Assembly: GCF_000281065.1 (NCBI RefSeq)
Contig: NZ_AKKK01000011.1
Span: forward strand, 62,001 to 126,000
Length of the DNA: 64,000 nt
Reading direction: 5' to 3'
Origin: Arthrobacter sp. M2012083
GTDB taxonomy: Bacteria; Actinomycetota; Actinomycetes; Actinomycetales; Micrococcaceae
How positions within the stretch are numbered: position 1 is the stretch's first letter; every line of letters begins with the position of its first letter. The translations under genes and the position numbers were made by a program. This document shows, one piece after another, positions 1 through 64,000 of this stretch. The notes under the pieces are model-generated. The model had not been told where the DNA came from, did no database searches, and saw nothing but the letters and a program-made list of their open reading frames with translations.

Positions 1-305
1 TGCTTACCCGCCCGCGCAGCCGCGGCGACCAGCCCGGCATGAAAGCGCGCAGGCGCGGCGATAAGAACAGCATCCACATCAGGATCATTCACCACATCTG
101 CCGGGTCACTGCTGATCTTGGCAACGCCGAGGCGGCCGGCAAGTGCCTCGACCGCTGGAAGGGCAGGATCGGCGATCGCCTCAAGCCGGGCATTGGGGAT
201 ACGGTGCGCAACGGACTCAGCGTGGAAACTTCCGATCCACCCCGCTCCGATCAGTCCGATACGAACCGGCCGGTCTTCGGTGACCGGGCGCTGAAGGTAA
301 CCCAT
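1..305 (-). CDS. Gfo/Idh/MocA-family oxidoreductase, N-terminal part (inositol 2-dehydrogenase-like)
   Basis: The reading frame starts at an ATG (305-303) preceded by a good CAGGAG ribosome-binding site and runs off the left edge, so only about 101 residues are present. The visible part is a Rossmann fold: the nucleotide-binding motif GLIGAGWIGSFH lies at residues 17-28 (G20, G22, G25), followed by a typical AIADP strand and, near residue 85, the AAPARFHAGL segment that precedes the EKP-type motif of the family (that motif lies outside the window). NAD(P)-dependent dehydrogenation of a sugar or inositol is the family role; inositol 2-dehydrogenase is the closest type by eye, but the substrate is inferred. 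It is divergent from a LacI regulator whose twin operators lie in the shared promoter region, so sugar-type induction is likely. Confidence 0.85.
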   Translation of the reverse strand, partial: MGYLQRPVTEDRPVRIGLIGAGWIGSFHAESVAHRIPNARLEAIADPALPAVEALAGRLGVAKISSDPADVVNDPDVDAVLIAAPARFHAGLVAAAARAGK

Positions 306-329
306 GGCAGCTCCTGAGATAGTTCTTCT

Positions 330-343
330 TCTAGATCGTTCTA
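330..343. promoter_or_regulatory. Candidate LacI-family operator, copy 1
   Basis: The 14-mer TCTAGATCGTTCTA contains a 12-bp inverted repeat centred on CG (TAGATC|GTTCTA, one mismatch per half), the usual shape of a LacI/GalR operator. An identical 14-mer occurs at 377-390. It lies 25 bases upstream of the oxidoreductase start codon, where repressor binding would block its promoter. Assignment to the adjacent LacI protein is inference from position. Confidence 0.7.
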
Positions 344-376
344 GTCGCACTATCCTGACATGTCGTTCGGGCTGCG

Positions 377-390
377 TCTAGATCGTTCTA
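377..390. promoter_or_regulatory. Candidate LacI-family operator, copy 2
   Basis: Exact second copy of TCTAGATCGTTCTA, 47 bp centre to centre from the first. It lies 26 bases upstream of the LacI start codon, so it may mediate autoregulation, and the pair could support looping or cooperative binding across the divergent promoter region. Confidence 0.7.
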
Positions 391-416
391 TAGACTGTTT
401 GGACCCAGGAGGAAAT

Positions 417-1424
417 ATGACGGAATTGCAGCGCCGCCCCACCTTGATGGACGTAGCCGAGGCCGCCGGCGTCTCCCGCGCCTTGGTTTCCATCGTTATG
501 CGGGGTGCACCGGGCGCCGCGGAATCAACGCGGCAAAGAGTTTTGGAGGCCGCCCGCCAACTCGGATATAGGGCAGACTCCCGGGCAAGGCTACTGCGGA
601 GCAGCAGGACCAAGCTCCTGGGTCTCATCTTTTCCACCTCACACCCCTTTCACGCGGAAATAGTGGATGCGGCGTACGCTGAAGCCTCCGCCAGGGGCTA
701 TGAAATAGCCCTGAGCGCGGTAGCGAACGGCAGGCCCGAGGCCCGCGCCATAGAAACCTTGTTGGATGTCGGCGCCGAGGCATTGATCATCATTGCCCCC
801 ACCCTCAGCGTGGATGACCTCGCACTGCACGCCCGCCAGGTGCCGGTGGTGAGCCTCCTTCGCGACAACGTGGGAGACCTCGTGGATTCAGTCAGCAGTG
901 ACGATGACGCAGGCATCGCGATAGCCGTTGACCACCTGGTGGGTCTCGGTCATCGCCGGATCGTCCACGTCGACGGCGGCGCTGCCGTCTCGTCGGACAG
1001 GCGCCGGGAGACCTACCGCTCGGAAATGATCCGGCACGGGCTCCAAGCTGTGGTTGTTCCTGGTGGTCCTGGAGAAGAGGACGGCATGGGAGCAGGGCGG
1101 ATTCTTCAGGCGAATCTGCCCACGGCTGTTATCGCCTTCAACGACAGGTCGGCCCTCGGCATCATGGAAAGCTTCAGGGCCGCCGGAATCAGCATTCCCG
1201 CAGATGTATCGGTACTCGGCTATGACGACAGCCACTTCGCCAAGCTCAGCTTCGTCCAATTATCCTCCGTCAGCCAGGACGCTCCGCTCCTTGCCGCCGC
1301 CGCCGTTGGCCGTGCCGTGGACCGAATCGAAGGGGAAAAGCTGCCGGGCAGCGTGGTCCGAACGCCGCATTTGGTCCTCCGCAAAACCACAGCCCGGGCA
1401 CCTGCAGAAACTCGCACCTCTTAG
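417..1424 (+). CDS. LacI-family transcriptional regulator
   Basis: A 335-residue LacI/GalR-type repressor. The helix-turn-helix with hinge start is at residues 9-28 (TLMDVAEAAGVSRALVSIVM), followed by a periplasmic-binding-protein-like effector domain with the typical GLIF strand, VSSDDDAG, LGHRRIVHVDG and SVLGYDDSHFAKL segments. The start at ATG 417 is preferred over the in-frame codon at 360 because an AGGAGG Shine-Dalgarno ends five bases before it and the helix-turn-helix begins at the usual distance. Divergent from the oxidoreductase at 1-305, with two identical CG-centred operators between them; probably a sugar- or inositol-responsive repressor of that catabolic operon and of itself. 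The effector cannot be read from the sequence. Confidence 0.92.
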   Translation: MTELQRRPTLMDVAEAAGVSRALVSIVMRGAPGAAESTRQRVLEAARQLGYRADSRARLLRSSRTKLLGLIFSTSHPFHAEIVDAAYAEASARGYEIALSAVANGRPEARAIETLLDVGAEALIIIAPTLSVDDLALHARQVPVVSLLRDNVGDLVDSVSSDDDAGIAIAVDHLVGLGHRRIVHVDGGAAVSSDRRRETYRSEMIRHGLQAVVVPGGPGEEDGMGAGRILQANLPTAVIAFNDRSALGIMESFRAAGISIPADVSVLGYDDSHFAKLSFVQLSSVSQDAPLLAAAAVGRAVDRIEGEKLPGSVVRTPHLVLRKTTARAPAETRTS

Positions 1425-1436
1425 TGACAGATCACT
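1423..1436. promoter_or_regulatory. Inverted repeat before the TetR gene
   Basis: AGTGACAGATCACT has 5-bp inverted arms (AGTGA/TCACT) and lies 13 bases upstream of the TetR start codon, overlapping the LacI stop codon. TetR proteins often bind such a site in their own promoter. The short arms make this a weak call. Confidence 0.35.
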
Positions 1437-1449
1437 GTAAAGTGTCTAT

Positions 1450-2172
1450 ATGCCAAGGATCACGGCCGCCACGAATGCTGCCCAACGCGCCGAGACCCAA
1501 CGTCGGATTTTGACCGCTTTTGGAGAGCTCCTCTTCACCCATGGCCTCCCGGGACTCACCATGACGGATGTCGCCCGGCACGCCGGCGTGGGACGTACCG
1601 CGGTCTACAACTATTACGCGGATATGGAGCAACTGCTCATCGCGTACGCCTTGGACGAGACAGAGCGTTTCATCGTGGACCTCCGCGATTCATTGGCTGC
1701 CCTGGAAAACCCCGTTGACAGGCTTGCCCTCTATGTCCGGGCCCAGGTGGAGGATCTCAGCCGCCGCCACTTGCCGCCAGGACCGGCCATGGCCGCCGTC
1801 CTCTCCCCAGGTTCCTTCGCCAAGCTCGCCGACCATGTGGGCGACCTGAACGTCCTGCTTCAGGACATCCTCCAGGACGGCGTGGAGCAGGGCTACCTTC
1901 CGGACACCGACGTCGCCCAGTTGGCGCGGCTCATTCACGGAACGCTTTCCGCCAGCGCCGCACGACGCAACCGAACGCCCGACGGCGAGACTCCCCCGCC
2001 GCCGGCCTCCGACGACGTCGAGCTTCACAGCGCCTCCGAACTTCACTCAGCCCTCCAAGTTCACACGGCGCAAACGGTGCGGTTCATCCAACTGGGCGCG
2101 GGAGCCCGCTTCGACGAAGCCGGCAAGCCGATGCGCCTGGAATCGCCGGCCCACGACGTCCTCGCCAGCTAG
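1450..2172 (+). CDS. TetR-family transcriptional regulator
   Basis: A 240-residue TetR-type regulator. The N-terminal DNA-binding domain is clear at about residues 10-58 (RRILTAFGELLFTHGLPGLT, then TDVARHAGVGRTAVYNYYAD); the ligand domain is not family-specific by eye. The last ~45 residues include a Pro- and His-rich low-complexity stretch (PPPPASDDVELHSASELHSA) unusual for TetR proteins. It begins 25 bp after the LacI gene and ends base to base against the converging LytR_C gene, with no terminator hairpin between them. The regulated target is not evident, since no divergent partner exists. Confidence 0.88.
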   Translation: MPRITAATNAAQRAETQRRILTAFGELLFTHGLPGLTMTDVARHAGVGRTAVYNYYADMEQLLIAYALDETERFIVDLRDSLAALENPVDRLALYVRAQVEDLSRRHLPPGPAMAAVLSPGSFAKLADHVGDLNVLLQDILQDGVEQGYLPDTDVAQLARLIHGTLSASAARRNRTPDGETPPPPASDDVELHSASELHSALQVHTAQTVRFIQLGAGARFDEAGKPMRLESPAHDVLAS

Positions 2173-2850
2173 CTACTGATCCGCGGGTAGCGTGGGAATG
2201 ATCGGCCACTTGGAGTTGTCCGCAATGCGCAGGTCCTCACGCGGGCACTGCAGCGTGCCCGGGGTCTGGTCCACCAACTGGGGTTCCACCAAGCCTTCGA
2301 AACCGGGCGTCAGGATGACATCCACGGACTCGTCCTCACGGTTGTCTTCGAAGTAGTCCGTTCCGGCAAGGTTTCGCTGGACGTTGAACGCCGCGGCTTG
2401 GCCCTTGACCCCGGAGACCACCACGCCAATGCCTGAGTAAGCGGTGTCGCTGTTGTCCACGGAAGCCACCTTGTAGCCACGCGCCGTGAACTGATCAGCA
2501 ACCGTACCGGCCAGCCCGGCGCGCGAGGTGGCATTAAAAACGTTGAGGGTGACGGTCTCGTTCGGGACGTAGTCGAACGTGGTGGCGGGGCAGAGGCTGG
2601 TGGGCGCTTTGCTGGCAATCGAGCTTGGAACTTTGACTACCCCGTTCATGATCGCCCAGGCACCCACGGCTCCGGCCGCTATGACGCCAACCAGCAGTAC
2701 CAGGACTATTCCGTGGAACAGCCGCCGCCGGAAGCGGCCCTTGTGCGCCTGGGCGTCCTCGGCAAAGGTTGCCCGAAGCTCCGGGCCCGTCACTACATGA
2801 TGGCCGTGGAGCTGCGTCACATCTTTGGGACGCCTGCGCTTGCTAGCCAT
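2173..2850 (-). CDS. LytR_C-domain membrane protein
   Basis: A 225-residue protein with a basic cytoplasmic N-terminus (about 1-43), one transmembrane segment (about 44-68, IVLVLLVGVIAAGAVGAWAI) and an extracytoplasmic LytR/CpsA/Psr C-terminal domain (about 95-190, with TLNVFNATSRAGLAGTVADQ, VVVSGVKGQAAA and VILTPGFEGL). LytR_C proteins are associated with the cell envelope of actinobacteria, but a stand-alone LytR_C protein without the catalytic LCP domain has no defined reaction. Its start overlaps the end of the upstream small gene by 8 bp, so the two are translationally coupled and probably work together. Confidence 0.85.
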   Translation of the reverse strand: MASKRRRPKDVTQLHGHHVVTGPELRATFAEDAQAHKGRFRRRLFHGIVLVLLVGVIAAGAVGAWAIMNGVVKVPSSIASKAPTSLCPATTFDYVPNETVTLNVFNATSRAGLAGTVADQFTARGYKVASVDNSDTAYSGIGVVVSGVKGQAAAFNVQRNLAGTDYFEDNREDESVDVILTPGFEGLVEPQLVDQTPGTLQCPREDLRIADNSKWPIIPTLPADQ

Positions 2851-3142
2851 CGATCACCAATACACGTGCGTGAATGGCCGTCCGCTGGTGGAGTGCCGTG
2901 CGGACGGCCCTGTGAAGCCCGTCCTCGAGGTACATAACGCCTTGATACTGGACGACGTGCGGGAACAAATCACCGAAGAAGGTTGAGTCCTCAGCCAACA
3001 GTGCCTCCAGGTCCAGGGTCCGTTTGGTGGTAACGAGTTCATCGAGGCGGATAGGACGCGGGGGCAGGGCAGCCCAGTCCCGCGGCGCAGAGTATCCATG
3101 GTCAGGGTACGGGCGTCCCTCGCCCACAGCTTTGAAGATCAC
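2843..3142 (-). CDS. Small conserved actinobacterial protein (ParB-like RAV/HR motif)
   Basis: A 99-residue protein starting at GTG 3142. It has the pattern GRPYPDHG near residue 9, the segment VRLDELVTTKRTLDLEALLA-like core at about residues 32-52, and LEDGLHRAVRTALHQR at about 72-87, resembling the DGxHR motif of ParB/sulfiredoxin-like folds. From memory such proteins are conserved in actinobacteria next to LytR_C genes and are often labelled VapB-family antitoxin; nothing here (no adjacent PIN-domain toxin) supports a toxin-antitoxin role. Overlap of 8 bp with the LytR_C gene argues for a shared operon. Confidence 0.75.
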   Translation of the reverse strand: MIFKAVGEGRPYPDHGYSAPRDWAALPPRPIRLDELVTTKRTLDLEALLAEDSTFFGDLFPHVVQYQGVMYLEDGLHRAVRTALHQRTAIHARVLVIDG

Positions 3143-3288
3143 TCTGCAAGCCTATGGAAGAAGCCGCGCTAACGGAACTTGTGACCGGCAGCACAGGCAC
3201 GTTGTAGCCAAAAGGTGACTAACGTGCGTTTGGGTGTCACAGACGTCATAGCTGTGTTGGGAACCGCCCGGACTGACAGAATGGGGTC

Positions 3289-4209
3289 ATGACTCAACCG
3301 TTCCAAGGTACTGACCGGACCGCTGCCCGCGCCACGCCCGCTTTGGCGCTGCTGCTGGATGTCGATGGCCCTATCGCCAGTCCCGTAACGCGCGACGTCA
3401 AACCGGACATCATCGCGGACATGGTTGCCCTGGCTTCGGCCGGGATCCCCGTCATCTTCAACACGGGCCGCTCTGACGCCTTCATCAGCGAGCAAGTCAT
3501 GGAACCAATGATTGCCGCGGGCATGCCGGCGGACACTGTCATCCACGCTATTTGCGAGAAGGGCGCCGTGTGGTTCAGCTACACAGCCGAAGGCCCTGGC
3601 CCCATCCACGTGGACCACGAACTCGCAGTTCCCAAGGCCTACGGCGACGATATCCGCAGGCTTGTTGCTGAAGACTATTCGACGCACATGTTCTTCGATG
3701 AGACCAAGCGCGCCATGGTTTCCGTGGAGCAGCACCTGGATGTGGCCAGCGAGGACTACTTGGCCGAGCAGAAACTCTTCGACGCCGATGCCCTGGACAT
3801 CATGGGACGCCACGGCCTCAACGCGGCCATTCTGGACCACCACGCACCCGGGTCCGATGACACCGCGGATTATCGATTGGACCCCACCATCATCTCCACG
3901 GACATCGAATCGGTCCGGTTGGGCAAGGACCTCGGAGCCAGTCGCGCAGTGGAACTCCTTGCAGCCCAAGGCATCACTCCGCTCTCCTGGCGGACGGTGG
4001 GTGATTCACGCACGGACTACGCCATGGCAGACTGGCTTCACCACAACGATCACGATGTGAAGCACGTGGACGTCCGGCCCGCAGACGGCGTACCGGTGAA
4101 GCCCTACACCATTTTGACGGCAGCCGACCTTGAACTGGCGGATGACGTGATCCACGACGACGCCGGCGGCGCTTTCCTTCGCAGCTGGCGCGAAGCCCTT
4201 TCGATCTAA
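3289..4209 (+). CDS. HAD-superfamily hydrolase (type IIB-like phosphatase)
   Basis: A 306-residue HAD enzyme. All four signature motifs are visible: motif I LLDVDGPIA (nucleophile D24, acid/base D26), motif II FNTGRSDAF (about 66-74), motif III lysine in RLGKDLGAS (about 209), and motif IV TVGDSRTDYAM (about 240-250). The cap lies between motifs II and III, as in sugar-phosphate phosphatases of the trehalose/sucrose-phosphatase class. The substrate is unknown. It sits directly upstream, in the same direction, of a Stealth-type glycan phosphotransferase, which hints at a role in sugar-phosphate supply or turnover for envelope polymers. Confidence 0.85.
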   Translation: MTQPFQGTDRTAARATPALALLLDVDGPIASPVTRDVKPDIIADMVALASAGIPVIFNTGRSDAFISEQVMEPMIAAGMPADTVIHAICEKGAVWFSYTAEGPGPIHVDHELAVPKAYGDDIRRLVAEDYSTHMFFDETKRAMVSVEQHLDVASEDYLAEQKLFDADALDIMGRHGLNAAILDHHAPGSDDTADYRLDPTIISTDIESVRLGKDLGASRAVELLAAQGITPLSWRTVGDSRTDYAMADWLHHNDHDVKHVDVRPADGVPVKPYTILTAADLELADDVIHDDAGGAFLRSWREALSI

Positions 4210-4276
4210 GTACCAGCGCATCATAGTTTTACAGTCTTAAAGCACCCTGCACCGCAACGATTCCGGAGATACAGCC

Positions 4277-5866
4277 ATCACACAAGCACAGGTCGATCCG
4301 ATTTACCACGGCAGCCCGTCCATCGAAGAGGACACGATTGCTGAGGCGATCTCGCCTGCCGTCGTCGCGCATCTTAGGCACAGGTCCGACGTCGTCCGTC
4401 ACCGTGGGCGGTACGCCCTGGTCAACGGCGACCTGACTCCGCAACAGGCCATGGTGTCCGATCTTCTGGCTGTCAGGGCCGCTTTGGACGCTGCTGGTAT
4501 CGATTTCATCCTGGTGCGCGGCAATGATGAGCGGCCCGTTATCGCCGTTGACTGGGAGTCACGCAAGGAGGTTCGCGAGGCACTGGTCACGGCCTTCCGG
4601 AATGAGCCTTTCTATTCCATGACCGTGGACGCCAAGAAGAAAACCTCCATGTTGGTGGCGGACGGCGATCTCACGGCTAACCGAAAAGCCCGCATCTTCC
4701 GCTTGTACCGGCCGCGCGTCGAGATCGGCGGCGGCCTCTGGTACGGCCCGGCCTTGGGCGTGCAGCTTGAGCTGTGGCGGTTCGAGGGCGATCATTTGGA
4801 ACTCCCCGTGGAGAACTCCCTGACCCGCCGCACCATGCTGCGGCAAGACGCGGTGCGCGGCACAGTCCAGCGGCATGGCCTCTCCTGGCCCACCATCGAG
4901 AACATGTTCGCTGACCATGCCAGCGACATCGACTTCGATATCGACATCGTCTTCTCGTGGGTGGATGGCAGCGACCCCGAATACATCGCCAGGAGGCGCG
5001 CCCAGCAGGCCGAGGCTGTCCTCGGCGAGGGCGACGACCATGAGGCACGCTTCCGGCAGATCAACGAGCTGAAGTACGCGCTGCGCTCGGTGCACATGTT
5101 CGCTCCCTGGATCCGGCGGATCTTCATCGCCACGGACTCCCCCGCACCGGAATGGCTGGCCGACCACCCGTCGGTGACCATTGTCCGCAGCGAGGAGTTC
5201 TTTGCCGACCCCTCCGTGCTGCCCACCCACAATTCGCAGGCCGTGGAGTGCCAGTTGCACCACATCAAGGGCCTTTCAGAGCACTTCCTGTACTCCAATG
5301 ACGACATGTTCTTTGGCCGCCCTGTGGGCCCTGACATGTTCTTCACGCCCGGTGGCATTACCAAGTTCATCGAAGCTGACACCCGCATTGGGTTGGGCGA
5401 GAATGACGCCGAACGCAGCGGTTTTGAGAACGCAGCCCGTGTGAACCGCAAGCTGCTGTGGGAGCGCTTCGGCCGGATCACCACCCGTCACCTTGAGCAC
5501 ACGGCCGCCCCGCTGCGCCGCAGCGTGGTGGCGCAAATGGAGAAGGAATTCCCGGCCGAGTTCGCAAAGACTGCCGGCAGTCGTTTCCGTGCCGCGGACA
5601 ACATCTCGGTGACCAACTCGTTCTACCACTACTACGCCCTGCTTACCGGTCGCGCGGTCACGCAGACCAGCGCCAAAGTCAGGTATGTGGACTCCACCAT
5701 GTGGGCCGGACTGCACTACCTGCCAAAGCTCCTGGCCAAGCGCCACATGGACTTCTTCTGCCTGAACGACGGCAGCTTCCCTGAAGTCGAGGCAAATGAA
5801 CGAGCCGACCTGGTGACCGACTTCCTGGAGAAGTACTTCCCCGTCAAGGCACCCTGGGAGAAATAA
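4277..5866 (+). CDS. Stealth-family hexose-1-phosphate (capsule/wall polysaccharide) phosphotransferase; probable ATC start
   Basis: Stealth proteins transfer hexose-1-phosphate onto surface glycans. Conserved regions in order: CR1 [17 protein letters not shown]2 [20 protein letters not shown] with [15 protein letters not shown]3 [20 protein letters not shown] with YSNDDMFFG, and a CR4-like C-terminus. The first ATG in frame is 4451, but the frame is open with protein-like sequence ([18 protein letters not shown] just before that Met) back to a TAA at 4238-4240. No ATG, GTG or TTG occurs in frame between; the only position with a well-spaced Shine-Dalgarno (CCGGAG, 8-nt spacing) is ATC at 4277, giving 529 residues. 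Either a rare ATC start, a start-codon mutation, or a sequencing error; translation from 4451 (471 residues) would lose the N-terminal 58 residues. Confidence 0.8.
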
Positions 5867-6845
5867 GGCCGCCTGGAGAAGCAGCACCACCGGGAGAAAC
5901 GAGCGGGAGCGACGAGGTGTGCGTGCCCGGCGAAGTGTGGGCCCCCACCCGGGACTCGTGCGGAATGCGGATGCCGGCCGCCGCCAGGCGCCGCTGAACC
6001 TCGGCTGCATCCAAGGGCTCGCCAACCGTGACGCCACCGGACATCGGAACCACGGAGTGCACGATCGTGTGCTCGTATACGTGGATCATGTTGTAGGACT
6101 GGGCTCCGTCCCGGCCGCGCTGCCCGCCGGCGCGCACCGCCAAGTCCTGCGTGTAACAGGTAGCAGAGGCGACCGATACCGGGATGCCGGCGAAGCTCGC
6201 CGTCGTGGAGTAGTGCAGGTGGCCACCCAGGATGGTGCGGACGTCTGTGTTACGGACGACGGCGGCCAGTGCGGCTTGGCCGCGCAGCTCCACCAACACG
6301 GCCAGGTCCTGCACGCACGGGACAGGCGGGTGATGCAGGGCAAGGATGGTGCCGTCCGGGGCCGGCGTGGCCAGTTCAGAGGCCAGCCACTCCAGCTGGG
6401 ATTCTGATAGTTCGCCGTGGTGGTGGCCGGGGACCGTAGTGTCCAGGGTGATGATGCGGAGTCCGTTGACAAAGTAGCTACGGTCCACAGGGTCTTGTGG
6501 CTTGCTGGCCGCGGAGGCATCGGCGAATGCTGAACGGAAGTTTGCCCGGTTGTCATGGTTGCCCATGGCCCAGATGGCTTTGGCTCCCAGTGACGCGCAC
6601 AGGGGTTCAATCATCTCGCGGAGTTGCTTGTAGGCTTCCAACTCGCCCTTGTCGGCGAGGTCTCCGGTGAAAATGATGGCCTCGGGCCTGATCCTGGAGG
6701 CGATGATTTGCTCGCAGATCTCGTGGAGCCTGGCTGCACTGTCCACCGAGCCGTGGAGCGTGCCCGGACCACCCACCAGGTGAAGATCGCTCAGGTGCAA
6801 AAGCACATGACCTGGTTTGGGGTATTCGGCCTCGATGAGCTCCAT
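5844..6845 (-). CDS. Calcineurin-like metallophosphoesterase (3',5'-cyclic-nucleotide phosphodiesterase type)
   Basis: A 333-residue metallophosphoesterase with the whole dimetal motif set: DLHLVG (about 19-24), [10 protein letters not shown] (about 59-68), [10 protein letters not shown] (about 94-103), ALHHPPVP (about 169-176) and LGGHLHYST (about 207-215). This arrangement is that of class III cyclic-nucleotide phosphodiesterases (CpdA-like), so cAMP hydrolysis is a reasonable guess but other phosphodiesters are possible. The last 35 residues are a Ser/Thr/Pro/Gly tail. Its 3' end overlaps the converging Stealth gene by 23 bp, with no room for a conventional terminator. Confidence 0.88.
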
Positions 6846-6986
6846 AGCTTCGCCTTAGCGTTTGGTGGGAGACGGCGCCTCCCGTGTCAATCCAGTAGTC
6901 CCAATCCAACCAGACAACAAGCCAACAACTGGCTAACTTCCGGCGGAATGTTGGAAAATTACTTTCTCCTTTCGGGATCGGTGGCC

Positions 6987-7469
6987 TTATGCCAGTGCTT
7001 CTTCCACTGCTTTTACAAGGTCTTCGGAGTCAGGCTCCACTGCGAATGGGAACCGTGCCACGAGTTCGCCCCCGCGATTTATGACGAACTTCTCGAAGTT
7101 CCATTTCACCTTGGCCGGCTGCCCGTCCTCGTCCCGGGCCAGCTCCGCGAACAGGGGATGCTGTTGCTTGCCAAGGACGTTGGCTTTGCTGGTCAGCGGG
7201 AAGGACACACCGAAGTTACGTTCACAGAACTCGGCGATTTCCTGGTCAGCGCCGGGCTCCTGCCCACCAAACTGGTTGCAGGGCACGCCGAGGATTTCCA
7301 AGCCTTGCGCGCGATACTTGCCGTAGAGCTCTTCCAAGCCAGCATATTGGCGCGTGTAGCCGCATTCTGAGGCGACGTTCACCACCAGGACCGCTTTGCC
7401 CTCGAACCGGCCGAAGTCGGCTTCGGTGCCATCGTTGAAGGTGAGGGGAATGCTGTAAAGGCTGGACAT
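6987..7469 (-). CDS. Glutathione-peroxidase-family thiol peroxidase
   Basis: A 160-residue GPx-fold enzyme. The catalytic cysteine sits in NVASECGYTRQYAGLEEL (C36 by count), the second motif is ILGVPCNQFGGQEPG (candidate resolving Cys, catalytic Gln), and the third is KVKWNFEKFVIN with the conserved Trp-Asn-Phe. Bacterial homologues with Cys instead of selenocysteine usually take electrons from thioredoxin or mycothiol systems rather than glutathione. It reduces peroxides in the cytoplasm. An 18-bp imperfect palindrome at 7481-7498 overlaps the ribosome-binding region and may be an operator or a translational control hairpin. Confidence 0.92.
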   Translation of the reverse strand: MSSLYSIPLTFNDGTEADFGRFEGKAVLVVNVASECGYTRQYAGLEELYGKYRAQGLEILGVPCNQFGGQEPGADQEIAEFCERNFGVSFPLTSKANVLGKQQHPLFAELARDEDGQPAKVKWNFEKFVINRGGELVARFPFAVEPDSEDLVKAVEEALA

Positions 7470-7480
7470 GGGATTCGCTT

Positions 7481-7498
7481 CCTGACGACGTCGTCTGG
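7481..7498. promoter_or_regulatory. 18-bp palindrome at the peroxidase ribosome-binding site
   Basis: CCTGACGACGTCGTCTGG is palindromic with one mismatch per arm and a perfect 12-bp core GACGACGTCGTC. It lies 12-29 bases upstream of the peroxidase ATG and covers part of the CAGGAAG ribosome-binding site. Either a repressor site or an RNA hairpin is possible. Confidence 0.45.
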
Positions 7499-7591
7499 CG
7501 GGTTTGCCGCCATCGAGCTTACGGGAGCTGGCTTGGGGCCGCGAAATGCAGGGTTATCCGGCGTTTCACGTGCCTTGGGCGTGTATCCGGC

Positions 7592-9196
7592 TTAGGGTGC
7601 CGGGAGGATCAGCGTGGACAACGGCACGATCACACCATCCGGCCGCTGGACCAGGTCCGGTGCGATCAGGATGTATCCGGGCGGAAGCACCACCATCGGG
7701 AGCGACGTCGGAAGGACGGCCACCGGGGCAGGCGCAGGGGCCACGGGAGGTGCAGGAGCCGGCGTAACGGGCGCTGGTGCCACTGCAACTGGTGCAGGTT
7801 CCACAATTGCCGGCGCCGGAGCCGGAGCAACTGGCGCCGGTTCAACGACTGCCGGCGCCGGAGCGGGAACAACCGGAGCCTGCACGAGCGGAGCTGGCTC
7901 GACAACCACGGGCTCGACCGGAGCCGGTTCAACAGCTGCCGGCGGCGGGGCAATGGCCGACTGAAGGGTCGGTGCCACCGGGGCCGTCGTCAGCGTCGGC
8001 GGGACGGTACTGGTTTCCGGGGTACTTGTCGACGGCGATGGCGTGGCGGTGCCAGTCGGCGTCGGCGTCGGAGTCACAGTGGTGGTCGGCGTGGGTGTCG
8101 GCGTAGCAGTGGTTGTCGGCGTTGGCGTCGGCGTGGCCGTCACGGAAGGTGAGGGCGTCGGCGTCGTGCTTGGAACCGGCGTCGAGGTGGCTGGCGGGGT
8201 GATGTAAGTTCCCCCAGGGTTGCTCGGCGTAGTGGTGACGGGAGGAGTGGTGCCGGACGGGGCCGGCGGTGGAACAGGAAGCGGTTCGTCGTGTTCGTGC
8301 TCTCCACCAATGACAGCCCGGTTGGTTCCATCCGATACAGGGACGGCCCATTGGGGGGTTCCCGAAGCGCCGTTTCCAACACCGGGCTGGTAGTTCACCA
8401 TGGCGATGGTCTGCAGCGGATCAGTCTGCCGAATGGACAGCAGTGTCCAGTTCGCGGGGTCGGTATGGAGACCGTTGACGATCGTCTCGAAGTGAAGGTG
8501 GCATCCTGTGGACCAGCCCGTGGTCCCAACCTCTGCGATGACCTCTCCCACCCGCACCGATTGGCCCTGCGTGACGCCGATTGCCTGGAGATGGTTGTAC
8601 GTGGTGACCAAGCCGTTGCCATGCTCGATTTCAACCCGGTTGCCACCGCCCCACACATGCCATCCCACAGCCCGCACCACGCCGGCGTCTGCGGCGTAGA
8701 CCCGCGTACCGCAGGCGGCTGCGTAGTCCTGGCCCCAGTGGAACTCTCCTGCCAGGCCCGTCAAGGGACTGTAGCGGTAGCCGTAGGACGAGCTCTTATT
8801 AAGGACCTCAAGCGGTGAATAAAGACTGCCGGCAGGCGGCCGGGACAGGCCTGCTGAGGCAACGGTAAGGCCTGTGGAACCGTCCTTGCTGACGGTTCTT
8901 ACGAGGGCTCGGTCGAAGTAGACCATAGGCGTGCCGGGGATCTGCTCGGGGGGCTCCGGCATAGAGTCGATGACCAAGGTCTCGGCATCCGGCGGCACCA
9001 AGGTGCCTAGCGCCGTTGGTTCCACCACCCCCTGCGCCAGCGCTCCGCCAACGGAGCTGCTGGAGACGGAATTCAAGGGTTGGAAGCCAAACGCAAAGAA
9101 AGCCAGGACGGCGAGGCTTCCCGCGATGAGTACGCGATGAAAGCCGACGGCGCGGATCAAATCTACTGCCCGGTCTGATTCATGATGCTTGCCCAC
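7592..9196 (-). CDS. Secreted or membrane-anchored M23-family peptidase with long Pro/Ala/Thr-rich tail
   Basis: A 534-residue protein starting at GTG 9196, chosen because GGGGAG lies 6 nt upstream; the extra 33 codons upstream look non-coding. A single hydrophobic segment follows (about residues 19-38, VLIAGSLAVLAFFAFG). The M23/LytM endopeptidase domain carries the zinc motif HWGQDYAAACGT (His, Asp) and the catalytic CHLHFET, around residues 165-265; the first His of HLHFE is also present, so the enzyme looks active against peptidoglycan cross-links. The C-terminal ~220 residues are low-complexity: TPTPTPTTT repeats, then PAPVAPAPAP-type repeats that may span the wall, ending in a short hydrophobic PMVVLPPGYILIAPDLV segment. 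No LPXTG sorting motif is visible. Confidence 0.87.
   Translation of the reverse strand: MGKHHESDRAVDLIRAVGFHRVLIAGSLAVLAFFAFGFQPLNSVSSSSVGGALAQGVVEPTALGTLVPPDAETLVIDSMPEPPEQIPGTPMVYFDRALVRTVSKDGSTGLTVASAGLSRPPAGSLYSPLEVLNKSSSYGYRYSPLTGLAGEFHWGQDYAAACGTRVYAADAGVVRAVGWHVWGGGNRVEIEHGNGLVTTYNHLQAIGVTQGQSVRVGEVIAEVGTTGWSTGCHLHFETIVNGLHTDPANWTLLSIRQTDPLQTIAMVNYQPGVGNGASGTPQWAVPVSDGTNRAVIGGEHEHDEPLPVPPPAPSGTTPPVTTTPSNPGGTYITPPATSTPVPSTTPTPSPSVTATPTPTPTTTATPTPTPTTTVTPTPTPTGTATPSPSTSTPETSTVPPTLTTAPVAPTLQSAIAPPPAAVEPAPVEPVVVEPAPLVQAPVVPAPAPAVVEPAPVAPAPAPAIVEPAPVAVAPAPVTPAPAPPVAPAPAPVAVLPTSLPMVVLPPGYILIAPDLVQRPDGVIVPLSTLILPAP
7720..8165. repeat. Low-complexity coding repeats (Pro-Ala and Thr-Pro tracts)
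   Basis: Within the M23 peptidase gene two kinds of short in-frame repeats lie back to back: about 7720-7945 encodes (V/A)EPAPVAPAPAP-like units, and about 8040-8165 encodes TPTPTPTTT units from near-identical GGCGTCGGCGT-type 6-mers. Such tracts vary in length by slippage and act as flexible spacers through the cell wall. Confidence 0.7.
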
Positions 9197-9351
9197 AAAA
9201 CACTCCCCAAAGCCAGCGGCACCAAACCCCAGCCTGGCGTGCAAGCACCATTGTTGCGGGAATCTTGGGAGAAATAAAGGCTTCCCGGGTGCCATCTACC
9301 GAAAGGTTGGCTCAGTTTTGCCTCAAGAATCTTGAGCTTTGTTTTCGGGGG

Positions 9352-9747
9352 CTAGGAGCCCAGGTTTTCCTTCAGCAGGGCACGGTGTTCGACGGCGGCA
9401 TTGGCGTGGAGTGCACGGCCCGCCTCAGTCAGTTCCAGGAAAAGGGAACGGCGGTCGTCTGCGCAGGTTTCGCGGGACACCAGGCCGGCCTTTTCCAGCC
9501 GGTCCACCACCTTTGAGACAGCACTCTGGGTCATGGGGGTCCGCTCCCCCAAAGCCTTCATCCGGCACGCAGACTCTTCGCTTTCGGCAACGAGGTCCAG
9601 GATTTCAAACTCGTTGAGGCCAATGTCGAACTTCGCTTCGAGGGCGCGGTCAATTGCTCCTGCGGTACGGAAGTAGGAGTTCTGGATGCTGCGCCACTGT
9701 TCCACCAATTGGCGGTCGTGCAGTTGACGGTCACGCGTCGTTGCCAT
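9352..9747 (-). CDS. MarR-family transcriptional regulator
   Basis: A 131-residue winged-helix regulator. The recognition region MTQSAVSKVVDRLEKAGLVS and wing RETCADDRRSLFLELTEAG are typical of MarR. It is divergent from a DHA2-type exporter whose leader holds inverted repeats of ATGAC/GTCAT, so it most likely represses that exporter and itself in response to a small lipophilic or phenolic ligand. One cysteine lies in the wing (RETCADD) and another near residue 61 (ESACRM); redox sensing cannot be excluded but is not indicated by a known pattern. Confidence 0.88.
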   Translation of the reverse strand: MATTRDRQLHDRQLVEQWRSIQNSYFRTAGAIDRALEAKFDIGLNEFEILDLVAESEESACRMKALGERTPMTQSAVSKVVDRLEKAGLVSRETCADDRRSLFLELTEAGRALHANAAVEHRALLKENLGS

Positions 9748-9818
9748 GTCCCGATTCTAGTTCATGACGGCGTTAGAATCCACGTCATAATATTCTGCAT
9801 CATATTCCTTGTCATTGA

Positions 9819-9830
9819 ATGACGTGTCAT
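9819..9830. promoter_or_regulatory. Inverted repeat in the MarR/MFS divergent region
   Basis: ATGACGTGTCAT has 5-bp arms (ATGAC/GTCAT) with a 2-bp centre and lies 15 bases before the transporter start. Related half-sites (ACGTCAT at 9783-9789, ATGACGG at 9764-9770) flank the likely promoters. Candidate MarR operator, by position. Confidence 0.45.
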
Positions 9831-9844
9831 GTAGATTCACATCC

Positions 9845-11287
9845 ATGACATCACCCACCACCCTCAAAACCTCAACTGAGCCGCCTTTGGTTTCAGCCGT
9901 TCACTGGACGCGTGCCCAGTGGCTGCTGCTCATGGTTGTGTGCACCGTCCTGGCTTTGGACGGGTTGGACGTCTCCATGGTCGGCGTTGCCTTGCCGTCC
10001 ATCGGACAGGAACTCAATCTGGGTACCGACTCCCTGCAGTGGATCGTTTCCGCCTACGTCCTGGGCTACGGAAGCCTCCTGCTCCTCGGTGGCCGTCTCG
10101 CCGATCTGTTGGGCCGGCGTCGAATCTTCCTCATTGCGCTGACCGTATTCGCCGCGGCGTCCCTCCTTGGCGGGCTGGTGGACGATCCCGCCATCCTGAT
10201 CGCCACGCGCTTCATCAAGGGACTTGCCGCTGCCTTCACCGCACCCACAGGGTTCTCCATCATCACCACCAACTTCGCCGAAGGCCGCGAGCGCAACAAG
10301 GCGCTGTCCATCTTCACCACTTTCGGCGCCAGCGGCTTCTCGCTGGGCCTGGTGGTGGGCGGCCTGATGACCAGCCTCAGCTGGCGTTGGACGTTCCTGG
10401 TCTCGGTGCCCATCGCCGTCGTGGTTGTCCTCCTGGGCATGAAGTTCATCCCGAAGGACAAGCCGTCTGCGGAGAACAGCGGGCACGATATCTGGGGTGC
10501 CGTGACCCTGGCGCTGGGCATGCTCGGCCTTGTGTACACCTTGGTTTCAGCACCGGAGCAGGGCTGGGGATCTGTGGCAACAATCGCCGGATTCGCAGTT
10601 TCCATCGCCGTGCTGGCAGCCTTTGCCGTGATCGAGAACAAGGTCAAGCATCCGCTGATCCGCTTCAGCATCCTCAAGGAGGGCTGGGTGGCCAGGGCCA
10701 ATCTCAGCGCGGTGGGATTGTTCGGCTCCTACCTCAGCTTCCAGTTCATCGTCACCATGTACCTGCAGTCCGTGCTGGGTTGGACGCCGCTGGGAATGGC
10801 GCTGGCCCTGCTGCCGGCAGGTCTGTTGGTGGCTACGAGTGCGCCGTTTGCGGACCGTCTCATTGAAAAGTTCGGGGCCACGCAACTGATTCTCACCGGG
10901 CTCACGGCCCTTGGCCTGGGCTACGTCCTGTTCCTCCGGGTGGGCACCACACCGAACTACGTGCTGGACATCCTGCCGTCCGTGGTCCTCCTGGGCATCG
11001 GGTTCGCGCTGGCTTTCCCGTCCATCAACGTCCAGGCGACTGCCGGGATCAAGGACTCGGAGCAGGGGCTGGCCGCCGGTTTGATCCAGACAAGCACCCA
11101 AGTGGGCGCCGCCCTGGTTTTGGCGGTCACCACAGCGCTGGTCAGCGGCCACGGTCAAGCTGCCGGGACCGTAAGCGCCCAAGCCATGCTGGAACAGTAC
11201 CGTCCGGGCCTCATCCTGAGTGCCGCCGTCGCCATCGCCGCCTTGCTGGTTGCGGCAGCACCGTCGCGGCGCCGCGTCCGTTCCTAA
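9845..11287 (+). CDS. MFS transporter, DHA2-type drug:H+ antiporter
   Basis: A 480-residue polytopic protein starting at ATG 9845; the TTG 36 bases upstream is in frame but would place the start ahead of the candidate operator. The first segments carry LDGLDVSMVGVALPSIGQEL (motif D1-like) and GGRLADLLGRRR (motif A), and the length and spacing fit the 14-helix DHA2 group (EmrB/QacA-like). It probably exports toxic hydrophobic compounds with the proton gradient. The divergent MarR gene supports ligand-inducible expression. The actual drug profile cannot be read from sequence. Confidence 0.88.
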   Translation: MTSPTTLKTSTEPPLVSAVHWTRAQWLLLMVVCTVLALDGLDVSMVGVALPSIGQELNLGTDSLQWIVSAYVLGYGSLLLLGGRLADLLGRRRIFLIALTVFAAASLLGGLVDDPAILIATRFIKGLAAAFTAPTGFSIITTNFAEGRERNKALSIFTTFGASGFSLGLVVGGLMTSLSWRWTFLVSVPIAVVVVLLGMKFIPKDKPSAENSGHDIWGAVTLALGMLGLVYTLVSAPEQGWGSVATIAGFAVSIAVLAAFAVIENKVKHPLIRFSILKEGWVARANLSAVGLFGSYLSFQFIVTMYLQSVLGWTPLGMALALLPAGLLVATSAPFADRLIEKFGATQLILTGLTALGLGYVLFLRVGTTPNYVLDILPSVVLLGIGFALAFPSINVQATAGIKDSEQGLAAGLIQTSTQVGAALVLAVTTALVSGHGQAAGTVSAQAMLEQYRPGLILSAAVAIAALLVAAAPSRRRVRS

Positions 11288-11330
11288 CCCCGCGTTTTTC
11301 CCCTGTACACAGGCGCAATTGCGAGGTCTC

Positions 11331-12251
11331 ATGGGATCTATGAGGAACTACCTCACGGAGTACAGGCATGAACTGCAGCGCACCTTCACGGGAACGTCGG
11401 GCACGCCTCCGGAGTGGGTGCCGCGCCTCGCAGAAGGAAACGACGCCGGATACCACCTGCCGGGGTCGGCGGTCTGGGCGGTGCACGGCCATGTAGCCAC
11501 CATCGTGGCCGGGATCCGGGTCCTGCTGATGCAGGCCCTGCATCCCGGCGCGCTGGCCGGAGTTTACGAGCACTCAGGCTTCCAAAAGGACCCTCTTGGA
11601 CGGTTGGCGAACACGGTCCGATGGATTTTCACGGTGACCTACGGATCCACGGAGGCCGCCGCGTCGGCAACTGCCGTGGTCCGCAAGATCCACGAGCGCG
11701 TCCGGGGAACCTACGTGGACGGAAGCGGTGTCCTGCGGGAGTACGCCGCCAATGATCCCGAACTCCTCCGTTGGGTCCACGTCACCTACGCGGACTCCTT
11801 CCTTACCGCCAATCGCATCTGGGGCCGACCCATTCCGGGTGGGCCGGACGCCTACGTTCGCGAGTGGGCAGCTGCCGGGCGGCTTATGGGAGTTGAGGAT
11901 CCACCGCTCACGGAGGCCCAGGTCCGGGAAGAACTGGAAGCCTGGTACGCCTCGGGGGTACTTCGGGCTGATGAACGGCTTGCCGAAACAGTGTCCTTCA
12001 TCCGGCATCCCCCACTGAGCCCGCTCCTCAAGCCCGGCTACACCATCCTGTTCGCGGCCGCCGTCGCCAGCCTTGAACCCAAGTACCGCGAGATGCTCGG
12101 TATTCGCCGAGCCGCGATTGGTCCGGTTCCCCTACCTGTCATCACCGCTGCCCGGGCTGTGCTGGGGATGGTCCGGTTTGCGCTGGGTTCGCACGGGCCA
12201 AGCGAACAAGCCGCGCGAAGGCGGCTGCGAAGGCTGGGTTACGCGGCCTGA
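11331..12251 (+). CDS. DUF2236 / MpaB-type oxygenase family protein
   Basis: A 306-residue protein of the MpaB/latex-clearing DUF2236 group. Recognisable pieces are LLMQALHPGALAGVYEHSGF (about 63-82), RTVRWIF-like NTVRWIFTVTYGS (about 93-105), VHVTYADSFLTANRIWG (about 145-161) and LKPGYTILFAAAVASL near the C-terminus. Conserved histidines in ALHP and WVHVTYADSF are those proposed to bind heme in Lcp-like members; whether this member is an enzyme is unproved. Start ATG 11331 is chosen because GAGG lies five bases upstream; an alternative ATG is three codons on. It follows the exporter gene by 43 bp without an obvious terminator, so co-transcription is possible. Confidence 0.82.
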   Translation: MGSMRNYLTEYRHELQRTFTGTSGTPPEWVPRLAEGNDAGYHLPGSAVWAVHGHVATIVAGIRVLLMQALHPGALAGVYEHSGFQKDPLGRLANTVRWIFTVTYGSTEAAASATAVVRKIHERVRGTYVDGSGVLREYAANDPELLRWVHVTYADSFLTANRIWGRPIPGGPDAYVREWAAAGRLMGVEDPPLTEAQVREELEAWYASGVLRADERLAETVSFIRHPPLSPLLKPGYTILFAAAVASLEPKYREMLGIRRAAIGPVPLPVITAARAVLGMVRFALGSHGPSEQAARRRLRRLGYAA

Positions 12252-12325
12252 TACCCCCTGCCGCCCGGCTTCTGGATGAACCCATGGCCCTCGGTGTGTC
12301 CGGGTGCAGGAAACGCTTCGGGACG

Positions 12326-12481
12326 TCAGGTCATCCGTTGCCTGAGGGCACGGGCTACCTCATTCGCGGGTGCACGGATCTCAGGCGTAGGCAGCTGAAA
12401 GAGTGCGTCGGTGATGAAATCGTGCCCACGGGAATCCACCCCAATGTCTTCGCGCCCTTGCACTTCCCCGCCTATTCTCAC
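12326..12481 (-). pseudogene. Possible C-terminal remnant of an unidentified protein
   Basis: A 51-codon minus-strand frame from GTG 12481 to TGA 12326 reads like real protein at its end (FITDALFQLPTPEIRAPANE, then VARALRQRM) and uses host-like codons, but has no ribosome-binding site and is closed 13 codons upstream by TAG. I do not recognise the family. It may be the surviving tail of a gene removed when the accessory stretch was inserted. Confidence 0.3.
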
Positions 12482-12570
12482 TGCCGCTGATGGTGTGGAG
12501 CTTATCCGGGACTAGTGGGAATCCTCGGGAGACGGTGGCTGACTAAGCGCGTTTGCTAGCTCGTACAACC

Positions 12571-12627
12571 AAAATGAGATGTCCTCTTGCTTACGCCTTT
12601 TGCGCTATCAAGAGGACATCTCATTTT
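12571..12627. terminator. Long perfect hairpin, terminator-like
   Basis: Two 19-bp arms are exactly complementary (12571-12589, AAAATGAGATGTCCTCTTG, and 12609-12627) around a 19-nt loop, with five Ts on the top strand and four on the bottom strand after the stem. It could terminate transcription from either side, but the arm length and the isolation from any gene also fit a mobile-element end pair or a MITE-like remnant. Confidence 0.6.
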
Positions 12628-12963
12628 TACACTCTCAATTCGCAGCGGAGATTTGGGAGGCTGATTGATGTTTGCCTGGTTCAGATAAGTTGCATCGGGA
12701 GACTCTGATAGCGCGGCTGCTGCTACAACGGCAACGTCAAATGGCGTCAGGGAGAGATGGAGGGTTTGCTTACTCCTATCGGATTTTCGCAGGGCCGGTC
12801 TCTGTTGGTGGTTCGCAGAGTAACCATATTCGGGCAGCCCCTGTCCCCGGTGGCAATAGATGGGCATCGATCCTACTGAAGGGACTGTTCGCCTCAGTCC
12901 CTCCAAGTGGTGCGGTCATCCCCCAATGGCGACCGCTGCGATGTGCGGCCAGCTGGCGCGAGC

Positions 12964-14016
12964 CTAGGGAGCGACGTCCACTACGGAGGTCCTCAGCGAG
13001 GTCCACGTCGTGAGGGTCCCAGCAGGATATCCGGGGTAGTCCTTGAAGAGCACGGTTTGTTCCCCGATAACCAGACCCGAAGCGGGATCGATGACAATGT
13101 TCGCTCCAGTTACCCCGCCTGATGATGCGATACCGATGGCGATGCCGGTGCGGCCGTCGATCATTGCGTGCCTGTCGGTAACCGTAACGCCCTGGATTAG
13201 AGCAGCTGCTTTGTACAGCGCAGCGCGCAAGTCCGCCGGAACGACTCCTGTCTGCAGTCCATCCGCGATTGCCGTGAAAGCCTCACTGTCGGGGGACTTC
13301 CCGGTGCCTTTGGTTCGTTCGTAGATCAAGTCCAGGAGAGCCCGTGGATCCCTAGGGAGACTCGCGGCCTCCTTTAGCGGCGTGCCGACGATGACGGTCG
13401 GCTCTTTCCCGTAGAAGACACCTCCCGGGGAGCGCAGAATCCCGACGAACTCAGGTTGACCATCCGACTCGGCTCCCTGAGCCTTGACGATCTCGTCCGG
13501 CAGAGCTTTGGCTTCCTCGTTCATCGAATCCAGAATCATGCCTGGTTCCCGGTTCCAGACCCATACGTCTGACTTGTCGGCTGGCACATACATCTGACTG
13601 GTCGAGGTCTCTTGCCATCTCACCTGGCTTAGATCGGCAGCCTGCCCGCCCGTTCCAGAGACCGTCTTCGTTGCGATCTTCAAATACTGGCCAGGTCCCA
13701 CCACAGGGTCGGACGTTTGAATGGTTGCAGCAGCGGCGTTGTTCAGCACCTCGGCCGCCTCAGCTGTGGCTCCAGGACCTCCAGGCCTGATGACATCGAC
13801 CAAGACGATTCCGCCGACCAACAGCGCGGCAGCGGCAGATGCGAAAAGGGCCCGGCGCCGGAACCGGATAGGCGAAACGGTGGCTTTCCGCTGAGGTGCT
13901 GAAGCGACGGACGCTTGCACTTTGGCCATGACTTTCTCCCTGCCTCGGGCCAAGGCGGCTGCCGGCGCTGAGCCGACATCGCTACGCATCTCGCGGAGCA
14001 GCTCAAGGTCGTCCAT
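12964..14016 (-). CDS. CU044_5270-type transmembrane partner of an ECF sigma factor
   Basis: A 350-residue protein with a soluble N-terminus (MDDLELLREMRSDVG...), a single transmembrane helix at about residues 50-72 (ALFASAAAALLVGGIVLVDV) and an extracytoplasmic C-terminal domain of about 270 residues. It matches the pattern of the CU044_5270 family found beside ECF sigma factors in actinobacteria and probably acts as their regulatory partner or anti-sigma-like factor. ATG 14016 is preferred over the in-frame start at 14046 because GGAG lies 8 nt upstream and MDDLELL is the usual start of such proteins. Its start overlaps the sigma gene by 14 bp, so the two are coupled. Confidence 0.8.
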   Translation of the reverse strand: MDDLELLREMRSDVGSAPAAALARGREKVMAKVQASVASAPQRKATVSPIRFRRRALFASAAAALLVGGIVLVDVIRPGGPGATAEAAEVLNNAAAATIQTSDPVVGPGQYLKIATKTVSGTGGQAADLSQVRWQETSTSQMYVPADKSDVWVWNREPGMILDSMNEEAKALPDEIVKAQGAESDGQPEFVGILRSPGGVFYGKEPTVIVGTPLKEAASLPRDPRALLDLIYERTKGTGKSPDSEAFTAIADGLQTGVVPADLRAALYKAAALIQGVTVTDRHAMIDGRTGIAIGIASSGGVTGANIVIDPASGLVIGEQTVLFKDYPGYPAGTLTTWTSLRTSVVDVAP

Positions 14017-14578
14017 AGTGATTCTCCGTTTCAGTAAGTCTTTCAAGGTTGAACTGGGCTCGAATTATTTGCCGCGCACGGTTCAAGCGGGAACGAACTG
14101 TCCCCACCGGAACGCCGGTTGCCTGGGCTATACCTTCGTAAGTCAGGTCAGCCCATGCGTAGAGCAACAATGTTTCCCTGTCGATCGCAGCCATATCCCG
14201 GAGGACTTGCGCAATTTGTCCGGTGGCGATCTTGGCATCGACCTCAGCAGCGATTCGGTCAGAGTCATCGGCTATGGCCTCACGTGACGTCGATTTTGCA
14301 GCTGTTCTGAGGACTTTGGCTTCTGCCCGATGATGCTCTCGAAGCAAGTTGGTAGCTATTCCAAATAGCCATGGCCGAGCATCGTCCCGGCTAGTGTCGT
14401 AGCTGTCCAGATGCTCCCAAGCGACCAGGAACGTTTCCGCAGTGACATCTTCCGCGGCGAAGTCGCCAGCTCTTCTGGCCGCATATCTATAAATGGCCGT
14501 GGCATGCCGATCGTATAGTTCCCCGAAAACCGCGGGGCTGTCCCGGGACCGCCTGATGATCTCGCTGTCTGTGCTCAC
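14003..14578 (-). CDS. ECF-type RNA polymerase sigma factor
   Basis: A 191-residue sigma-70 family factor with region 2 (FGELYDRHATAIYRYAARRA, then AEDVTAETFLVAWEHL and RPWLFGIATNLLREHHR) and region 4 (LTYEGIAQATGVPVGTVRSR). No region 3 or region 1.1, as expected for ECF factors. GTG 14578 is preferred: an in-frame ATG at 14686 would add a repetitive MPRMPRMP leader that comes from a 9-bp tandem repeat. The ribosome-binding site is poor, and a near-leaderless transcript is possible. It is followed by the overlapping CU044_5270-type gene, its presumed regulator. Confidence 0.88.
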   Translation of the reverse strand: MSTDSEIIRRSRDSPAVFGELYDRHATAIYRYAARRAGDFAAEDVTAETFLVAWEHLDSYDTSRDDARPWLFGIATNLLREHHRAEAKVLRTAAKSTSREAIADDSDRIAAEVDAKIATGQIAQVLRDMAAIDRETLLLYAWADLTYEGIAQATGVPVGTVRSRLNRARQIIRAQFNLERLTETENHYGRP

Positions 14579-15024
14579 ACTATGTATTGACCGTTGGCTG
14601 CAAAAGAGTTCACGCAGCGGCCCATCTCCCCCTCGACCACAGCGTATCTGCACCTCTGGCACTGGCATCCTTGGCATCCTTGGCATCCGATGAGGCTACC
14701 CGTGGCACGCCCGTAAGCCGGTCGATCACCGTGCTGCCAAAGCCTGTCGCCACGCTCTGCGCCATTGCTGGCTTGGGCCATGTACGTAAGACACGATGAA
14801 ATGCACGGTGATGGGGGGGCGGATTCAAGTGGTCGACGCAACAGCGGGCTACTTTCGGGCTCTGTCGCCCTGTGGTTGAAGTCTACGAGGGTACGAAGGA
14901 GAGCTATAGAACGGCCCCTGGAGAGGCTGCGCAAAGAGGTTATCCCTTATTAGAAAGATCCCCTGTAAATTCGGTACCGGGACGTCCAAAGACCACGTCC
15001 TGCCGCATTGAAGGGGGCTTTGTC
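14579..15024. other. Intergenic region with 9-bp tandem repeat
   Basis: About 446 bases between the divergent sigma factor and the orphan gene. The only structure I see is a 9-bp tandem repeat at 14663-14689. The rest shows no recognised gene; promoters for both flanking genes must lie here. It is somewhat richer in A and T than the flanking core genes. Confidence 0.5.
14663..14689. repeat. Three tandem copies of TGGCATCC(T/G)
   Basis: TGGCATCCT occurs at 14663-14671 and 14672-14680, and TGGCATCCG at 14681-14689. It lies 85-111 bases upstream of the sigma factor start and could bind a regulator in tandem, or be a simple slippage repeat. Confidence 0.6.
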
Positions 15025-15441
15025 GTGGGCGTTGATGGTTTCAAGGGAAAACCAATTGTGGAGATAACTGAGCACTGGCGATCACCCTTAGGTGCCAACG
15101 CCGCCATCGAAGCCATTGCGAGATCATCCGCTAAGTCACGCGCGAAGGTTGAAATCGACGGCGGAGCGGTACGTATCCGTGCTGGCTCTAATTGGGTTTA
15201 TAGGATCCTCGGAAACCTCCTTTCAGGCGAAAATGTCCTTCCAGTTGCCCTGGAGGTTACGGCGACAGCAATCGATGACGGGTGCAAGCTTCAGGCACGC
15301 GCTTTTGACACTTTCGGGTGGCGTTTGACGGACCGAACTTTTTTCGGCGCAGAACAGTCTTTTAGGAATCGCCTTGAAGATTTACTGAAGAGTGCTGCCA
15401 CTGCAGCCCACGTTGTGAACCGGAGAATGGGCGCAGACTGA
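15025..15441 (+). CDS. Hypothetical protein, orphan gene in the accessory stretch
   Basis: A 138-residue protein from GTG 15025, preceded by AAGGGGG at a 7-nt spacing; the frame is open further upstream (to 14872) but that part looks non-coding. No signal peptide or transmembrane helix. The sequence alternates short strands (VEIDGGAVRIRAGSNWVYRI, PVALEVTATAID) and ends in a helical, charged tail (FRNRLEDLLKSAATAAHVV), suggesting a small alpha/beta fold. I do not recognise the family. It stands alone between the sigma factor and the IS30 transposase. Confidence 0.55.
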   Translation: MGVDGFKGKPIVEITEHWRSPLGANAAIEAIARSSAKSRAKVEIDGGAVRIRAGSNWVYRILGNLLSGENVLPVALEVTATAIDDGCKLQARAFDTFGWRLTDRTFFGAEQSFRNRLEDLLKSAATAAHVVNRRMGAD

Positions 15442-15470
15442 CGGAACGCGAGAGAGGCGTCGGCAGCTGG

Positions 15471-15491
15471 AGGCTCCTGGTCTGGGAGCCT
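15471..15491. terminator. Small hairpin at the transposase stop codon
   Basis: AGGCTCC (15471-15477) and GGAGCCT (15485-15491) form a 7-bp stem over a 7-nt loop, overlapping the stop codon of the converging transposase. It may end transcription or be part of the left end of the insertion element; there is no T-run. Confidence 0.35.
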
Positions 15492-17214
15492 ATCCATCCG
15501 TCGAGAATTGGAAGATTGCTGCCGGGGTGCGGTAGCCGAGGCTTTTGCGTGGCCTGCTGTTCAGCTCGGCGCAGACCTGTTTGACGTGGTCCTCTGAATG
15601 GACGGAGAGATCCGTGCCTTTAGGGAAGTATTGGCGCGCGAGTCCATTGAAGTTTTCATTCGCGCCGCGTTGCCAAGGGCTGGACCGCTCCGCGAAATAG
15701 ATCCGAAGTCCGGTGGCGGCAGCTAGTTCCTGGTGACGGGCCATTTCCACGCCTTGGTCCCAGGTCAGTGTCTGCTTCAGGTGAGCCGGTAAGGCTGAAA
15801 AGGCAGTGACGATCGCTTGGTTGGTCTGGGCCGCGGTGTGTCCGTTTGGGAGGTTGACGATGATTCCGTAGTGGGTCTTGCGTTCGCGTAAGGTGACCAT
15901 AGCGGATGCGGAACCAACCCCCACGATGAGATCACCTTCCCAGTGGCCGGCCTCTATTTTGGTCTCGACCTCTGGCGGTCTTTCGTGAATCATCGTCATG
16001 GTCTTCACGACGGAACCATGGCCCGATCCTGTCCGCCAGCGGTGCTTACGGATCTTTCGCCCTGTGCGCAGGCGTGGCTTGCCGGCCGTGCTTAGCCCGC
16101 CATGATCGCCGAATAATAGTGCTTGGTAGATCGTCTCCGGACAGAGCCGCAGCGCTGGTTCAGCGGCAAATTCCAGTGCTAGCCACCCGCAGATCTGCTC
16201 TGGGGACCAGTGACTGGTTAGCTTTGTTTGTACCAGTGCGTGCAAGCGCGGATTAGCCTGCAATTTCCGCTCCCTCGGCCGACGCCGCTGGCTGCGCGCA
16301 TCGTGATCGGCTGTATGCGGCAAGTAGCGCCCCCGGGGATCACGGTGCCGGTCAAGCTCCCGTTTGATGGTCGACGCATGCCTCCCCAGCTCCCTGCCAA
16401 TCTGACGCAGGGAACATCCCATGCGGAGCAGATCTGCCATTTGAAGCCTTTCGCGCAGGCACAAGTACCTGCCCGACGGAGGTTTAAGGCGAGCCCGTGG
16501 CTGTTGCGCCCTCTGATTCCGAAGCCTTGTCCCGATATTCCTGCTCACGCCCAACATCCTGCAGGCGGCAGCATTGGAAGCACCGGAGCCCACCAACTCC
16601 CAATATCGTGTCTCCCGTAACGCGCGTCGCTTTTGTGCTGGAGACATAGGAGCTGCAACCCTCTCGGCAACGATCCTCGCGGTCCGAATCGCGTCCCGCT
16701 CGGCTTTCAGCAGGCGTGCTTTCTCGACTTCCAGTTCTCTTTTCCGCTGGGATTCCCACCTGAGGGAGGTCCTCGGCGACAGTTGTAAAAGGTTTACAAC
16801 CTCCGCCAGAGGCAGCCGGCTTCGCAAGATGATGAAACGACGGTAGACCCACCGGTACCCAGTCGTATGCTTTACGCCTGCCGATCCGGCAGCAGCCAAT
16901 ACGCTCATGCCGGAGGAATAGCAGGACCAGAACGCCTCCTCAACGACTGCATCGACTTGGAAGTGATGGCGCCCGGAGCCTCTCAGGAAGAGTTCATTCC
17001 ATTTCTCGGCATTGCGCGAGATGAACCCCAGTTCTGTCTGGGCAGCTACGTGGTCGAGGCCTTCGCTGCGGAATCGGAGGTACTCATCACGCAACCACCG
17101 GTAACCGGTCTCCTTACCGACTCCGGCCACCCGTACTGACTCTCTGAAACTCTTGCCTTCCTTGATGAAGGCAAGAAACCTAACACCGGTAGGCGAATCG
17201 AAGTGTTGATACAT
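15490..17214 (-). mobile_element. IS30-family transposase with extended multi-HTH N-terminus
   Basis: A 574-residue transposase, well above the usual 320-400 residues of IS30. The C-terminal half holds the DDE core: AGHWEGDLIVGVGSA (first Asp, about 400), LTWDQGVEMARHQE (second Asp, about 475) and SSPWQRGANENFNGLARQYF (Glu, about 515), followed by LNSRPRKSLGYRTP. Ahead of it lies the IS30 HTH (about 253-290, LRQIGRELGRHASTIKREL). The N-terminal 240 residues carry further HTH-like units, two clearly duplicated (AGVGKETGYRW at 30-40 and AGVKHTTGYRW at 112-122). The start ATG 17214 has GGGAG 8 nt upstream. I could not identify matching terminal inverted repeats, so the element's borders are not assigned. 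Confidence 0.85.
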
Positions 17215-17297
17215 CGAAGGAACTCCCTTGATTGGGTGTTGCTTCGATCAACAGAATCCGAGGGGGGATTACTGCAACCATGTTCCTTATGACTGGA

Positions 17298-17865
17298 ATG
17301 AAGATCGGTTATGCACGGGTCTCGACGAACGACCAGGACCTCACAGCCCAACGCAATGCCCTCGTTGCTTTGGGTGTGGAAGAGATCTAGATCTTCGTTG
17401 ATCAACGGACTCACGGGAGCGAATCGTGTGCGCCCAGGTCTCCGTGAAGCAATGGCGGCCTGCCGGGCCGGCGATACGCTCGTGGTGACCAAGCTCGACC
17501 GGCTGGCGCGCTCTCTATCTGATGCCAGCGACATTGCCGATGAGCTGACGGCTAAGGGCGTTGTGCTTAGTCTCGGTGGAAGCACCCACGACCCAACTGA
17601 CCCGGTAGGCCGTCTGCTGTTCAACGTCCTGGGAATGGTGGCCGAGTTTGAGGCGGATCTGATCCGGATGCGCACCCGCGAGGGCATGGCGGTAGCAAGA
17701 GCCAAGGGGCGGCTAAAAGGCAAGCAGCCAAAGTTGTCCAAGACACAGCGGAAGCACCTTCTGACACTGCATGACGCCGGCGAGCATACGCAGGCCGAAC
17801 TGGCAGGGCTGTTCCGGGTGTCACGGACCACGGTGTACCGCGAGCTCCAAAGGCGCACCATCTGA
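17298..17865 (+). pseudogene. Serine recombinase (resolvase/invertase), disrupted
   Basis: The product would be a small-serine resolvase of about 190 residues. Frame 1 from ATG 17298 reads MKIGYARVSTNDQDLTAQRN (catalytic Ser in ARVST) and stops at TAG 17388-17390; the remainder continues in another frame as NGLTGANRVRPGLREAMAAC, then VVTKLDRLARSL, MVAEFEADLIRMRTREGMA and a C-terminal HTH (AELAGLFRVSRTTVYRELQR). One extra A near 17402-17406 (GATCAACGGA where GATCACGGA would keep frame) explains the shift, and the TAG is a second lesion. Catalytic and DNA-binding parts are otherwise intact, so the loss is recent or the base calls are wrong. It lies 66 bp from the transposase start, on the opposite strand. 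Confidence 0.85.
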
Positions 17866-18272
17866 AGACCGGCGCGGCGCCTACTGCTAGGAACGCGCCA
17901 AATAGCGCCGCAAAAAGACCGCCATTTAGCGCCGAAAGTCACAGACCTGTCCGGACCCAGCGCTTAGTTGTCTCGTTAAGCTTTAGGATTTCAAGACGTC
18001 ATCCCGCTGACCCCATACCGATCCGGTGGTCCCGGTTGAGCGGGGCTAGCCAGCTCAAGTGGTGTTTCCCCGCATGCATCCTCCGGCTCTTCTCCTGCCG
18101 CCATCGAACGGGCCGTCCAAGCCCGGCTCTTCCACGCCGGACGTCGGTGCAAGCGCGGCTGGTGTGACGGCCTCCACCAACCTTGGCGCCACGCTGACAT
18201 ACAAAACAGCCGGGCAGGGACGGAATGAATCCGTCCCTGCCCGGCTGTTTTTCATGCCTCGGCGCACATGGC
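17866..18272. other. Spacer with repeated half-sites and the putA terminator
   Basis: No intact gene in about 407 bases. At 17891-17936 the motifs AAATAGCGCCG and ATTTAGCGCCG occur as direct repeats, the kind of spacing seen in recombination sites beside resolvase genes. At about 18080-18200 a short plus-strand frame (SPAAIERAVQARLFHAGRRC) faintly resembles the region before the catalytic Cys of aldehyde dehydrogenases but is too short to call. A strong hairpin at 18203-18251 ends the stretch. Confidence 0.45.
18203..18251. terminator. Strong bidirectional terminator after putA
   Basis: Two perfect 22-bp arms (18203-18224 and 18230-18251) around a 5-nt loop, GC-rich with A/T tails on both sides (AAAACAGCC...GGCTGTTTTT). 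It lies 22 bases beyond the putA stop and matches a classical intrinsic terminator on both strands. Confidence 0.9.
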
Positions 18273-21200
18273 CTAGATCAGGTGATCCGACAGGTGGTTC
18301 GGCGTGCCGAAGCGGTGGGCGGTGATGGACACGGCCTGCTCGCGGAGGAACGGCAGCATCTCGATCCGGCCGGCCTGGGTCACAGCACCGTGGTAGACCG
18401 CGACGTCCGGACGGCCACCCATTGCCGCGCTTAGTGCGGCGAAGTCGCCACCGATCAGGCGGATCCGGCCAGCGTCGAACTTGGCCGCACGGGCCAGCCA
18501 CGCGGCGTCGTCCTCGATCCGGACGCTGACGCCCAGGTTCGCGAACACGGTCACCACGGCGTCGGGAAGTACGACGGCGGAGCTCACCGTGAGCTTCGAA
18601 CCCGCCACTGCACCGGCTGCTACAACACGGAGCAGCTCAGCGGGTCGCTCGCCTTCGGAGAGGCGGATGGTGACGGGGAGGGAGCGGTAGCGGAAGACGT
18701 TGCGCTCTGCGGACAGGGCGGAGACATCCTTGCGCGTGCCGAACTCGGATTCCCAGGCCGCTGCGTCACTGAAGAGTGACTGTTGGAGGGTCTGGAGTTC
18801 TTCAGCGGACACGTCCGCGGACTTTGCGGCCGAGAGAATCTGTGCGGCAGCACCCTGGAGCATCGTGCCGCGCTTGGCCTTGGCCTCGGCGGGGAGCCAG
18901 CTGCCCAGGCCGATGAGGTAGTTCGGTCCACCGGCCTTGGTTCCGGCGCCGACTGCGGACTTCTTCCATCCACCGAACGGCTGGCGCTGGACGATCGCAC
19001 CGGTGATGCCACGGTTGACGTATAGGTTTCCGGCCTGGATGGTGTCCAACCAGACGCCCATTTCCGCGGAGTCCAGGGAGTGGAGGCCGGCGGTGAGGCC
19101 GTACTCGATCTCGTTCTGGATGGCGATGGCTTCCTCGAGGGTCTCTGCGGTCATCACGCCCAGGACCGGACCGAAGAACTCCGTCAGGTGGAAGTAGGAG
19201 CCCCGCTTGACGCCGGAACGGATGCCCGGGGACCACAAGCGGCCGGTTTCGTCGAGGCGCTCGGGCTTGATGGCCCAGGTCTCGCCGTCGCCCAGGGTGG
19301 TGAGGGCGTTGAGGAGCTTTCCGTTGGCCGGCTCGATGATCGGCCCCATCTGCGTGGTGGCGTTCTCCGGGTAGCCAACCGTCAGGGAGCGTGCGGCATC
19401 GATCAGCTGGTTGTGGAAGCGGGCGCTCTTCGCCACGGAGCCCACGAGGATCACCAGAGAAGCAGCGGAGCACTTCTGGCCGGCGTGGCCGAATGCCGAG
19501 TACACAACGTCCTTGGCAGCGAGGTCCAGGTCGGCACTGGGGGTGACGATGATGGCGTTCTTGCCGGACGTTTCCGCGAGCAGCGGCAGGTCCTGGCGGA
19601 AGGAACGGAACAGTTCAGCGGTTTCGTAGCCACCGGTGAGGATGACGCGGTCAACGCTCGGGTGCGAAACCAGCTGGGTGCCGAGTTCGCGCTCTTCGAG
19701 CTGCACCAGTGCCAGCACTTCACGCGGCACGCCGGCTTCCCAGAGTGCATCCACCATGACGGAACCGGAGCGGCGGGCCTGCTTTGCAGGCTTGATCACG
19801 ACGGCGGACCCTGAGGCGAGCGCTGCGAGCGTCGAGCCTGCGGGGATCGCCACCGGGAAGTTCCACGGCGGGGTCACAACGGTGAGGTTCGCGGGAACGA
19901 ACGTGGCGCCGTCGACCGTTTCCAGGTCCTTGGCGCGCTCGGCGTAGTAGTGCGCGAAGTCGATTGCTTCGCTGACCTCGGGATCGCCTTGGTCGATGGT
20001 CTTGCCGGTTTCGGAAGCCATAACCTCAAGAAGCTCCGCACGGCGCGCCTCGAGGATGTCGCCGGCGCGGTGCAGGATGGCTGCACGCTCGGCTGCCGGG
20101 CGGGCACCCCAGGCCTTGCCGTGGTCCACGGCGGTGGCGATGATGCGATCCAGTTCGGCAGCGTCGGAGACCTTGGTGGACTCCACGATCTTGTTGCCCG
20201 CGGTGGAGCCGGGGATGCGCTTGAGGATGTCGCGGCCCCAGGCGCGGTTGGCAGGGAGTGCCGGGTCGGTGTCCGGGGTGTTGCTGAAGCCCTCGAGCGG
20301 TGCCGGATCCGCGGGGAGGCGGCGGTCCTGCTGGCGGTTGGGTCCAGGAACTTCGTCCGTCATTCCGGCGAGGGAATCAAGGAAGCGCTGCTGTTCGCGC
20401 TTGAAGAGGGCTTCATTCTCGCTCAGCTCAAAGACTGCGGACATGAAGTTTTCCTGGCTGGCACCCTCTTCGAGGCGGCGGATCAAGTAGGCGATGGCGA
20501 CGTCGAACTCGCCCGGGTGGACTACCGGTGTGTAGAGCAGGAGGCTGCCGACGTCCTGACGGACTGCTGTGGCCTGGCCCGTTGCCATGCCCAGAAGCAT
20601 CTCGAATTCGATGGCTTTCGGGCCCTGCTGGGCAATGCCGCGTTCTTTGGCCAGCAGCCACGCGAAGGCGACGTCGAACAGGTTGTGGCCCGCGACGCCG
20701 ATGCGGACGGCGTCAATGCGTTCCGGGGTGAGGGCGTAGTTGATGACGTTTTTGTAGCTGGTGTCGGAGTCCTGCTTGGTTCCCCAGGTAGCCAGCGGCC
20801 AGTCGTGCAGGGAAGCTTCAACCTGCTCCATGGGAAGGTTGGCTCCCTTGACCACGCGGACCTTGATGGGAGCGCCACCCTGTGCGCGGCGTGCGGTGGC
20901 CCATTCCTGCAGCTCCTGCATGGCGCCAAGGGCGTCCGGGAGGTAGGCCTGGAGGACGATGCCGGCTTCAAGGTTCTTGAACTCGGGCATGTCCAGGATG
21001 CGCTTGAACACCGCGATGGTCATGCTGAGGTCTTTGTATTCCTCCATGTCCAGGTTGATGAACTTGGGCTTGGGGAAGGACGCAGCCAGGCGATACAGCG
21101 GGGTGAGCTTCTCCACCACGTGGTCCACGGCTTCGTCGAAGGCCCACGGGGAGTGCGGTGCCACGGTGGAGGATTCCTTGATGGAAACGTAGTCCACGTC

Positions 21201-21746
21201 TTCGCGGGCAAGGAGCTTCAGCGTTCCATCCAGTCGGCGCTGCGCTTCGTGTTCGCCCAAGACTGCTTCGCCGAGCAGGTTCACGTTCAGGTGAACGCCG
21301 TCCTGACGGATCTTGGCAATGGCCGGGCCGAGCTTGGCGTCCGTGGCGTCCACGATCAGGTGGCCCACCATTTCGCGGAGCACGCGGCGGGCGATCGGGA
21401 TGACTACCTGCGGGACGATCGGAGCCATGACGCCACCCACGCGGACAGCGCTGCGCATGTACCACGGGAGGAACTTGGGCACCTTCGGGGCCAGCTCGGC
21501 GAGTTTGCGGCCGGCGACCGACAGGTCCTCGGGGCGGATGACGCCGTCGACGAATCCCACAGTGAAGTCAAGGCCGTTCGGGTCCTTCAGGACGCCCGCG
21601 AGGCGCTGCGCTGACACATCGACGGGGACCTTGCTGGCTTCGGTAAGCCAGTGGCGGACCAAGGCGATGGCTTCCTGAGCCAAAGCATCGAACTGCCCGG
21701 AATCCTGGGTGCGCGGGGCGGTGGCATCCGGGAGGGTGCTGGTCAT
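18273..21746 (-). CDS. putA: Bifunctional proline dehydrogenase / L-glutamate gamma-semialdehyde dehydrogenase
   Basis: A 1157-residue PutA that oxidises proline to glutamate in two steps, with substrate channelling between the FAD-dependent PRODH barrel (about residues 85-440, including MRSAVRVGGVMAP and VRVVKGANLPMEQ) and the NAD-dependent aldehyde dehydrogenase (about 510-970; TPPWNFPVAIPAGSTLAALA, catalytic Glu in LAETSGKNA, catalytic Cys in GHAGQKCSAASL). A further ~190 residues after the dehydrogenase, ending in SITAHRFGTPNHLSDHL, fit the C-terminal domain of long (type B) PutA. No N-terminal ribbon-helix-helix repressor domain, so regulation must come from elsewhere, presumably the divergent LysR protein. 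AAGGAG lies 5 nt before the ATG. Confidence 0.95.
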   Translation of the reverse strand: MTSTLPDATAPRTQDSGQFDALAQEAIALVRHWLTEASKVPVDVSAQRLAGVLKDPNGLDFTVGFVDGVIRPEDLSVAGRKLAELAPKVPKFLPWYMRSAVRVGGVMAPIVPQVVIPIARRVLREMVGHLIVDATDAKLGPAIAKIRQDGVHLNVNLLGEAVLGEHEAQRRLDGTLKLLAREDVDYVSIKESSTVAPHSPWAFDEAVDHVVEKLTPLYRLAASFPKPKFINLDMEEYKDLSMTIAVFKRILDMPEFKNLEAGIVLQAYLPDALGAMQELQEWATARRAQGGAPIKVRVVKGANLPMEQVEASLHDWPLATWGTKQDSDTSYKNVINYALTPERIDAVRIGVAGHNLFDVAFAWLLAKERGIAQQGPKAIEFEMLLGMATGQATAVRQDVGSLLLYTPVVHPGEFDVAIAYLIRRLEEGASQENFMSAVFELSENEALFKREQQRFLDSLAGMTDEVPGPNRQQDRRLPADPAPLEGFSNTPDTDPALPANRAWGRDILKRIPGSTAGNKIVESTKVSDAAELDRIIATAVDHGKAWGARPAAERAAILHRAGDILEARRAELLEVMASETGKTIDQGDPEVSEAIDFAHYYAERAKDLETVDGATFVPANLTVVTPPWNFPVAIPAGSTLAALASGSAVVIKPAKQARRSGSVMVDALWEAGVPREVLALVQLEERELGTQLVSHPSVDRVILTGGYETAELFRSFRQDLPLLAETSGKNAIIVTPSADLDLAAKDVVYSAFGHAGQKCSAASLVILVGSVAKSARFHNQLIDAARSLTVGYPENATTQMGPIIEPANGKLLNALTTLGDGETWAIKPERLDETGRLWSPGIRSGVKRGSYFHLTEFFGPVLGVMTAETLEEAIAIQNEIEYGLTAGLHSLDSAEMGVWLDTIQAGNLYVNRGITGAIVQRQPFGGWKKSAVGAGTKAGGPNYLIGLGSWLPAEAKAKRGTMLQGAAAQILSAAKSADVSAEELQTLQQSLFSDAAAWESEFGTRKDVSALSAERNVFRYRSLPVTIRLSEGERPAELLRVVAAGAVAGSKLTVSSAVVLPDAVVTVFANLGVSVRIEDDAAWLARAAKFDAGRIRLIGGDFAALSAAMGGRPDVAVYHGAVTQAGRIEMLPFLREQAVSITAHRFGTPNHLSDHLI

Positions 21747-21811
21747 GGGGGCTCCTTCTGAGGCGGAGAAGTTTGTTTGTTTCCATCAGTATGGATCTAC
21801 AATCACGTTAG

Positions 21812-21827
21812 GAAAAGCGATCTTTTC
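21812..21827. promoter_or_regulatory. Inverted repeat in the putA/LysR divergent promoter
   Basis: GAAAAGCGATCTTTTC has perfect 6-bp arms around CGAT. It lies between the divergent putA and LysR starts (66 bases from putA, 43 from LysR). Candidate binding site for the LysR-type regulator. Confidence 0.5.
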
Positions 21828-21869
21828 TGACGAATATTCATTACCCATTCCGAACCTTTGGAGGCCGCC

Positions 21870-22799
21870 TTGCTGGACGTCCGCAGGCTGCGTTTACTGC
21901 ACGAATTGAAGATCCGCGGAACCCTCGCGGAAGTGGCCGACGCAATGCAGTACAGCCCTTCATCGGTGTCCCAGCAGCTGACCTTGCTGGAGAAGGAAGC
22001 GGGCGTGGAACTGCTGCGCAAAGCCGGGCGGCGGGTGCAGTTGACCCCTCAGGCGGAGATCCTCGTGGCTCACACCGCGGCACTGCTGGAAACCTTGGAG
22101 CGGGCGGAGACCGAGCTCGCAGCCTCGCTTTCCATGGTCACAGGCACCGTCCGGCTCGCCGTCTTCCAGTCCGCCGCGCTGGCGTTGCTTCCGGATTTCC
22201 TCAGCATCATGCGCCAGGAGTATCCCGAGGTCCGCGTCGAGATGACGCAACGCGAGCCTGAGACCGCACTTGACGAGACCTGGGCGCGGGACTTCGATCT
22301 CGTGGTGGCGGAGCAATACCCGGGCCACGCCGCCCCGCATCACAGCGGCTTGGACCGCGTGATCCTCACCAGCGACGCCATCCGCCTGGCCACTCCACCG
22401 GTGGGACTGGGTGGGGAAACTGTTTCTTCGCTTGCGGATACCGCTTCAATGCCGTGGGTCATGGAGCCTCGCGGCGCCGCTTCCAGGCATTGGGCCGAGC
22501 AGGCGTGCCGCTCGGCGGGCTTCGAACCGGATGTCCGCTACGAAACGGCCGACCTCCAAGCCCAGATCCGCCTCATTGAATCCGGGAATGCCGTGGCCCT
22601 CATGCCGGACCTCGTCTGGACCGGGAGGACCCGCACTGTCCAACTCCTGGACCTCCCCGGCCTTCCGAAGCGAACCGTCTTTACGTCCACCAGGACGGCC
22701 GGCCGCATTCATCCCGCAACCGCAGCCTGCCGCGAAGTGCTGGAGAGGGTCGCGGCAAAACAGCAGCAGGATGCCGAGCAGCATGCGGACGCCGACTAA
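21870..22799 (+). CDS. LysR-family transcriptional regulator, probable putA regulator
   Basis: A 309-residue LysR-type regulator: winged HTH at about residues 2-60 (LRLLHELKIRGTLAEVADAM, then QYSPSSVSQQLTLLEKEAGV) and a two-lobed effector domain (TVRLAVFQSAALALLPDFL; FDLVVAEQYPG). The start is TTG 21870, five bases after GGAGG; an in-frame TTG at 21858 overlaps that ribosome-binding site and is rejected. It is divergent from putA across 123 bp that contain a GAAAAG/CTTTTC inverted repeat. By analogy with proline-responsive regulators of PutA lacking a DNA-binding domain, it probably activates putA when proline is available; this is inference. Confidence 0.88.
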   Translation: MLDVRRLRLLHELKIRGTLAEVADAMQYSPSSVSQQLTLLEKEAGVELLRKAGRRVQLTPQAEILVAHTAALLETLERAETELAASLSMVTGTVRLAVFQSAALALLPDFLSIMRQEYPEVRVEMTQREPETALDETWARDFDLVVAEQYPGHAAPHHSGLDRVILTSDAIRLATPPVGLGGETVSSLADTASMPWVMEPRGAASRHWAEQACRSAGFEPDVRYETADLQAQIRLIESGNAVALMPDLVWTGRTRTVQLLDLPGLPKRTVFTSTRTAGRIHPATAACREVLERVAAKQQQDAEQHADAD

Positions 22800-22816
22800 C
22801 TTCCGGGAACGCAAAA

Positions 22817-22840
22817 GGCCCCGGTCCGAAGACCGGGGCC
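22817..22840. terminator. Intrinsic terminator between LysR gene and tRNA-Ser
   Basis: A 10-bp perfect stem GGCCCCGGTC/GACCGGGGCC with a CGAA tetraloop (TTCG on the minus strand), followed on the minus strand by TTTT. It best serves the tRNA transcript (minus strand) and lies just after the LysR stop. Confidence 0.8.
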
Positions 22841-22845
22841 AAACG

Positions 22846-22930
22846 CGGAGAATGGGGGATTTGAACCCCCGAGGGCGTTAACCCAACACGCGTTCCAGGC
22901 GTGCGCCATAGGCCGCTAGGCGAATTCTCC
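22846..22930 (-). tRNA. tRNA-Ser (anticodon GGA)
   Basis: The minus strand folds as a long-variable-arm tRNA: acceptor GGAGAAT/ATTCTCC with discriminator G, D arm GCC...GGC, anticodon arm CACGC-CTGGAAC-GCGTG giving anticodon GGA, a variable arm built on GGGTTAACGCCC, and T arm GGGGGTTCAAATCCCCC. About 85 nt without an encoded CCA. It reads UCC (and UCU) codons. Confidence 0.95.
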
Positions 22931-23236
22931 TTGCTTCCGATTCGAAAGCAGATACTACTGTACCTGAGAATTTCGGCATCGTGTAATCGGCCTGAAGCGC
23001 CCCCTTCCGGGGGACCTCCGGGAATCGCTCCTTAACGGAAAAATGGACGCCCCCAACGCGCCCATTCTTGCGGTATCACCGTTGAGCTGCCGGGTCCGGC
23101 CCCTCGCTCCCAGGCCCCGCAGCTCACAACCTTGAGATTGCCCCAATCGGTGTACATACCCATCGTCCGCTGCGGTCCCGCGTTTTGCAATGGCTGAGAC
23201 CTGTTTGTAGCCGAAGTTTATTGACAGGATGTGCTT
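22931..23236. other. Intergenic region upstream of the Nif3-insert-like gene
   Basis: About 306 bases without a recognisable gene. It must contain the promoter of the minus-strand tRNA (just right of 22930) and of the plus-strand gene at 23237. A CCCCCTTCCGGGGG hairpin at about 23000-23013 is the only structure seen. Confidence 0.5.
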
Positions 23237-23560
23237 ATGGATCAACTCCACACCCTGGTTGCCTACGTTCCTGAGACGCATATCGAGGAAGTCCTCCTGG
23301 CCATGGGCGATGCGGGCGCCGGGCGAATCGGCGACTACTCCCACTGCGCCTTTACTTCACCCGGCACTGGCCGCTTCACGCCGCTGCCGGGTGCGCGCCC
23401 CTTTGTTGGTGAGGTGGGGATCGAGGAACAGGTGCCCGAAACCCGGGTTGAGTGCCTTGTTCAGGAGGACATGCTCGACGGCGTGGTGCGGGCTTTGCGG
23501 ATGGCGCACCCCTACGAGGAGCCGGCTTTCATGACGTGGCCGGTGAAGAGCTGGCGATAA
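23237..23560 (+). CDS. Nif3/YqfO insert-domain-like small protein (PII-like fold)
   Basis: A 107-residue protein resembling the stand-alone version of the central insert of Nif3-like dimetal proteins: HTLVAYVPETHIEEVLLAMG (about 4-23), GAGRIGDYSHCAFTSPGTGR (about 27-46), VGEVGIEEQVPETRVECLV and MAHPYEEPAF near the end. The last motif, HPYEEPA, is the hallmark of this group. Such proteins are alpha/beta domains without known enzymatic function. Start ATG 23237 follows AGGA at a 6-nt spacing. It stands just upstream of the SRP RNA gene. Confidence 0.8.
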   Translation: MDQLHTLVAYVPETHIEEVLLAMGDAGAGRIGDYSHCAFTSPGTGRFTPLPGARPFVGEVGIEEQVPETRVECLVQEDMLDGVVRALRMAHPYEEPAFMTWPVKSWR

Positions 23561-23651
23561 GTCGCGCAGCCCAGCCACCCGCCGTCGAGCCTTATCCACA
23601 GGCCTTCCAGCCGATTCGAACCCCAACCCAAGTTCGGGTAAGCTTGTCGAC

Positions 23652-23739
23652 GGCCCCTCATGTGGCGTCATCCTGTTGAACTCCCCCAGGACCGGAAGGT
23701 AGCAAGGGTAGATGGGCTCTGGCGGGTGCATGAGGGGTC
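23652..23739 (+). ncRNA. ffs: Small bacterial SRP RNA (4.5S RNA)
   Basis: The strand reads as the SRP RNA hairpin: terminal helix GGCCCCTCATG...CATGAGGGGTC, and the conserved apical part with CAGGACCGGAAGGTAGCAAG, which contains the GGAA tetraloop and the symmetric loop bound by Ffh. About 88 nt paired region; the exact 5' and 3' ends are estimates. It lies 39 bp upstream of dnaX. Confidence 0.93.
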
Positions 23740-23778
23740 ACTTATTTAAATGTCAGTCTCTATAGGTAGGTTTCACTT

Positions 23779-26700
23779 GTGACTGTTACAACTGCCCTGT
23801 ATCGAAGGTATCGCCCGGACTCTTTCGCGGACGTTATCGGGCAGGAACACGTCACGGAGCCGCTGATGACGGCGCTCCGCAAGAACCGCGTGAACCACGC
23901 CTACCTCTTCTCCGGCCCCCGCGGTTGCGGCAAGACCACGTCCGCGCGCATCCTTGCACGCTGCCTCAATTGCGCCGAAGGTCCCACTGACACTCCCTGT
24001 GGAAAGTGCCCCAGTTGCGTCGAACTCGCACGCGGCGGCTCCGGCTCGCTGGATGTCATCGAGATTGACGCCGCCAGCCACGGTGGCGTGGACGACGCCC
24101 GCGATCTCCGCGAGCGCGCAACCTTCGCCCCCGTCCGCGACCGCTACAAGATCTTCATCATTGACGAGGCCCACATGGTCACGTCGGCAGGCTTCAATGC
24201 GCTTCTCAAGATCGTTGAAGAGCCGCCGGAGCACATCAAGTTCATCTTCGCCACCACGGAGCCGGACAAGGTTATCGGGACCATCCGATCCCGTACACAC
24301 CACTACCCGTTCCGTTTGGTGCCGCCCGAGCCGCTCATGCAGTACCTCGAGCTCCTTTGCCAGCAGGAGAACGTTCCTGTGGCTCCCGGTGTTCTCTCGC
24401 TCGTCATCCGTGCAGGTGGTGGCTCCGTTCGTGACACCTTGTCCGTCCTGGACCAGCTCATGGCCGGCGCCGGTCCCAACGGCCTGGACTACGAGCTCGC
24501 TGTGGCGCTGCTCGGCTACACCCACGCTTCGTTGCTCGATGACATTGTGGATGCTGTTGCAGCGTCCGACGCCGCGGTGGTTTTCAAAGCCGTGGACCGC
24601 GTCATCCAGACCGGCCACGATCCCCGGCGTTTCGTCGAGGACCTCTTGGAACGATTCCGCGACCTCATCATCGTCCAGGCAATGCCCGAGAGCGCACAGG
24701 CCATTCTTCGCGGCATGCCGGCAGACCAGATTGCCCGCATGCGCAATCAGGCAACCAACCTGGGCGCGGCCGAGCTGTCCCGGGCTGCGGATGTCACCAA
24801 CACGGCGCTGACTGAGATGACCGGTGCCACGTCGCCGCGCCTGCACCTTGAACTGCTGTGCGCACGCATCCTCCTGCCCAGCGCCGAGCAGACCGAGCGT
24901 GGCATCGCTGCCCGCATCGACCGCGTTGAACGTCGCCTGAATTACACGGCCGACGGCGGCGGCCCGGCTGTGGCTGCTGCCCCACCGGCCCCCGCGGCTA
25001 CATCGCAGGAGGCTGCGCCGGTCGCCTCGACACCCCCGGCGCCCACCGCAGCTCCTGCGGCCGCTGTTGTTGAAACGGCCGCTGCCCAGCCCGCGGCGGC
25101 TTCGGTACCCGCCGTTCCCGAGCCCTCAGGCGAAGCCCGATCGCGGGATGCCATCACAGCACCTCGGGTGTCCACCAAAGATTGGCCCGTTGAGGACCGT
25201 CCGGCTGCTGATAGGCCTTCCCCGGCTGCTCCGGCTCAAGCCGCTCCCGTTTCGGCGCCAGCACAGCAGACCCAAGCGGCCCAGGCGCCGACGCCTTCCC
25301 CGGCGCAGGCAGCACCCCAGACACCTGCTGCAGCTCCGCAGCCGGCTGCTGCTCCGGTTCCCGCTCCCGGAGGCACCGGTGATGTGGAAGCACTGCGCCG
25401 AGCCTGGCCGGATGTCCTGCAGACGCTGACCAAGATCAAGCGCAGCACTTGGGCGTTGGTTGAACCGAATGCCCAAGTAGCCCAGTTTGATGGACAGGTA
25501 CTGACGCTCGCGTTCACAACAGGTGGCCTCGCGGGTGCGTTCGGACGTGCGGATCACTCCGAGAATCTTCGGCAGGCGATTCATAAGACCATCGGCATCG
25601 ACTGCCAGATCGTCGCAGTGGCCGGCGGCAACAGCTCAGCGAGCTCTGAGCCAAACCCAAAAGCACCTACTAGCCGGGAAACTCCGGCTGCTGCAGCGTC
25701 CGTGGGCGCCCCTGCGTCGTCTGGCAGTGGGTCCCCCAGGGCGACAGCCACAGGTGTCACGTCGGCGCCTGCGGAAACAGCTTCGGCGCCGGCACCAGTG
25801 TCAGCTGTCGACTCCGCTTGGGGTCTTGCGCCCGCTTCCGCGCCAGTAGCTTCCCCCGCTCCTGCACCGGCCGCATCCGCGCCAGCAGAAGCACCCGAGC
25901 CATCGGTGTCCACACCCGCGCGAGCAGAGCCCACCGCGACCGCAGCCGCTCCCGCAGCCGCTCCAGCACCAGCCGCCTCAACTCCCGCCGCTCCCCGCGC
26001 GGCCGAGCCTTCCGGCGACTACTCGTACCCCGACGATGATTGGGGTCCGCCGCTCGACGAGGACGCCCCGCCGCTGGATGAAGAGCCTCCGGCGGATTGG
26101 GAGCCACCGGCGGGCTACGGCCACGCGAGTTCCCAACCGGCTGCCTCAGTGTCGGCAAGCCCAACGGCGTCGGCACCCGCAATACCGTCCACCCCCCGCG
26201 CAGCAGCAACACCGCCCCAGGCCTCCACAACAGCACCCCCGGCCGCACCCACAACGTCACGCGCTTCGAGTACCACCGCGTCAGACGATCCTTGGTCGCG
26301 GGCAGTCGAGCAGGCGCCGGGAACCTGGGTTGTAGGCACGGAATCCAACGTGGGCACGCAACCCGCGCGGGACATCGAAGAAAGCACGCCCGCAAACTCG
26401 CCGGACTACGAACCGGCCGCGGCGCAAGCACCGGCGCCGGCAACAACGTCCGGAACCTACGGTCACCCCACCAACGCTGAGGAGAACCCGAGCTCCAGCT
26501 GGGACGTCGCACCGGCGTCGAGCTGGCCCGCAGCGCAATCCATGCCTGCCCCGGCAACCAGCAACGCCCCGGCGACCTGGCCGTCGTTGGCGACTCAACC
26601 CGAGGAAGCGCACGGCTCCGTTGCGACGCTCGAGGAGGCTGCGCCGTCGGGCAGTCCAACTGGCCGTCAAAGCCTCTATCAGCGGTTAACGAACAGCCCC

Positions 26701-26898
26701 GAAGCCCAAGCGGGCCGTGTCCAGGCGCCGGTGAGGACCCAAGCGAAGCCAGAATCGGTCGCGGAGGACATTCCCAGCCCGGAAGACGAAACCATCGAGG
26801 AATCCCGGGTATTTGGGCGCGCCGCGGTGGAGCGTATTCTGGGCGGAAAGCTGATTGAAGAGCGCGCCTTGGACGGTTCTCCCCTACAACCCCGCTGA
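23779..26898 (+). CDS. dnaX: DNA polymerase III subunits gamma and tau
   Basis: A 1039-residue DnaX starting at GTG 23779. The clamp-loader ATPase is complete in the first ~370 residues: Walker A SGPRGCGKTT (about 44-53), zinc motif CLNCAEGPTDTPCGKCPSC, Walker B IIDEAHMV, sensor 1 FIFATTEPDKV and the SRC-type motif RSRTHHYPF. A second folded domain at about residues 535-620 (LRRAWPDVLQTLTKIKRSTW) corresponds to the tau region. The rest is a very long Ala/Pro/Ser-rich linker (about 400-530 and 625-960), and the extreme C-terminus is again ordered (VFGRAAVERILGGKLIEER). No A-rich slippery heptamer near residue 430 was seen, so a frameshifted gamma form is not predicted. Confidence 0.95.
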   Translation: MTVTTALYRRYRPDSFADVIGQEHVTEPLMTALRKNRVNHAYLFSGPRGCGKTTSARILARCLNCAEGPTDTPCGKCPSCVELARGGSGSLDVIEIDAASHGGVDDARDLRERATFAPVRDRYKIFIIDEAHMVTSAGFNALLKIVEEPPEHIKFIFATTEPDKVIGTIRSRTHHYPFRLVPPEPLMQYLELLCQQENVPVAPGVLSLVIRAGGGSVRDTLSVLDQLMAGAGPNGLDYELAVALLGYTHASLLDDIVDAVAASDAAVVFKAVDRVIQTGHDPRRFVEDLLERFRDLIIVQAMPESAQAILRGMPADQIARMRNQATNLGAAELSRAADVTNTALTEMTGATSPRLHLELLCARILLPSAEQTERGIAARIDRVERRLNYTADGGGPAVAAAPPAPAATSQEAAPVASTPPAPTAAPAAAVVETAAAQPAAASVPAVPEPSGEARSRDAITAPRVSTKDWPVEDRPAADRPSPAAPAQAAPVSAPAQQTQAAQAPTPSPAQAAPQTPAAAPQPAAAPVPAPGGTGDVEALRRAWPDVLQTLTKIKRSTWALVEPNAQVAQFDGQVLTLAFTTGGLAGAFGRADHSENLRQAIHKTIGIDCQIVAVAGGNSSASSEPNPKAPTSRETPAAAASVGAPASSGSGSPRATATGVTSAPAETASAPAPVSAVDSAWGLAPASAPVASPAPAPAASAPAEAPEPSVSTPARAEPTATAAAPAAAPAPAASTPAAPRAAEPSGDYSYPDDDWGPPLDEDAPPLDEEPPADWEPPAGYGHASSQPAASVSASPTASAPAIPSTPRAAATPPQASTTAPPAAPTTSRASSTTASDDPWSRAVEQAPGTWVVGTESNVGTQPARDIEESTPANSPDYEPAAAQAPAPATTSGTYGHPTNAEENPSSSWDVAPASSWPAAQSMPAPATSNAPATWPSLATQPEEAHGSVATLEEAAPSGSPTGRQSLYQRLTNSPEAQAGRVQAPVRTQAKPESVAEDIPSPEDETIEESRVFGRAAVERILGGKLIEERALDGSPLQPR

Positions 26899-26931
26899 CT
26901 CCAGCATTGATTTCAACCTAACGAGGACATT

Positions 26932-27531
26932 GTGTACGAAGGTGCAGTTCAAGAGCTGATTGATGAGCTCGGCCGGCTTCCCGGTGTGGGCCCCAAATCG
27001 GCGCAGCGCCTGGCTTTCCACATCCTTGAGGCGGACCCCGAGGACATGAAGCGCCTGGTCACGGCCATCACCACGGTCAAGGAACGCGTGAAGTTCTGCA
27101 GTGTGTGCTTCAACGTGACCGAGCAGGAGACGTGCAACATCTGCCGCGACCAGCGCCGCGACCCGTCGGTCATCTGCGTCGTTGAGGAGTCCAAGGACGT
27201 CCTGGCCGTGGAACGCACGCGGTCCTTCCGCGGCCGCTATCACGTGCTGGGTGGTGCCATTAACCCCATCGCGGGCATCGGCCCGGAGCAGTTGCGCATC
27301 CGTGAGCTCCTCACACGCCTCAACGACGGCGCCATCCAGGAAATCATCATCGCCACAGACCCCAACCTCGAGGGTGAGGCTACGGCTACTTACCTTGCCC
27401 GCATGCTCAAGTCGATCGGAATCACCGTAACGCGACTGGCTTCGGGCCTGCCCGTGGGTGGAGACCTTGAATACGCCGATGAGGTCACTTTGGGCCGCGC
27501 GTTCGAGGGCAGGCGCAACGCCTTGCTGTAA
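26932..27531 (+). CDS. recR: Recombination mediator protein RecR
   Basis: A 199-residue RecR of standard length, starting at GTG 26932. N-terminal HhH ([20 protein letters not shown]), the four-cysteine zinc finger [16 protein letters not shown], and the Toprim domain ([14 protein letters not shown], then [16 protein letters not shown]). RecR with RecO/RecF loads RecA at gaps in DNA. It follows dnaX by 33 bp, the conserved dnaX-recR order; the usual ybaB gene between them is absent. Confidence 0.96.
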
Positions 27532-27567
27532 TCTCGCAATCACAACATCAGCCGCGATGGGGGTCCC

Positions 27568-28173
27568 GTGCGAGAACTTGTCTACTACGTTGCCGTAAGC
27601 CTGGATGGTTACATTGCGGGCCCCGGAGGCGAGTTCGATGCCTTCCCAGTGGAGGGCGACCACATGGCCGCACAGAATCAACGCTTCCCTGACGCCATTC
27701 CTACCGTGATCGCGGACGCCATGGGCATCCAACGGAACGGGACGATGTTCGACACGGTGGTGATGGGTTGGAATACCTACGCCGTGGGCCTTCCGGCGGG
27801 CATGACCAGCCCGTATCAGCACCTCGAACAAATAGTGTTTAGCCGGACGCGCACCGAGGCGGACATTCCGGGCGAGCACCCGAATTTGACGCTTACCGAC
27901 GAAGGCCCCGTAGACGTTGTACGCCGGTTGAAGTCAAAGCCCGGGAAGGCGATTTGGCTTTGTGGCGGCGGGCAACTCGCAACGCAGCTCGCCGGTGAAA
28001 TCGACCGGCTTGTGCTTAAACGCAGCCCGCTGCTCTTTGGTGACGGGATCCCGCTCTTCGCGCCCGGGGCCTACCAGCCCAGCGCCTTCAGCGAGGTGTC
28101 GACGACTGCCTTCGGCTCAGGCGTCGTGATTTCCGAGTATGTGCGCCAGCCGGTGACCCGGGCTCCGAACTAG
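27568..28173 (+). CDS. RibD C-terminal/dihydrofolate-reductase-like family protein
   Basis: A 201-residue protein of the stand-alone RibD_C reductase group: N-terminal LVYYVAVSLDGYIAGPGGEF (about 4-23), TVVMGWNTYAVGL, and AIWLCGGGQLATQLAGEIDR (about 132-151, nucleotide-binding loop). Stand-alone members are NADPH-dependent reductases of unknown substrate, not true folate enzymes. GTG 27568 follows a GGGGG ribosome-binding site. The last 86 bp overlap the converging membrane-protein gene on the minus strand. Confidence 0.85.
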   Translation: MRELVYYVAVSLDGYIAGPGGEFDAFPVEGDHMAAQNQRFPDAIPTVIADAMGIQRNGTMFDTVVMGWNTYAVGLPAGMTSPYQHLEQIVFSRTRTEADIPGEHPNLTLTDEGPVDVVRRLKSKPGKAIWLCGGGQLATQLAGEIDRLVLKRSPLLFGDGIPLFAPGAYQPSAFSEVSTTAFGSGVVISEYVRQPVTRAPN

Positions 28174-29239
28174 CCTCCGCCCGCCGGGCCGCCTGCCAGC
28201 GTCCCGCAACAAGCACCAGCGCAGCCAGCAGCCCCTGCAGAGCCAAGCCGGTCAGAGCGACGGGGATCGAAGGCGCAAGGCCAGCACTTGATATCCCGCC
28301 GAGGCACGGGACTTCGCGTGAGGGACCGTCGGCAGCCCATTGCAGTCCGGACAACATCCACCCAACCGGGTTGTCCGTAGCTGCCAGTTCACCGCCCACG
28401 CTTCCCAGGAGCAGGACAGGGTTGGACGTGGCCAGCCAGGCAATCCGATCCGTGTGCGCCACCTCAACGGGACGAAGACTGCCTACGCATTCGTACGCGA
28501 TGACTCTTCCGGAGTCATCGCGCTCGACGTTGACGGGCACGGAAACCTGGGCTGTTCCCGCGGTCGTGGGAATCAGCAGGAGCGTGACCACCACATTGCC
28601 TATGCACAAGAAAGCCACCAGCACCGCAGCCAAAGCCGCACCGGGAGCTGTCTTGGCGAAGCATCTCCGCGAACCGGCACCGATCAGCCCGAACAGCGCT
28701 ACTTCAAGAACTATGACGACGACGGCGGCACCGGCCAGCGCCGTTGGTCCGCCGAAGCTGAGGCCCACCAGGAGCAATGCACCGCATCCCGTCGCAGCCA
28801 ACGCCACACCCCTCATGGCTCCTGACAGCAGCAGAACAGGGATGCTCCCCTGCGTATGCCGGAAGCCCCAAGCAGCACCCAGCATGGCAGCCGCCAGTGC
28901 TAGGAATGCCGCCATCAGCAAATACACGGCGCCTGCAACCTCGGTCTCGAACCAGCCGTTGGCCTCTCCCCAAACAATGAGTGCGGCGGCCATCCCCCAC
29001 GCGAGCGCAATCCCCAGTGCGCAAGCCAACCAGAACCACCACGATGTGAAGGATTTCCGGGTGTTCTTCCATGCCTCGCCCGCAGTCATCTTGTAGGTTC
29101 CGGATGCGCGGGGCCGCCCCGAATCCAACTTCCGGGCAGTGCTGGAAGGATGATCGTCGATGACGCCGCCGATCACTTCGTATTCGGGTTCATCCCAGCC
29201 CGGATCCGAGCCGTCCTCCTGGTCACGAACGCCGGACAT
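28088..29239 (-). CDS. Polytopic membrane protein of unknown function
   Basis: A 383-residue protein with an acidic, Gly/Asp-rich N-terminus (about 1-70), five hydrophobic segments between about 71 and 230 (FWLACALGIALAWGMAAALI; VYLLMAAFLALAAAMLGAAW; ALAATGCGALLLVGLSF; ALAGAAVVVIVLEVALFGLI; AALAAVLVAFLCIGNVVVTL), a ~105-residue polar loop with two Cys (IAYECVGSLRP and REVPCLGGISS) and a final helix (LTGLALQGLLAALVLVAG) with a basic tail. The two loop cysteines could form an extracytoplasmic disulfide. I do not recognise the family. The 3' end overlaps the RibD-like gene by 86 bp in convergent orientation. Confidence 0.75.
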   Translation of the reverse strand: MSGVRDQEDGSDPGWDEPEYEVIGGVIDDHPSSTARKLDSGRPRASGTYKMTAGEAWKNTRKSFTSWWFWLACALGIALAWGMAAALIVWGEANGWFETEVAGAVYLLMAAFLALAAAMLGAAWGFRHTQGSIPVLLLSGAMRGVALAATGCGALLLVGLSFGGPTALAGAAVVVIVLEVALFGLIGAGSRRCFAKTAPGAALAAVLVAFLCIGNVVVTLLLIPTTAGTAQVSVPVNVERDDSGRVIAYECVGSLRPVEVAHTDRIAWLATSNPVLLLGSVGGELAATDNPVGWMLSGLQWAADGPSREVPCLGGISSAGLAPSIPVALTGLALQGLLAALVLVAGRWQAARRAEASSEPGSPAGAHTRKSRRLSRRQSSTPR

Positions 29240-29410
29240 CGCCGCTCACAAACCTCATGAAGTGGATGGTACGCCGGTCGATCGTGCGCCCTCTAGATCG
29301 AGTGGGCTAGTTCCCTGCGGTGTTGTCCGTTAGTTGCCGGAGTTTGGAAGTACTCCAGGGTCATGTGGATGTGAGGCGATGGGTGGGCCAAGAACCATTC
29401 ATAGGCGTGG

Positions 29411-29578
29411 TCATCGGACGCTTTCCACCATCAGGCAGAACAGCGCAACCGGCGCCATGAGGATGGTCAGCGCCAGGCTGAAGTAGAAGGAGCGGATCAG
29501 GTTGTAGTCGCCACCGCCGGAACTCGCACCGATGCCCCATTCTTCCTTCGTGTACGCAAAGATGGTCTTAGCTCTCAT
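29411..29578 (-). CDS. Possible small single-TM protein, or remnant
   Basis: A 55-codon frame that reads as a plausible small membrane protein: a polar N-terminus (MRAKTIFAYTKEEWGIG) and one transmembrane helix (FYFSLALTILMAPVALFCLM). It has no clear ribosome-binding site. The same strand downstream (29284-29412), in another frame, reads EWFLAHPSPHIHMTLEYFQT before a stop, so the stretch may be the debris of a larger gene. The frame also remains open for ten codons upstream of the ATG. Confidence 0.4.
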   Translation of the reverse strand: MRAKTIFAYTKEEWGIGASSGGGDYNLIRSFYFSLALTILMAPVALFCLMVESVR

Positions 29579-29649
29579 GGCGTACCCGGAGTATGCCCCG
29601 ATTTCACGAATTCAAGGCGAGATCCCAGCCGAGCGTGCCACCATGGCTC

Positions 29650-30168
29650 ATGGTCTCCAGCAACGGCGTCTTTCGGCGCCCCCGTCCCATCAAACCAGCT
29701 CCCGGTCAGGAATCGGTGTGGGACTATCCGCGCCCGCCCCGGGTGGAGCCGAGATCCGAAAGGGTTGTGGTGCGGCTTGGCGGTCAGCTGATTGTTGACA
29801 CCACCAATGCTGTGCGGGTCCTGGAGACCAGCCATCCGCCTGTCTACTACGTGCCGTTGGATGCCTTCCGGAGCGGCGTGCTGGTCCCTGTTGGGGGCAC
29901 CACTTTCTGCGAGTTCAAGGGAGAAGCAAGCTATTTCGACGTCGTTGCCGGAGGCATGGTTGTTGAGCGTGGCGGCTGGACGTACCCACAACCGGCCCTG
30001 GGTTTCGAGGCCCTCAGCAGCCGGGTGGCCCTTTACCCGGAGCACATGGATTCCTGCGAGATCGACGGCGAGCAGGTGGCCTTCCAGGAAGGCAACTTCT
30101 ACGGCGGCTGGATTACCCGGCAGATTGTAGGTCCGTTCAAGGGCGGCCCGGGCACTGCCGGGTGGTAG
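29650..30168 (+). CDS. DUF427-domain protein
   Basis: A protein of about 172 residues with two DUF427-like halves: VVVRLGGQLIVDTTNAVRVL with PPVYYVPLDAF, then TFCEFKGEASYFDVVAGGMV with RVALYPEHMDSCEIDGEQV. DUF427 is a small beta-rich cytoplasmic domain with no proven activity. ATG 29650 is preferred to the in-frame ATG at 29593 because the extra residues (PRFHEFKARSQPSV) look unrelated and overlap the region of the minus-strand small gene, but neither start has a good ribosome-binding site. Confidence 0.8.
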   Translation: MVSSNGVFRRPRPIKPAPGQESVWDYPRPPRVEPRSERVVVRLGGQLIVDTTNAVRVLETSHPPVYYVPLDAFRSGVLVPVGGTTFCEFKGEASYFDVVAGGMVVERGGWTYPQPALGFEALSSRVALYPEHMDSCEIDGEQVAFQEGNFYGGWITRQIVGPFKGGPGTAGW

Positions 30169-30313
30169 GGAGAGCACGTGGCCGCTATGTGGTCACAATT
30201 CCTACCAGCCCTGCACGCGGCGATAAACTGGGCAAATAAGCTACGCAGGCGTGCTCCAATTTGGAATTCAGCATGCCGCGTTCGAACCCTATTGATGCAG
30301 TGAGGGTGCGCGC

Positions 30314-31660
30314 ATGACTATGCCCACTACCGAAGTGAAGATCGAAGAGCTCTCCAACGAGGCTGCCATTACCAAGCAGCTGATCGTTCAAAAGTTCGGC
30401 GGTTCCTCGGTTGCCGATGCTGATGGCATCAAGCGGGTCGCACAGCGCGTCGTGGATGCGCAGAAGGCCGGCAACGAGGTTGTGGTTGTTGTCTCCGCAA
30501 TGGGTGACACCACAGACGAACTCCTGGATCTCGCAAGCCAGGTCACGGACTCAGCTCCCGCCCGCGAAATGGACATGCTGTTGTCCGCAGGCGAGCGGAT
30601 TTCCATGGCCCTGCTCGCCATGGCCATCAACAAATTCGGCGCTTCCGCACAGTCCTTCACCGGATCCCAGGCCGGCATGATTACCGACGGCATCCACGGC
30701 AAGGCCCGGATTATCGACGTCGACCCCCACCGGATCCGCACGGCCCTTGACAAGGGACATATAGCGATCGTGGCTGGCTTCCAGGGCATGAGCCGCAGCA
30801 CTAACGAAATCACTACTTTGGGCCGCGGCGGCTCGGACACTACCGCTGTTGCTTTGGCCGCCGCGCTTGAAGCTGACGTCTGCGAAATTTACACAGACGT
30901 GGACGGCATCTACACAGCCGATCCCCGCGTTGTGAGCTCCGCCCAGAAGATCGACCGTATCTCCAGCGAAGAAATGCTGGAATTGGCCGCGTCCGGCGCA
31001 AAGATCCTGCACCTGCGGTGCGTGGAGTACGCACGCCGTTTCGGCGTGCCGCTGCACGTCCGCTCGTCATTCAGCCAGAACGAAGGCACCTGGGTCATCC
31101 CCGGGGCCGACGAAAAGTTCACTATTCAAGAGGGAGTTGCCTTGGAGCAGCCAATCATCTCCGGCGTTGCACACGACCGGTCCGAAGCCAAGGTCACAGT
31201 AGTGGGCGTACCGGACATCCCCGGCAAGGCAGCTGCAATTTTCCAGGTGATCGCAGACGCACACTCGAACATCGACATGATCGTCCAGAACGTATCCACC
31301 CACGGCACCGGCCGCACGGACATTTCGTTCACCCTGCCCATCGTCGAAGGCGCTGACGCCCTTGCCGCCCTCCGAGCAGCTGAGGGCCAGATCGGCTTCG
31401 AAAGCATCGAATACAACGAGCACGTTGGCAAGCTTTCCCTCATCGGCGCCGGCATGCGTTCGCACCCCGGCGTTTCGGCCACTTTCTTCAAGGCCCTCTC
31501 CGACGCCGGCATTAACATCGATATGATCTCCACCTCGGAAATCCGCATCTCCGTAGTTACCAGCGCTGACGCTCTGGACGACGCCGTGCGCGCCATCCAC
31601 AATGCGTTCGAGCTCGACGGCGACGCTGAGGCTACCGTCTACGGCGGCACCGGCCGCTAG
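30314..31660 (+). CDS. lysC: Aspartate kinase (alpha, with internal beta start)
   Basis: A 448-residue aspartokinase catalysing the first step to lysine, threonine and methionine. The kinase domain begins [20 protein letters not shown] (KFGGSS phosphate loop at about 22-27) and has [20 protein letters not shown] (about 168-187) and [15 protein letters not shown]. Two C-terminal ACT domains follow (about 277-345 and 360-430; [20 protein letters not shown] and [20 protein letters not shown]), the site of feedback inhibition. An internal TTG at 31142 with AGAGGGAG 5 nt upstream begins exactly at the regulatory part, as in the alpha2beta2 enzymes of Corynebacterium and Bacillus. Neither asd nor other pathway genes follow; a terminator hairpin comes 19 bases after the stop. 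Confidence 0.95.
31130..31144 (+). promoter_or_regulatory. Internal ribosome-binding site and TTG start for the LysC beta subunit
   Basis: AGAGGGAG (31130-31137, the last G overlapping the spacer count) precedes TTG 31142 in the lysC frame. Translation there would give a 172-residue protein holding only the two ACT domains, starting just before [20 protein letters not shown]. Position and product match the known overlapping lysC alpha/beta arrangement. Confidence 0.6.
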
Positions 31661-31679
31661 AGTCACCAAGCCCGAGAAA

Positions 31680-31711
31680 GGAAGGACCGGAGCCGACGCT
31701 CCGGTCCTTCC
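31680..31711. terminator. Terminator hairpin after lysC (shared stem, copy 1)
   Basis: Stem GGAAGGACCGGAGC (31680-31693) pairs perfectly with 31698-31711 over a 4-nt loop (CGAC). It lies between the converging lysC and TetR genes. There is no long T-run. The identical 14-bp stem with another loop occurs at 36761-36792. Confidence 0.75.
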
Positions 31712-31729
31712 GCTGTTAAGTCGTTGTTT

Positions 31730-32329
31730 TCAGGCGCTATGCCCGGCCCTGGGCGCCAGCAGAACGTCGATCAGCTCCCGGAGCCCGTCAGCCATGTCCA
31801 CGGATTTGTCGTAGAGCCACTGCAACTGCAAACCATCGAAAGCAGCCACCACCAGCCTCGCGAGTGCTTCAGCCCCGACGTCGGTCCGTACCTCGCCTGC
31901 CTTCTGTCGCCGCTCGATGTCCACGGCGACGTCCCGCACTACGGTCTCGTAGCGGTCCTTGAAGTAGGCGTGCGAGGCATGCCCGGGGTCGTTGGCAGTG
32001 GCGGAGGCCACCGCGTAAAGCGTGGTCAGGCCGGGCTCGTTGCGGTTCCGCTCGGCGATGCCGGGCATGTGGCTCAAGCCCACACCGGATTCGCCACCAA
32101 CTGCGAGTGCCCGACGATCCCTTTCGGCCAGGACTGCGGTCAGTAGTTCCTGCTTGCCCTTGAAATAGTGGAACAGGGTTGCTTCCTTGACGCCTACCAG
32201 CTCGGCGACGCGTTTGAGAGCAGTACCTTCAAAGCCCTCCGTGGCAAAGACGTCCGTAGCTGTCTGGATGATCTGTTCGCGGCGTTCGGCGCCCTTGGCG
32301 TATTGGCCGCGGGCCCTGGGTGTTGACAT
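31730..32329 (-). CDS. TetR-family regulator of the MFS/GH3 module
   Basis: A 199-residue TetR protein. The DNA-binding domain is canonical (RREQIIQTATDVFATEGFEG at about 16-35; LVGVKEATLFHYFKGKQELL at about 45-64). The ligand domain is in the group with RTDVGAEALARLVVAAFDGL followed by QLQWLYD. It is divergent from the MFS/beta-glucosidase pair; two related inverted repeats of the form C.AGT...ACT.GA lie 30 bp apart in the shared promoter region, so it probably represses uptake and hydrolysis of a glycoside until the inducer is present. Confidence 0.9.
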   Translation of the reverse strand: MSTPRARGQYAKGAERREQIIQTATDVFATEGFEGTALKRVAELVGVKEATLFHYFKGKQELLTAVLAERDRRALAVGGESGVGLSHMPGIAERNRNEPGLTTLYAVASATANDPGHASHAYFKDRYETVVRDVAVDIERRQKAGEVRTDVGAEALARLVVAAFDGLQLQWLYDKSVDMADGLRELIDVLLAPRAGHSA

Positions 32330-32357
32330 CCGTTCAGTCTATTTGAAGGTCTGAAAA

Positions 32358-32372
32358 TCGAGTATCACTCGA
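32358..32372. promoter_or_regulatory. Candidate TetR operator, site 1
   Basis: TCGAGTATCACTCGA is a perfect inverted repeat with 6-bp arms and a 3-bp spacer. It lies 29 bases upstream of the TetR start codon. Shares the AGT...ACT core with the second site at 32388-32402. Confidence 0.65.
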
Positions 32373-32387
32373 CTTTTTTCCCCAAAA

Positions 32388-32402
32388 CCTAGTCATACTA
32401 GA
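32388..32402. promoter_or_regulatory. Candidate TetR operator, site 2
   Basis: CCTAGTCATACTAGA carries the inverted repeat CTAGT/ACTAG with a 3-bp spacer, 30 bp (about three helical turns) from site 1 centre to centre, on the same face of DNA. Both lie between the divergent TetR and MFS genes. Confidence 0.6.
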
Positions 32403-32465
32403 TTTTTGTCGCTAGAGTCTTCCATCAAGACCCAACGGTGGGTCACCCGTTCACCAGGAGGCAAT

Positions 32466-33746
32466 GTGGCCCTCAATCTCAATCAGCAGGTAACAGGCGC
32501 GGACACCGCTAGCCGGGCGCTTGAAAGCACCCCACCCAAAACCGCTTCACGCGCCTACGTCATCGGCATGCCCATCGCGAGCGCCGGACTCTGGATGGCC
32601 GTCCTCGCCCCGGCACTGGTAGTCCTCGCTATCAAGGTTTCAGAGATCACCACCCCGGATACTCGCGCCGGTGCGCTCAGCCTCGTGGCCGGCGTCGGAG
32701 CTGCCGTCGCCTTGCTCGCCAACCCGTTCTTCGGTCGGCTCAGTGACCGCACCATGTCCCGCTTCGGCATGCGCAAACCTTGGATTGTCGGTGGATCACT
32801 CCTCGGCCTTGCAGCACTCTTCCTGTTGGGTTCGGCCACGGAAGTCGGTGTGGTTCTGATCGCTTGGGTTGTAGCACAGCTGGGCTTCAACGCCGCCCTG
32901 GCCGCTCTGGTCGCAACCCTTCCCGACCAAGCCGGACCCACGGAGCGCGGACGCCTATCCGGCCTTATCGGCATGACGTTGCCCATTGGCCTTGTGGCAG
33001 CGGCTTTCTTCGCGCAGATGTTCGAAACCGCCTTGCAGATGGCGGTAGTCCCGGGGATTGTAGGCACGGCGATAGCCATTGCCTTTGCCTTCACCTTCAA
33101 GGACCGCGTCCTTACCGAGAAACCGGCGCCGCTGAACTTCAAGGAGATTTTGGGTTCCTTCTACTTCAACCCCAAGGATTACCCGGGCCTGGGGTGGGCT
33201 TGGGTCACCAAATTCCTGGTCTACGTGGGCTACTGCGCCGGCCTTCTCTACCTGCCGTACTTCTTCACGGACCACCTCCACGTCGCTGAAACGCAGGTTA
33301 CCAGCTTGGTGTTCCAAGCAACCTTGGTGAGCTCAGCCGGCACCGTGGTCACCAGCCTCGCAGGTGGCCGGATCAGCGACCGCCTTGGTAAGCGCAAAAG
33401 CATGGTGATCATCTCCGCCCTGATCATGATGGGCGGCCTGGTGGTCATCGCTACCAGCACCAACACAGGTCAGGTGCTGGTGGGCCAAGGGATCCTGGGC
33501 TTGGGCCTCGGCGTCTTCAGCGCCGTGGACGTAGCCCTCATTACGGACCTGCTCCCCAGCGACCAGTCAGAAAATGCCAAGACCTTCGGCGTCTTCAACA
33601 TCGCCCAGGCTCTCCCCCAATCCCTGGTGCCTGCTATCGCCTTCCCTGTCATCGCCCTGGGTGGCTACCCCGCGTTGTTCCTCGGTGGTGCCGTTGTCGG
33701 CATTGTCGGAGCCCTCCTCGTCACACGTATCAAAGGAGTCAAGTAA
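32466..33746 (+). CDS. MFS sugar transporter (SLC45/GPH-like)
   Basis: A 426-residue 12-helix transporter starting at GTG 32466, four bases after AGGAGG. The typical MFS loop motifs are GRLSDRTMSRFGMRKPWIVG (about 84-103) and GRISDRLGKRKSMVII in the second half. The GMRKPW segment is typical of SLC45-like sugar:proton symporters. Its stop codon is immediately followed by the ATG of the GH3 beta-glucosidase gene, so the two are one operon: intact glycosides are imported and cleaved in the cytoplasm. Confidence 0.85.
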   Translation: MALNLNQQVTGADTASRALESTPPKTASRAYVIGMPIASAGLWMAVLAPALVVLAIKVSEITTPDTRAGALSLVAGVGAAVALLANPFFGRLSDRTMSRFGMRKPWIVGGSLLGLAALFLLGSATEVGVVLIAWVVAQLGFNAALAALVATLPDQAGPTERGRLSGLIGMTLPIGLVAAAFFAQMFETALQMAVVPGIVGTAIAIAFAFTFKDRVLTEKPAPLNFKEILGSFYFNPKDYPGLGWAWVTKFLVYVGYCAGLLYLPYFFTDHLHVAETQVTSLVFQATLVSSAGTVVTSLAGGRISDRLGKRKSMVIISALIMMGGLVVIATSTNTGQVLVGQGILGLGLGVFSAVDVALITDLLPSDQSENAKTFGVFNIAQALPQSLVPAIAFPVIALGGYPALFLGGAVVGIVGALLVTRIKGVK

Positions 33747-36242
33747 ATGAATCCCACACTCTCGGCCGCCGTTACAGCCCCTCAAGCAGGAACTCAGGAT
33801 GCGGAAGCCAGGATCCTCGAACTGGCCCGGAGCCTGACGCTCGAGCAGCAGGTCAAGCTACTCACCGGCGCGGACGTTTGGTCCACGCATGCCATCCCGG
33901 AGATCGGCCTGTCCCGCGTGGTCATGTCCGACGGTCCGGCAGGGGTCCGAGGTGAAGACTTTGATGAGCGCCACGACTCAGTCTCCTTGCCGTCGTCGTC
34001 GGCTTTGTCCGCGACCTGGAGCGTCGAGACGGCGCGCCGGTACGGGCAGGTCCTGGGCCAGGAGGCCCGCCGCAAGGGTGTCCACGCCGTCCTGGGCCCC
34101 ACCATCAACCTGCACCGCTCCCCGCTGGGCGGCCGCCACTTCGAGTGCATGAGTGAGGACCCACGGCTCACCGCAACCATGGCCGCCGGGTATGTCGCAG
34201 GAGTCCAGTCCATGGGCGTTGGTGCGACCCCCAAGCACTATCTGGCCAACGAGGCTGAAACCGAGCGTTTCACCGCGGACTCTGTGGTGGACGAACGCCC
34301 CTTGCGCGAGCTCTACTTGGCAGCCTTCGAGGACGCCATCACCGAGGCCCGGGCGTGGCTGGTGATGAGCTCATACAACTCCATCAACGGCACAACCGCC
34401 AGCGAGAACAAGCTCCTGGAAACGCCGCTGTCCACCGAATGGGGCTTCGACGGCGTGGTCGTCTCCGACTGGACGGGCGTCCGCTCGGTGGAAGCTGCCA
34501 ACGCCCGCCAGGACCTGGAAATGCCGGGCCCTGTAGGCCACTGGGGACCCAAGCTTCTCACTGCCGTCAACGAAGGCCGCGTTAGCCGCGAGGCGATCCT
34601 GGAAAAGGTCACCCGCATCCTGCGGCTCGCCGCACGTGTCGGCTCCCTCGAAGGCTTCGAGCCTGCCGTCACCGAGCTCCCGACGCAACTGGACGGGGCC
34701 GCCGTCGCACGTGAAGTCGCTGTCCGCGGCGCAGTGCTGGTCCGTAACAACGGCATCCTGCCGCTGGACGCCAAGGCGCTGAGCCGTGTGGCTGTGGTCG
34801 GCCACAATGCCGACGAGGCCCGCACCCAGGGCGGCGGCAGCGCCACCGTGATGCCCAAGTACACCGTCTCGCCGCTGGAAGGCCTGCGGAAGGCGCTGCC
34901 CGACGACGTCACCGTCACTTACGCGCGTGGCGCCAAGGTAGCCGAGGGCATCCAGCCGTTCCCCCGGGCGTCGCTCCATAATCCCGTCTCCGATGTCCCC
35001 GGAATCCGCGTAACCTTCCTGGCGGAAGATGGCACGGAAATCTCCGGCGAAGACCGCCTGGCCTCGCACCTTATCTGGTTTGGCATCGGAATTCCCGACG
35101 GCGCGGCCTCCATCCGCATGGAAACGGTCTGGACAGCCGAAACAGAAGGCGTCCACCACCTTGGCGTTGGCACCGTGGGCCGCATCCGTTTCGTCCTGGA
35201 CGGAGCGGAAGTCTTCGACAGCGAGCTCGAGGACGGCACGGAAGTCCTGGGCGCCGCCCTGTTCGATCCTCCCAAGACCGTCCACGCAATCGAAACCGCG
35301 GCCGGTCAGAATGTTCGCATCGAAGCGGAGTACCGGCTGCCCGAGCAACAGGTCATTCCGTTCACGGCCATCCTGCTGGGCGAGGAAACGGTGGTCGCGG
35401 ACCCGCGAACTGAGATTGACGCCGCAGTGGAAGCTGCCCGGAACTCCGACATAACAGTGGTGGTTGTGGGCACCAACGCCGCTATTGAATCCGAAGGCTT
35501 CGATCGCAAGGATCTTCACCTGCCCGGATACCAAAACCAGCTCGTGGAAGCCGTAGCCGCGGCCAACCCGCGCACAGTGGTTGTGGTGAACTCCGGGTCG
35601 CCGGTCCTCATGCCGTGGCTCAACAAGGTGAGCGCAGTACTGCTGGGCTGGTTCGGCGGCCAGGAATTCGGCAACGCCATCGCCGACATCCTGCTCGGCA
35701 CCGAAGAACCCGGCGGTCGCCTCCCCACCACTTGGCCCGCCGCCCTGGAAGACGTTCCCGTCCTGAACACCACACCCGTTGACGGCAAGGTGGTCTACTC
35801 CGAGGGAATCCATATCGGCTACCGCGCCTGGCTCAAGCAGGAAGCCGAAGGCGGCGCTGCCCCGGCACTGCCGTTCGGTTATGGCCTTGGATACACAAGC
35901 TTTGAACTGGGCAAGGCCCACGCCCCACAGGTGGTCACTGCCGGGAACGATGTTATGGTGCACGTGCCGGTCCGAAACACCGGCTCACGCACGGGGCGGG
36001 AAGTTGTCCAGGTTTACTTGGAGCGTAGCGATTCCACCGTGGAGCGACCCGTTCGCTGGCTTGCTGGCTACGCCGGGACACATCTGGCTCCAGCCGGCAC
36101 GGAGAGCGTGGAAATACGCATCCCGGCCAAGGCCTTTGCATATTACGACGGCGGCTGGCAGTTTGAGCAGGGCACGTTCCGCCTGTTGGTGGGTCGCCAC
36201 GCGTCCGACGACTTCCAGGCCCTGGAGATTGAACTTCGGTAA
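33747..36242 (+). CDS. Glycoside hydrolase family 3 beta-glucosidase with PA14 insert
   Basis: An 831-residue cytoplasmic enzyme without a signal peptide. GH3 N-terminal barrel: MSDGPAGVRGEDF (about 60-72), KHYLANEAETERF (163-175, Lys-His substrate motif), and the nucleophile Asp241 in FDGVVVSDWTGVRS. Then the alpha/beta sandwich (VLVRNNGILPLD, VGHNADEARTQGGGSA), into which a PA14 domain is inserted (about 405-540, ending near RIEAEYRLPEQQVIPFTAIL), the rest of the sandwich (VVVVGTNAAIESEGFDRKDL, VLLGWFGGQEFGNAIADILL), and a C-terminal Fn3-like domain. This domain order fits beta-glucosidases that bind extended glucosides. It removes terminal beta-linked sugars from imported oligosaccharides or plant glycosides; the exact substrate is inferred only from family. 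Confidence 0.93.
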   Translation: MNPTLSAAVTAPQAGTQDAEARILELARSLTLEQQVKLLTGADVWSTHAIPEIGLSRVVMSDGPAGVRGEDFDERHDSVSLPSSSALSATWSVETARRYGQVLGQEARRKGVHAVLGPTINLHRSPLGGRHFECMSEDPRLTATMAAGYVAGVQSMGVGATPKHYLANEAETERFTADSVVDERPLRELYLAAFEDAITEARAWLVMSSYNSINGTTASENKLLETPLSTEWGFDGVVVSDWTGVRSVEAANARQDLEMPGPVGHWGPKLLTAVNEGRVSREAILEKVTRILRLAARVGSLEGFEPAVTELPTQLDGAAVAREVAVRGAVLVRNNGILPLDAKALSRVAVVGHNADEARTQGGGSATVMPKYTVSPLEGLRKALPDDVTVTYARGAKVAEGIQPFPRASLHNPVSDVPGIRVTFLAEDGTEISGEDRLASHLIWFGIGIPDGAASIRMETVWTAETEGVHHLGVGTVGRIRFVLDGAEVFDSELEDGTEVLGAALFDPPKTVHAIETAAGQNVRIEAEYRLPEQQVIPFTAILLGEETVVADPRTEIDAAVEAARNSDITVVVVGTNAAIESEGFDRKDLHLPGYQNQLVEAVAAANPRTVVVVNSGSPVLMPWLNKVSAVLLGWFGGQEFGNAIADILLGTEEPGGRLPTTWPAALEDVPVLNTTPVDGKVVYSEGIHIGYRAWLKQEAEGGAAPALPFGYGLGYTSFELGKAHAPQVVTAGNDVMVHVPVRNTGSRTGREVVQVYLERSDSTVERPVRWLAGYAGTHLAPAGTESVEIRIPAKAFAYYDGGWQFEQGTFRLLVGRHASDDFQALEIELR

Positions 36243-36397
36243 TACAGGGGCGAAATGACGGTGGGTGGCGGGTTTTTTTGCCTGTCACCCACGTGGTTTT
36301 CGCCACAAGCTGTAGAACTGGGGTATGGTATGGAATTTTCGTGGCATGCTGTACGTTGCATACCCGGTAACCCCCTAACACGAAGAGGCATTAAAAA

Positions 36398-36697
36398 GTG
36401 GCAGCCGATTACGACGAACTCCGTACCGATGTAAAAGAGAACCAGGAGCAGTCCCTCCAGGCTCTCCAGTCCGCCAGCGCTCCCACGGCCAAGAGTGTCG
36501 TGCTTGAACTGGACGAAACCGATGGCCTCGATGCCAACGGCCCCGGCGGCGAAATCGTCGCCGAAGAACTGGTCATCCAGGTCATACCGCAGGCCAACGA
36601 CGAGTTCACTTGTCACTCCTGCTTCCTGGTTCGCCACCGCTCGCAGATCGCACGCGAAAAAGATGGCGTCGCCTACTGCACTGACTGCGAAGGCTAA
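36398..36697 (+). CDS. DUF4193-family zinc-ribbon protein
   Basis: A 99-residue actinobacterial protein starting at GTG 36398. An acidic first half is followed by a C-terminal zinc ribbon: FTCHSCFLVRHRSQIAREKD then YCTDCEG, four cysteines in two CxxC pairs. From memory, such proteins are conserved and abundant in actinobacteria and contact RNA polymerase-type or ribosomal partners in no proven way; function unknown. Monocistronic, followed by a terminator hairpin. Confidence 0.88.
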   Translation: MAADYDELRTDVKENQEQSLQALQSASAPTAKSVVLELDETDGLDANGPGGEIVAEELVIQVIPQANDEFTCHSCFLVRHRSQIAREKDGVAYCTDCEG

Positions 36698-36760
36698 AAC
36701 CGCCCACCACCCCGGCGGACTTAACATCGTCAGGGAGTGCCGCCGTCGGGATTAAATTGC

Positions 36761-36792
36761 GGAAGGACCGGAGCAAAGGCTCCGGTCCTTCC
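36761..36792. terminator. Terminator hairpin (shared stem, copy 2)
   Basis: The same 14-bp stem as after lysC, GGAAGGACCGGAGC/GCTCCGGTCCTTCC, here with loop AAAG; GC pairs extend it to 16 bp. It lies between the converging DUF4193 and LapA-like genes. Confidence 0.75.
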
Positions 36793-36802
36793 GCAGTTAA
36801 AG

Positions 36803-37198
36803 CTAGTAGCCGCCTCCCGGTCCGCCAACGCCCTTCTTGCGGCGATGATTGGCGATTCTGAGTTGGAGGATTCGGGCCCCGCCTGCAAGGGCCACCAGGA
36901 CCCCGCCGCCCACGGCGGCTATGAAGAGCGTGGTGCCGAGCGCGAGGGTCCCCTCCAGCCCGAAGAACCGGACGGTGATCATGTCCTGGTTCTGGACGAA
37001 GAAAACGATCAGCATCACCAGAACCACCAAGCCCACAGCCACCGCCACCCACAAAGCAGCCGTGCGGGTCGGCCGGTCGTGTCCCGAAGCCGGCGGGATC
37101 ACGCTCTCCCGTTGTTCCGAGCTACCCTTGTTCGCGCTTCCCCGGTCCGGGCGCGAGGAACCACCCGGAATCCTTGCTGCATCATCCTGGAAACTCAT
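36803..37198 (-). CDS. LapA-domain membrane protein
   Basis: A 131-residue protein with a disordered polar N-terminus (about 1-45) and two transmembrane helices (ALWVAVAVGLVVLVMLIVFF; LGTTLFIAAVGGGVLVALAG) linked by a short loop with QNQDMITVRFFGLEGTLALG, the LapA/DUF1049 pattern, followed by a basic C-terminus. ATG 37198 is chosen because GAGGGGG precedes it; an in-frame start 42 bases upstream has no such site. In Gram-negatives LapA-like proteins are linked to envelope assembly; the role in actinobacteria is unknown. Confidence 0.85.
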   Translation of the reverse strand: MSFQDDAARIPGGSSRPDRGSANKGSSEQRESVIPPASGHDRPTRTAALWVAVAVGLVVLVMLIVFFVQNQDMITVRFFGLEGTLALGTTLFIAAVGGGVLVALAGGARILQLRIANHRRKKGVGGPGGGY

Positions 37199-37340
37199 TG
37201 ACGGCCCCCTCTGTAGACCAGCATTTACCGCACCATCCATACGATAAGCATGCTGATTAGTTGCTCAACAGTGGCACGGTGAACTGATCAAGGTCAAGAT
37301 GGCGAACCGGCCGGCGCGTAAGGCCGGCGGGCACGCAAGG

Positions 37341-37368
37341 AAGGGTCGGCGTTCGCGGTCCGACCCTT
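37341..37368. terminator. Hairpin between two minus-strand genes
   Basis: AAGGGTCGG (37341-37349) pairs with CCGACCCTT (37360-37368) over a 10-nt loop. It lies 20 bases beyond the stop of the minus-strand gene at 37388-37618 and probably ends that transcript, although no T-run follows. Confidence 0.55.
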
Positions 37369-37387
37369 CGGCTCCTCACGCATCTCC

Positions 37388-37618
37388 TTAGAGGCTGTAG
37401 TCGGTGCTGGTCGGGCCGGGATCGTTGTTCCGGACCGCGTAGTGATGGCCCTCAGAATCAGTCTCGACGTCGAAGTTCTTCAGATCCGCCTCGGAAGCGG
37501 TCTCGAAGTCATCGTGTTTGTGCACCACGGGGCTGTCCGTATCGCCGTGGGTTGCCGGTCCAAAAACGGACTGCAGCCGCTCGGTCACGTGGACGAAGCC
37601 TTCCATTCTGCGTCCCAT
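37388..37618 (-). CDS. Small acidic conserved hypothetical protein
   Basis: A 76-residue protein (MGRRMEGFVHVTERLQSVFG...), soluble, acidic in its second half (FETASEADLKNFDVETDSEG). ATG 37618 is chosen over GTG/ATG candidates nine bases upstream because GGGAGG lies 8 nt before it. No domain recognised. It shares direction with the neighbouring small gene at 37714-37977 but a 95-bp gap separates them. Confidence 0.7.
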   Translation of the reverse strand: MGRRMEGFVHVTERLQSVFGPATHGDTDSPVVHKHDDFETASEADLKNFDVETDSEGHHYAVRNNDPGPTSTDYSL

Positions 37619-37713
37619 GTTTTCCACCTCCCTTCCTACCGGAGAGAGAAAAGCGGCAGGGCTGGTGCGTGCCGTTCAGTGAGGCCAATTTTACGCGCGG
37701 GTGGTAGTGAACG

Positions 37714-37977
37714 CTACCGCAACGACTTGTCCTCCGGGTTGCGGGGCACCACGTAGGTGCTGCCGTCGGGTCGGCGGAGGGTTTCCCACTGTTGGGTCTC
37801 CGCCTGGCGCTGCGCGAGCAGCTTCTGGTTGGCTTCGGTCATCTCGTGATCGAGCGAGCTGCTGTGCGCAGGCCCGAAAATTACCCGGAACTTCCCTGTC
37901 GCGCGCATGAACTTCCGTGTGAAGGATTCCTTGGCCACGCGGATCGACTCCTCTTTTAGGCGGTTCAGTACGTCCAT
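37714..37977 (-). CDS. Small conserved hypothetical protein, 87 aa
   Basis: A soluble, basic 87-residue protein (MDVLNRLKEESIRVAKESFT...; a predicted helical first half and a C-terminal WETLRRPDGSTYVVPRNPE segment). I do not recognise a domain. It is divergent from the OhrR-like gene, with a perfect palindrome in the 77-bp shared region, so it may be co-regulated with it. Confidence 0.7.
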   Translation of the reverse strand: MDVLNRLKEESIRVAKESFTRKFMRATGKFRVIFGPAHSSSLDHEMTEANQKLLAQRQAETQQWETLRRPDGSTYVVPRNPEDKSLR

Positions 37978-37990
37978 AGTACGCTAATCA

Positions 37991-38002
37991 TTAGTGCACT
38001 AA
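37991..38002. promoter_or_regulatory. Perfect 12-bp palindrome, candidate OhrR operator
   Basis: TTAGTGCACTAA is perfectly palindromic and sits in an AT-rich island between the divergent small gene and the OhrR-like gene, flanked by further CTAAT/ATTAG half-sites (37984-37989, 38003-38007, 38031-38035). MarR/OhrR dimers bind such AT-rich palindromes. Confidence 0.6.
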
Positions 38003-38054
38003 CTAATCAGCAAACATGCGCTAATAGTTCAGGCAGCAAGCACAGGAGGCAGCC

Positions 38055-38534
38055 ATGACAACCCTTGACGAGTCCACCCGCGAGACCGACGATCTCCTTC
38101 TGGAGCGCCAACTGTGCTTCGCCCTCACCGTGGCCTCGCGCAGTGTTGTGGGTGTTTACAAGCCTGTGCTTGAGCGGCTCGGGCTTACCCATCCCCAATA
38201 CCTGGTGATGCTTGCCCTCTGGGAACGGAGCCCCCGGACACTCAAGGACATCAGCGACAGCCTCCTGCACGAACCAGCCACTCTCTCCCCGCTACTCAGG
38301 CGACTGGAGGAAGCCGAGTTGATTACCCGCGAGCGAGTGCCCGGCAATGAACGCGCATTGGCGGTCAAGTTGACGGACAAAGGTGCCGCCCTTCGAGAGC
38401 AGGCCACCGCCGTTCCGGGGGAGATTCGCGAGCGCCTGCAGCTAAGCCGCGAAGAGGTAGCCGAACTCCACCAGGCCATGACCGGACTGATCGCGGCCAC
38501 GCAACAGCAGAAGCCCATCAGCGCAACTCCCTAG
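38055..38534 (+). CDS. OhrR-type MarR-family peroxide sensor
   Basis: A 159-residue MarR-family regulator of the OhrR kind. The N-terminal segment LLLERQLCFALTVASRSVVG places Cys21 at the peroxide-reactive position of OhrR, followed by the winged helix (HPQYLVMLALWERSPRTLKD; LSPLLRRLEEAELITRERVP; NERALAVKLTDKG). In OhrR, oxidation of this Cys by organic hydroperoxides releases DNA. No ohr gene is adjacent; the divergent neighbour is an unknown 87-residue protein, so either ohr is elsewhere or the target differs. Confidence 0.82.
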   Translation: MTTLDESTRETDDLLLERQLCFALTVASRSVVGVYKPVLERLGLTHPQYLVMLALWERSPRTLKDISDSLLHEPATLSPLLRRLEEAELITRERVPGNERALAVKLTDKGAALREQATAVPGEIRERLQLSREEVAELHQAMTGLIAATQQQKPISATP

Positions 38535-38625
38535 CCAAGCACACTCCCCCGGTGGTCTTCTTGAAGCGAACACAGAAGCGGGCACCAAAAGTGCCGCGTA
38601 AAATGGATGCAACCTAGGAGACTTA

Positions 38626-39147
38626 ATGCGCATGCGATTTGTTCGGCCCTTGCTGGCAGTATTGGCCATCGCCGGCCTCGCCGCATGCTCAGGCACCCCC
38701 ACCCCGGGTTCCACCAACAGCCCGACGGAAGCGCCGTCGTCGTCGGCCACTTCAAGCAGCAGCCCCAGCAAAACCGCAACTCCCAGCGCGTCAACAGCCA
38801 CCGGCGCAGGCAATGCCGAACTCTCCATCACGCTCCTTGAAACTCCGGAGTCCGCTCCCCAGTCGTTCACACTCGTCTGCACGAATGGTGTGCCCGCCGC
38901 CGAAAGCAGCCACCCGTCGGCAGCCGAGGCCTGCACTTCACTCAAGAACGGCCCCTCCGTCCTGAGCCCCGCCCCGATGCGAACGGACCAAGCCTGCACC
39001 ATGCAGTACGGGGGCCCGGCAACAGCCAAGGTGACCGGTTCAGTGGACGGCAAGGAAGTCAGCGCTTCCTTCAACCGAACGGATGGCTGCCAAATCGCCC
39101 TGTGGGACGCCGCGAAGAGCGTCCTCGGATCAGATGGCGGCCTCTAG
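38626..39147 (+). CDS. Lipoprotein with subtilisin-inhibitor-like (SSI) domain
   Basis: A 173-residue precursor: signal peptide with lipobox LAAC (lipidated Cys21), a Ser/Thr/Pro linker (about 22-60), then an SSI-like domain with all four cysteines at the expected spacings: Cys85 (FTLVC), Cys103 (AAEAC), Cys124 (DQACTMQYGG) and Cys155 (RTDGCQIALW). By alignment to Streptomyces SSI, whose reactive site is C-P-M|V-Y, the equivalent here is C-T-M126|Q-Y, so P1 would be Met, suited to subtilisin-type proteases. The start ATG 38626 follows AGGAG. It lies upstream of a large subtilase gene. Inhibitory activity is inferred. Confidence 0.8.
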   Translation: MRMRFVRPLLAVLAIAGLAACSGTPTPGSTNSPTEAPSSSATSSSSPSKTATPSASTATGAGNAELSITLLETPESAPQSFTLVCTNGVPAAESSHPSAAEACTSLKNGPSVLSPAPMRTDQACTMQYGGPATAKVTGSVDGKEVSASFNRTDGCQIALWDAAKSVLGSDGGL

Positions 39148-40072
39148 GCTGCGGCACCTCCCCCAAGAGCGATGGCTCGGGCTGGAGGCAGCCCACCATG
39201 CACGCGTCGCGCGTTATGCAGATCCCTATCTGGCGCGTCGTTCAGCCGGTAAGAAGCACCCCGTAGAGGACTTCCTCTTCACCTACTACACGCAGAAGCC
39301 GGGCCAGTTGCAGCGTTGGCATCCCGGCGACGGCGTAGTCCTCAGCGGCGAGCGCGCCTTGGAGCGCGTCTCCTGGAAGTTCTACAGAGCGGCCGACGAC
39401 GCCGAACTCGCCTCTGTCGGGCTTCCAGCGGGAACGCCGGCAGTCACCTTTGAGCGGGCCGGCTTCCTTGCCGACCGCACCGAAGCTGTCCGCTTCGCCG
39501 GAATCATCCTCGCGGGCACGGCCAAGCGACCGGCACAGTTTGGGTGCTTTGGCCTGCACGAGTGGGCCATGGTGTATCGGCAGGAAAAGTTTGAGCTGCG
39601 GCATGAGTACCTCAAGCTGAGGCTTGGCGGCGACGGTACGGACACCGTGGTGGAAGAGAACCGCATCCGCTGCTCGCACTTTGATGCCTTCCGCTTCTAC
39701 ACGCCTGACGCCACCTCGCTGAATGAACTTACGCCTACCCGCGAGAACCAGCGCACCATGGAGCAGCCGGGTTGCTTGCACGCCAACATGGACCTTTATA
39801 AGTGGGCCTACAAGCTAACGCCTGCCCTGCCGAGCGAGCTGGTGATGGACTGCTTCGAGTTGTCATGGCGGATCCGCACGATGGACATGCAGGCGTCTCC
39901 CTACGATCTTCAAGAATGGGGCTACCCGCCCATCAGGATTGAGACACCGCAGGGCAAGGCCGAGTACGTTGAATACCAGCGGGCTTTCGCGACCGAATCC
40001 CAGGAGTTGCGGGCCCGCGTGCTCCAGGCAGTAGGGCCGCTCTTGGATGAGCTGAGCGGTTTGGCTGCCTGA
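39134..40072 (+). CDS. Conserved actinobacterial protein often labelled 3-methyladenine DNA glycosylase
   Basis: A 312-residue protein of a widely conserved actinobacterial family with the landmarks KHPVEDFLFTYYTQKPGQLQ (about 37-56), FGCFGLHEWAMVYRQ (about 138-152), CSHFDAFRFYTPDA, EQPGCLHANMDLYKWAYKL and QASPYDLQEWGYPPIRIETP. From memory these are named 3-methyladenine DNA glycosylase in databases, but no HhH-GPD or AAG motif is visible, so I treat the function as unknown. ATG 39134 overlaps the end of the SSI lipoprotein gene by 14 bp and the next SSI-like gene follows after 29 bp, so the three are probably one transcript. Confidence 0.8.
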   Translation: MAASRLRHLPQERWLGLEAAHHARVARYADPYLARRSAGKKHPVEDFLFTYYTQKPGQLQRWHPGDGVVLSGERALERVSWKFYRAADDAELASVGLPAGTPAVTFERAGFLADRTEAVRFAGIILAGTAKRPAQFGCFGLHEWAMVYRQEKFELRHEYLKLRLGGDGTDTVVEENRIRCSHFDAFRFYTPDATSLNELTPTRENQRTMEQPGCLHANMDLYKWAYKLTPALPSELVMDCFELSWRIRTMDMQASPYDLQEWGYPPIRIETPQGKAEYVEYQRAFATESQELRARVLQAVGPLLDELSGLAA

Positions 40073-40101
40073 GCACCCGCCGCCACCAGCGAAAGGTAAC
40101 C

Positions 40102-40491
40102 ATGGTTTCCGAAAAGAACAGCGAGTACGACGTCGACCTCACAGTAAGACTGACGGAGGCGCCTGGCGCTGACAGCCGGGAGTTCCACCTCCGGTCCGCT
40201 GCCGGGATCATGTCTGCAGACCCGGACTCGCTGGACTCAAATTTGCCCGACGCGCCTGCGGCGCTTGCCGCCGTCGAGCAATTCGGGGAAGAAATCTTCT
40301 TTCCCGAGCCCAGGCCGGACCGGATCTGCACTCAGCAATACGGTGGCCCGCAAGTTGCTGTAGTCACCGGATGGTTCCGTGGACGCAAGGTCCATAGCCA
40401 ATTCAGCCGCACCGACGGATGCGAGATCGCACGTTGGAAAACCTTGGCGGCGTTGTTGGGCAATACCGGAGGCTCCACGGGCGCTGCCTAG
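40102..40491 (+). CDS. SSI-like protein without signal peptide and with one disulfide lost
   Basis: A 129-residue soluble protein whose C-terminal part aligns with the SSI domain of the lipoprotein encoded 1 kb upstream: RICTQQYGGPQVAVVTGWFR against QACTMQYGGPATAKVTGSVD, and SQFSRTDGCEIARW against ASFNRTDGCQIALW. Only the second cysteine pair remains (Cys76, Cys107); the first pair of SSI is replaced, and there is no export signal. The residue at the P1 position is Gln78 rather than Met. It is therefore a cytoplasmic paralogue, unlikely to be a classical secreted inhibitor. ATG 40102 follows AAAGGT. Family assignment by pattern comparison only. Confidence 0.72.
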   Translation: MVSEKNSEYDVDLTVRLTEAPGADSREFHLRSAAGIMSADPDSLDSNLPDAPAALAAVEQFGEEIFFPEPRPDRICTQQYGGPQVAVVTGWFRGRKVHSQFSRTDGCEIARWKTLAALLGNTGGSTGAA

Positions 40492-40510
40492 GACACCGAT
40501 TCCGTCCCAT

Positions 40511-40568
40511 GACACGCAAATGGGCTGGGGACGCCCGGATTCAGGTGTCCTCAGCCCATTTGCGTGTC
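40511..40568. terminator. Very long hairpin between convergent genes
   Basis: Arms of 22 bases (40511-40532, starting GACACGCAAATGGGCTG, and 40547-40568) pair with one G.T over a 14-nt loop. It sits between the stop codons of the SSI-like gene and the subtilase and could stop both transcripts, but it lacks T-runs, so a dispersed palindromic repeat is an alternative. Confidence 0.6.
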
Positions 40569-40578
40569 CTGCAGGAAT

Positions 40579-43500
40579 TTAGCCGGCGTTGTTGCTCTGT
40601 GTCGGCTCGTCAGCGCGGATCTTGCCACCGTGCTTCTTGTCCTTCTTGTCCTTCTTCGGGTCTTCCTCGTCCGGAACCACGACGGTTCCGCCCGGGTTGA
40701 CCAGGACGGTGACGAAGCTCGGCTCGCTGGTACCTGCGAAGGTCAGGCGACCAATGTAGGAGCCGGGTTCCAGGTTCTTCCAGTTCAGCGAGATCTGGCC
40801 CGTCTTGCCATTGGCGAGGCGGATTGGATTCGGCGTCACGGTCGCGTTGCCTTGGTTGGCGCCCAGGACGGCGGCATCAACAGTGGCCTTTGTGGGCTGG
40901 TTGTTGGGGCTCGCATAGAGGTTGGCGAAAACGTAGTAGTCGCCCGGCGCCGGGTTGGGAACGGACAAGGTTTCGCTTGCCGAGGCCGTCGCGGCCGGCA
41001 ACTGCTGACCGGACGGAGTGAGCACCAGCATGTCGAAGTCCGCGGCCTCGTTGGAAGAGATCACCGAGAACTTGGCAAGCGCACTGCCCTCACCAACTGT
41101 CACCTTCTTCACGTAGTTGGAAGCATTGGTCTCACCCGCGAACGGGCCGGGAACCAGCTCGACTGCCGAGGAATCTGCTTTGGAAAGACCATCAACGGTG
41201 ACGCCTACCGGCAGGTTGGTGCCTGAGGTGATGTTGATGGTGGCGGAGCCGTTAGGTCCCGTTCCCGTGAAAGCCAGGGCCTTGTCCGCGATGACGGACT
41301 GCGGCCGGACGGCGATCGGCGAGGTGACGGTCTTGTTGGCACCCTGCCAGTTCAGCGAACCCATGGCAAACTTGCCCAGGTCGGCGTTCTTGTTTTCGAA
41401 CTGGACCTTGAACGTCTTCTTCTCGCCGGGGGCACCGAATGTGAGCACGGACGGCGTGACCTTGACGTTGACGCCCGGCACATTGACCGATGCCCGGTAC
41501 GTGCCCGGGGTCAATGCGGTGAGGGTACGGGTGACCTCGATCTTGCCCGCGAGGTTGCCGAGCGCGAAAGAGGGAACGTTCATGTCGCGGGGTGCCGTGG
41601 TGCCCAGCCCCTCCATGCCCAGGTCCATGCCTGTGCCCTGGATGAACTTCAGGTAGTCCTCGGTTGTGGCGTCGTATACCAGGCCCGGTGAGAGGACCTT
41701 GGCCGGATCTACCTGCCCGGCGCCCGTGGCGAAGACATCCTTGTTGATGGCGCCGTTGGCCAGCTTGACCGGACCAGCGGTGGTCATCATGGCGGACTTC
41801 ACCGTGGCCGGGGACCACTGCGGGTTCTTGGACAGGATCAGGGCGCCGAACCCGGCAACGTGTGGAGACGCCATGGACGTTCCTGAGAGGAAGCCGAAGT
41901 TGTCTCCACCAGTTCCGATCGGTGAAACGCCGGCGAGGATAGCGACGCCGGGAGCGGACACGTCAGGCTTCAACAGGTCCGAGTCGGTAGCAAGAAGCGG
42001 ACCGCGCGAGGAGAATCCTGCGATCTGCGGCTGTGCTTCAGCGGGCAGGCCGGTGGTGTCGCGATTCAGGAGGGACACGGTGATGGCCGGGTTGGCCGTG
42101 ACCTTGTCCTTGATGGTCTGAGTGGCGGGCGGGTTCACGTGGACGGTGGGGATGACGTGCTTGTCGGTGTCCAGGGACGAATCGGTCAGGTTCACCAGGA
42201 TCATGCCGACGCCACCGCCGCGAAGGACCTCAGCGCTCTTGGCGGTACGGTCGACAACACCACGGTCGCAAACAACGACCTTGCCGGCTACCTTGGCCGG
42301 GTCCAGGGAGCCGGGAGCACAGAGCGCAGCGTTGCCTTCACCGCTTGCAGCGTTGGTGGAAAGCACGACGCCGGCCCCGCTCACCTCGCGGTTCATGATG
42401 CTCGCTCCGCGGAACTTGCTGCCATCGGAGAACTCAACAGTGCCCTGAAGCTCCTGCGAGAAGGACGTCGCGGCAACCGTGGTCAGCCAGGGTGCTCCGT
42501 GGTTGACGGTGCTGGCGGTCGGTCCGGAGTTGCCTGCCGAGGTTGCCACGAAGATGCCTGCGGAAGCTGCCGACAGGAAGGCCAGCGAGACGGGATCGGT
42601 GGTGGACGTGGTTGAACCGGAGATGGAGTAGTTCAGCACATCCACACCGTCCAGAATGGCCTGCTCGATCGCGTCCACAGACGCGGAGCCGTAGCAACCA
42701 CCCGTGGCTGGGTCTGTGTCCTCCCAGCAGACTTTGTAGACGGCGAGCTTGGCGGCGGGTGCGATGCCGCTGGTGATTCCGAAGCTGCGGCCGTCCACTA
42801 CGGCGTCAACGTTGGCGTTGCCCGCTGCTGTGCTGGCTGTATGGGTGCCGTGGCTGTCCACGTCGACGGGAGAAATGACTTCTTCCGGAGCGCGGTTTTC
42901 CGGCGGAACAGTCTCCAGGAAGGCGTCAGCGAAGTAGTGGGTGCTGAGAACCTTGGAGTTGCAGGCACTGCCGTCGTAGTCGGCACCCGTGTCGGTACCT
43001 GGCTGGCATTCACCAACGAAAGTATCGCCGTCGGCCTTCAGCATGGCGATCTTGCCGTCAGCAGTGCGGTACGGAACGCCTACCTGGGCGTTGCCCACCA
43101 ACGGGCCAACAGGCTCACCGGAGAAGAACGGGTTGGACGGGGTGTAGCCGGTGTCGATCACGCCAACAACGGTGCCCTTGCCGGCGTTGTCCAGTCCGCC
43201 GTACTGGGTAGCCCAGGTTCCGTTGGGGCCGCTGAGCTTGAGGAAGTCGGTGGTGGAGTAGTCCGGGGCGTACTGCGTGTCCGGTGCCACCATGAGGACC
43301 TTGGGGTCCTTGGCAAGGTTGATCGCCTGGTCAGCTGTCAGGTTGGCACTGAAGCCGTTGACGGCGGTGGTGAAGTCACGCTCGATGGTGACGTTTTCCT
43401 GCTGGGCAATCTCCTGCTGCCGGCCCTGCAGGTGCTGCTGGTATTCCTTCACCTCGGCGCTGTCGGCGTCGAGCTTCTTGCCTTCTTCCGGCTTGGTGGG

Positions 43501-43767
43501 AGCAAGCCCGGCCGTGCCGCCGTCGTACGTCGCTGCAGGCTTTTCGGCCAGGACCACCATGTATCGGCCGTCCTTGTAGGCGCTGGGGTCAAGGTTCTTC
43601 TTGGCCACGCCTGCAACGTTCCCTGGCGTCTCCGGGGCGGGAGCGGCCTGGGCCGGCATCGCCATCGACGAGAGCAGCAACGGCAGGCCAACGGCAAGCA
43701 CCGCAGCCTTTCGAAGTCCCCCGCTTCTGACGAAGCTCTTTCCTTGTGATTTCACGAGTGGTTGCAC
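40579..43767 (-). CDS. Large secreted subtilisin-family (S8) serine protease
   Basis: A 1062-residue precursor: Sec signal peptide (AVLAVGLPLLLSSMAMPAQA, cleavage near residue 41), an I9 propeptide domain (about 65-168; YMVVLAEKPAA...), and the S8 domain with Asp205 in VVGVIDTGYTP, His306 in VDSHGTHTASTAAG and Ser631 in FLSGTSMASPHVAG. A PA domain is inserted between His and Ser (about 450-560). Downstream come Fn3-like/beta-sandwich domains of the plant-type subtilase architecture, and the C-terminus is a Lys-rich tail (DEEDPKKDKKDKKHGGKIRA) with no LPXTG. The gene starts at GTG 43767, though GTG 43755 is also possible. Two SSI-like inhibitor genes lie just beyond its 3' end. Confidence 0.93.
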   Translation of the reverse strand: MQPLVKSQGKSFVRSGGLRKAAVLAVGLPLLLSSMAMPAQAAPAPETPGNVAGVAKKNLDPSAYKDGRYMVVLAEKPAATYDGGTAGLAPTKPEEGKKLDADSAEVKEYQQHLQGRQQEIAQQENVTIERDFTTAVNGFSANLTADQAINLAKDPKVLMVAPDTQYAPDYSTTDFLKLSGPNGTWATQYGGLDNAGKGTVVGVIDTGYTPSNPFFSGEPVGPLVGNAQVGVPYRTADGKIAMLKADGDTFVGECQPGTDTGADYDGSACNSKVLSTHYFADAFLETVPPENRAPEEVISPVDVDSHGTHTASTAAGNANVDAVVDGRSFGITSGIAPAAKLAVYKVCWEDTDPATGGCYGSASVDAIEQAILDGVDVLNYSISGSTTSTTDPVSLAFLSAASAGIFVATSAGNSGPTASTVNHGAPWLTTVAATSFSQELQGTVEFSDGSKFRGASIMNREVSGAGVVLSTNAASGEGNAALCAPGSLDPAKVAGKVVVCDRGVVDRTAKSAEVLRGGGVGMILVNLTDSSLDTDKHVIPTVHVNPPATQTIKDKVTANPAITVSLLNRDTTGLPAEAQPQIAGFSSRGPLLATDSDLLKPDVSAPGVAILAGVSPIGTGGDNFGFLSGTSMASPHVAGFGALILSKNPQWSPATVKSAMMTTAGPVKLANGAINKDVFATGAGQVDPAKVLSPGLVYDATTEDYLKFIQGTGMDLGMEGLGTTAPRDMNVPSFALGNLAGKIEVTRTLTALTPGTYRASVNVPGVNVKVTPSVLTFGAPGEKKTFKVQFENKNADLGKFAMGSLNWQGANKTVTSPIAVRPQSVIADKALAFTGTGPNGSATINITSGTNLPVGVTVDGLSKADSSAVELVPGPFAGETNASNYVKKVTVGEGSALAKFSVISSNEAADFDMLVLTPSGQQLPAATASASETLSVPNPAPGDYYVFANLYASPNNQPTKATVDAAVLGANQGNATVTPNPIRLANGKTGQISLNWKNLEPGSYIGRLTFAGTSEPSFVTVLVNPGGTVVVPDEEDPKKDKKDKKHGGKIRADEPTQSNNAG

Positions 43768-44029
43768 CTTTCACTGAGGGAGGACCGGGCTCCATCGCCC
43801 ATGCCCTGTCAACTTTTAGTTGGTTGAACCTTTGACAGTTCTTGTCAAAGCCGCGCAACCAGCCGAGTCACAGAGTACCTAGTGAGAGCCAAATATGACA
43901 TACAGCACATTTCAAGTTTTTTGTCTTGTCATAGAGCCGGTGATTCCTCACGAAATGACAAACGACGGACCGCAGGAAATGTCCTGCGGTCCGTCGCATA
44001 ATTTCGCAGCATATTGCGGACAAAAGGTG

Positions 44030-46972
44030 CTAGCCCTTGGGCGTCACGTGCAGTCGGTCAAAGGATACCTGCAACCCGTCCTTATCCAGGACCACCACGT
44101 CATCCCGGCCATTCTTCACGTCCGAGGGGAGAATGAACTCAACGGTGGCATCCGTGCCGGGAAAGGTCCACCCAACGCGGTACCCCGTCTTGTTCAAATA
44201 CACGTAGTACCAGTTCCCATAGTCCAGGCCCTTGAGCTCTACCCTCTGGCCTGTGCTGTACTTATCCGCCGTGCCAAGGTCAGTGGGCGGTGTGCCCAAC
44301 TCCTGGACGGTCAGCACAGGCTCAAAGTCCGGCCGTTCGGGCTGGACCGTGAGCACCAGCGGGTCAGCTTCGGCAGCAGCGGCAACGTCCCGGTCACCAT
44401 TGCTTGCACTTGCCTCAAACGAAAGCGCGCCCAAGCTGCCTGCAGCAACATCCCCGGCAGTCAGGACGTGCTGCCGCGTGGAAGTCACAGTGGCTCCGAC
44501 GGCAAAAGTGGCTTCGGAAATACCGGCCTCCGGCGCCTCCAACCCGGTCACTGCCACGTTGCCGGCGTTTCCCACGGTGTAGGTGTAGATGACGGGATCT
44601 CCGGCACTGGCGAAGCGGTCGCCGTCGGCGTCTTCCCACACTGCCGAGACGGTCGCCTCAAGCTTCGGTTCACGGACCTTAAGATCTACTTCGCCGCCGT
44701 CCACGGCCATGTTGTTGGTGCTTTGACCCGCCGCGCTGACTTCCCACGTGGTCTTCGGATTGAAGAATCCCTGCTCAGCTTCTTCAGCGGTGACAGTGTG
44801 GCGCGGAGTGGAGCACTGGTAGCTCTGACCGACCGGCAGGACGCTGTAGCGGCAATTGCCTGGCCCTTCCGGAAGGAACGGACTGAAGTTGCCAGCCGTC
44901 GGGACTACCTTTTCCACCAGCGGGCTCGTGTTCTTGACGGTGAAGGTGTACGGGACCAGGTCGCCTGCCGCGTACGGCTGGGTGGCGAGGTCACGCCCGA
45001 CGTCGGCGCGCGCCCCGCTGATGTCGGCCGTCAGGAGACCGTCGCGCAAAGCGACCGCGGCGCCAATGAACGGCACAGTCACGGTGAGCGACGGCGTCGA
45101 ACTTGCCGTGATGCTGAAGCTCGCCTCCGGCACGAAATAGCCGCGCTGGACGTCGGCCGCGGTGATCACATGCTTGGCGGTGGTGCAGTTGTAACTGGCG
45201 CCGGCGGCCAGATTGTTGAACCTGCAATTGGGGGCCGACGGTGGCAGGAAGCCTGAGTCGAACGTCCCGGAAACAGGCACCACATTGGCAGTGACGTTGG
45301 CAGTGCTCTTGACGTTCAACGAATAGCTGAGGACCTCACCCGCTTGGTAGGGGTTTGCAACGACGTCCCGGGCTGGAGCCGTTCCCGTGATGGTGAGCCC
45401 CACCCGCGGAGGGGCCGGCACAGTGGCGGTGAAGGCGGACTGCGAAACCTTGCCAGCCGTCGTCGTGAATGCTGCGTTAAGGTTCTGCGGACCGCTGGCG
45501 TTTGCTGGCGCGGTCAGGGCAACGTTGACCGTGGCCGAGGCGCCGGGGGCGACGTCGGGAACAGGTACCGTGGTGGCCGACCAGCCAGTGGGCGTGTAAA
45601 TAGTGGCATTCGCCCCGGACAGGACGCCGGCTTCCTGATTGGTGACGGTCACGGGCACCTGCTGTGTAGCGCCCGGGGCAGTGGTGACAGCCGGGACCGA
45701 GAGCGGGGCGCAGACGTAGTTCAGCCAGGCGTCATCGAACTTTGCGAACGGCATATTGTCTGTGTAATTGCCCTCATAGAGCACGCCAAATGTGTCGGCT
45801 TCCAGGCGGGTCACCGTGGAGTACGCGGAGAAGCCGGAACGGATGGTGCGGACGCCTGGCCACGTGGCGCCGTCGTCGCAGGAGACGCGGGCCGAGACAT
45901 TTTCGCGGCCGGTCTTGGAGTTGGCGTTGGTGAAAATGAGCTTCTTGGCGTCAGCTGAGCCCTGCTCCGCATCCGGGAACATGCGTGCGATGGCACCGTT
46001 GTTGGCGGGGTCCGGAAGCTCTGTGTCTTGAGTGACCGGACCGTAAGTAGCTCCGCCGTCCGTTGAGATGGCCACTTTTCGGTAGCCCTGGTTGGCGTTG
46101 TCCCGCGAATTGAGGAGTACCCGGCCGTCGGAAAGTTCTACCGTCTTGTTCTCGTCCATCCGGTCCCCGACGTTGGCGCCCTTGTGCCAAGTGGCGCCGT
46201 GGTCGTCGGAATAGACGCTGTAGGCCTGGATCTTGTTGGTGCCATCCGCCTGCCGGACGTCCCCGGCATACTGCTGGATCAGGCGGCCCTTGTACGGGCC
46301 GTATTTGAGCTGGATTCCCTCGCCGGAGGACGCGAAGTTGGAACGGACATCGCCGGCCATGGGGCTTGCCTTACTGGTTCCGGGCTTGGTGACATTGGTG
46401 ATGAGGCGTGGTTGGCTCCATGTAGCGCCGGCATCCGACGACTCAATGACGGCCGAGGAAATCACTGTCCGGTCGGCGTCGTTGTTGCCGAACTGGCTAC
46501 CGCCGAAGCCTTGGTCCTTGGAGTACACAAAGAAGGCAAAAACTTTGCCGGCCTCGGCATCGTAAATGTAGGAGGGGTCGCTGTACCCGTACTTGGGTCC
46601 GCTGGCATCGCCCACGTGGCCGGCGGCAATGACCGAGACGGGCCCCCACGTCCGGCCGCCGTCGGTGCTGCGACGCTGCACGATCGAGTTGGGGTTGGGC
46701 GCGTCCGCCGCTGAATCCGGACGTCCGTCCCACGCAGCGAGCACCACGTTGTTGCCCGGATAGGTCAGAGCTGGGATGCGGTAGAAGAAGTTCGCGGCAG
46801 TGCGGTCGGCGCCGATGTTGGCCTCAGTAAAAGTGCCTGGCGCAATTGCCGGGTTGTTGGGTGGAAAGGGTGCGGCGGTTGCCGGAAGCCCGGGACCTGC
46901 CAGGAGGCCCAGGCTCAATGCGCCGGCGGCTGCGACGCGGGCGAGCAATGGCACAGGGGGTGTGGATTTCAA
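44030..46972 (-). CDS. Secreted exo-alpha-sialidase (GH33) with CARDB-like repeats
   Basis: A 980-residue precursor starting at TTG 46972, eight bases after AAAGGA; a longer in-frame start is at 47017. Signal peptide VAAAGALSLGLLAGPGLPAT. The GH33 propeller (about 30-420) has the arginine motif NFFYRIPALTYPGNN and Asp boxes RSTDGGRTWG, SSDAGATWS, YSDDHGATWH, STDGGATYG and CDDGATWPG, plus the Tyr/Glu region SFGVLYEGNY-like TFGVLYEGNYTDN. Then a NEW3-type domain (about 425-520) and three CARDB/DUF11-like repeats (about 525-860), each with a GDxxPY- or GExLSY-type entry, and a final beta domain. It cleaves terminal sialic acids outside the cell. No sialic acid uptake or catabolic genes lie nearby in this window. 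Confidence 0.92.
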   Translation of the reverse strand: MKSTPPVPLLARVAAAGALSLGLLAGPGLPATAAPFPPNNPAIAPGTFTEANIGADRTAANFFYRIPALTYPGNNVVLAAWDGRPDSAADAPNPNSIVQRRSTDGGRTWGPVSVIAAGHVGDASGPKYGYSDPSYIYDAEAGKVFAFFVYSKDQGFGGSQFGNNDADRTVISSAVIESSDAGATWSQPRLITNVTKPGTSKASPMAGDVRSNFASSGEGIQLKYGPYKGRLIQQYAGDVRQADGTNKIQAYSVYSDDHGATWHKGANVGDRMDENKTVELSDGRVLLNSRDNANQGYRKVAISTDGGATYGPVTQDTELPDPANNGAIARMFPDAEQGSADAKKLIFTNANSKTGRENVSARVSCDDGATWPGVRTIRSGFSAYSTVTRLEADTFGVLYEGNYTDNMPFAKFDDAWLNYVCAPLSVPAVTTAPGATQQVPVTVTNQEAGVLSGANATIYTPTGWSATTVPVPDVAPGASATVNVALTAPANASGPQNLNAAFTTTAGKVSQSAFTATVPAPPRVGLTITGTAPARDVVANPYQAGEVLSYSLNVKSTANVTANVVPVSGTFDSGFLPPSAPNCRFNNLAAGASYNCTTAKHVITAADVQRGYFVPEASFSITASSTPSLTVTVPFIGAAVALRDGLLTADISGARADVGRDLATQPYAAGDLVPYTFTVKNTSPLVEKVVPTAGNFSPFLPEGPGNCRYSVLPVGQSYQCSTPRHTVTAEEAEQGFFNPKTTWEVSAAGQSTNNMAVDGGEVDLKVREPKLEATVSAVWEDADGDRFASAGDPVIYTYTVGNAGNVAVTGLEAPEAGISEATFAVGATVTSTRQHVLTAGDVAAGSLGALSFEASASNGDRDVAAAAEADPLVLTVQPERPDFEPVLTVQELGTPPTDLGTADKYSTGQRVELKGLDYGNWYYVYLNKTGYRVGWTFPGTDATVEFILPSDVKNGRDDVVVLDKDGLQVSFDRLHVTPKG

Positions 46973-47066
46973 ATCCAGTGTCCTTTCGAATCGGCTCCGA
47001 GTCGGCACCTCCCCCATATTTGGCTCCGGGATTGGTAGAGGTGCGATCTCGAGTGGGCGTTCATGT

Positions 47067-47079
47067 CACGTGATACGTG
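47067..47079. promoter_or_regulatory. Inverted repeat upstream of the sialidase gene
   Basis: CACGTGATACGTG has arms CACGT/ACGTG around GAT, 95 bases upstream of the sialidase start and 135 bases before the dehydrogenase start. A further CACGT occurs at 47081-47085. Candidate regulator site shared by the divergent genes; no regulator gene is adjacent. Confidence 0.4.
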
Positions 47080-47213
47080 CCACGTCGAACGTCCTACAAC
47101 CATAAGGTGCTCGGCGTCACATTGCTAGGTATAAAAGCTATTAGCCTTCAAGGACCTGCAAAGCGGTAGCGTCGTGTGCGTACCGCCAAGACACTTCAAG
47201 CAACGGAGCCGCT

Positions 47214-48152
47214 GTGAAAATCCTTGTCCCCGACACCATCAAGTTGGACCTCTCCGCACTGGAGGACGAGGTCTTCGTGTATCAAGTGGACAAGCCCGTT
47301 CCCAGCGAGCACCGCGACGCGGAAGTCCTGGTGGTTTGGCGGAACACCTCGGACAACCTGGCCGATGCCGCCAAGGAAATGCGCCAACTGAGGCTGGTCC
47401 AGACGCTCGCCGCTGGTCCGGATTCTGTGCTGGCAGCAGGCTTCGGGAATAAGGTAGCCGTCACTTCCGGCCGCTCCCTTCACGATGGCCCCGTGGCCGA
47501 ACATGCTCTGGCCCTGATTTTGGCTGCAGTTCGCCGCATGGACCAGTTGATGGAGTCCCAGAAGGGCTCCACCTGGAACCAGCCATACAACGCCGCCCAG
47601 TCCGCACCCGACACGGAGCAGCTCTACACGCTCGACGGCGCCAACGTCACCGTTTGGGGCTTCGGTTCCATCGCGGGGACGCTGGCTCCCCTCCTGGCCG
47701 CTTTGGGCGCGAACGTCACCGGCGTCGCCAGTTCCAAAGGTGAGCGATACGGTTTTCCCGTGGTGGCGGACGACGAATTCCCGGAAGTCCTGCGCACCAC
47801 CGATGTCCTGGTCTCGATCCTGCCGGCTACCCCGGAAACCGCGGATGCCCTGAACGAAGACGTCCTGCGGGCCCTACCGAACACGGCCATCTTTGTAAAC
47901 GTCGGCCGCGGCGCAACGGTGGACGAAGACGCCCTGCTTGCAGCGTTGCAGGAAGGCCGGCTGCGCGTCGCCGCCCTCGACGTCACCAAGGAAGAACCGC
48001 TGCCCGTCGACTCCAAATTGTGGAGCGCACCGAACCTGATCATCACCCCGCACGTGGCCGGCAACCGCCCTAAGGGCGCCGCCAAGCTCGTGCTGGCAAA
48101 CATCACGGCACTCAAGGAAGGGTCAGCACTGGCTAATCAGGTTGCGGGCTAA
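47214..48152 (+). CDS. D-2-hydroxyacid dehydrogenase family protein
   Basis: A 312-residue NAD-dependent enzyme of the D-isomer 2-hydroxyacid dehydrogenase family. NAD-binding fingerprint TVWGFGSIAGTLAPLLAALG (about 142-161), catalytic Arg in VNVGRGATVDEDALL (about 222), Glu in ALDVTKEEPLPVDSKLW and His in ITPHVAGNRP. The Gly-x-Gly motif is GFGSIA. It could act on hydroxypyruvate/glyoxylate or another 2-oxo acid; the substrate is not readable. Start GTG 47214. Monocistronic as far as seen; divergent from the sialidase. Confidence 0.9.
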   Translation: MKILVPDTIKLDLSALEDEVFVYQVDKPVPSEHRDAEVLVVWRNTSDNLADAAKEMRQLRLVQTLAAGPDSVLAAGFGNKVAVTSGRSLHDGPVAEHALALILAAVRRMDQLMESQKGSTWNQPYNAAQSAPDTEQLYTLDGANVTVWGFGSIAGTLAPLLAALGANVTGVASSKGERYGFPVVADDEFPEVLRTTDVLVSILPATPETADALNEDVLRALPNTAIFVNVGRGATVDEDALLAALQEGRLRVAALDVTKEEPLPVDSKLWSAPNLIITPHVAGNRPKGAAKLVLANITALKEGSALANQVAG

Positions 48153-48280
48153 CGACTGGCAATCAAATCGATATTTTCATTGCCTCCAAATAGTAAGCAT
48201 GCTTATGGTAAGTGGGTCCGGGGTGGCCAGCAGAGGGTTTCCATCCCAAACACGCAGCATGAACAACGTGAGGAATCGCA

Positions 48281-49225
48281 ATGTACCTGCACACCCAACT
48301 TCTCATCAACGAAATCGCCGCTGACGAGCCCGATCCCGCCGCAGCAAACGCCCTCCAGGAAGGCCTCGGCGGACAATTCGGTGAGATGCGCACCATGATG
48401 CAATACCTGTTCCAGAGTATGAACTTCCGCGGCGACCCGGCTTCCAAGCCCTACAAGGACCTCCTTCAGGGCATCGGAACCGAAGAAATCAGCCACGTGG
48501 AACTTATTGGAACCACCATTTCCCAGCTCCTTGACGGCTCACCGCGCTACCAAGGCAAGAAGACCGACCCCGTGGACGAGCCAGGAGCAAAAGGGGCCAC
48601 TCCCCTGAACATCGCCTTGGACCACAGCAACATCCACCACTATCTGGTGGGCGCACAGGGTGCGCTGCCGGTGGATGCCGCGGGCAACCCGTGGAGTGGT
48701 TCCTACGTCTACAACAGCGGCAATCTGGTCCTGGACCTGCTGTACAACCTGATGCTCGAATCCACAGGCCGGCTCCAGAAGTGCCGCATTTACGAAATGA
48801 CGGAGAACAAGACAGCCCGCTCCACCATCGCGTACCTGATCGTGCGGGACCAGGCCCACGAGAATGCCTATGCCAAAGCGCTGGAAAGCCTGGGCGTGAA
48901 CTGGGGCAAGGTACTTCCCATCCCGAAGACCAACGCTGAGCAGTTCCCGGAAGTCAAGAAGCTTTTGGACAAGGGTCTGCAGAGCATCCAGTACACCTTC
49001 AGCGCGGACAACCTCAGCGAAGCCGGCAAGCTCTTCCGTGGAGCTTCACCGTCCAACGATGGCACCGAGCTAACCACCGACGTCATGCCTGACGGATACC
49101 CGATCACCATTTCTCCGGAACGCAAGGAAGAATTCGCGCCGGGACTGGACCCGGAGCTCCTGGCCCTGATCCAGGCTGTGGCCGAGCAGGAATTGCAGGA
49201 CGCGAACAACCCCAAGGGCGGCTAG
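48281..49225 (+). CDS. Manganese catalase
   Basis: A 314-residue non-heme catalase that dismutates hydrogen peroxide with a dimanganese centre. Helix-bundle metal ligands are visible: GGQFGEMRTMMQYLFQSMNF (Glu), GTEEISHVELIGTTISQLL (Glu, His), LESTGRLQKCRIYEMTENK (Glu) and IVRDQAHENAYAKALESLG (His, Glu). Length matches the family. ATG 48281 follows the weak GTGAGGAATCGCA leader. A strong terminator follows. With the glutathione peroxidase and the OhrR regulator it adds to peroxide defence in this region. Confidence 0.95.
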   Translation: MYLHTQLLINEIAADEPDPAAANALQEGLGGQFGEMRTMMQYLFQSMNFRGDPASKPYKDLLQGIGTEEISHVELIGTTISQLLDGSPRYQGKKTDPVDEPGAKGATPLNIALDHSNIHHYLVGAQGALPVDAAGNPWSGSYVYNSGNLVLDLLYNLMLESTGRLQKCRIYEMTENKTARSTIAYLIVRDQAHENAYAKALESLGVNWGKVLPIPKTNAEQFPEVKKLLDKGLQSIQYTFSADNLSEAGKLFRGASPSNDGTELTTDVMPDGYPITISPERKEEFAPGLDPELLALIQAVAEQELQDANNPKGG

Positions 49226-49244
49226 CACAGCGCTAAGCGCAATA

Positions 49245-49284
49245 AAAAGCGGGCCTGGCCTCCATGGAGGTCAGGCCCGCTTTT
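49245..49284. terminator. Intrinsic terminator after Mn-catalase
   Basis: 19-bp arms AAAAGCGGGCCTGGCCTCC (49245-49263) and 49266-49284 pair with one G.T, followed by TTTT on the plus strand and A-run on the other side. Bidirectional; also serves the minus-strand DUF1540 gene. Confidence 0.9.
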
Positions 49285-49294
49285 GCGGGAACGA

Positions 49295-49585
49295 TCAGGC
49301 GTGCTCGTACGTCAGGCAATCGGCGGCTTCGCGGCCGGGTCCAACCTTGACGTCGTGTGCCTCGCACATGAGGTTGTTGTTGTGGACGCACTCGGAGCGC
49401 TGGCAGGCACCTACGTGGGCGAGGACCTTGGGAAGGCCGCCCATGGCATTGGTGTCAATGAACGTTGCGCAGGAAGCGTGGTCCTGGCTGCCACCGATGG
49501 TGATTCCGAATGCGGTGCAACCGTTGTGGTTGAATCCGCACGTGCCAACGCTACAGGCGGATACTTCGGCAATGTGTTCGGTCAT
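49295..49585 (-). CDS. Cysteine-rich protein with two DUF1540-like units
   Basis: A 96-residue protein with 11 cysteines by count, arranged as two similar halves: first half SACSVGTCGFNHNGCTAFGI with ASCATF, second half GACQRSECVHNNNLMCEAHD with ADCLTY. The CxxxxCxxNxxxxCxAxxxxI...C pattern is that of DUF1540, a presumed small metal-binding domain. ATG 49585 follows AGGAGG at a 4-nt spacing; longer in-frame starts are rejected for that reason. Cytoplasmic, no signal peptide. Function unknown. Confidence 0.85.
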   Translation of the reverse strand: MTEHIAEVSACSVGTCGFNHNGCTAFGITIGGSQDHASCATFIDTNAMGGLPKVLAHVGACQRSECVHNNNLMCEAHDVKVGPGREAADCLTYEHA

Positions 49586-49744
49586 TGTTCCTCCTGGTTT
49601 GGATTCTGAAAGGTACTGGGGCTGAACCCCGGTGTCCTTCCAAACTACGCCGGAATCACAACATTTAACCGCTTTGAATAGCGCATTTGTATGTGCCCTA
49701 ATCCGCGCCATTCCGCCGAATATCGGCCCTTCGGCGGTTAGGTC

Positions 49745-49930
49745 CTACTTACTTGGAGTGCGTAGGGCGTCACTGATCCTGGCCCGCGTTTCCTTGTCCA
49801 AAGGCGCGGTGACACGATGCTCCCGCGCGGCCCGGTCCGCCATGATTTTCTGGATGACCATCCGGCCCAGACCTGCAAAAACGGCTGCGGCCACTACGCC
49901 CAGCACCATCGATTTCGGTTTCTCAGCCAT
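49745..49930 (-). CDS. Small single-TM conserved hypothetical protein
   Basis: A 61-residue protein: MAEKPKS, one hydrophobic segment (MVLGVVAAAVFAGLGRMVIQ), then a charged cytoplasmic tail (KIMADRAAREHRVTAPLDKE). Too short to classify; lies alone upstream of the pur operon on the opposite strand. Confidence 0.65.
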   Translation of the reverse strand: MAEKPKSMVLGVVAAAVFAGLGRMVIQKIMADRAAREHRVTAPLDKETRARISDALRTPSK

Positions 49931-50100
49931 GCCGCAATCTTAGTGACGGCGAACTACCGCGGCCAGCGATTTCTGCCATCACGGCGGGGTGCCCTCGCGC
50001 AATCCGGCTGAATAGGGTATGTGCCTTGATCCCGGTAGAATAGGTGTGCAAGCTCGCGGAGCGCCCCCCATGCCGTTCAAACATTGCAGTTCACAACGTG

Positions 50101-50116
50101 TTTAGCCCTGTGCTAA
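50101..50116. promoter_or_regulatory. Small hairpin in the purS leader
   Basis: TTTAGC (50101-50106) and GCTAAA (50112-50117 by pairing) form a 6-bp stem over CCTGT about 95 bases before purS. The ~170-base leader from a TAGAAT-like -10 at 50036-50041 may carry regulatory structure; no known riboswitch signature is seen. Confidence 0.3.
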
Positions 50117-50208
50117 AACGCTGTTTGGATGCGGCTGAACGGCGTGAGACGGCACCTCCGCGGCAGCCTTATTTAAGGTTCACCCAACTCACGCACAGGA
50201 GTTACCGG

Positions 50209-50460
50209 ATGCCCCGGATCGTCGTTGACGTCATGCCCAAGCCCGAGATTCTGGACCCCCAGGGGAAGGCCATCGTGGGTGCTCTGCCCCGCCTCGGCTT
50301 CAACAGCTTCAGCGCAGTCCGCCAGGGCAAGCGCTTCGAACTGACCGTCGACGGCGAGGTGACCGACGCTATCCTGGCCCAGGCCCGCGAAGCTGCCGAA
50401 ACCCTCCTGTCCAACCCGGTGATCGAGGATGTAGTCAACGTCGAGGTCGTCGAGGCCTGA
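50209..50460 (+). CDS. purS: Phosphoribosylformylglycinamidine synthase, PurS subunit
   Basis: An 83-residue Pur[21 protein letters not shown] (1-20), then [20 protein letters not shown] and [12 protein letters not shown], the short alpha/beta dimer that bridges PurL and PurQ in the FGAM synthase of Gram-positives. ATG 50209 follows CAGGAG at 7 nt; the frame is open to 50044 but the extension has no homology. One base separates its stop from purQ. Confidence 0.95.
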
Positions 50461-50461
50461 C

Positions 50462-51240
50462 ATGACTTCAATTCCCCTGATTGGCGAGGCAGTGGCCGTC
50501 GCCGCGGAGCCCCGCTTGGCTGGCGCCAAGATCGGCGTCGTGACCTTCCCCGGCACCCTTGACGACCGCGACGCCGCCCGTGCGGTGCGGCTTGCAGGTG
50601 GCACAGCGGTTTCCCTGTGGCATGCAGATACCGAACTAGGCGACGTTGACGCTGTCATCATCCCCGGCGGTTTCTCCTACGGTGACTACCTCCGCGCCGG
50701 CGCTATTTCGCGCTTCGCGCCGCTGATGTCCAAGATCATCGACGCCGCGAACTCCGAGGCAAAGCTACCGGTCCTGGGCATTTGCAACGGTTTCCAGATC
50801 TTGACCGAGTCGCACCTGCTGCCCGGTTCCATGATCAAGAACGACCACCTGAAGTTCATCTGCCGCGACCAGACACTGCGCGTGGAGAATGCCAACACTG
50901 CCTGGACCGTGGACTACACGGACGGCCAGGAAATCATTGTGCCGTTGAAGAACCAGGACGGCCAGTACATCGCTGACGGGAAGACCCTGGATGCCCTTGA
51001 GGCTGAGGGCCGCGTGGTGTTCCGCTACGTGGGCTTCAACCCGAACGGCTCCCGCCGTGACATCGCGGGTATCTCCAACGCAGCCGGCAACGTGGTGGGC
51101 CTCATGCCGCACCCCGAGCACGCTGTGGAGACCGGCTTCGGCCCGGAGGTTGGCTTGTCCGGCTCCGCCGGTGCACCCCGCGACACCGACGGCCTCGGTT
51201 TCTTCACCTCCGTTTTGACCAAGATTGTGGGAGGCGACAA

Positions 51241-51244
<4 letters not shown>
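50462..51244 (+). CDS. purQ: Phosphoribosylformylglycinamidine synthase, glutaminase subunit PurQ
   Basis: A 260-residue class I glutamine amidotransferase that supplies ammonia for FGAM formation. Nucleophile Cys in [13 protein letters not shown] (about 104), oxyanion loop [15 protein letters not shown] (about 63-77) and the His/Glu pair in [11 protein letters not shown] (about 215). An unusual ~15-residue Ala-rich N-terminal extension precedes [12 protein letters not shown]; the fold is otherwise standard. It begins one base after purS and its last codon overlaps the purL GTG by four bases (GTGA), so the three subunits are translated from one message. Confidence 0.95.
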
Positions 51245-53550
<2,306 letters not shown>

Positions 53551-53564
53551 GAGCAGGCAAGCCA

Positions 53565-53608
53565 AAAAGGCCCCGGCGACATCCTCTGGAATGTCGCCGG
53601 GGCCTTTT
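53565..53608. terminator. Intrinsic terminator after purL
   Basis: Perfect 18-bp arms AAAAGGCCCCGGCGACAT (53565-53582) and 53591-53608 with an 8-nt loop, ending in TTTT. Bidirectional; it also closes the converging c-di-GMP operon. Confidence 0.92.
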
Positions 53609-53623
53609 GCTTCTTCAGGTTAA

Positions 53624-55042
53624 TCAAGCCGGCCACACCACTTGCCGTGATAGCTGCTCGGTGAAGTCCGCTTCCGGCAACGGTCGCCCGAAGTAATACC
53701 CTTGCCCGCTTGCGCAGCCGATGCTCCGGAGCGCTTCCGCCTGTTCGGCGGTCTCGATCCCCTCCCAAACACCTTCCAGCCCGCAGGAGCGGATGACTTC
53801 CTGGACGGCGGCCAGGAAACCGAGCTGCGAAGGGTCCGTGCCCAGGTCCTGGACGAACTGCCGATCCACTTTTACCCGGTCCACCGGAAGTTTCCGCAGG
53901 TAGCCCATGGACGAGTAACCGGCACCGAAGTCATCGATCTCGAGTCCGACTCCCAGCCTGTGCAGGCTTGCCAAGGTGTAACGGTCCAGCTCGTTGTTAT
54001 GGATGATGGCGCTCTCGGTGAGCTCCAGCACCAGTGATTCCGGGGCCAGGTTCTCCTCGGCCAGTGCTTCACCGACGTCGTCCACGAACTCGAGGCTTTG
54101 AAGGTCGGCGGCAGACACATTGATGCGCATGGAGAAGTCGTGCTGTGTGGTGGCCGGGTTGTCGCGCCACTGTCGCAACTGACCGACGGCCTTGCGCAGG
54201 ACCCACCTGCCCAGTTCCGCGATCAGGCCGGTGGCCTCCGCAACGGGAATGAACTGGTCCGGCATGATCAGTCCGTGAATGGGGTGGTTCCAGCGAACCA
54301 GAGCCTCGCAGCCTTCGATCCGGCCAGTGGAGAGCTCCACGATCGGCTGGTAGAAGAGGACCAACTGATCAGAACGGATGGCTTCGCGGAGCTCTCCCAC
54401 TATCTGCCGCTGAAGCTGCCGGGCGTGAAGGGTGGCGGGATCGAAGACTTTGAGCTTGTTCCGGCCCTCGTTTTTGGATTCTTCCATGGCCAGATCGGCC
54501 TCTTGCAGAAGGTCCTCGATGCTGTGATGTGGTTCAGCGGTGCGCAGCCCGAGGCTTGCGCTGCAGCGGATGCTGTTGTTGCCGAGGTCGATGTTCGGCC
54601 CCAGCGCGGCAAGGATGCGGTTCCCGACGGCGGTGGCCCGACTTTGCGGGGTGGCGGGTAGCAGCACCGCGAATTCGTCGCCGCCCAGGCGGGTGACGAC
54701 GTCGTTCTCCCGGACGGCCGAGCGGACGCGCATGGCAACGGTGACCAGAACCTGGTCCGCGGCGGCATGACCGGCGGAGTTCTTCAGTGCCTTGAACCCA
54801 TCCAGGTTCAGGAGGAGAAGTGCCGGCGGGACGGCGCCCTTGGCCGTGGCTGCCTGAGCTTCGACGAAGGAATTCACCAGTGCTTGGTGGTTGCCGAGCC
54901 CAGTGAGGGCGTCCGTAAGGGCCTCGCGGCGTTGTTCATGGCGTGCTCGGTGGAGCTCCTCCATCAGCGCCTGTACGTGCCGCTCCAATTTCTCGATCCG
55001 TGAATCAACGGGGATCAACCTGTGGGGTTTGGAGCCTCTCAC
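53624..55042 (-). CDS. GGDEF-EAL c-di-GMP enzyme
   Basis: A 472-residue cytoplasmic protein with a short coiled N-terminus (about 15-42), a GGDEF domain (about 43-200) and an EAL domain (about 215-465). The diguanylate cyclase motif is intact (TRLGGDEFAVLL) with an RxxD inhibitory site (REND) five residues before it. The phosphodiesterase has CEALVRWNHP, LELTES, EIDDFGAGYSS, VDRVKVDRQFV and GIETAEQAEALR, the residues for metal binding and catalysis. Both activities look possible; which dominates cannot be told. Third gene of an operon: its ATG overlaps the stop of the 167-residue protein by four bases. Confidence 0.9.
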   Translation of the reverse strand: MRGSKPHRLIPVDSRIEKLERHVQALMEELHRARHEQRREALTDALTGLGNHQALVNSFVEAQAATAKGAVPPALLLLNLDGFKALKNSAGHAAADQVLVTVAMRVRSAVRENDVVTRLGGDEFAVLLPATPQSRATAVGNRILAALGPNIDLGNNSIRCSASLGLRTAEPHHSIEDLLQEADLAMEESKNEGRNKLKVFDPATLHARQLQRQIVGELREAIRSDQLVLFYQPIVELSTGRIEGCEALVRWNHPIHGLIMPDQFIPVAEATGLIAELGRWVLRKAVGQLRQWRDNPATTQHDFSMRINVSAADLQSLEFVDDVGEALAEENLAPESLVLELTESAIIHNNELDRYTLASLHRLGVGLEIDDFGAGYSSMGYLRKLPVDRVKVDRQFVQDLGTDPSQLGFLAAVQEVIRSCGLEGVWEGIETAEQAEALRSIGCASGQGYYFGRPLPEADFTEQLSRQVVWPA

Positions 55043-55542
55043 GACTCTTCCAAGCGTCGCAGGCTGGAGTCAGCGACAGCCTGCGGTTTGGCCACTGGGT
55101 TACGGCGTTCGTCCAGGAACAGCCGGTATGAGGCAATGTCCAGCCTGCCATCCGGCTCCACCTTGTTTCCGGCGCGGTACACGTGGGTGATCCACGCCCC
55201 GCCAAGGATCGCCTCAATCCAAGCGTCGCATTCTGCGAGCGGGAGGTGCACGCGGGTGCCGGTGTTCCTGCGGTGACCGGCGATGGACACTGTGATGCAG
55301 CTGCCCAGGAGGCCTTTGTCCGCCGTGAACCAGGCAAGGCCTTCGACGTCGGCCACTATGGTGAGGTTTGCGTTGCTGTCCTCCACCGACTGAACGGGAC
55401 CCATCCTTACCGACCGTCGATCCGCGTTCAGCACTGTGGGTGTTCCGGCCTTGTAGGGAGGGCTCGTGATGCCTTGCCGGAACGCGGACAGTTCTTGGGT
55501 GTGCTGGATCTGGATCCGGGTGGTGAGTTCGTTGAAGGTCAT
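55039..55542 (-). CDS. Uncharacterised protein embedded in the c-di-GMP operon
   Basis: A 167-residue soluble protein (MTFNELTTRIQIQHTQELSA...). It has a helical N-terminus, a beta-rich core (NLTIVADVEGLAWFTADKGL; CITVSIAGHRRNTGTRVHL) and a Trp-containing middle (CDAWIEAILGGAWITHVYRA). No signal peptide or membrane segment. RRSVRMGP followed by later polar residues vaguely recalls the RxxxR of PilZ effectors, but the second PilZ motif is not convincing. Both ends overlap the neighbouring GGDEF genes by four bases, so its level is tied to theirs; a c-di-GMP-related receptor or sensor role is inference. Confidence 0.7.
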   Translation of the reverse strand: MTFNELTTRIQIQHTQELSAFRQGITSPPYKAGTPTVLNADRRSVRMGPVQSVEDSNANLTIVADVEGLAWFTADKGLLGSCITVSIAGHRRNTGTRVHLPLAECDAWIEAILGGAWITHVYRAGNKVEPDGRLDIASYRLFLDERRNPVAKPQAVADSSLRRLEES

Positions 55543-56723
55543 GATCTTGCCTCATCCGCGATAGTGGCCGCCTCGGGGCGGTCGGCTCCTACAATCCTGT
55601 TTCTTCCTTGCGCTTTCGCACTGTAAAGGGCTGCGTCCGCTACCTCGATCATGAAGTTGAGGTCGGCTGCAGCGGGAATGCTTGACGTGACTCCGTAGCT
55701 GATGGTCGGGAATACAACACCCTTTGGAGTCGGCAAGGCCGCCATCCGGCGGCTGATTTCGGTAGCGATGTTCTCCGCCCGGTCCTGCGTAGCTCCCGGC
55801 AGGAAGAGGACGAACTCTTCGCCTCCATAGCGTCCGATGAGATCTGTGGACCTGACGGAGGCCGTGCAAACGTCAGCGAATGCCTGCAAGGCCACATCCC
55901 CTGCCCCGTGACCGTGTTCGTCGTTGACGGCTTTGAAGTGGTCCAGGTCGGCCAGGACTACGGCTGCGCCGGAACCTGTGGAGTGAAGGCGCTCGAGTTC
56001 CGTTGTGGCGAGGTCCAGGAAGGCTCCACGGTTGAGGAGTCCCGTGAGATGGTCGCGGGTGGCACGTTCCCGGAGACCCTTGATGAGTTGGTCGCTGGTC
56101 AGGGCCGTCATGCTGAAGGACACCGTGACCAGAAGAACCATTGATATCAGCGCGGACGGCCCGGGCCCAAAATACGTGCGGAACGTGTAGCTGCCCGGCC
56201 CTTCGAAGGCATAAACCATCCAGCGGCCCAGGTAATAGGCGGCCAGCAGGCCGGCGGCGACGGACAGGGCTTTGTGGACTTGCGAATGCGAGGACTTGAT
56301 GAACCAGAGATCGTACGCAGCCAACGCTATGCCCACCGTCATCATGGCCAGATAAACCAGGCCTCCGGACCAAACGTTGCTCCCGGGGCTTTCCAGAAAG
56401 GATGCGATAGCCGTGATGGCCGGACCAAGAGCCAGCTGCCATGACGCGGCCTTCCGGTCCCGGAGTGTCTTCGCTCCGGCCCACACGCTGAAAGCGCCTG
56501 CCACCACCAGGACGTTGCCCAAGGGGTTGGCCCACTGCTGGTGGGGGGTTCCGTTGAGGAGGAAGGCGGCATTCCCCGCCATGAACTCGAGCAAAGCCAG
56601 GCTCCACCAGCCTGCATACGGCGAGCGCGTGCGGTGGAATGAAGTACAAAACAGCACCAGGAGGGTCACCGTGACCACACCCAGAGCGACCCTCACCGAG
56701 AATGCATCGAGCTCCATGTCCAA
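55539..56723 (-). CDS. Membrane-bound diguanylate cyclase (GGDEF)
   Basis: A 394-residue protein with a membrane sensor part of about seven helices (about 10-205; ALGVVTVTLLVLFCTSF, WWSLALLEFMAGNAAFLL, NVLVVAGAFSVWAGA, LALGPAITAIASFL, LVYLAMMTVGIALAAYDLWF, ALSVAAGLLAAYYLGRW, LISMVLLVTVSFSMTALT) and a C-terminal GGDEF domain (about 225-385) with RDHLTGLLNRGAFL, IGRYGGEEFVLFLPG and the inhibitory RxxD (RSTD) five residues upstream. Active cyclase expected. First gene of the three-gene c-di-GMP operon; start ATG 56723 or the ATG two codons later. Confidence 0.9.
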   Translation of the reverse strand: MDMELDAFSVRVALGVVTVTLLVLFCTSFHRTRSPYAGWWSLALLEFMAGNAAFLLNGTPHQQWANPLGNVLVVAGAFSVWAGAKTLRDRKAASWQLALGPAITAIASFLESPGSNVWSGGLVYLAMMTVGIALAAYDLWFIKSSHSQVHKALSVAAGLLAAYYLGRWMVYAFEGPGSYTFRTYFGPGPSALISMVLLVTVSFSMTALTSDQLIKGLRERATRDHLTGLLNRGAFLDLATTELERLHSTGSGAAVVLADLDHFKAVNDEHGHGAGDVALQAFADVCTASVRSTDLIGRYGGEEFVLFLPGATQDRAENIATEISRRMAALPTPKGVVFPTISYGVTSSIPAAADLNFMIEVADAALYSAKAQGRNRIVGADRPEAATIADEARS

Positions 56724-56836
56724 CCCCCTCAGCTGGTCACCCTCCGGCCTTTGAGTTCAGTGTCCCGGGGCTTACTCAACCTGGATGCGAATTTTGCTCA
56801 AGATTGGCTCAAGATGCAGGCAAGTAATAATGAACC

Positions 56837-57130
56837 ATGTGGATCGGTTGGATTGAGTTCGACGTCCTCTTGGGCGATGTCCATAGCCTCAAGGAGAAGC
56901 GGTCGCTGGTACGGCCCCTCGTGGCTGAGCTTAAGCGGCGCTTCGAGGTGTCAGCCGCTGAAACGGGCATGCAGGACCAACATAGGCGAGCGCTGGTGGG
57001 TGCCGCTATGGTGGCCGCCGACCACGCGCACCTTCAGCAAGTGCTCGACGCCGTAGAACGGTTCGTGGCTGCCCGGCCTGAGTTTGAGCTGCTGAGCGCA
57101 CGGCAGCGTGAGCTGCACAGCGAGGACTAA
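56837..57130 (+). CDS. DUF503 (YlxP-like) family protein
   Basis: A 97-residue protein matching DUF503: MWIGWIEFDVLLGDVHSLKE then KRSLVRPLVAELKRRFEVSA and ALVGAAMVAADHAHLQQVLD. YlxP-like proteins accompany translation or ribosome maturation genes in Gram-positives, but no such neighbours exist here. Start ATG 56837. It lies alone between the c-di-GMP operon (minus) and the GntR gene (minus). Confidence 0.88.
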   Translation: MWIGWIEFDVLLGDVHSLKEKRSLVRPLVAELKRRFEVSAAETGMQDQHRRALVGAAMVAADHAHLQQVLDAVERFVAARPEFELLSARQRELHSED

Positions 57131-57136
57131 CAGGGC

Positions 57137-57778
57137 TTAGTAGCCGATAACCGCCAAGCGCGTGGAGTCCAGGTGGGCATCAATGGCCTGATGCGCGGCG
57201 TCGAGGCTTCGGCTGCGGAGGGCGTCAACAATCAACTGGTGTTCGCGGAGGACATCGCCGGCGCGATCGGTGCCTTGGCTGACTGCCTTGACCCCGATCC
57301 TGAGCTGCTTTTGCCGAAGGGAAGCATAGAAATCGGCAAGTACGGGGTTGCCCCCTGCCCGGACCATCAGGGTGTGGAATTCGGTATCCAGTTCAATGAA
57401 CCGGGCTGGGTCTTCCCGCGCTTCCTGTTGCTGGTCAATGATTCGCTGGAAGGCCTCGATCTGGGCGTCAGGCATGGTCTCCACAGCTGAGACCGCCCAC
57501 TTTTCCACGACCGCCCTGGCCTGCAGGATGGCGCGTACATCGGGGTCCGAGATCGGCGGGACGTAGGCGCCTTTGTGGGGGACGCGCTTGACGAACCCCT
57601 CGGCTTCGAGACGCAGCAAGGCTTCACGCACAGGTGTCCTTGATGTTCCGGTGGTCTTTGCCAGGACCCCTTCGTTGAGGAAGGTTTCCTCCTCACGAGG
57701 GAGTGCTGCGATGTAGCTTTTCATCCACTGGTAGGCCACTTCTGGCTGCGACTGCGCAGTGGGGGTCATCTGGATCAT
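57137..57778 (-). CDS. GntR-family (FadR-type) regulator of the HpaB-type catabolic operon
   Basis: A 213-residue regulator: winged HTH at about residues 10-70 (LNEGVLAKTTGTSRTPVREA, LLRLEAEGFVKRVPHKGAYV) and an all-helical FCD-like effector domain (AILQARAVVEKWAVSAVETM; ELDTEFHTLMVRAGGNPVLA; VLREHQLIVDALRSRSLDAA), which in this group binds a metal-chelating carboxylate ligand. ATG 57778 is preferred because GAAAGG lies eight bases before it; an in-frame ATG at 57817 overlaps the operator region. It is divergent from the operon 57944-63192; the palindrome GTTGTATACAAC lies between them, so it most likely represses that operon and itself. Confidence 0.9.
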   Translation of the reverse strand: MIQMTPTAQSQPEVAYQWMKSYIAALPREEETFLNEGVLAKTTGTSRTPVREALLRLEAEGFVKRVPHKGAYVPPISDPDVRAILQARAVVEKWAVSAVETMPDAQIEAFQRIIDQQQEAREDPARFIELDTEFHTLMVRAGGNPVLADFYASLRQKQLRIGVKAVSQGTDRAGDVLREHQLIVDALRSRSLDAAHQAIDAHLDSTRLAVIGY

Positions 57779-57865
57779 GCAGAGCCTTTCTCGCCTTGCC
57801 CAGTATACGAGTTGCATTCAGAACGGAGCGGAGTCCTGAAAAAGTTCTGCTTCAAATATAGACAG

Positions 57866-57877
57866 GTTGTATACAAC
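57866..57877. promoter_or_regulatory. GntR operator, perfect 12-bp palindrome
   Basis: GTTGTATACAAC is perfectly palindromic and contains the FadR/GntR operator pattern TNGTNNNACNA. It lies 66 bases before the MHS transporter start. A second related site with the same GTATAC core is at 57801-57811 (CAGTATACGAG), just before the GntR start. Together they suit repression in both directions. Confidence 0.75.
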
Positions 57878-57943
57878 TCGTCTACAGTCTTCTTAGTGAC
57901 ACCGCTCACGCACTCGGAATCTCCCCGCAAAAGGACCCCCACA

Positions 57944-59311
57944 ATGACCGAATTGAAGAAAGCAGAACTGAGGCGACAGAAGCACTCCAGCCTGCCCGTC
58001 GTTGCTGCTTCGAGTCTCGCCGGCACCGCCGTCGAATGGTATGACTTCTTTCTCTACGGCACCGCGGCCGCGCTGGTATTCAACAAGCTCTACTTTCCCA
58101 CCGACGATCCCTTGGTGGGCACCATGCTGGCCCTCGGAACGTTCGCAGCCGGTTTCCTTGCCCGTCCCGTCGGCGCAATAGTCCTGGGGCACCTCGGCGA
58201 TAAGCACGGTCGACGCGCCACGTTGGTTGCCAGCCTGATGCTCATGGGCGTGGCTACAACCCTTATCGCTTTCATCCCCTCCTACGCCGCCATCGGATTG
58301 GCAGCACCTTTGCTCCTCCTGCTGCTCCGCCTGATCCAAGGCTTTGCCCTGGGCGGCGAGTGGGGTGGCGCCGTCCTCCTGGTTTCCGAACACAGCAATG
58401 AGAGCACCCGGCGTGCCTTCTGGTCCTCCTGGCCAAATATGGGTCCGCCCCTGGGCAACCTGATGGCCGCCGGCGTCCTGGCCATCCTGGCCGCCACTAT
58501 GCCGGAGAGCGAATTCCTGGCATGGGGATGGCGCATAGCGTTCGGATTGTCCGCCCTGCTGGTTGTCATTGGCCTCATCCTGCGCCTCTATGTCCAGGAA
58601 ACCCCGCTGTTCAAGGAAGCACAGCGGAAGCGCGAAGCCGAAGGCAACAAGGAACGGAAGCTGCCACTGGCCATCCTGTTCCGCCGCAACTGGCGCGAAA
58701 TCCTCATCGCTACCGGTAGCCGGATGGGCGAAAACGCAGGCTTCTACATCTACTCGCTGTTCATCATCACGTACGTCACCCAGATCATGGGGCTGCAAAG
58801 GCAGACAGGTCTTACCGCCGTCATGATCGGTCAGGGCGTCGCCGTCGTCGCCATTCCCATCCTTGCCGTCTACGCAGACAAAGTGGGCCGCAAGCCAATC
58901 CTGATTGGCGCCTCGATCGCCACCATGGTGTGGGCCTTCGCGTTCTTCTTCCTGCTGAACACCGGCCAGGTGTGGGGCATCATTGCCGCCGCTGTGGGAG
59001 GGCTCCTGATCTTCGCGGCGTACAGCTCAGTGATCGGCGCATTCTTCTCCGAGCTGTTCCCCACGGACGTCCGGTACAGCGGAACCTCGGTGTCCTACAA
59101 CCTGGCCTCGCTGATCGCAGGTTCGTTGTCCCCGATCATCGCCCTGGCGCTCTACAGCGCTTTCGGCACCGGCTATGCGATCGGCATCTACCTCGCCGCC
59201 ATGGGCCTGATCTCCATGGTCTCGGTGATGTTCGCCAAGGAAACCATGGGCCTGAAGCTCAGCGATCTGGACAGGGACCCGACCGCCGGACCGGAGAAGG
59301 GAAAAGCATGA
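57944..59311 (+). CDS. MHS-family metabolite:H+ symporter
   Basis: A 455-residue MFS protein of the metabolite:H+ symporter group: SLAGTAVEWYDFFLYGTAAA (about 24-43, signature of MHS), GHLGDKHGRRATLVASLML (motif A), RLIQGFALGGEWGGAVLLV, WRIAFGLSALLVVIGLILRL, and PTDVRYSGTSVSYNLASLI. MHS carriers import organic acids and aromatic or heterocyclic carboxylates. ATG 57944 follows AAGGA at a 9-nt spacing; earlier in-frame starts overlap the operator. Its stop overlaps the start of the hydrolase gene by four bases (ATGA), placing it first in the operon. Confidence 0.92.
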   Translation: MTELKKAELRRQKHSSLPVVAASSLAGTAVEWYDFFLYGTAAALVFNKLYFPTDDPLVGTMLALGTFAAGFLARPVGAIVLGHLGDKHGRRATLVASLMLMGVATTLIAFIPSYAAIGLAAPLLLLLLRLIQGFALGGEWGGAVLLVSEHSNESTRRAFWSSWPNMGPPLGNLMAAGVLAILAATMPESEFLAWGWRIAFGLSALLVVIGLILRLYVQETPLFKEAQRKREAEGNKERKLPLAILFRRNWREILIATGSRMGENAGFYIYSLFIITYVTQIMGLQRQTGLTAVMIGQGVAVVAIPILAVYADKVGRKPILIGASIATMVWAFAFFFLLNTGQVWGIIAAAVGGLLIFAAYSSVIGAFFSELFPTDVRYSGTSVSYNLASLIAGSLSPIIALALYSAFGTGYAIGIYLAAMGLISMVSVMFAKETMGLKLSDLDRDPTAGPEKGKA

Positions 59312-60102
59312 AAATCGCACTCGTCCAGGTGTCCAGCCCTGACTCCGAAACCCGTGAGGAACGGATTGATCGAGTCGAGGCGATCCTTCGGGGCATCAAC
59401 GGCGCAGAGCTCATCGTGCTCCCCGAACTCTGGAGCGCCGGCTACTTCCACTTCGACGACTATGAGGCCCTCGCCGAAACATTGGACGGGCCAACAGTCT
59501 CCATGTGCTCGCGGGTAGCGGCGGAACTGGGTGTTTATCTTCACCTGGGCAGCATCATCGAGGCGGGCGGGGACGGCCAGCTCAGCAACACCTCAATCCT
59601 GCTGGGGCCGGACGGCAACGTGGTCCACACGTACCGGAAGATCCACGTGTTCGGCTACAAGTCCAAGGAGGCCAGCCTGCTCACTGCCGGCTCCTCACTT
59701 CCTATCGTCCCGCTGCCGTTTGGCGCCGTTGCAGGCATCACCTGTTACGACCTCCGCTTCCCCGGGTTGTGGATGGAGTTGAGCACACGCGGCGCGGACA
59801 TCGTGATCGTTCCCGCAGCCTGGCCCGCTGCCAGGCGGGAACACTGGCGGTTGCTCACCACAGCCAGGGCACTGGAACACCAGATCTTCGTGATCGCCTG
59901 CAACGCTGCAGGTAACCAGGAAGGCGTGGATCTTGGCGGGCACAGCCGCGTGGTGGACCCGGGCGGCAACGTCATCGCCGAGGCAGGCCCGGACGAAACC
60001 GTTCTGATGGTGGACATCGATCCCCGTCAGGTCCAGGCAGTCCGCGAAGAGTTTCCCGTCATTGGCGATCGCCTACCCGCCTACAACACTTTGACTGTTT
60101 AG
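59308..60102 (+). CDS. Carbon-nitrogen hydrolase (nitrilase superfamily)
   Basis: A 264-residue C-N hydrolase with the Glu-Lys-Cys triad: Glu in ELIVLPELWSAGYF (about 43), Lys in HTYRKIHVFGY (about 113) and Cys in AVAGITCYDLRFPGLWMEL (about 147). Most such enzymes of this length are omega- or acyl-amidases, cleaving a linear or cyclic amide. In this operon it would hydrolyse a C-N bond of the substrate or of the oxidation product formed by the HpaB-type oxygenase. ATG 59308 overlaps the transporter stop by four bases. Confidence 0.9.
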   Translation: MKIALVQVSSPDSETREERIDRVEAILRGINGAELIVLPELWSAGYFHFDDYEALAETLDGPTVSMCSRVAAELGVYLHLGSIIEAGGDGQLSNTSILLGPDGNVVHTYRKIHVFGYKSKEASLLTAGSSLPIVPLPFGAVAGITCYDLRFPGLWMELSTRGADIVIVPAAWPAARREHWRLLTTARALEHQIFVIACNAAGNQEGVDLGGHSRVVDPGGNVIAEAGPDETVLMVDIDPRQVQAVREEFPVIGDRLPAYNTLTV

Positions 60103-60112
60103 AGGAAACCCA

Positions 60113-60808
60113 ATGCAAACACAGCAAACCACAAGGCAAGTCCCGCTCACCTTCAGGGTGGTGGGCACCGACCAGACAATCGCAATCACCGACTTCCATG
60201 CGGTTGTGGCCGGTTACACGGGCCGCGATCCCAAGGCAGTCCAGCATCACATCGATGAGCTCGCCGCAATCGGCGTAGCTCCCCCACCGGAGGTTCCCAT
60301 GTTCTACCGGATGGACTCGGACCTGTTCGAGACCTCGGGCGAGCATGAGACGTCGGAAAACCTGACATCAGGCGAGATAGAGCCCCTCTACATCCGCCAC
60401 GACGGAAAGTACTACCTCGGCATCGGCTCCGACCACACTGACCGGGACATTGAAGCCCTGGACATTGGCGATTCGAAGCGCGCCTGCCCCAAGCCCGTCT
60501 CAAACGAGGTGATCGCCGTCGAATCACTGAAGGACCTGGATCTCGACGAATGCACAGCCCGTTCATGGGTTGACGGAAACCTGTACCAGGAAGGTTCGCT
60601 GAGCGGCCTCCTCAAACCGGCCGACGTCGTCGGGCGTCTTCTCGCACGAACGGACATCGGCGACGCTGATTTCATGTGCTTGGGAGGCACTCTTCCGCTG
60701 CTCAACGGGAAGTTCGTCGACGGAACTTCCTGGAAGTTGGAGCTCTCCTTCCCGAATGGGACCACCATTGAACATAACTACAAAATCAAGAAAGGCTCAC
60801 TCCGATGA
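60113..60808 (+). CDS. DUF2848-family protein (FAH-like)
   Basis: A 231-residue protein of the DUF2848 group: FHAVVAGYTGRDPKAVQHHI (about 27-46), a central YLGIGSDHTDRDIEALDIGD and C-terminal DADFMCLGGTLPLLNGKFVD. The LGIGSDHTDR segment is the conserved core. DUF2848 proteins resemble fumarylacetoacetate-hydrolase-like folds and are often found in catabolic operons; their reaction is undefined. It lies 10 bp after the hydrolase and its last codon overlaps the ATG of the HpaB gene by four bases. Confidence 0.85.
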   Translation: MQTQQTTRQVPLTFRVVGTDQTIAITDFHAVVAGYTGRDPKAVQHHIDELAAIGVAPPPEVPMFYRMDSDLFETSGEHETSENLTSGEIEPLYIRHDGKYYLGIGSDHTDRDIEALDIGDSKRACPKPVSNEVIAVESLKDLDLDECTARSWVDGNLYQEGSLSGLLKPADVVGRLLARTDIGDADFMCLGGTLPLLNGKFVDGTSWKLELSFPNGTTIEHNYKIKKGSLR

Positions 60809-62292
60809 GAACCGGAAAGCAGTATTTGAAGTCCCTGAACGACGGCCGTACGGTGATCCTCGACGGCGAGGTAGTCGGCAACGTCCTGGAGCACCCGGCC
60901 TTCGCGAACGTTGCCCGGACCATGGCCGAGCTGTTCGATATCGCAGCCGATCCTGCCAGCGGCATGCAGTTCCATTCGGAAGAGATCAACGGTCCGGCCA
61001 ACCGCACCTTCGCCGCTCCCCGCACGCAGGAAGAGCTGGTCCTTCGCCGCCAGGCCATCGAAAAGTGGGCCAAGCACACTCATGGCTGGGTGGGCCGCAG
61101 CCCCGACCACGTCGGAACGTTCTTCGCCGCGTTCGGTTCCCATCCGGACGTCTTCCAGAACGACGAACGCGACTTTGCCGGCAACGTGGAGCGGTACTAC
61201 AAGAAGATCCTGTCCGAGAACCTGTACCTCTCTTACGCAATCATTCCCCCGCAGGTCTCCCGCGCAACCACGGCGTCCGGTTGGGAAGGCGAATACCTGC
61301 AGGTCGGCGTCGTGCGTGAAACCGAGGAAGGCATCATTGTCCGCGGTTCGCAGATGCTCGCCACAGGCGCCGCCATTGCCGACGAAGTCTTTGTCACCTG
61401 CATCAAGCCCCTGGGCCCGGACGATGTTGACTTCGCGGTCAGCTTCGCCATCCCGGTGGCAACTGACGGACTCAAGCTGTACTGCCGCCGTCCGTTCGCG
61501 CCGGCCGCCACCAGCGAGTTCGACTACCCCCTCACCAGCCACTACGACGAACCCGACGCCTTGGTGGTTTTCGACGACGTGCTGATCCCATGGGACCGAG
61601 TGTTCATCAACCGGAACATCGAAACCCTTCGCCGCCAGTTCTTCGACACGGGCGCCCACGCCCTGGGCAACTGGCAGGCCCAGATCCGCTTCTCCACCAA
61701 GCTGAAGTTCATCGCCTCCGTTGCCCGCAAAGTTGCGCAGGTCAACGGCACGGACAAGATCCCCGGCGTGCAGGAGAAGCTCGGCGAGCTCGCCGCCATT
61801 GTGCAGTCCGTTGAGTCAGCTGTCCTGGCCGCCGAATACACAGCAACCACGGACGACGCCGGCATGCGGATTCCGGGCAAGAGCGCACTTTACGGGGCCA
61901 TGGGCTTGCAGTCCGAGACGTACCCGCGGGTGATTTCCATCCTCCGCGACTTGGTAGGCGGCGGCGTCCTGCAACTGCCGTCCAGCATCGCCGACATGAC
62001 CAGCAGCGTTACCCGGCCGGACATGGAGCGCTACGTCCAGTCCCCGGGCGTTGCCAGCGAGGAGCGCGTCAAGCTGTTCAAGCTTGCTTGGGACATCATC
62101 GGTTCCGAGTTCGCCGGCCGCCACCAGCAGTACGAAATGTTCTATGCCGGTGCTCCGTTCGTGGTCCGCGGCGCTTACACCTACAGGAACTACGGCTATG
62201 ACGCACTGGTTGCGGAGCTGGACACATTCCTCGGTTCGTACAGCATCGACAGCACAGTCAATGGGGCCGGCAACGGCGTGGAAGGAGCATAG
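60805..62292 (+). CDS. HpaB-type two-component flavin monooxygenase, oxygenase component
   Basis: A 495-residue FADH2-dependent oxygenase of the 4-hydroxyphenylacetate 3-hydroxylase family: MRTGKQYLKSLNDGRTVILD (N-terminal signature of the group), KWAKHTHGWVGRSPDHVGTF, NLYLSYAIIPPQVSRATTAS, IIVRGSQMLATGAAIADEVF (about 172-191, flavin/substrate region), DEPDALVVFDDVLIPWDRVF and YGAMGLQSETYPRVISILRD. The gene is coupled to the upstream DUF2848 gene by a 4-bp overlap and followed by a cupin and by an HpaC-type reductase in the same operon, which would supply FADH2. Substrate specificity is not evident; phenols, chlorophenols and pyrrole-2-carboxylate are known for the family. Confidence 0.93.
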   Translation: MRTGKQYLKSLNDGRTVILDGEVVGNVLEHPAFANVARTMAELFDIAADPASGMQFHSEEINGPANRTFAAPRTQEELVLRRQAIEKWAKHTHGWVGRSPDHVGTFFAAFGSHPDVFQNDERDFAGNVERYYKKILSENLYLSYAIIPPQVSRATTASGWEGEYLQVGVVRETEEGIIVRGSQMLATGAAIADEVFVTCIKPLGPDDVDFAVSFAIPVATDGLKLYCRRPFAPAATSEFDYPLTSHYDEPDALVVFDDVLIPWDRVFINRNIETLRRQFFDTGAHALGNWQAQIRFSTKLKFIASVARKVAQVNGTDKIPGVQEKLGELAAIVQSVESAVLAAEYTATTDDAGMRIPGKSALYGAMGLQSETYPRVISILRDLVGGGVLQLPSSIADMTSSVTRPDMERYVQSPGVASEERVKLFKLAWDIIGSEFAGRHQQYEMFYAGAPFVVRGAYTYRNYGYDALVAELDTFLGSYSIDSTVNGAGNGVEGA

Positions 62293-62294
62293 CC

Positions 62295-62666
62295 ATGGCA
62301 AAGCCCGAAGTGGAGTTCACACCTGTATCTTCGGTGGACTTCGCACCCTGCAACCCACACATCGAGGGCCTCTCCGAGGCCATCCTCGCCCGCGACCCGG
62401 ACAATGACAGCGTCACGCGCATCCTCAAGTTCGAGCCGGGCACGGATACTTCCCCCAACGGCGTCCTCACTCACGATTTCTGGGAAGAGGTCTTCATCTT
62501 CGAGGGCTCCTTCGTAGATCAGCGCCTCGGGAAGACCTTCAAGGCCGGCGACTGGGCAACCCGGCCTCCCGGAATGGAACATGGCCCATGGGTTTCCGAA
62601 AACGGCGCCAAGATGTTCGAGGTCCGGTACTACACCGACCCGGCACAAACGGAGCGGAGCAACTGA
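62295..62666 (+). CDS. Cupin-domain protein
   Basis: A 123-residue single-domain cupin: EPGTDTSPNGVLTHDFWEEV (about 47-66; the His and Glu here are candidate metal ligands), VFIFEGSFVDQRLGKTF and WATRPPGMEHGPWVSENGA (second cupin motif, His about 97). It could be a small metal-dependent oxygenase or isomerase acting after the HpaB step, or a metabolite-binding protein. It begins 2 bp after the HpaB stop. Confidence 0.85.
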   Translation: MAKPEVEFTPVSSVDFAPCNPHIEGLSEAILARDPDNDSVTRILKFEPGTDTSPNGVLTHDFWEEVFIFEGSFVDQRLGKTFKAGDWATRPPGMEHGPWVSENGAKMFEVRYYTDPAQTERSN

Positions 62667-62667
62667 C

Positions 62668-63192
62668 ATGAGCCTGGCACCAGCCTTCACCATCCCCGAT
62701 GCCATGGGGATGCGCCGCGCGATGGGCCGATTCCTCACCGGCGTTGCCGTGGTCACCACCAAGCACGACGACGAGCTGTACGGGATGACCATCAGCTCGC
62801 TGACCTCCATCAGCCTGGAACCGCCCATCCTGATGATCTCGCTGAACTTCGGCACCCGCACCGGCGAGGCCCTGATGGCCAGCGGTAAGTTCGCGGTATC
62901 CATCCTCGGTGCCAAGCAGGAGTCAGTGGCCCGGCGTTTCGCCGTCCGTGGCGGGGACCGCTTCGGCGAAGGAGATTTCGACGTCACAGACAGCGGGCTC
63001 CCGGTGATCAAGGGCGCCCTCGCCCAAGCCGATTGCACCGTGGTGCAGCAGTACGACGTCGGAGATCACCAGGTCTTCTTCGGCCAGGTCACCACGTGCC
63101 GGGACCGGGACGGGGAGGTGCTGGCGTTCAAGGCCGGCCGTTTCGGCTCGTTCAGCGACTTCGGCCACGCAGAGATCCCTTGGATGTTCTGA
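62668..63192 (+). CDS. HpaC-type flavin reductase
   Basis: A 174-residue NAD(P)H:flavin reductase: RRAMGRFLTGVAVVTTKHDD (about 13-32, start of the flavin-binding domain), YGMTISSLTSISLEPPILMI (about 38-57, typical FMN/FAD binding region with TSxSLxPP), LIG/ISILGAKQESVARRFA and VVQQYDVGDHQVFFGQV. It would reduce free flavin for the HpaB-type oxygenase encoded three genes upstream. ATG 62668 overlaps nothing but follows the cupin stop directly. End of the operon; a bidirectional terminator is 47 bases on. Confidence 0.92.
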   Translation: MSLAPAFTIPDAMGMRRAMGRFLTGVAVVTTKHDDELYGMTISSLTSISLEPPILMISLNFGTRTGEALMASGKFAVSILGAKQESVARRFAVRGGDRFGEGDFDVTDSGLPVIKGALAQADCTVVQQYDVGDHQVFFGQVTTCRDRDGEVLAFKAGRFGSFSDFGHAEIPWMF

Positions 63193-63238
63193 GTAGTACG
63201 GTGGAGGGCCTGTGCCGCCACGACCTTCTTTGAATCAC

Positions 63239-63282
63239 AACCGCCCCCGACACGCCTCTTTGAAGGTGTGTCGGGGGCGGTT
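63239..63282. terminator. Intrinsic terminator at the end of the catabolic operon
   Basis: 19-bp arms AACCGCCCCCGACACGCCT (63239-63257) and 63264-63282 pair with one G.T over a 6-nt loop. GC-rich with a short T-run; lies between the flavin reductase and the converging ABM gene. Confidence 0.85.
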
Positions 63283-63315
63283 CTGCTTCCAAAGTGGGTG
63301 GATGCGGTACAGCCG

Positions 63316-63636
63316 CTAGTCGATAGTCAGCTCGCCCATGCGATCCCAGCCGCTGCCCTCGAACTGGCGGCTGATGATCTTGGGCGTCTCCACCAAGGCC
63401 TGCGGCATGTCCGCCATGGCCTTCTTGAAGTGCTCACTGTTGACGTGGGCCTCAGCGGCATCATCCTGGAAGGCTTCCACCAGGACGAACTCGTTGGGGT
63501 TGTCCACACTGCGGGACCAGTCGAACCACAAGTTGCCGGGCTCTTCGCGGGTCGCCTTGGTGAAGTCGGCCACCAGGTCCAGCCAGCGCTCGGACCAGTC
63601 GGGCTTGACGTTGAACTTAACCACAATAAAGATCAC
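63316..63636 (-). CDS. ABM-domain (YgiN-like) putative monooxygenase
   Basis: A 106-residue single-domain protein of the antibiotic-biosynthesis-monooxygenase fold: MIFIVVKFNVKPDWSERWLD (1-20), FTKATREEPGNLWFDWSRSV, FVLVEAFQDDAAEAHVNSEH and FKKAMADMPQALVETPKII. Small ABM proteins oxidise quinols or phenols without cofactors, or bind heme. Proximity to the HpaB operon, from which it is separated by a terminator, suggests a possible but unproved link to aromatic metabolism. Confidence 0.88.
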   Translation of the reverse strand: MIFIVVKFNVKPDWSERWLDLVADFTKATREEPGNLWFDWSRSVDNPNEFVLVEAFQDDAAEAHVNSEHFKKAMADMPQALVETPKIISRQFEGSGWDRMGELTID

Positions 63637-63693
63637 GGGCTGCTGCCTTTCGTTGCATTACAGAATCCGTTCCATCTTTTCAGAATTAATACC

Positions 63694-63731
63694 CGACGGC
63701 GGCCCTCACCCTTAGGTGAGGACCGCCGTCG
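63694..63731. terminator. Terminator hairpin between ABC permease and ABM gene
   Basis: Arms CGACGGCGGCCCTCACC (63694-63710) and 63715-63731 pair with one mismatch over the loop CTTA; it lies 24 bases beyond the permease stop and upstream of the ABM gene start, both on the minus strand. Confidence 0.75.
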
Positions 63732-63754
63732 AACGCTGTTTTGGCTTGCTTGTA

Positions 63755-64000
63755 CTACTTGGAGGTTCCCTGTGAAACCGACCCCTGCAGCTGGCGCTGG
63801 AAGATCACGTAGACGATGAGCACCGGAATGACGGTGACACTGACTGCCGCGAACAGCGCGCCATAGTCCACGGCGTAGCCCATCTGGCCGGCGAAGGCCG
63901 CGAGTTCCTGGGAGAGGACGCGAGGACCGGCGGCGTTGATGGACACCGGAATGAGGAACTGGTTCCAGAGGCCCAGGAAGTTGAAGATGGCGACTGAGGC
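63755..64000 (-). CDS. Carbohydrate ABC transporter permease, C-terminal part
   Basis: The visible 81 residues are the C-terminal end of a MalG/UgpE-type permease; the rest lies past the right edge. ASVAIFNFLGLWNQFLIPVS is the helix and loop after the EAA motif, QMGYAVDYGALFAAVSVTVI the conserved penultimate segment, and PVLIVYVIFQRQLQGSVSQG the last helix and tail. An upstream in-frame GTG at 63946 is internal, not the start. Sugar import into the cytoplasm is the family role. Confidence 0.88.
   Translation of the reverse strand, partial: ASVAIFNFLGLWNQFLIPVSINAAGPRVLSQELAAFAGQMGYAVDYGALFAAVSVTVIPVLIVYVIFQRQLQGSVSQGTSK

Follow-up and report, generated by a model that had tools for sequence, protein, structure and literature searches.

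Gene content and order of the locus

The window (the whole 64,000-nucleotide stretch of Arthrobacter DNA that was analysed) contains, in this order, genes for a MarR-family regulator, an SSI-family lipoprotein (SSI1), a conserved protein (MID) and a leaderless protein with a predicted SSI fold (SSI2), followed by a convergent gene for a secreted S8 subtilase. SSI is Streptomyces subtilisin inhibitor, whose family is Pfam PF00720 and MEROPS I16, with structures for SSI (3ssi, 2sic), SSTI (6i0i) and sermetstatin (4hwx). The MarR gene (38055..38534, + strand; Pfam MarR, 7.3e-13) opens the conserved block; it is present in 53 of 60 wide genus loci and also adjoins MID in several other genera.

SSI1 (38626..39147, 173 residues), MID (39134..40072) and SSI2 (40102..40491, 129 residues) follow on the same strand. 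The likely start of MID at 39134 overlaps the SSI1 stop by 14 nt, and a possible MID start does so in 57 of 89 genus loci. SSI2 starts 29 nt past the MID stop in the window, and in 63 of 90 genus loci a possible SSI2 start and that stop share 4 nt. With this order and these close or overlapping starts, SSI1, MID and SSI2 form an apparent operon, in keeping with the initial annotation, which had two SSI-like genes flanking a conserved gene in one apparent transcript; MID, however, need not belong to the unit (see below). The subtilase gene (S8, 40579..43767, − strand, 1062 residues) converges on SSI2, and the palindrome that can be read directly from the sequence between the two (40511..40568) is likely to be their shared two-way terminator.

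Counts of leaders, loops, Cys residues and overlaps per locus come from 90 genus genomes; for the remaining 11 of the 101, the analysis covered gene order and the loop only. A few genomes, among them L091, L325, L329 and L330, have MID, SSI1, SSI2 or S8 broken up into several reading frames, perhaps through assembly errors.

The subtilase and the lipoprotein SSI1

The S8 gene product matches the Pfam S8 profile (2.3e-46) and is built of a signal sequence, an I9 propeptide, an S8 domain with a PA insert, and fn3_6. Its triad, Asp205, His306 and Ser631, lies in the motifs GVIDTG, HGTHTA and GTSMASPH, so that the protein combines the Asp-His-Ser motifs of peptidase family S8 with a secretion signal (motifs and signal identified by eye). 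Leaders were likewise recognised by eye in all four S8 proteins that the genome encodes, and it also has five trypsin-family matches. Two different S8 lineages occupy the convergent slot within the genus, as judged from a tree (SH-aLRT only) of 37 S8 genes from 69 picked loci, entry to which required both motifs in one segment of 300–560 residues.

SSI1 has a lipobox (LAAC, with Cys21 at 38686–38688), four further Cys residues (85, 103, 124 and 155) and the reactive-site loop CTMQYGGP (38995–39018), in which Met126 (39001–39003) is the P1 residue. It scores 31.1 bits against the Pfam SSI profile (cut-off 23.9), the sole above-cut-off match in its own genome, and a weak phmmer match (E 0.0097) to solved SSI places Met126 at the position of its P1 Met. 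From its sequence, SSI1 thus fits the SSI family, with four Cys, P1 in the loop after the third of them and the disulfides predicted accordingly. These results bear out the proposed gene layout, a secreted 1062-residue S8 protease adjoining a lipoprotein with the full SSI pattern.

SSI1 could be read in 89 of these 90 loci; the script picked a wrong motif in L094. All four Cys columns are individually conserved in 88 of the 89 genus rows. A strict lipobox filter passes 59 of these rows; in 27 of the 30 that fail, a lipobox can be recognised by eye, L018 is truncated by the end of its locus, and L091 and L094 are unreadable. The commonest P1 residue in SSI1 is Gln (54/89), and among the genus loci the P1 type does not track the S8 lineage. 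L258 was left out of the A4 alignment because its SSI row held X, and the partial upstream SSI rows of L225, L226, L252 and L263 were also kept out.

SSI2, an SSI-like protein with no leader

SSI2 is homologous to the SSI1 genes. It scores 13.1 bits against Pfam SSI, below the cut-off of 23.9 (E 0.096); its structural model (pLDDT 82.6), however, adopts the SSI fold, so that for SSI2 the structural test by which the initial annotation could have been refuted supported it. The top 14 Foldseek rows all belong to the SSI family (best E 8.7e-4), and structure comparison gave Z 7.4–8.0 for eight SSI entries, with the next at 3.6. The Pfam scan listed SSI only and the fold searches SSI chains; BsuPI/IPI (PF12690) was absent there, a statement limited to the families listed, as an unlisted one could be missed.

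The signal peptide expected of a secreted SSI family member is lacking: SSI2 has no hydrophobic N-terminus, and no run of nine hydrophobic residues occurs near the start in any of the 90 genus loci. Of SSI's four Cys only two are present, Cys76 and Cys107, so that one of the two disulfides of the family is missing (11 of 90 rows have an extra Cys at another place). The reactive loop CTQQYGGPQ, from 40327, has Gln78 at P1 (40333–40335). The loop and its partner Cys, as well as the motif TDGCE, are invariant in 90/90 loci, and the loop is the longest invariant stretch of the protein. SSI2 was found in 100 of the 101 genus genomes at E below 1e-29, which argues against a chance match, and all 100 carry the CTQQYGGP loop (the 90 aligned loci and 10 more). 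For the pairs used (L002–L031 only, dS 0.1–1.0), dN/dS is ∼ 0.17.

The initial annotation had thus correctly described a second SSI-like protein that has no signal peptide, no first Cys pair and Gln at P1. Its further description of this protein as degenerate does not hold. Degeneration is at odds with the low dN/dS and with the loop being the longest invariant stretch, and was rejected. So was the reading of Gln at P1 as lost function, because Gln is the commonest state in SSI1. The first Cys pair is also absent from SSI2-type lipoproteins of another genus (L308–L310), which weakens the idea that life in the cytoplasm caused the loss of the first disulfide.

Exceptions to the conserved picture are few. 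G027 (68% complete) has MarR, SSI1, MID and S8 with no SSI2 between MID and S8 (L332), and in genus g19 the leaderless copy, despite an adjoining S8, has neither the loop nor the two Cys. A single clade for all leaderless copies was not rejected (p-AU 0.112); in the first tree these copies adjoin one another, with L071 on a very long branch.

MID

MID, in which no leader is seen, carries three invariant Cys/His motifs (C138-H142, C180-H182 and C214-H216) and matched no family in Pfam or NCBIfam. Its model is of high quality (pLDDT 94.5). Foldseek returned no match at E ≤ 0.001, and the best Z was 5.2 (VIA search) among rows that are mostly helical bundles, by which a known fold is neither shown nor excluded. 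A Tsukamurella homologue is annotated as '3-methyladenine DNA glycosylase', which no profile backs. MID is widespread with or without SSI genes, and SSI genes also occur without MID; MID therefore need not be part of the unit, and we rejected it as an obligatory member.

Linkage of SSI genes to the subtilase

The linkage of SSI genes to S8 is real. The initial annotation had named conservation of the cluster in related genomes as a check on its proposal, and the genes proved to be linked across the genus and in several other genera. Of the 101 genus genomes, 98 have S8 in convergent orientation after the cluster; in two the region is cut off, and G082 has no S8 behind SSI2 (L333). The distance from SSI2 to S8 is about 1.8 to 4.9 kb, or otherwise longer than usual, in six genus genomes. 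In 27 of the 28 family genomes that have both genes, from nine genera, the nearest SSI gene and S8 orthologue are no more than 3.9 kb apart. The arrangements vary: S8 may converge on SSI2, diverge from MID with SSI behind MID, or, in some cases, stand on both sides. Genus g24 has a convergent SSI–S8 pair far from MID, and its SSI2-type domains are lipoproteins, by their lipobox, that adjoin S8, which ties the SSI2 subtype to the protease.

Either gene can also be found alone. Eight genomes of genera g4 and g14 have S8 without SSI, 26 of 54 SSI genomes are without this S8 (threshold E ≤ 1e-100), and G155 has a tandem SSI1–SSI2 pair (L311) away from MID and no such S8 at the same threshold. With one genome per genus (L151–L181), 5 of 16 loci that bear SSI genes have S8 near MID, against 2 of 15 loci without them, a weak difference.

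A possible two-compartment guard

Our best reading, to which we give slightly less than an even chance, is that these genes form a two-compartment guard that protects the cell from the subtilase it secretes itself. SSI1 would be anchored as a lipoprotein at the outer face of the membrane and would block S8 there by the standard mechanism, the loop bond sitting in the S8 active site. That SSI1 inhibits the neighbouring S8 is probable. The initial annotation had suggested such control at the membrane, with SSI2 as a putatively repurposed cytoplasmic copy. In our reading SSI2, from the same apparent operon and with the same loop, would remain cytoplasmic and block S8 that is folding or maturing before export or re-entering damaged cells; this role as an internal guard is more doubtful. 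The guard is supported by the convergent S8 in almost all genus genomes, by the linkage in nine genera through varied arrangements and with two S8 lineages in the same slot, and by the invariant SSI2 loop, the low dN/dS, the gene overlaps and the g24 lipoproteins adjoining S8.

Several observations argue against it. Since none of the four S8 proteins encoded in the genome lacks a leader, SSI2 has no obvious resident S8 target inside the cell. S8 occurs without SSI (g4, g14) and SSI without S8 (almost half of the SSI genomes, among them G155 with its tandem pair), G027 lacks SSI2, G082 lacks S8, the g19 copy lost its loop beside S8, S8 is distant in six genus genomes, and the P1 residue of SSI1 shows no tie to S8 lineage. 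Moreover, the loop-tethering disulfide of SSI2 may fail to form in the reducing cytoplasm; a small subtilisin-inhibitor peptide deprived of its disulfide lost inhibition and was cleaved (PMC9623506).

Three other explanations were weighed, each of which we consider unlikely. The two loop-tethering Cys, kept in every aligned genus locus while the other pair is absent, would suit a latent inhibitor that stays reduced in the cytoplasm, is freed by lysis or another route and, once its disulfide has formed, blocks S8 around lysing cells. The joint absence of both Cys and loop in g19 fits this, as does the export of SSI2-type domains as lipoproteins in g24. But no export signal is seen in SSI2, release is a supposition, Cys can be retained for other reasons and the co-loss comes from one genus only. 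Alternatively, SSI2 might have given up protease inhibition and now bind MID, made from the same transcript, through its former reactive loop, either as a partner or as a regulator. Such a role would agree with the 4-base overlap of MID and SSI2 in most loci (although the window has a gap) and with the absence of leaders from both proteins in a genome that has no leaderless S8; it is hard to reconcile with the many genomes that have MID without SSI, and with the G155 tandem pair and the g24 lipoproteins beside S8, which sit away from MID.

It is equally improbable that the SSI proteins protect against foreign proteases, or against other proteases of the cell, and that the linkage of their genes to S8 reflects neighbourhood inheritance, not function. 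The SSI genomes without this S8, the weak difference between SSI-bearing and SSI-free loci, the variation of P1 in SSI1 regardless of S8 lineage and the five trypsin-family matches speak for this reading, but the linkage outlasts several rearrangements, including the g24 pair away from MID. Returning to the two-compartment guard, its widest form would be that the SSI family includes a cytoplasmic branch, which the Arthrobacter group has conserved with an invariant loop. This branch would supply the inner of two inhibitors of the cell's own secreted subtilase, leaderless and possibly redox-gated, and the lipoprotein would be the outer one; we regard this whole proposal as rather unlikely.

Relation to known inhibitors

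Judged by sequence, the locus belongs to a known kind of inhibitor, SSI (I16), within which the leaderless SSI2 with its invariant loop is unusual; to our knowledge, known SSI proteins are all extracellular. A leaderless SSI conserved in 100 of 101 genomes of this large genus of soil bacteria, with a lipoprotein copy in the same apparent operon and a subtilase adjoining, makes two questions testable: how a bacterium shields its interior from a protease that it secretes, and whether the loop of an SSI protein can function in the absence of its disulfide or be switched by it. Among the literature matches listed, most subscription journals lying outside their scope, no leaderless SSI appeared in titles or abstract openings, and SSI together with Arthrobacter matched only a Streptomyces review. 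For the idea that Gln at P1 is acceptable to plant subtilases of the PA-fn3 type, passages of PMC11371470 gave no support, and the idea carries no weight here.

SSI1 and SSI2 share with the SSI family the fold (as modelled for SSI2), the reactive loop after a Cys and the Cys pair that tethers the loop, and SSI1 also the second Cys pair and Met at P1. Unlike SSI, SSI1 is a lipoprotein and its YGGP loop is one residue longer than the YDP of SSI, whereas SSI2 has no leader, no first Cys pair and an invariant Gln at P1. In Streptomyces coelicolor, the extracellular SSI-type inhibitor Sti restrains the producer's own secreted proteases in a developmental cascade (PMC4255298). A similar action against own proteases is proposed here from the genes, although the inhibitors adjoin one subtilase, occur in non-mycelial bacteria and include a leaderless member.

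Intracellular peptidase inhibitors are called rare in PMC3901451, which describes Bacillus IPI/BsuPI as a small subtilisin inhibitor thought to act intracellularly, with an intracellular subtilisin as its reported target and a gene that is not near a subtilisin gene, and also doubts that IPI is truly intracellular. SSI2 differs from IPI in its unrelated fold (that of IPI being Ig-like) and in belonging to a genome whose S8 proteins all have leaders.

Organization of the gene cluster

The source genome is assembled in 67 contigs (4.63 Mb). Following a MarR gene (38055-38534, + strand), three further + strand genes encode SSI1 (38626-39147), a lipoprotein of the Streptomyces subtilisin inhibitor (SSI) family with four core Cys and the reactive loop CTMQYGGP (P1 Met); MID (39134-40072), a conserved protein of unknown activity; and SSI2 (40102-40491), an SSI-like protein with two Cys, the loop CTQQYGGP (P1 Gln) and no leader. 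The convergent subtilase gene S8 (40579-43767, - strand) is separated from SSI2 by 87 bases, in which a palindrome (40511-40568) can be read from the sequence. Its product has a signal sequence, an I9 propeptide, an S8 domain with PA insert, fn3_6 and all triad motifs. Adjoining S8 (44030-47017, - strand) is a gene for a sialidase-like protein containing both BNR and DUF7507/DUF11-type repeats; relatives of it adjoin MID in SSI-free genomes (e.g. L238 and L240).

MID is present in 146/149 family genomes and 95/197 class genomes; the top-ranked named locus in the scan was that of Paenarthrobacter nicotinovorans (91% identical). No SSI gene was found within the 1.5-kb flanks of MID in the best 28 order- and class-level matches (L191-L218, some loci partial). 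MID seems to be a widely used host gene, and the SSI genes to have become established next to it. The protein matched no family in Pfam or NCBIfam, and no profile backs the annotation of a homologue as '3-methyladenine DNA glycosylase'. Three invariant Cys/His motifs look like a metal site; PDB fold searches with the MID model (pLDDT 94.5) gave no clear match.

SSI2 is maintained and predicted to adopt the SSI fold

SSI2 was detected at E below 1e-29 in 100/101 genomes of the genus. Its motifs CTQQYGGPQ and TDGCE are invariant in 90 aligned genus loci (CTQQYGGP also occurs in ten further genus SSI2 genes outside this alignment), its median dN/dS is 0.17 (202 pairs; SSI1, 0.20, 218 pairs), and none of the 90 loci shows nine consecutive hydrophobic residues near the SSI2 start. 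On this sequence evidence SSI2, which the initial annotation had described as degenerate, is not a decaying copy; it is a maintained leaderless protein with the strongest constraint on the reactive loop. P1 of SSI1 among 89 aligned genus loci is Gln (54), Met (19) or Glu (15). In 57/89 loci, the window among them, there is a 14-nt overlap between the SSI1 stop and a MID start. A 4-nt overlap between the MID stop and an SSI2 start codon (taking the candidate nearest that stop) occurs in 63/90 loci; the window has a 29-nt gap there. The sole genus genome of the 101 without SSI2 (G027, 68% complete; L332) has the order MarR, SSI1 (loop CTDIYGGP), MID and then directly S8.

SSI1 scores above the Pfam SSI cut-off, which SSI2 does not reach; 30/46 members of the joint alignment match Pfam SSI at E up to 1. 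With the AlphaFold2 model of SSI2 (pLDDT 82.6, pTM 0.73), the first 14 Foldseek rows were SSI-family chains (best E 8.7e-4, the single row < 0.001), and VIA-align returned eight SSI entries at Z 7.4-8.0 (97-105 residues aligned, rmsd 4.3-5.4), the next row being 3.6. Since SSI chains ranked best in both searches, the SSI fold expected for SSI2 from the initial annotation is well supported by the predicted model.

In the SSI tree, leaderless copies of genera g1, g19 and g28 group with lipoproteins of g24 (20 rows, 90/69). One of these lipoproteins (L308) falls within the SSI2 rows of the genus, a position that may reflect either loss or regain of the leader. When the leaderless g18 copy is added, the group stays on one side of a branch (67/92) and is not firm. 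The g24 proteins (L308, L309 and L310; loops CTEQYGGP, CLDVFSGP and CSDVYSGP) have a lipobox and a domain of the SSI2 type that lacks the first Cys pair; their genes are convergent to S8, away from MID. Thus, loss of this pair is independent of the absence of a leader. In g28, G155 (L311:2225-3222) carries a tandem pair of genes for an SSI1-type lipoprotein and a leaderless SSI2-type protein, lacking MID and any nearby S8. In g19 (L042, L047, L052, L168, L187) the leaderless copy is still there after MID, with the loop and both Cys gone (four genomes read).

Linkage of the SSI genes to S8

S8 lies on the opposite strand behind the cluster in 98/101 genus genomes: 59/60 wide loci (L091-L150), 11 genomes (L322-L332) and, among the 30 loci L002-L031, 23 with S8 within 1.5 kb and five more with S8 ∼ 1.8 to 4.9 kb past SSI2 (L317-L321). 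Two genus contigs (L334, L335) end before the position of S8 could show, and G082 (L106, L333) has S8 upstream only. In a family survey (100 genomes, 32 genera), 54 genomes had SSI and 36 a close S8 (E ≤ 1e-100): 28 had both genes and 38 had neither, with 26 carrying SSI but not S8 and eight S8 but not SSI (Fisher p 4e-4, uncorrected for relatedness). Of the 28 two-gene genomes, 27, from nine genera, have their nearest SSI-S8 pair at a distance of 88 to 3864 bases; in the exception (G134), S8 is a distant relative on a different contig. The grouping of protease and inhibitor genes noted in the initial annotation is conserved across the genus and recurs in several other genera. Against linkage, g4 and g14 carry S8 without SSI, and S8 is near MID in 5/16 SSI-bearing versus 2/15 SSI-free loci (one genome per genus, L151-L181).

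The arrangement varies: S8 may converge on SSI2, or diverge from MID, in which case SSI sits behind MID; genus g24 has a convergent SSI and S8 pair away from MID. In a quick tree, the convergent-slot S8 genes form two lineages, to one of which 5/14 divergent S8 genes are sister. In Arthrobacter globiformis and relatives (L225, L228, L230, L263) a second S8 is divergent from SSI1, so that S8 flanks the cluster on both sides. G195 has an in-frame stop in S8. A further S8 protein of the source genome (L301) has a hydrophobic segment at its C-terminus besides a signal sequence, and may be mycosin-like.

Possible function and comparison with known systems

Because of the genomic linkage and its lipoprotein state, SSI1 is likely an inhibitor of S8, upon which it would act at the cell surface. 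For SSI2 we favour the role of an internal guard, which would act against prematurely active or returning S8. What makes this role difficult is that each of the four S8 proteins detected in the genome has a leader (identified by eye) and that the loop disulfide may be absent inside the cell. A small disulfide-bridged subtilisin-inhibitor peptide is reported to be cleaved once reduced and to lose inhibition (PMC9623506); if this behaviour held here, SSI2 would be latent until oxidised, e.g. after lysis.

A leaderless SSI was not found in the literature searched on SSI, mostly at the level of titles and abstract openings. Streptomyces Sti restrains extracellular proteases (PMC4255298). Intracellular inhibitors are termed rare in PMC3901451, which itself questions whether Bacillus IPI is only intracellular. 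Of the known systems, IPI comes closest in role to SSI2 as the internal guard that we favour, but its fold is unrelated and no subtilisin gene lies close to its own.
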